Origin: Erythrobacter sp. CCH5-A1
Lineage (GTDB): Bacteria > Pseudomonadota > Alphaproteobacteria > Sphingomonadales > Sphingomonadaceae
Assembly (NCBI RefSeq): GCF_001557115.1
Contig: NZ_LSKQ01000120.1
Span: 1 to 13,220, forward strand
Direction: 5' to 3'
Length of the DNA stretch: 13,220 nt
Below, in pieces: positions 1 through 13,220 of the stretch (position 1 is its first letter; each line of letters starts with the position of its first letter). Position numbers and translations under genes: made by a program. The notes beneath the pieces are model-generated. The model was not told the origin of the DNA and did not search any database. It saw only the letters and a list, made by a program, of their open reading frames with translations.

Positions 1-11
1 ATTACATACAT
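1..11 (-). CDS. Probable start of the next tra gene (partial)
   Basis: Reading leftward after traU there is an ATG at 11-9 preceded by a purine-rich GAAAGGAAA (21-13) that can serve as a ribosome binding site. Only three codons and part of a fourth are visible, so the product cannot be identified. In F-like operons the gene after traU is usually trbC or traN. That is a positional guess only. A second ATG at 7-5 is followed at once by TAA and cannot be a start. Confidence 0.35.
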
Positions 12-22
12 ATTTCCTTTCT

Positions 23-37
23 GCGCCGTCACGGCGC
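23..37 (-). other. GC-rich intercistronic hairpin directly after traU
   Basis: Immediately after the traU stop codon (40-38) the minus strand reads GCGCCG-TGA-CGGCGC, a perfect 6-bp GC stem with a 3-nt loop. No T-run follows; the next bases are the purine-rich ribosome binding site of the following gene. It is therefore unlikely to be a terminator and more likely an mRNA-stability or translation-spacing element. Confidence 0.5.
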
Positions 38-1075
38 TCACATGCAGCAATTGCGTTTGCGCCAGAGGAGGAAGCCGACATCCTCGCCTTTGACGGGATA
101 GACCTGCCCAGATTTGGGCAAGATCGTGGTCGCTCCAATCGGAGAACAGGCTTCGCGGCCACTCACCATGGGCGTCGGATTTACCTGCTGCATCCGGTAC
201 TGGCTCTTCTTGAGGATCGGCATGATATACTTGGAACACAGCGCTTTCGATCCGCTGGTGCCCCAGGCGAGACCCTGACGGTGGAGCTTGTAGACCATGC
301 GCTCGGCCGCGAGCCGCGCTGACTGCTTGATGCCGATATTGGCACCAACATTGCCGTTCATCGGATACATCGAACCTTGGCAACCAGAGCACCAGAACAG
401 CTCATCCATAGGCAGTCTTGCGCTGGCCGAGATGCAATCGGCCGAGCACGCGGCCTGCGCGATGACTGAGGTGAAAAGGGCGGCCTCGGGATTGAGCAGA
501 GATGCCAGCTCGTCGTCCTGCCAAAGCGGATCGATCTCGCTCATATAGGCAACGTCGAACGAGCTCGCCTCGAGACACAGGAAATCGGTCACCACTTCGA
601 GCCAGTAGAGAAGCGGGTAGATGTAATAGTGCACGTGGTATTTGGCGGTGCGCTGGGACTGGCCCCCTAGCTGCGCGCCATCCGAGGCATAACCGTTACC
701 GATCGAAAAACCGGGGTCGAGCTTGATGCCGCCAAGGTTCGGAAAGCACCACGGCTTGGTCGAGACATCAATGAGCCGGACCGGCTCCCAGAACCCGATC
801 GCAAGGCCGATGCGCGGCACCGGCGTGCCGCAGGCGCAGATCGGAAGATCCGGATTGTCGGTGTCGGCACGCGATGATGGCCAAATCTTGAGCGACCCCA
901 GCGACAAAGGGAACATGCAGCCCCAGCACACATCGGTCACCGGATTGACGAAACTGCCTGAGCACCGACCAGGCCCGCTGGGAAGGCCCTGAGCAAGAAC
1001 CGGGGGAGCCAGCACGGATGCCGACATAAACAGGGACGCCAAGCCCAGGAGGAGCGCAAGGAGCTTAGAGCGCAT
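38..1075 (-). CDS. traU: TraU, F-type pilus assembly / DNA transfer protein
   Basis: The product is 345 aa, close to F TraU (about 330 aa), a periplasmic protein needed for DNA transfer and pilus assembly that works with TraW and TrbC. A signal peptide covers residues 1-28 (RSK n-region, hydrophobic stretch, likely cleavage after VLA before QG). The conserved family core NPVTDVCWGCMFPLSLG is at about residues 44-60. The protein has 15 cysteines, several in pairs (CWGC 50-53, CAC 80-82, CSGC 229-232, terminal CC 343-344), which implies an extensively disulfide-bonded periplasmic fold and fits the dsbC gene in the same operon. The ATG at 1075 overlaps the end of the upstream small membrane gene by 11 bp, and a GAGGGAGAG sequence precedes it. 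The identification is secure from the conserved core and the position after traW. Confidence 0.96.
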   Translation of the reverse strand: MRSKLLALLLGLASLFMSASVLAPPVLAQGLPSGPGRCSGSFVNPVTDVCWGCMFPLSLGSLKIWPSSRADTDNPDLPICACGTPVPRIGLAIGFWEPVRLIDVSTKPWCFPNLGGIKLDPGFSIGNGYASDGAQLGGQSQRTAKYHVHYYIYPLLYWLEVVTDFLCLEASSFDVAYMSEIDPLWQDDELASLLNPEAALFTSVIAQAACSADCISASARLPMDELFWCSGCQGSMYPMNGNVGANIGIKQSARLAAERMVYKLHRQGLAWGTSGSKALCSKYIMPILKKSQYRMQQVNPTPMVSGREACSPIGATTILPKSGQVYPVKGEDVGFLLWRKRNCCM

Positions 1076-1337
1076 CGTCTCTCTCCCTCATAAGCCAGGC
1101 ATCATCCGCCGCATTCTTGGCCCGGACCCAAAGGAACCCCTGAAGCAGAGCGAAGGTCGTCGCGCCTGCGAACAGTGCGAGAGCAAAGATGCCGGTTAGC
1201 GCCCGAAGTGCCCCAAACGAAACGACGAGGGCGGCGACCAGAAACAGCCCGGTCATCGTGCGCAAACGTGCCGCCTTGAGCGTGCGCGTTTCGGGGGCAG
1301 CAAGGGGCGCCGGAACCAGATTGCGCCAGGAGTTCAT
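1065..1337 (-). CDS. Small two-helix membrane protein between traW and traU
   Basis: The product is 90 aa and I do not recognise the family. The sequence shows a basic N-terminal segment (about residues 18-27, with R18, K21, R24 and R26), then two closely spaced hydrophobic segments at about 28-43 and 46-70, and a charged C-terminal tail (RAKNAADDAWLMRERDD). It is therefore probably a small inner-membrane protein with both ends in the cytoplasm. The start codon is fixed by an ATGA overlap (1337-1334) with the traW stop, and the 3' end overlaps traU by 11 bp. This coupling on both sides argues that it is a real gene translated with the transfer proteins. F has no named counterpart at this place. 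It may be an accessory or lineage-specific subunit of the mating-pair apparatus; that role is inferred from position alone. Confidence 0.78.
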   Translation of the reverse strand: MNSWRNLVPAPLAAPETRTLKAARLRTMTGLFLVAALVVSFGALRALTGIFALALFAGATTFALLQGFLWVRAKNAADDAWLMRERDDAL

Positions 1338-1996
1338 GCCCCCCTCCCCTTGCGCGCAATGGCTTGCTCAGTGACTATGAGGACGTCGCCGCGCTGTTCG
1401 ACCAGCGCCGGGGTCCTGCGTATCCCGAAATAGCTGGTAAGACGGCCGTCCTGATCAAAGTAGAACCGGCGCTGGTGAACCTTCATGAGCTCGAAGGGAG
1501 AGCCATCAACGAAGATGATCTTGGCGAGCGCATCGCCACCGTGCTTCATCGCCCATTCGACTTCTGCCGGATCGTCACCATCAACAAAGAGGAGCTTCTT
1601 GCTAAGCGCAGCGACGGCAAGCGGATTGACGCGCTGACCCGCCACAGCAATCAGATTCCCCTTGTGATCACGGATGTCCTTGTCGATCCGGATCGAGGGA
1701 TCGAACTCCCAACTCCGGGTCTCTTCCGCAGGCGAAATCCCGGAGACCGGGACCGGTCGCATCACCCTCGCCTTCACCTTTTCGGCGAACTGGCGGTTCA
1801 TCTGATCGAGTTTTCCGGTAGCAGCCGCATGGTCGAGCCGCGCCTTGATAACGCTCAAGAGATCTGGCTCAGCAATGGGCCATGTCTGGCCCATCTGCCC
1901 GTGATCGACGCTTTGCACTGACACTGCCCCGCCGCTCGAAGCCGTCGCTGACACCGCGAGTCCGCCAGCAACGAGGAAGGAGAAAGCGACCCTCAC
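1334..1996 (-). CDS. traW: TraW, F-type pilus assembly protein
   Basis: TraW is a periplasmic protein required for F-pilus assembly and acts with TrbC and TraU. From a GTG start at 1996 the product is 220 aa, with a short signal peptide (residues 1-19, likely cleavage near SATA/SS). The family N-terminal signature TWPIAEPDLLSVI follows at about 38-50. The C-terminal half has the conserved FDPSIRIDKDIRD, VNPL, LLFVDGDD, KIIFVDGSP, RFYFDQDGRLTSYFGI and TPALVEQ blocks (about 98-201). Start choice: GTG at 1996 shares a GTGA overlap with the traF stop (1995-1993), as at other junctions here. A second in-frame GTG at 2035 would add 13 residues of arginine-rich leader and a 43-bp overlap; I consider it less likely but cannot exclude it. 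The gene ends in an ATGA overlap with the next gene. Confidence 0.94.
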   Translation of the reverse strand: MRVAFSFLVAGGLAVSATASSGGAVSVQSVDHGQMGQTWPIAEPDLLSVIKARLDHAAATGKLDQMNRQFAEKVKARVMRPVPVSGISPAEETRSWEFDPSIRIDKDIRDHKGNLIAVAGQRVNPLAVAALSKKLLFVDGDDPAEVEWAMKHGGDALAKIIFVDGSPFELMKVHQRRFYFDQDGRLTSYFGIRRTPALVEQRGDVLIVTEQAIARKGRGA

Positions 1997-2592
1997 AGGA
2001 TTGGCTGCCCGGTGCCGACAAGCCGGTCGCGGCACACAAAACCGATATGCGCATAGCGGCTGTCGAAGCCGTCCTTGTGCGGTGTGCCCGCAAAAATGCA
2101 GCCTTCAGGCACAACCCCGAGCGGGCCGGCGGCAAGACGATCGCCGCGCTTCGTCATCGGTTTGATGGTCGCCACGCGCTCGCCGTTGACGTGCACATCA
2201 TTGCCGATGCGCGTCACCGTGTCGCCTGGCAGACCAAGAGCGATCTTGGTGAAAGCAGCCGGCTTCGCCCCGAAATACTTGACGGTAATGGGATCATGGC
2301 CGGGATGGAAAACCACATAGTCCCCGCGCACCGGGAAACGCCTGGCCTCGACCACGAACGCCCAGTTCGGGAGCGAGTCCGTCACGTTGATCATCAGCGC
2401 GTGGTTCTCGCTCCAATTCGAAGCTGCGCTGAGGGCACCTGCAACGAGACAGACACCAGCGATCGCCACAAGCCTGCCACCGGTCGAAAGGCGTCTGGTC
2501 GCACCTGTCTTCACAGGGGGCTCACTGTCCGACAAAAGCCGAGCAAACCCCTTGCGTTGAGCCGAACGAGGGAGCGGATCAGGGTTTGCCAT
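1993..2592 (-). CDS. traF: TraF-type S26 signal peptidase (pilin maturation)
   Basis: This is an S26-family serine peptidase of the RP4 TraF / R27 TrhF kind, which finishes conjugative pilins, in RP4 by C-terminal cleavage and head-to-tail cyclisation. It is not the unrelated F-plasmid TraF. From ATG 2592 it is 199 aa. One membrane anchor lies at about 40-56. The Ser box TDSLPNW (nucleophile S73) and the Lys box FTKIALGLPGD (general base K116) form the catalytic dyad, and a GFDSRY box lies at about 175-180. ATG 2592 is chosen because AGGGG (2607-2603) sits 10 nt upstream and the overlap with trbI is then only 14 bp; starting further upstream would add 28 arginine/proline-rich residues. The stop overlaps the traW GTG start. 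The likely substrate is the TraA pilin encoded at 10673-10990. Confidence 0.92.
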   Translation of the reverse strand: MANPDPLPRSAQRKGFARLLSDSEPPVKTGATRRLSTGGRLVAIAGVCLVAGALSAASNWSENHALMINVTDSLPNWAFVVEARRFPVRGDYVVFHPGHDPITVKYFGAKPAAFTKIALGLPGDTVTRIGNDVHVNGERVATIKPMTKRGDRLAAGPLGVVPEGCIFAGTPHKDGFDSRYAHIGFVCRDRLVGTGQPIL

Positions 2593-3130
2593 CGCGCTGA
2601 CGCCCCTGATTGGCAGCCATGAAGGCCTGCATCTCTTGTTCAACGCGGGCCGCCTGACCCTGGGGAGCGGCGCCAAGCGCTTGGGCGGGTTGGGGACGCG
2701 GAACCTTTGCGTAAACCGCAGTCTTCACGCTCTGCGTGACGTCGGGAACCTCGCCGCCCACGATCGCCTCATGAACGAGCACGACTTTCCCGGACTTCGA
2801 CAGGCCGGAAACCGTCTCATCCAGCGCAGCCATGAAAACAGCGGTTTGCCGTGCTGCGGTCTGCTCGTCGGCGTTCGAGCGTGCCTGTGCCTGGAGATAC
2901 TCCCCAATGATGCCCTGCAGCTGAAGCTGGACGAATTCCTGCTGCCCTGACCCCTGTGCGGCAACACTCTTGGTCACCCAGGCCCCCCAGACAAAGGTTG
3001 TCGCTGCGCCCGCGAACAGGAGGATTTCGCGAGCCGACAGCGCGGCAAAGCGACTGCGAGGTCTGACCTGCGAGGCCTTTGCAGACGTAGGTGTGGCAGG
3101 CGCCGCCATATGGTCGAAAAGGTCCGTCAT
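2579..3130 (-). CDS. trbI: TrbI, F-type pilus assembly / retraction protein
   Basis: TrbI is an inner-membrane protein of F-type systems; loss or excess of it alters pilus length and retraction in F. The product is 183 aa, longer than F TrbI (about 128 aa), mainly because of an N-terminal proline/alanine/threonine cytoplasmic segment (1-33) and a glutamine/alanine-rich C-terminal tail (about 145-183). A single transmembrane helix lies at about 34-52. The periplasmic part has the TrbI-like pattern VQLQLQGIIGEYLQAQA (about 67-83), LDETVSGL and then VVLVHEAIVGGEVPDVTQSV (116-135). The start lies in an ATGA overlap with the preceding small membrane gene (3130-3127). The 3' end overlaps traF by 14 bp. 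Position after traC and before traW agrees with the F order. Confidence 0.88.
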   Translation of the reverse strand: MTDLFDHMAAPATPTSAKASQVRPRSRFAALSAREILLFAGAATTFVWGAWVTKSVAAQGSGQQEFVQLQLQGIIGEYLQAQARSNADEQTAARQTAVFMAALDETVSGLSKSGKVVLVHEAIVGGEVPDVTQSVKTAVYAKVPRPQPAQALGAAPQGQAARVEQEMQAFMAANQGRQRDGKP

Positions 3131-3504
3131 TGGTCATCTCCGGCAACAGAAAAGGCTGAAATCAGGCTCGCGCGGCGGAAAAAGGCGATCAGCGCAAAGC
3201 CCGTGAGCATGACGCCAAAGCTGATGGCCGCGAACTGGCCGCGTCTCGAAGCGTCTGCTGCAACGAAGCGCGACGCGAGATTGTCCAACTGGAGCATCAG
3301 GCCATCGAGAGTGAAGCCGCCAAGGACAAGGAAGAACAGCGTGGCGATGCCGAGGGTCGCAAGCGCGCTGGTGGCAAGCCAACCGCTGAACCGAAGGGCA
3401 ATAACGAGAAGATCCTGAGCGGCCTTCTTGCGGCGCGCAGTAGCCGAGTGACGCATCGTGGAACGGCCAAGAGGACGAGCCAAGGGACGAAAAGGCGTGC
3501 TCAT
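3127..3504 (-). CDS. Small membrane protein between traC and trbI
   Basis: The product is 125 aa and I do not recognise the family. The first 30 residues are strongly basic (RPLARPLGR, RHSATARRKK), followed by a long hydrophobic stretch at about 33-68 and a second helix at about 92-109 that ends before FFRRASL. The region between them (about 69-91) would be periplasmic and includes LDNLASRFVAADASRRGQ. It is joined by ATGA overlaps to traC upstream (3504-3501) and to trbI downstream (3130-3127), so it is almost certainly translated as part of the operon. F has traR and other small genes near traC, but nothing here resembles the TraR zinc-finger protein. A small accessory subunit of the inner-membrane assembly is a guess from position and topology. 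A second in-frame ATG exists at residue 17. Confidence 0.82.
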   Translation of the reverse strand: MSTPFRPLARPLGRSTMRHSATARRKKAAQDLLVIALRFSGWLATSALATLGIATLFFLVLGGFTLDGLMLQLDNLASRFVAADASRRGQFAAISFGVMLTGFALIAFFRRASLISAFSVAGDDQ

Positions 3505-6074
3505 TCCGCAGCCTCCCTCATCGGAAAATCTTCAGGCACCTGATGTTCTTCAGGGAATGCGACTGCCTCGATCGCATCCTGCATCCGGTAGCCACGGTGC
3601 ACATAGTCCTCGATCTGAGCGAAGACATGCGGGCTCGATGAATAAAGCGTGCCAGAAAACCGATCGAGGACGAGCCGAGCGACGCATTCGGTCTCTGGAC
3701 CCCGAATGAAGATGTCCGAATAGTCGGTGCCGTTCCGCTTCAGCGACCGCAGCAAAGCCTCGGTCATGTTGTCCATCTCGAACCGGTCCGAATTGCGAAA
3801 ATCCGAGATGGTCTCGCCCTTCTGCTGGAGGATAAGGAACCAGTCGGAGTTTTCGAGGGCGGCCCGCGAGCCTTCGGATTTGTAGTAATCGTGGATCGAC
3901 TGCGTGGCAGTGATCAGCGCGCCGCCATATTTGCGGCAGGTGCGCGAATAGGTCTCGACGAAGTCGGCCATCGCCCCGCCCTTCAGCATCTGCCAGGCCT
4001 CATCGATGATCAGCGGTTTCGGGATCGCGCGGTCCATCCGGCGCATGACCTGCGAAGCAATGAACATGATCGAAGTCAGAACGACGCCGCGCAGCTCCAC
4101 CCGGGTCGCAAGGTCCGAGAGCTCGAACACGGTAAGATCAGCCGACAGATCAAGGTTGGCATCGCCAAGGAAGAACTTCCCGTAGGTTCCCTTTTCCGCG
4201 AACGGAAGCAGCGAAGTCGCCAAGTCATAGGCGAAAGGATGCTCCTGGCCCTTGAGGGCCTGCATCACGTGATCGATGGTGCCATCCCGCCCATGGCTGT
4301 CCCACACAAGATTGACCGCCTGGTCGATAAGCCCGCGTTCGGTGTCATTGAGCCGGGTCTCATTGCGCGCCATCTGCGACACGATGGATTTGAGCATCGC
4401 AAGGCAGTCGACCAAATAGTCGTCGTCACCTTCGGCAAGGGCCTCGTCGATCATGCGAAACGGGTTGATCGAAATGCCCGACGACAGCTTGAACTCGGTG
4501 AACGTCCCGCCCAGCGCCTTGGCCATATGCTCGAAGCTGCGGCCGTCATCGATCACGATGGTCTTGGCCCCAACCCCTGCAAAGCTTGCCGTGAGGTCCT
4601 GCAGCAGCACCGACTTGCCTGAACCGGACTTGCCCGAGATTGCCACATTGTGGTTGCCGGCACTGTTCTGGAAGGGTGACCAGAATTGCGGCTGACCCCG
4701 GCGTCCGATGAACAGCAGGTGCGGGATGTTGCCGCCGATGTATTCGCCCTGGATTGGCGCAATCGCAGCAAGGTTCGCCGAGCGCATGGTGCGCATGCGC
4801 TTCATCCGCTTGAGGTCGCTGTCGAGCCCGTCAGCCAGCAGCAGCGGAAAGTGCGCCATGAAGGCGGGAAGCTGGATATGGGTCTCGTCAATCAGATCCC
4901 ACCCGCTCGCCTTGTAGAGAGCCTTCAGCGTGCGCTCGCAGGGCTCGCCCCGGCCCTTCGGCGCGATGATCGTAACAGCATAGTAGCAGGACACGAGCTT
5001 CTCGCCCTGCTTGACCCGGTCGGCAACGAACTGCCACTCAGCCGCTTCGGTACGCAGCTTGGGCACAAGCTTCACGCCCTTGCCTTCCGCAAGCGAGCTG
5101 GTGCGCACGAACTTGTAGCCGGCCTTCGCTTCGGAAGACTCCTGATTGGGGATCACCCCACAAGCCGTCTGTAAGACGGGACAGGGCAGCGAGAGCTTGG
5201 GGTTGAAGATGTCCCCAATCACCTTCTGGCTGTCCCAGGGTGCCCAGCGATCCGGAAAATTGCGCACCGCCATGGTTCGCACATCGAAGCGCTCGGGTAC
5301 GAAGTCCTTCAGCTCCGGCACGCCATCGACTGACGATCCAGTTGGCCGCAACGATTGGGCCTCAATCACCAGGCGGTCACGCCCAACATGGGTGACGAGA
5401 TCGCGCCTGATGCACTGCTCATTGATAGGATCGAACCGGTTGTATCCGGGCACTTCGTCGCCAGCGCCGGTAGACGGGGCGAGTATCTCGTCGAAAAAAC
5501 GGATCAGGTCGGTTGGTGCGAATTCCTTGACCGGGACATCGATGGAATCGAGCGCCGAAATAATCCCCTCGCGCATGGTCAGGAGGTCATCCGTCGAAAG
5601 GCCAGAACCATCACTGATCCCGACGGCCAGCAGCACGCGAAAGCTCCGCACAAAAAACGGGCCGTCGCTCGCAAGAGTGGACCATGCTCCGCTGCGCAGC
5701 TTGTCGACGCGATGGCGGGCGAGCGTCTGGAAAACCCCCGAAGCCTTGTAGCGCGGCAACGCCCAGGTCTGCAGTTTCTCGGCAACGCGCGGGCTCGAAT
5801 AGTTTGTGACCGAGAACTTGGTGCCGGGCAGAAGAATGTCTGAGAATAGCGAACCGATCACATCAGTGACCCGGTCGTTTGCACCGACAAGCGGAGCGAG
5901 CTCGATTATGAAGCCCTTTGAGCGGACCTGATGGAAGATGCGCTTGTCCTCATCGAACGAGCGATATCCGAGGAAATGCGAGAGCATTGGAACGCTGGCA
6001 GGCCGGGCGTTCTGCTCAGGCTTGCGAGCGTCGCCGGTTACCAGATCGATGATGTTGGTGAAGGCCTGCAGCAT
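3501..6074 (-). CDS. traC: TraC, VirB4-like ATPase of the F-type T4SS
   Basis: TraC is the VirB4-family ATPase that drives pilus assembly at the cytoplasmic face of the inner membrane. The product is 857 aa, the usual size (F TraC is about 875 aa). The N-terminal half (about 1-440) is the TraC/VirB4 N-domain, with FLGYRSFDEDKRIFHQV near the start and an RSANLAAIAPIQGEYIGGN segment before the motor. The motor domain has Walker A GKSGSGKS at 481-488, INPF at 536-539, Walker B PLIIDEAW at 687-694 and the ITATQS motif at 721-726. The key ATPase residues are intact, so the protein should be active. The start ATG at 6074 lies 6 bp after the traV stop, and the 3' end overlaps the next gene by ATGA. 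Confidence 0.98.
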   Translation of the reverse strand: MLQAFTNIIDLVTGDARKPEQNARPASVPMLSHFLGYRSFDEDKRIFHQVRSKGFIIELAPLVGANDRVTDVIGSLFSDILLPGTKFSVTNYSSPRVAEKLQTWALPRYKASGVFQTLARHRVDKLRSGAWSTLASDGPFFVRSFRVLLAVGISDGSGLSTDDLLTMREGIISALDSIDVPVKEFAPTDLIRFFDEILAPSTGAGDEVPGYNRFDPINEQCIRRDLVTHVGRDRLVIEAQSLRPTGSSVDGVPELKDFVPERFDVRTMAVRNFPDRWAPWDSQKVIGDIFNPKLSLPCPVLQTACGVIPNQESSEAKAGYKFVRTSSLAEGKGVKLVPKLRTEAAEWQFVADRVKQGEKLVSCYYAVTIIAPKGRGEPCERTLKALYKASGWDLIDETHIQLPAFMAHFPLLLADGLDSDLKRMKRMRTMRSANLAAIAPIQGEYIGGNIPHLLFIGRRGQPQFWSPFQNSAGNHNVAISGKSGSGKSVLLQDLTASFAGVGAKTIVIDDGRSFEHMAKALGGTFTEFKLSSGISINPFRMIDEALAEGDDDYLVDCLAMLKSIVSQMARNETRLNDTERGLIDQAVNLVWDSHGRDGTIDHVMQALKGQEHPFAYDLATSLLPFAEKGTYGKFFLGDANLDLSADLTVFELSDLATRVELRGVVLTSIMFIASQVMRRMDRAIPKPLIIDEAWQMLKGGAMADFVETYSRTCRKYGGALITATQSIHDYYKSEGSRAALENSDWFLILQQKGETISDFRNSDRFEMDNMTEALLRSLKRNGTDYSDIFIRGPETECVARLVLDRFSGTLYSSSPHVFAQIEDYVHRGYRMQDAIEAVAFPEEHQVPEDFPMREAAE

Positions 6075-6080
6075 GGCGCA

Positions 6081-6791
6081 TTACTCCGGCGTTGCAGGAA
6101 ATGAGGCGGCCTCGCGCCTCGACAATCGCTGCTGTGATGCGAGGCGCTCGGACACCTTCGCCTCGATCTCAGCGATCGGGTTGGCAGGCTGAGAAGCCGC
6201 TTGCTGGGCTTGGGCCTGCTGGGCCGGCGCCGGGCTCTTTGGAAGATTGGACGCCATCGCAGTCTCTGCGCCCGCGGAACCCGGCTGACCGTCATCCAAG
6301 ATACCAGGGGCAATCGCCATGAATTGCGGTGCGCTCTCGGCGGCTGCCAGCAACCCTTGGGCACGCGCAGGCTTTGCACCTCGCAGCGCAATTGTCTCAA
6401 GAGCATCGCCCCGGCCCGGGAGCATAGCCTTTACTGGCACCGCGATCCGGGCATGGGCTGTGCCTGCGGCATCCGTGTAGCCCGGAAACACGACAGAGAG
6501 CTCATAACTCGGCGACGAACGCGCAACGAGTGCTTCGGAACCAAGCGACTGGCCTCGCACCGGTGCGGAGATCCCATCGTCCATCCGGAATGGACCTGCA
6601 GGGTTCAGAAGATCCGCCGAGGTGGTTTCCTCGATCCTCGCAATTGCGCTATCATCGATCACCAGCGAAGGCGCACAGATACCGTCTGGAGCCTCGCAGC
6701 GGAACTTGCCGCTGACATTGGTGCCCAGCGTCGTACAGGCCGATAGTCCGAACGTCGCAGCCGCGATTGCCATTGCGCCTTTCGTGTTCAT
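6081..6791 (-). CDS. traV: TraV, outer-membrane lipoprotein of the T4SS core
   Basis: TraV is the VirB7-like lipoprotein that, with TraK and TraB, forms the outer-membrane core complex. The product is 236 aa with a lipoprotein signal: M1-A18 ending in the lipobox LSAC, so Cys19 is the expected acylated residue. The family motif VSGKFRCEAPDGIC follows at about 26-39, giving the two further cysteines typical of TraV. The C-terminal third (about 170-236) is alanine/glutamine/proline-rich and low in complexity, ending in a basic segment that suggests a flexible tail; F TraV is shorter (about 171 aa). The start is in an ATGA overlap with dsbC (6791-6788). The call rests on the lipobox, the GKF-C motif and the position between traB and traC. 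Confidence 0.93.
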   Translation of the reverse strand: MNTKGAMAIAAATFGLSACTTLGTNVSGKFRCEAPDGICAPSLVIDDSAIARIEETTSADLLNPAGPFRMDDGISAPVRGQSLGSEALVARSSPSYELSVVFPGYTDAAGTAHARIAVPVKAMLPGRGDALETIALRGAKPARAQGLLAAAESAPQFMAIAPGILDDGQPGSAGAETAMASNLPKSPAPAQQAQAQQAASQPANPIAEIEAKVSERLASQQRLSRREAASFPATPE

Positions 6792-7630
6792 GACACCTTC
6801 TCCTTCAGCCAGGTTTCGAGGAATTCGCGAGGGCGGAAGCCGTGAAGGACAGCGCCATCGTCGCGCACAATGACCGGGGTGCCGGTGAACCCATGCTGCC
6901 TTGCAAAGGCCTCATTGGCATCGAGGCCCGAGGTATCGCAGCGTCGACCGCTCGTGATTGCGGCTCCGTCATAGGCTTCGTTCACCGCGCGGCGCTTGTC
7001 GCTCGCACAGATCACCGCTTCGGAGATTGGGCGGGTGCCGAGCACCGAAATCGGGCGCTCAACGACCTTGACGTCGAGCGTGGCGAGGGTCTCGTGGAGG
7101 CGTTTGCAGTACCCGCACCGGAAATCGCTGAAGACCGTGAGCGTCCGGCCCCCTTTGCCCATCACAACGCTGCCGCTCGAGGGCAAAGCTGCCAGCGCTG
7201 CGGGATCGATACGTGGCAGTGGCTCCGCGGCGCCCGCACCTGACTGCCGTGCCGGTGTTGGCTCGGCCGCGTCCTCTTGCTCCCCAGCGACCCCCGCGCC
7301 GACCAGCATGTCCGGGTTCATCTCAAGCAACCGGGCGGCTGTGAGATCCTGCTTGGTCTCCATGTCGTAGACGCGGCCAATGATGAGATAGCGCGCCGAT
7401 CTGTCGATGTAGAAGAGGTTCTGGCGTGCCTGAACTTCGCAAACGCCCTCGATCTTTTCGCAGTCGATCGTGGTGATCTCGGTCTTGGGGAGACGTTTGA
7501 CCAGCGCTGCCTTGATCGTCGCAGCGTCATCTCCCGCCGCGGCATGAGCGGCGGCGGCAATTGCAGCGACCGAACCGGTGAGCGCAAGGGCGGCCCCTGC
7601 GACCTTCCATGTGGTCCATTTGAATTCCAT
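6788..7630 (-). CDS. dsbC: DsbC-like periplasmic thiol-disulfide isomerase
   Basis: This is a DsbC/DsbG-type thioredoxin-fold protein, expected to isomerise disulfides in periplasmic T4SS proteins such as the cysteine-rich TraU. The product is 280 aa. A signal peptide covers about 1-31 (WKVAG...AHAAA). A DsbC N-terminal dimerisation-like region with C57 and C64 lies at about 35-110. A flexible Ala/Pro linker spans about 112-150. The catalytic thioredoxin domain has FSDFRCGYCKRLHE, with the CGYC active site at 172-175 and the cis-proline motif TGTPVIV (P252). Two further cysteines (208, 231) match the structural pair common in DsbC. ATG 7630 is preferred because GAGG lies 6 nt upstream. An in-frame TTG at 7642 overlapping the traB stop would add four residues. 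Confidence 0.94.
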   Translation of the reverse strand: MEFKWTTWKVAGAALALTGSVAAIAAAAHAAAGDDAATIKAALVKRLPKTEITTIDCEKIEGVCEVQARQNLFYIDRSARYLIIGRVYDMETKQDLTAARLLEMNPDMLVGAGVAGEQEDAAEPTPARQSGAGAAEPLPRIDPAALAALPSSGSVVMGKGGRTLTVFSDFRCGYCKRLHETLATLDVKVVERPISVLGTRPISEAVICASDKRRAVNEAYDGAAITSGRRCDTSGLDANEAFARQHGFTGTPVIVRDDGAVLHGFRPREFLETWLKEKVS

Positions 7631-7638
7631 TACGGGCC

Positions 7639-8928
7639 TCAATTCCTGATGAAGGTGCCATCGAGGAACACGACCTCGACCGCGGCACCGGTGGGCATCT
7701 CGACGACCGGCTGATATTGCTCGGCCCGTTCGATCAGATATTCGGAGAGAGTGTTCCCGGCATTGGCGGCGCCGCCACCAATCGCCTGAATGCCGACATC
7801 GGAAGCTGACGGGAGCACAGGATCTTGCGAAATCCGGGGGATCTGGTTGGCACCCTGAAAGGCGTTGCCGACCCCGCTCACCAGCCCTGCGAGAAACGCT
7901 TGCGTGGTCAGTGAGCCTTCGCGGCTCACGACGCGTCCCCGGACGCCGACTTTGCCGCCGAAGGCAATGAAACCCTTGACCTCTGAAACCGCGAAGCGCC
8001 CGCCGGGCTGCGCGCAGGTCATACGCTGCAGCTTCACATAGACCTTTTCGCTGGAGAGATCGCCATAGGCCGCACCATTGACCATGCAGCCCTGCACGCG
8101 GGTCGCAAGCAGCTTGCCGCCACCATAGACCGAGCGCGCTGGCCCGGTGATGCGAAGGAGAACCGGCAGCGGGTCACTCTGACTGCGGGTATTGGTCGTC
8201 GCATCAACGCCGACCACCACGGTGGCATTCGCGATCGAGTTGGGCGGAAGGTAGTTCGGGGAATCGGTGTAGACCGCAGGGGCCTTGGCGGGATCAATGC
8301 GCGAGCCCGTCCCGCCTGCTTGCGCGAAGGACACCATCTGTACGTCGCTGCCGCGGCGGGGGATTGCGGCAGAAGGTGCGCCGGATGCAGCTGGCGAAGA
8401 CACGCCCATATCACGGGCAGCCGCAACAGGTCCGGGCGCAGTCGGGCGGGCATTGCCCCTGGTGACCTGCTGGCGCAGTTGCTGGTTCTCACGCTCATAG
8501 GCCTCGAGCACCTGCTGCCCGTCGCGCGCCATCGCGGCATTTTCACCGCGCAGAGCCTGAATCTCGCTTTGCAACTGCGCAACCTGGCCAGCCTGCGCTT
8601 CGACGCCCTTGAGACGCTGATCCTGGGAGTTAACCTGACCCTCGTAGATGGCCATCCATTCCTGATCGACGCGCTGTCGGTTCATCAGGGCATCAGTCGA
8701 AACCTCGGTCTCGTGCCCAGGCTTGGTTGCCTCTTCAACCACGGTTTCCGTCCGCAAGACATACATGGTCGAAGCCACGACCGCGACACCACCCAGCCCA
8801 AAAAACAGCATTCTCTGCCGCTTCTGTGCCTTGTCATTGTCGATGATCGAGCCCGTTTCATCGACCGCATCGCGGCCATCGGCCTCGGCGCCATCCAGAT
8901 CCTTGGGCTTGCGCTTGAGAAAATCCAT
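7639..8928 (-). CDS. traB: TraB, VirB10-like T4SS channel scaffold
   Basis: TraB spans both membranes and links the TraC/TraL/TraE platform to the TraK/TraV outer-membrane core. The product is 429 aa. The layout is a charged cytoplasmic N-terminus (1-38), one inner-membrane helix (about 40-58), a glutamine-rich coiled coil (about 95-157), a Pro/Ala-rich linker (about 160-215), and the VirB10/TrbI beta-barrel domain (about 225-429). The latter carries YLPPNSIANATVVVGVD, SDPLPVLLRITGPA, RVQGCMVNGAAYGDLSSEKV and an alpha-helical antenna region near LAGLVSGVGNAFQGA. The C-terminus AVEVVFLDGTFIRN is typical. F TraB is about 475 aa. The start ATG (8928-8926) follows the traK stop by 5 bp, with AAGG of its ribosome site inside the end of traK. 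Confidence 0.97.
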   Translation of the reverse strand: MDFLKRKPKDLDGAEADGRDAVDETGSIIDNDKAQKRQRMLFFGLGGVAVVASTMYVLRTETVVEEATKPGHETEVSTDALMNRQRVDQEWMAIYEGQVNSQDQRLKGVEAQAGQVAQLQSEIQALRGENAAMARDGQQVLEAYERENQQLRQQVTRGNARPTAPGPVAAARDMGVSSPAASGAPSAAIPRRGSDVQMVSFAQAGGTGSRIDPAKAPAVYTDSPNYLPPNSIANATVVVGVDATTNTRSQSDPLPVLLRITGPARSVYGGGKLLATRVQGCMVNGAAYGDLSSEKVYVKLQRMTCAQPGGRFAVSEVKGFIAFGGKVGVRGRVVSREGSLTTQAFLAGLVSGVGNAFQGANQIPRISQDPVLPSASDVGIQAIGGGAANAGNTLSEYLIERAEQYQPVVEMPTGAAVEVVFLDGTFIRN

Positions 8929-8933
8929 GAGGC

Positions 8934-9734
8934 TTACCTTCCTGCAGGCACGACCACGTAAGCAGCAGTCGCCTGCCCGCTTGCGAGGTTGGGGTTGGAA
9001 ATTGTGACGGCGATTGCACCGTCCCCGGCGATGAGTTCTTCGCGAAGCGCGATCGGTGAGGAGCTGGCATTCTCGATGCGCAGGACCTTCCCGGTCATCG
9101 TCGGGCTGCGATACTCGGTGAGGAGCTGAACCTTCATATCGCCGACGTTGACCGGGGCACGGGCCGCATCGCGGATCTCGAAGCCGGTCACCGGGCGCTG
9201 TTCGAACATCGCCCTGACGAGCCCGACAGCGCGATCCTTCAACGAACCCGATGCTGTAAGGACCTCAGGCTTGGCGGAAGGATTTTCGATATCGGCATTC
9301 GCCACAAAAACCTGCACCGCACTGTCACCGCCAATCTGGCAGTCGAACTTGTAGACAAGGCCCTTTTGCGTCGTCCCGAAGAAGGAGATGTTCGGCTTTG
9401 CATAGGCTTCGGGAACCGAGATGTAGATATCGCCGCGGGTGGGTTCGTGGACGATCGAGAAGTCTTGACCCTCGACGCCAGTTTGCACTCGGGACACCGA
9501 CACAAACCGGTCATCCTTCAGCGAAATGCGCGTCAGGTCGGCCTTGGATGCCCGGCAGCGAACCTCTCCATTGTCGACGGCGAGGATGTTTTCGTCAGCA
9601 AAGGCTGGCGTGGCCGCCATGACGAAGCCGACCGAGAAAAGCGCAGCGCCAAGCCCACGAAGAAAATGGCTGTCGATGCGGAAAAGCAACGGCGCGCCTG
9701 AGGCAAGGCAGAGCGTCGAGACAGAAAAGGTCAT
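8934..9734 (-). CDS. traK: TraK, VirB9-like secretin-type core protein
   Basis: TraK forms the outer-membrane core ring with TraV and TraB. The product is 266 aa; F TraK is about 242 aa. The N-terminal leader is long, with an unusual polar/hydrophobic prefix (1-25) before the signal-like segment LRGLGAALFSVGFVMAATPAFA, with likely cleavage after A46. An in-frame TTG within the prefix could give a shorter signal peptide, but ATG 9734 is in an ATGA overlap with traE and is preferred. The mature part begins DENILAVDNGEVRCRASKADLTRISL, similar to the N-domain of secretin-like TraK proteins, and continues with ISVPEAY and FFGTTQKGLVYKF. It ends with the C-terminal LREELIAGDGAIAVTISN block, characteristic of TraK, that binds TraB. 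Confidence 0.93.
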   Translation of the reverse strand: MTFSVSTLCLASGAPLLFRIDSHFLRGLGAALFSVGFVMAATPAFADENILAVDNGEVRCRASKADLTRISLKDDRFVSVSRVQTGVEGQDFSIVHEPTRGDIYISVPEAYAKPNISFFGTTQKGLVYKFDCQIGGDSAVQVFVANADIENPSAKPEVLTASGSLKDRAVGLVRAMFEQRPVTGFEIRDAARAPVNVGDMKVQLLTEYRSPTMTGKVLRIENASSSPIALREELIAGDGAIAVTISNPNLASGQATAAYVVVPAGR

Positions 9735-10297
9735 TGGTTCGCTCCTTCCTTCTTAACGACGACACCAAACCCCTTCAGGCGCAGCGACACGCCGGTGTAG
9801 GTCCAGTGAAATTCGAAGATCTTGTGCTCGCGGCGCACGTCCTTGGATCCGACGATGGTATGAAGGACGCCTCCGACCTGGCTGGTGAGGTTTTCAGGGT
9901 CCGTGCGGATCCAGTTGATCGTGACAAACTGGGTAACCTGAGAGCCCTCCTGCTCCGCCACGATCCTCAAGAGCTTGGCCTTGAGAGCCCCGCGCGCCTC
10001 CGGCGCGGAAATGGCAACGATGCCATCAAGCCAGTATTGGAGTGTTTCGGGCGAGCGGTTGAGCGCAAGCTGCGCGGTGTCGCGGGTCACAGCCTCAAGA
10101 TACTCGGGCGTGAGCGCCGCAGAGCTCAGCGTCATCTGGCTGGGCAGGATGGGCTGCAGCACAACCTCGCGGTCCCGCGTCGATGCCGCGGTGAACATAA
10201 CCACCACGAGAATGCCGAGCACGAAACAGATGAGCGCAAGCAGGTTGCGTTGCTTGAGGGTCCGCTGCGACGCCTCGTGGGCAAAAGAGATTTCCAT
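9731..10297 (-). CDS. traE: TraE, VirB8-like inner-membrane protein
   Basis: TraE is the VirB8-like subunit of F-type systems, a bitopic inner-membrane protein whose periplasmic domain helps assemble the pilus platform. The product is 188 aa, matching F TraE (188 aa). A short basic cytoplasmic segment precedes a single membrane helix at about 18-37 (NLLALICFVLGILVVVMF). The periplasmic domain includes the family pattern LTPEYLEAVTRDTAQLALNRSPE (about 62-84) and LKAKLLRIV, followed by the NTF2-like beta-rich end FVTINWIRTDPEN...FEFHWTYTGVSLRLKGF. It is separated from traL by one base and shares an ATGA overlap with traK. Confidence 0.95.
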   Translation of the reverse strand: MEISFAHEASQRTLKQRNLLALICFVLGILVVVMFTAASTRDREVVLQPILPSQMTLSSAALTPEYLEAVTRDTAQLALNRSPETLQYWLDGIVAISAPEARGALKAKLLRIVAEQEGSQVTQFVTINWIRTDPENLTSQVGGVLHTIVGSKDVRREHKIFEFHWTYTGVSLRLKGFGVVVKKEGANQ

Positions 10298-10298
10298 A

Positions 10299-10583
10299 TC
10301 AGCCCGCCATCACACGAAGATGAGATGGCGGAGCGACCTTCAGACCGAAGAATTCTCCCGGCAAATGCCAATAGGCAAAATGCAGGACCCAATGCATCGA
10401 ACGCCCAGCTTTGACCTTGCGATAGCCGAACCACGCAGCCAGGGCCAAAAGGAGCCCGATGACAACGTGCTGAGCGAGAATTCCCCATGTGAAGGGTATG
10501 ACCATCACGAGGAATTCATCGAGGGTCCAGAACCCGATCAGCTCTGGATCGTCGAGATGTTTTGGGATCGAATACTGGTCCAA
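10299..10583 (-). CDS. traL: TraL, inner-membrane pilus assembly protein (VirB3-like)
   Basis: TraL is a small inner-membrane protein of the pilus assembly platform, comparable to VirB3. The product is 94 aa (F TraL is about 91 aa). The N-terminal YSIPKHLDDPELIGFWTLDEF (4-24) matches the family start, followed by a long hydrophobic region (about 22-55, likely two helices) and a C-terminal part containing HWVLHFAYWHLPG. The start codon is TTG at 10583-10581: there is no ATG or GTG nearby, an in-frame TGA lies only two codons upstream (10589-10587), and a GGAG ribosome site sits 7 nt before the TTG. A weak start may hold TraL below pilin levels. It is 89 bp after traA and 1 bp before traE. Confidence 0.94.
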   Translation of the reverse strand: MDQYSIPKHLDDPELIGFWTLDEFLVMVIPFTWGILAQHVVIGLLLALAAWFGYRKVKAGRSMHWVLHFAYWHLPGEFFGLKVAPPSHLRVMAG

Positions 10584-10624
10584 GGATCAACTCCGCCAGA
10601 GAGAGGACAAGGAGCAGCCGCCAG

Positions 10625-10646
10625 AAGGGTGAACTGCGGTACCCTT
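10625..10646 (-). other. Hairpin in the traA-traL gap
   Basis: In the 89-bp gap after the pilin gene the minus strand has AAGGGT, a 10-nt loop and ACCCTT, a perfect 6-bp stem. No T-run follows, so it is not a standard intrinsic terminator. Between a pilin gene and the assembly genes such a stem could protect the traA message 3' end or act as a partial attenuator. That role is inferred from position. Confidence 0.45.
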
Positions 10647-10672
10647 GCCACCATGAAGCGAGGGGGCAGGGG

Positions 10673-10990
10673 TCAGACCGTGCCGGTCACCGAGGCGGTG
10701 ACGATCGGAATGCCGGTCCCGGCTCCGACGCCGACGCCAACCGGGATTGCGACCTGACCGAGCGAAAAGCGGCCCGACGCCAGCGCAACGATGCCGCCAG
10801 CGAGCGAGAGCACCGTGATGATCCGGCCACCGGAGCCTTCAAGGAAGCCGGTGAACTGGGCAAGAGCGGTGTTGAAGGTCGTGTCGGCTCCCGCCATCGC
10901 GGCATCAGCGCCGAACACGCTGGCGGCTGCGAGCGCCGCAATCGCAACAGCAAGTGTGCCGCTGCGATTCTTCAGATCGAGTGTTGTCAT
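10673..10990 (-). CDS. traA: TraA, conjugative pilin precursor
   Basis: This is the pilus subunit precursor, first gene of the transfer operon. From ATG 10990 it is 105 aa; an AAAGGGAAA ribosome site (11004-10996) has its GGGA core 7 nt upstream. The precursor has a basic n-region (KNR), a hydrophobic leader and a likely leader-peptidase site after ADAAMA (residue 33). This leaves a mature peptide of about 72 aa with two hydrophobic segments: about 56-70 (RIITVLSLAGGIVALA) and about 78-100 (glycine/valine-rich, LGQVAIPVGVGVGAG). They are separated by the short basic loop SGRF, the usual pilin hairpin topology. The short hydroxyl-rich tail TASVTGTV could be trimmed by the TraF-type peptidase. 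The start at 11065 is rejected because it adds an unlikely polar extension across the ribosome site. Confidence 0.92.
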   Translation of the reverse strand: MTTLDLKNRSGTLAVAIAALAAASVFGADAAMAGADTTFNTALAQFTGFLEGSGGRIITVLSLAGGIVALASGRFSLGQVAIPVGVGVGAGTGIPIVTASVTGTV

Positions 10991-11116
10991 CGAGATTTCC
11001 CTTTCGGTTGGATGCTGGCGTCTGCCGCCAAAGCCAAAGTCCTCCCGAGGGACACCATTTCTCAAACATTAGATTCGATGCTGAACGCCGATTCGTGCGA
11101 CTGGTCCGGAATACGC
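10991..11116 (-). promoter_or_regulatory. traA leader and presumed tra promoter region
   Basis: This 126-bp stretch lies between the traA start and the 22-bp dyad array and must carry the main tra promoter if the operon starts at traA. I see the traA ribosome site at 11004-10996, an imperfect dyad around 11038-11054 (GTCC...GGAC) and an AT-rich patch near 11062-11076 containing TAATGT on the minus strand. I cannot find a convincing -35/-10 pair with good spacing, so the promoter may depend on an activator or on a non-housekeeping sigma factor. Confidence 0.4.
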
Positions 11117-11261
11117 AACCAGGGTGGTTGCGATTCGCGGCCACCCTGGTCGGAATATGCAACCACCCCGGTCAGGATTCCCGACCGGGGCGGTCGAGAT
11201 TCCTGACCACCCCGGTCGTGTTTTCCGACCACCCCGGTCGGGATTCCTGACCAGGGCTTTC
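11117..11261. repeat. Array of interrupted dyads with a 22-bp period (iteron-like operator)
   Basis: Six units each contain an interrupted dyad RRCC-N5-GGYY, with centres exactly 22 bp apart: 11117-11129, 11139-11151, 11161-11173, 11183-11195, 11205-11217 and 11227-11239. A seventh, degenerate copy is at 11249-11261. The common form is GACCACCCCGGTC, identical in units 5 and 6 and differing at one base in unit 3. Units 1 and 4 carry a G-rich centre (AGGGT, GGGGC) in place of the C-rich one, so neighbouring units can also pair with each other as larger hairpins (for example 11162-11173 with 11183-11194). The 9-bp spacers tend to GGATTCC-like sequence. Two helical turns per unit means all sites face the same side of the DNA, as expected for cooperative binding of a dimeric regulator. 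Probable ligands are the products encoded immediately to the right. The region could also be part of oriT. Confidence 0.85.
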
Positions 11262-11304
11262 CGCCCGCCAGAAAAAATGATTCGAGCCCGTGTCGGAAAG
11301 GGAT

Positions 11305-11320
11305 GAAGGGGCAACCCTTC
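11305..11320 (+). promoter_or_regulatory. GNRA-loop hairpin in the leader of the regulator cluster
   Basis: The rightward leader has GAAGGG-GCAA-CCCTTC: a perfect 6-bp stem closed by a GCAA tetraloop, a member of the very stable GNRA class. It ends 9 nt before the AGGAAGG ribosome site (11330-11336) of the first regulator gene, so it would form in the 5' untranslated RNA and could shield the message end or influence translation. Confidence 0.5.
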
Positions 11321-11345
11321 TGGAAACACAGGAAGGTGGTTGGAC

Positions 11346-11735
11346 GTGAAGCAGAACACGCATGTCGCGCACGAAATCGCCGTCAGCCAGGCCGCCTTCG
11401 AACAGATCGTAAAGGCCATCGCTTCGTTGAGCCTGGTACAGGGGCGGTTCGTAAAATTCAAAGACGTACTGCTCTATGCTCTGGCGACGTATCAAGAGCC
11501 GAAGGAGGCCCATGCAGCGGGATTGGTGGCTCAACTCCCCGTGGACGGCCCGATTCGCATTTATGTTCGGCTCAATTCGAAGGAAAATGCGGCTATCGAA
11601 CGACTTAAAGGGGAGTTGAACGCCACGACGAAAGTCCATTGCGGCGTACGTGAAACCCTTGTGTTCTGTGCCTTGCTCGTTGCGCAGGGTGAATTTTCCA
11701 CTTGCAAAATTCCCGTCGGCAAGATCACACTATGA
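11346..11735 (+). CDS. Putative tandem ribbon-helix-helix DNA-binding protein (TraY-like layout)
   Basis: From GTG 11346 the product is 129 aa. The ribosome site AGGAAGGTGG (11330-11339) suits GTG 11346 better than the in-frame TTG at 11340. Two halves look alike. Half 1: strand EIAVS (10-14), helix AAFEQIVKAI, helix KFKDVLLYALATY (38-49). Half 2: strand IRIYVRL (70-76), helix SKENAAIERLKGEL, helix GVRETLVFCALLVA (100-113). The shared pattern [DE]-x-L-[LV]-[YF]-[AC] in the second helix supports an internal duplication. Tandem ribbon-helix-helix in about 130 aa is the architecture of F TraY, the oriT/tra-promoter regulator, but I see no direct sequence identity with it. It lies divergent from traA beside the dyad array, which is its most likely target. 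Family assignment is by predicted fold only. Confidence 0.7.
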   Translation: MKQNTHVAHEIAVSQAAFEQIVKAIASLSLVQGRFVKFKDVLLYALATYQEPKEAHAAGLVAQLPVDGPIRIYVRLNSKENAAIERLKGELNATTKVHCGVRETLVFCALLVAQGEFSTCKIPVGKITL

Positions 11736-11766
11736 AATTGCATGGTGTGGCATGGCGGAGGCATGG

Positions 11767-12258
11767 ATGTGCAAGGGGACGCCCGAGGTCGTGGGAGTAA
11801 AGGCCCATAGCGTAAACAGAATGTACGCTGCTCTGATCAAGGAACAGATGCAGCTACGCCATACGAGCCTCAGAAAAATGGCCGATGAAGGGGTCCTGAA
11901 ACGGAGCCGCCGTGCAGGCTTCTTTGAAAGGCTCGAAGCCGGCAGCCTGACCATCGACGAATTCCAGAGAGTTCTGGTCCACCTCGAAATCGACCCGATC
12001 AGGGCCGGCCTCGTTCTGCTCTGCTACAACAGTGCAAGCTCATACGAAGATCCATGCTGCGAGACGACTGCCCTGGTAGCGGTCGCTCTCGCGGCTCGTC
12101 TTCCGAGCGAGTTGGCAGCATGCGAGGGACAATTCGAAACCATCCGCCAAAGCCTGTGCGATACGATTGCGAAGAAGACATCCTCCGCCATCGCCAAGCA
12201 TCATATGTCACTCGAAAACCGGCATAACGGCGGCGGATTTGAACATGCTTACGCCTGA
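11767..12258 (+). CDS. Putative helix-turn-helix regulator
   Basis: From ATG 11767 the product is 163 aa; GGAGG (11757-11761) lies 5 nt upstream. In-frame ATGs at 11752 and further back are less well placed. I do not recognise a named family. Residues about 20-82 look like a divergent Cro/CI-type helix-turn-helix domain: LIKEQMQLRHTSLRKMADEG, then RSRRAGFFERLEAGSLTIDEF and VLVHLEIDPIRAGLVL. The F-x-RLE-x-G-x-LTIDEF-x-RVL pattern resembles helices 3-4 of XRE-like repressors. The C-terminal half (about 95-163) is alanine-rich and helical with several cysteines (C97, C98, C119, C131) and may mediate dimerisation. The gene follows the putative tandem ribbon-helix-helix gene by 31 bp and precedes a second ribbon-helix-helix gene, so it probably belongs to a three-gene regulatory operon. 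Confidence 0.72.
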   Translation: MCKGTPEVVGVKAHSVNRMYAALIKEQMQLRHTSLRKMADEGVLKRSRRAGFFERLEAGSLTIDEFQRVLVHLEIDPIRAGLVLLCYNSASSYEDPCCETTALVAVALAARLPSELAACEGQFETIRQSLCDTIAKKTSSAIAKHHMSLENRHNGGGFEHAYA

Positions 12259-12288
12259 TGCTTTCGCCGCGAGGGGCGACGACGCTTC

Positions 12289-12564
12289 ATGATGGGGTGC
12301 GTGACTGGTCACGAACACCTCGCCCCTGGCATTGCGCCAGCAGCAGAAGGCGCTCGGAACCGGAAAGCAGACCAAAGACGCAGGCGCCGCAAAGACGGCT
12401 TGCGCCCCCTCGAAATCTGGCTGCCGGCGGCCCTGATCGAGAAGATTGACCAGCTGAAAGGGGATGATCTGTCGTCGCGGGAAGCGGTCATCGCAGCGAT
12501 CGTGGCTACCACGCTCAGCGTCAGATCACCTGAACCATCAGAAGGACAACCGATGATGCTCTGA
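12289..12564 (+). CDS. Putative ribbon-helix-helix DNA-binding protein
   Basis: The product is 91 aa. A basic N-terminal arm (RNRKADQRRRRRKD, 23-36) precedes a compact ribbon-helix-helix motif: strand RPLEIWLP (39-46), helix AALIEKIDQLKG (47-58), turn DDLSSR, helix EAVIAAIVATTL (65-76). A short Pro/Ser/Glu tail follows. The pattern is that of Arc/CopG-type dimeric repressors. The ATG at 12289 has a GAGGGG sequence 12 nt upstream, rather far; an adjacent ATG at 12292 or a GTG at 12301 are alternatives that leave the motif unchanged. It is the last gene of the rightward cluster and is followed within a few bases by a strong terminator. It may bind the dyad array near traA or its own promoter; no target can be read directly. 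Confidence 0.75.
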   Translation: MMGCVTGHEHLAPGIAPAAEGARNRKADQRRRRRKDGLRPLEIWLPAALIEKIDQLKGDDLSSREAVIAAIVATTLSVRSPEPSEGQPMML

Positions 12565-12569
12565 ATCTG

Positions 12570-12601
12570 AAAGGGGGCCCCGCGCCAACGGGCCCCCCTT
12601 T
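12570..12601 (+). terminator. Intrinsic terminator after the regulator cluster
   Basis: Five bases after the last stop codon, AAAGGGGGCCC (12570-12580) pairs with GGGCCCCCCTTT (12590-12601) around a 9-nt loop. This gives an 11-bp, mostly GC stem with one extra C and a short T-run. It closes the rightward operon and is symmetric enough to act on leftward transcripts as well. Confidence 0.88.
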
Positions 12602-12760
12602 AACGCATCCTGTTGCCAGAGCGCCAAGTACGCCTCGCTTTCTAGCAACAGACCGAATGGCAAACAAGCGCTTCTGCGCGCAATGAAACGCGCCCGAACG
12701 CTGCCGGGGATCGCCGCACCAGCTGGTGCATATGAAAGGGAGGTCAGCGACGCAGACATG

Positions 12761-12787
12761 AAAAACCCGGGCAGCGCCCGGGCCTTT
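12761..12787 (-). terminator. Intrinsic terminator, strongest on the minus strand
   Basis: CCCGGGC (12766-12772), a 3-nt loop and GCCCGGG (12776-12782) form a perfect 7-bp GC stem. On the minus strand the stem is followed by TTTTT (12765-12761), the classic intrinsic layout, so it would stop leftward transcription arriving from the insertion sequence. On the plus strand only a short CCTTT follows. Confidence 0.75.
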
Positions 12788-12857
12788 CGAAGGAAGCTGT
12801 AATTTGCCGCGCCAAAGCGTGGCTAGAGACACCGGCAAGCTACCTGCTCCCTGACAA

Positions 12858-12898
12858 CTTGCAAGCATTTTTCGCAAGGTTTGCGAGCAATGTTTTTT
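12858..12898. repeat. TTGCRAGCA direct repeats with overlapping dyads
   Basis: TTGCAAGCATTTTT (12859-12872) recurs as TTGCGAGCAATGTTTTTT (12881-12898), with starts 22 bp apart. Within the block, CTTGCAAG (12858-12865) is a perfect palindrome and CGCAA-GGT-TTGCG (12873-12885) a small dyad. The T-rich tracts make it locally AT-rich in a GC-rich setting. No promoter or gene start can be tied to it. Confidence 0.5.
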
Positions 12899-13027
12899 GT
12901 CTGTGCCGCACCTCAGGACTGAGGGAGCGAGGGAATGGCATTTGTCCAAAATCAGACGGCCTGGGAGGTCAATAACCGACGCAGGGGAGAGCCAGCATCG
13001 ATCGGCTCGTGCTTGCGAAATCTGGAC

Positions 13028-13045
13028 CTGTTCGAGCGCGAACAG
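13028..13045. repeat. 18-bp palindrome next to the insertion-sequence end
   Basis: CTGTTCG-AGCG-CGAACAG is a perfect 7-bp inverted repeat with a 4-bp centre. It ends 2-4 bp before the apparent element end, so it may be the insertion target or an operator that was already there. The centre is GTTC...GAAC, not the GAAC-N4-GTTC or GTTC-N7-GTTC forms of LexA boxes. Confidence 0.55.
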
Positions 13046-13047
13046 CT

Positions 13048-13220
13048 GGGTCGTGTCCGTCAACGTGGTGTAAATTCGGTTGTGGCCAGCGGGCTGCATT
13101 TTCAGGCGGCCTTTGGTGTAATCTGTAGCGGCTGAGCCTCCTCGATGGTTGGTGTGGCGAGCGCTGCCATGCCCTCGATCTGCATGTAGCGGTGCTGGAG
13201 CTGGTATTCGTCGTTTTGCT
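13048..13220 (-). mobile_element. IS256-family insertion sequence, one end (partial)
   Basis: The transposase C-terminus below runs into this end. A plausible terminal sequence starts at about 13048-13050 (GGGTCGTGTCCGTCAACG..., then TGGTGTAAATT), leaving about 50 bp between the end and the transposase stop, as is usual in this family. The opposite end lies outside the window, so the terminal inverted repeat and the target duplication cannot be confirmed; the boundary is approximate. Confidence 0.7.
13102..13220 (-). CDS. IS256-family transposase, C-terminal end (partial)
   Basis: The minus strand from the window edge reads QNDEYQLQHRYMQIEGMA, then ALATPTIEEAQPLQITPKAA and a TGA at 13104-13102. 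The partial codon before it ends in AG, compatible with a preceding Glu. EQNDE-(W/Y)-x2-Q-x-RYM-x2-E is the typical C-terminal signature of IS256-family (MuLE/DDE) transposases. Only the last 38 residues are present, beyond the catalytic DDE region, so activity cannot be judged. The gene enters the window from the right, facing the tra region, and the minus-strand terminator at 12761-12787 would limit read-through. Confidence 0.82.
   Translation of the reverse strand, partial: QNDEYQLQHRYMQIEGMAALATPTIEEAQPLQITPKAA

Follow-up and report, generated by a model that had tools for sequence, protein, structure and literature searches.

In lambdoid phages, the immunity region consists of a repressor and an operator array, and phages that otherwise resemble each other swap the two together as one cassette. 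Among conjugative plasmids, a close described arrangement is that of pLS20 of Bacillus subtilis, whose regulator RcoLS20, a predicted helix-turn-helix protein, has several motif copies in two operators. In this system, overlapping divergent promoters serve the conjugation genes and the RcoLS20 gene itself, and the direct motif CAGTGAAA occurs in two clusters that are separated by 75 bp and engaged in DNA looping (PMC4207663). For the F-type plasmids of sphingomonads, degradation plasmids of the pNL1/pCAR3 kind included, no described operator was found in the open-licence literature searched.

In this study, a contig stretch of Erythrobacter sp. CCH5-A1 of 13,220 bases (hereafter the window) was analyzed together with its relatives. 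Its relevant features are as follows.

10299..10583, minus strand: traL, the anchor used for finding relatives
10673..10990, minus strand: traA, pilin gene, first of the leftward tra operon (TrbC/VirB2 and TraA models match below cut-off; gene order as in relatives)
11041..12390: block variable in comparison with the relative L005 (array, orf1, orf2 and start of orf3)
11072..11283: seven GANTC sites (starts 11072, 11090, 11132, 11176, 11198, 11242 and 11279), 7 of the 17 sites of the window
11117..11261, no strand: array of six dyads and a degenerate seventh, centres 22 bp apart
11117-11129, 11139-11151, 11161-11173, 11183-11195, 11205-11217 and 11227-11239: dyads 1-6
11249-11261: seventh unit, GACC-AGGGC-TTTC, one arm lost
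11346..11735, plus strand: orf1, predicted tandem ribbon-helix-helix protein resembling TraY of F (start taken from an annotated relative)
11767..12258, plus strand: orf2, XRE-type regulator, the proposed array reader
12289..12564, plus strand: orf3, small protein reading like a single ribbon-helix-helix (model matches below curated cut-offs)

The array is thus located between the leftward traA and the rightward orf1-orf2-orf3 genes. The motif RRCC-N5-GGYY occurs 16 times in the window, while 5.13 occurrences are expected (sd 2.35; the maximum of 200 shuffles was 14), and this count, together with the coordinates, confirmed the initial annotation of six dyads and a degenerate seventh (each of 13 bp) at an exact 22-bp pitch. 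Tandem Repeats Finder reported a period of 22, with 5.5 copies and 69% matches, and the dyad symmetry was significant at p = 0.02 when the unit columns were permuted with the period kept. The alternation of the five central bases between C-rich and G-rich forms, also pointed out at the outset, is present, but it is largely a matter of unit inversion (AGGGT is the reverse complement of ACCCT): the dyad centre is asymmetric, and units 1, 4 and 7 face one way, while units 2, 3, 5 and 6 face the opposite one. A search next to the array gave no match to a sigma-70-like promoter, and scans of the window for Rfam families (gathering threshold) and tRNAs gave no matches.

For orf1, orf2 and orf3, no Pfam or NCBIfam family was found above cut-off. 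The orf1 product is predicted to have the TraY fold, with two strand-helix-helix units in one chain; when the orf1 alignment was compared by sequence with solved structures, nothing convincing emerged (two rows, best E 0.61). The orf2 gene, divergent from the tra operon, encodes an XRE-type DNA-binding domain. L002 and L005 also have orf3; in L006 and L008, the next gene in line instead encodes a small membrane-like protein that is unrelated to orf3 and that L002 has at a more distant position. An IS256-family transposase begins at 13048-13220 of the window, and the match to the plasmid backbone stops at the same point. In the traA leader (about 10991-11060, minus strand), a hairpin pairs the stretch right before the start codon; it is clear in L006, L008, L009 and L010 and partial in the window (13 loci folded singly, no shuffle control).

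For the comparative analysis, 397 genomes of the family were searched for traL, which was found in 79 of them, at about 104 places. Ninety of these were fetched (three being repeats of loci already included) and 14 were left out; the fetched places minus the three repeats, the window and 15 other loci made up a set of 103 sphingomonad F-type loci. Grouping them by the 8-mers that their array parts have in common gave 47 clusters. The gene order tra genes, traA, orf1, orf2 is common to plasmids of Blastomonas, Sphingopyxis, Qipengyuania, Porphyrobacter, Aurantiacibacter and one Erythrobacteraceae strain, and a Sphingopyxis MAG was also among the relatives found. The plasmid record closest to the window is NZ_CP020084 of Blastomonas fulva, which matches query bases 1-2149 at 90.8%. 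The array occurs in chromosomal contigs as well as in plasmids.

Periodicity was then assessed by the best self-match at each lag against dinucleotide shuffles in a 450-bp stretch upstream of traA. Lags 20-22 were significant in 32 of the 47 clusters at p <= 0.01 and in 38 at 0.05 (15 and nine clusters, respectively, missed these thresholds), and lags 41-44 in 25/47 at p <= 0.01, while the eight control lag groups gave 0-2/47. In a coding control, i.e., a stretch further right within the regulator genes, one cluster reached p <= 0.01 and four reached 0.05 (of 47). On these period statistics and the coding control, a chance repeat was rejected as the source of the array. The best pitch among 39 arrays was 22 in 19, 21 in 18 and 20 in two. 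Dyad symmetry beyond the period was significant in only seven of the same 39 arrays at p <= 0.01 and in 10 at 0.05 (the remaining eight of the 47 clusters, having no period, were left out of this test), and not in L069 and L082, two large clusters without orf1. Therefore, the features that are constant across lineages are the pitch and the place, whereas the dyad and the letters are not. Such a combination of fixed pitch and free letters suggests that selection acts on the geometry of a row of proteins rather than on sequence.

At closer range, the nearest relatives of the window (L001 and L002) have the same array letters and retain both the spacing and the dyads upstream of traA, so the comparison suggested with the initial annotation does not refute it. 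L003-L005, whose tra genes are near-identical to those of the window, keep the 22-bp pitch with quite different letters, and in L006/L007 (p 0.086) and L012 (p 0.84) the 20-22 period was not significant. The selection on half-sites proposed in the initial annotation applies to close relatives alone; from one lineage to another, the half-sites differ, and what remains is the place and the pitch.

Outside the family, 385 genomes of the class were searched and 13 had a TraL match (one being G001). In the 14 loci from the other 12 genomes, the 20-22 period was found in none at p <= 0.05 in the same 450-bp place, so the range of the array may be the sphingomonads. A second place tried in the same 14 loci gave the period in two (p 0.003 and 0.047), and a 1400-bp version of the test was too weak, failing even on the array of L157, which is the same place as L111. 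Within a traE/traK stretch of 13 loci, 20-22 was the best lag in none, one having 21 in third place.

The window was also compared with L005 in 100-bp steps. The flanks are 89-100% identical over 9641-10990 and 86-99% over 12391-12990, while inside the intervening block identity falls to 44-50% in the array stretch, 62-82% in orf1 and orf2 and 60-61% at the start of orf3, the only part of that gene within the block. The same pattern was seen between L002 and L005. In the comparison of the window with L003, the C-terminal part of orf2 has 73 of 75 residues the same, yet 38.5 of 53 silent sites are changed. As silent sites within the block have diverged strongly, including in parts that encode nearly the same protein, we infer that acquisition of the block by recombination from a distant relative explains the pattern better than fast local change.

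Both orf1 and orf2 were compared with the array letters; the letter classes, which had been spotted ahead of the count, and the helix columns were picked after the alignments had been viewed. The exact motif GCCCC-N7-GGGGC was found in six loci of five clusters among the 103 loci searched. In the five cluster members of this class, the predicted recognition helix of orf2 agrees at 96/110 positions (87%) and the rest of orf2 at 464/1020 (45%), while the predicted DNA-facing residues of orf1 agree at 19/60. Conversely, between the window and L003, whose arrays are unrelated, the orf2 helix agrees at 6/11 (55%) and the rest of orf2 at 100/107 (93%), with the facing residues of orf1 almost unchanged (5/6). 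In the TTCC..GGAA class, such an effect was absent: agreement was 17/33 in the helix and 169/300 in the remainder of orf2. In a Mantel test on 23 loci, the orf1 strands were tied to the array as much as the orf2 helix was, so that this test does not separate the two, and in partial Mantel tests each correlated with the array independently of the other. Among the 18 clusters in which no orf1 was found, nine have the period at p <= 0.01. Many of these loci carry an XRE-like gene, whose similarity to orf2 reaches only E 0.006 to 3, and L025 carries an orf3-like ribbon-helix-helix gene further on, so lacking orf1 does not equal being free of ribbon-helix-helix proteins. Since arrays persist where orf1 was not found and two comparisons show the orf2 helix changing with the array letters, orf2 appears, with moderate confidence, to be the likelier reader. 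This evidence led us to drop orf1 as the sole reader, which the Mantel test alone would not reveal. By analogy with TraY in F, orf1 probably serves the relaxosome, and it may bind the array too.

The part of the initial annotation that envisaged an oriT-type array did not gain support. In an unlikely version of that explanation, the TraY-like orf1 would coat the array as a train, bend the DNA and load the MOBF relaxase at a nearby nick site, with the letters setting relaxosome specificity. A MOBF relaxase match was indeed found in 73 of the 79 genomes and in 13 of 14 plasmids, but pISP1 has a clear array (p 0.003) and no detectable MOBF relaxase, and the arrays of nine of the 18 clusters without a found orf1, as well as the near-constant facing residues of orf1 in the window and L003 despite their different arrays, also speak against it. 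Moreover, no common nick-like word was found except on the traA side: in the 29 plasmid-type clusters, the sole 8-mers above the shuffled maximum lie mostly between traA and the array (a search of exact words, weak for a diverged nick site). In the closest plasmid, NZ_CP020084, the MOBF match (143744-144551) is in three pieces, so the relaxase gene looks broken, and the PLSDB class of this plasmid is non-mobilizable.

A shared strip, in which orf2 would occupy the G+C-rich dyads and orf1 the spacers, which are richer in A+T, would make one site both an operator and a relaxosome scaffold. Such sharing would fit the regular alternation of dyads and spacers and the independent correlations of both proteins in the partial Mantel tests, but it is improbable given that arrays remain where no orf1 was found and that the binding itself is a prediction. 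The poorest candidate was a replication origin built of iterons, or else a partition (centromere) site. Sites of these kinds typically have regular repeats next to small ribbon-helix-helix genes, as is the case here; nevertheless, the array lies between traA and a divergent regulator and also occurs on chromosomal contigs, and the annotation of 10-kb stretches around nine relatives lists neither rep nor par genes (the plasmid gene tables being incomplete). As none is annotated in these stretches, this very improbable reading was rejected.

Two further classes of sites were found in the array region. GANTC is the CcrM site, and four of the seven GANTC sites of the window region are inside the array, in the spacers and in register. 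In the 47 clusters of relatives, GANTC is scarce in genes, whereas the array region is rich in it (76 sites against 34.1 expected and 48 against 27.0). At the scale of whole plasmids, the array region is the densest place on CP115967 and is among 2, 3 and 16 equally dense places on NZ_CP020084, NZ_CP050250 and NZ_CP016462, respectively (other intergenic regions formed no separate control). This density suggests a link between transfer and cell-cycle methylation. The other class is the alphaproteobacterial LexA box, GTTC-N7-GTTC or GAAC-N7-GAAC (PMC3091678). It was found in 58 of the 64 loci without orf1 (loci of this type are, e.g., L042, L044, L058, L069, L082 and L089) and in 12 of their 18 clusters (0.2 clusters expected), compared with 1/39 plasmid-type loci, and it adjoins the array in the former only. 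In seven of the 18 clusters, one box lies near traA and another near the XRE-like gene. The elements without orf1 are probably under SOS control. In chromosomal loci, a small gene that we take, by eye, to belong to the AlpA-type excisionase family, as in integrative elements, follows the XRE-like gene (L098 at ~1131, L112 at ~1161 and L070 at ~1114, counted from traL).

Comparative evidence favours the other part of the initial annotation, namely an operator array for a dimeric DNA-binding protein serving the tra operon and the divergent genes. We consider the array to be likely (probability of about 0.58) a cooperative multi-site operator of orf2, whose binding is predicted and which would control the traA operon on the left as well as the rightward operon that contains orf2 itself. 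An orf2 dimer would sit on each 22-bp unit, all on one face of the DNA; binding along the array would be cooperative and would repress traA, and bound orf2 would also control its own operon, including the TraY-like orf1. Through the array, the plasmid-encoded regulator could toggle DNA transfer on and off, and each letter set may define a separate self-recognition (immunity) group. In sum, an exchangeable conjugation switch probably has its multi-site operator in this array. If so, over 30 letter sets are available side by side, each with its reader, and regulator-operator coevolution, as well as regulatory exclusion between plasmids, becomes directly testable. A broader proposal, which we put forward tentatively and hold to be somewhat doubtful, is that sphingomonad F-type elements carry immunity regions, in which an array of fixed pitch and free letters is swapped together with its XRE reader and the TraY-like protein, sorting plasmids that are otherwise interchangeable into many regulatory self-recognition groups, with a GANTC hub coupling transfer to the cell-cycle methylation in the host.

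Considering described systems, orf2 has a structure match in the restriction controller protein C.Esp1396I, from which it differs in having a further C-terminal part and in that the annotated surroundings of its relatives contain no restriction genes. The predicted orf1 fold and the row of small DNA-binding proteins beside transfer genes resemble TraY at oriT of F (PMC12117103), but orf1 is divergent from traA, and the array is longer and regular. An even row at 20-22 bp with free letters, in an F-type system whose cassette includes a TraY-like gene, did not turn up in the open-licence literature searched. The features of an Rco-like or immunity-like switch are nevertheless present: the regulator is divergent from the operon, has an XRE-type domain and has several predicted sites between the divergent genes. 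As in lambdoid immunity regions, regulator and array differ as a cassette, exclusion between groups being a supposition here; unlike in those regions, a conjugation operon takes the place of lytic genes, and there are seven units, not three. As in pLS20 (PMC4207663), a regulator has many sites (here with predicted binding) in the stretch that separates its gene from a conjugation operon running the other way. Unlike in pLS20, these form one even row at 20-22 bp instead of two looped clusters, the genes are of the F type, a TraY-like gene belongs to the cassette, and the letters vary by lineage.
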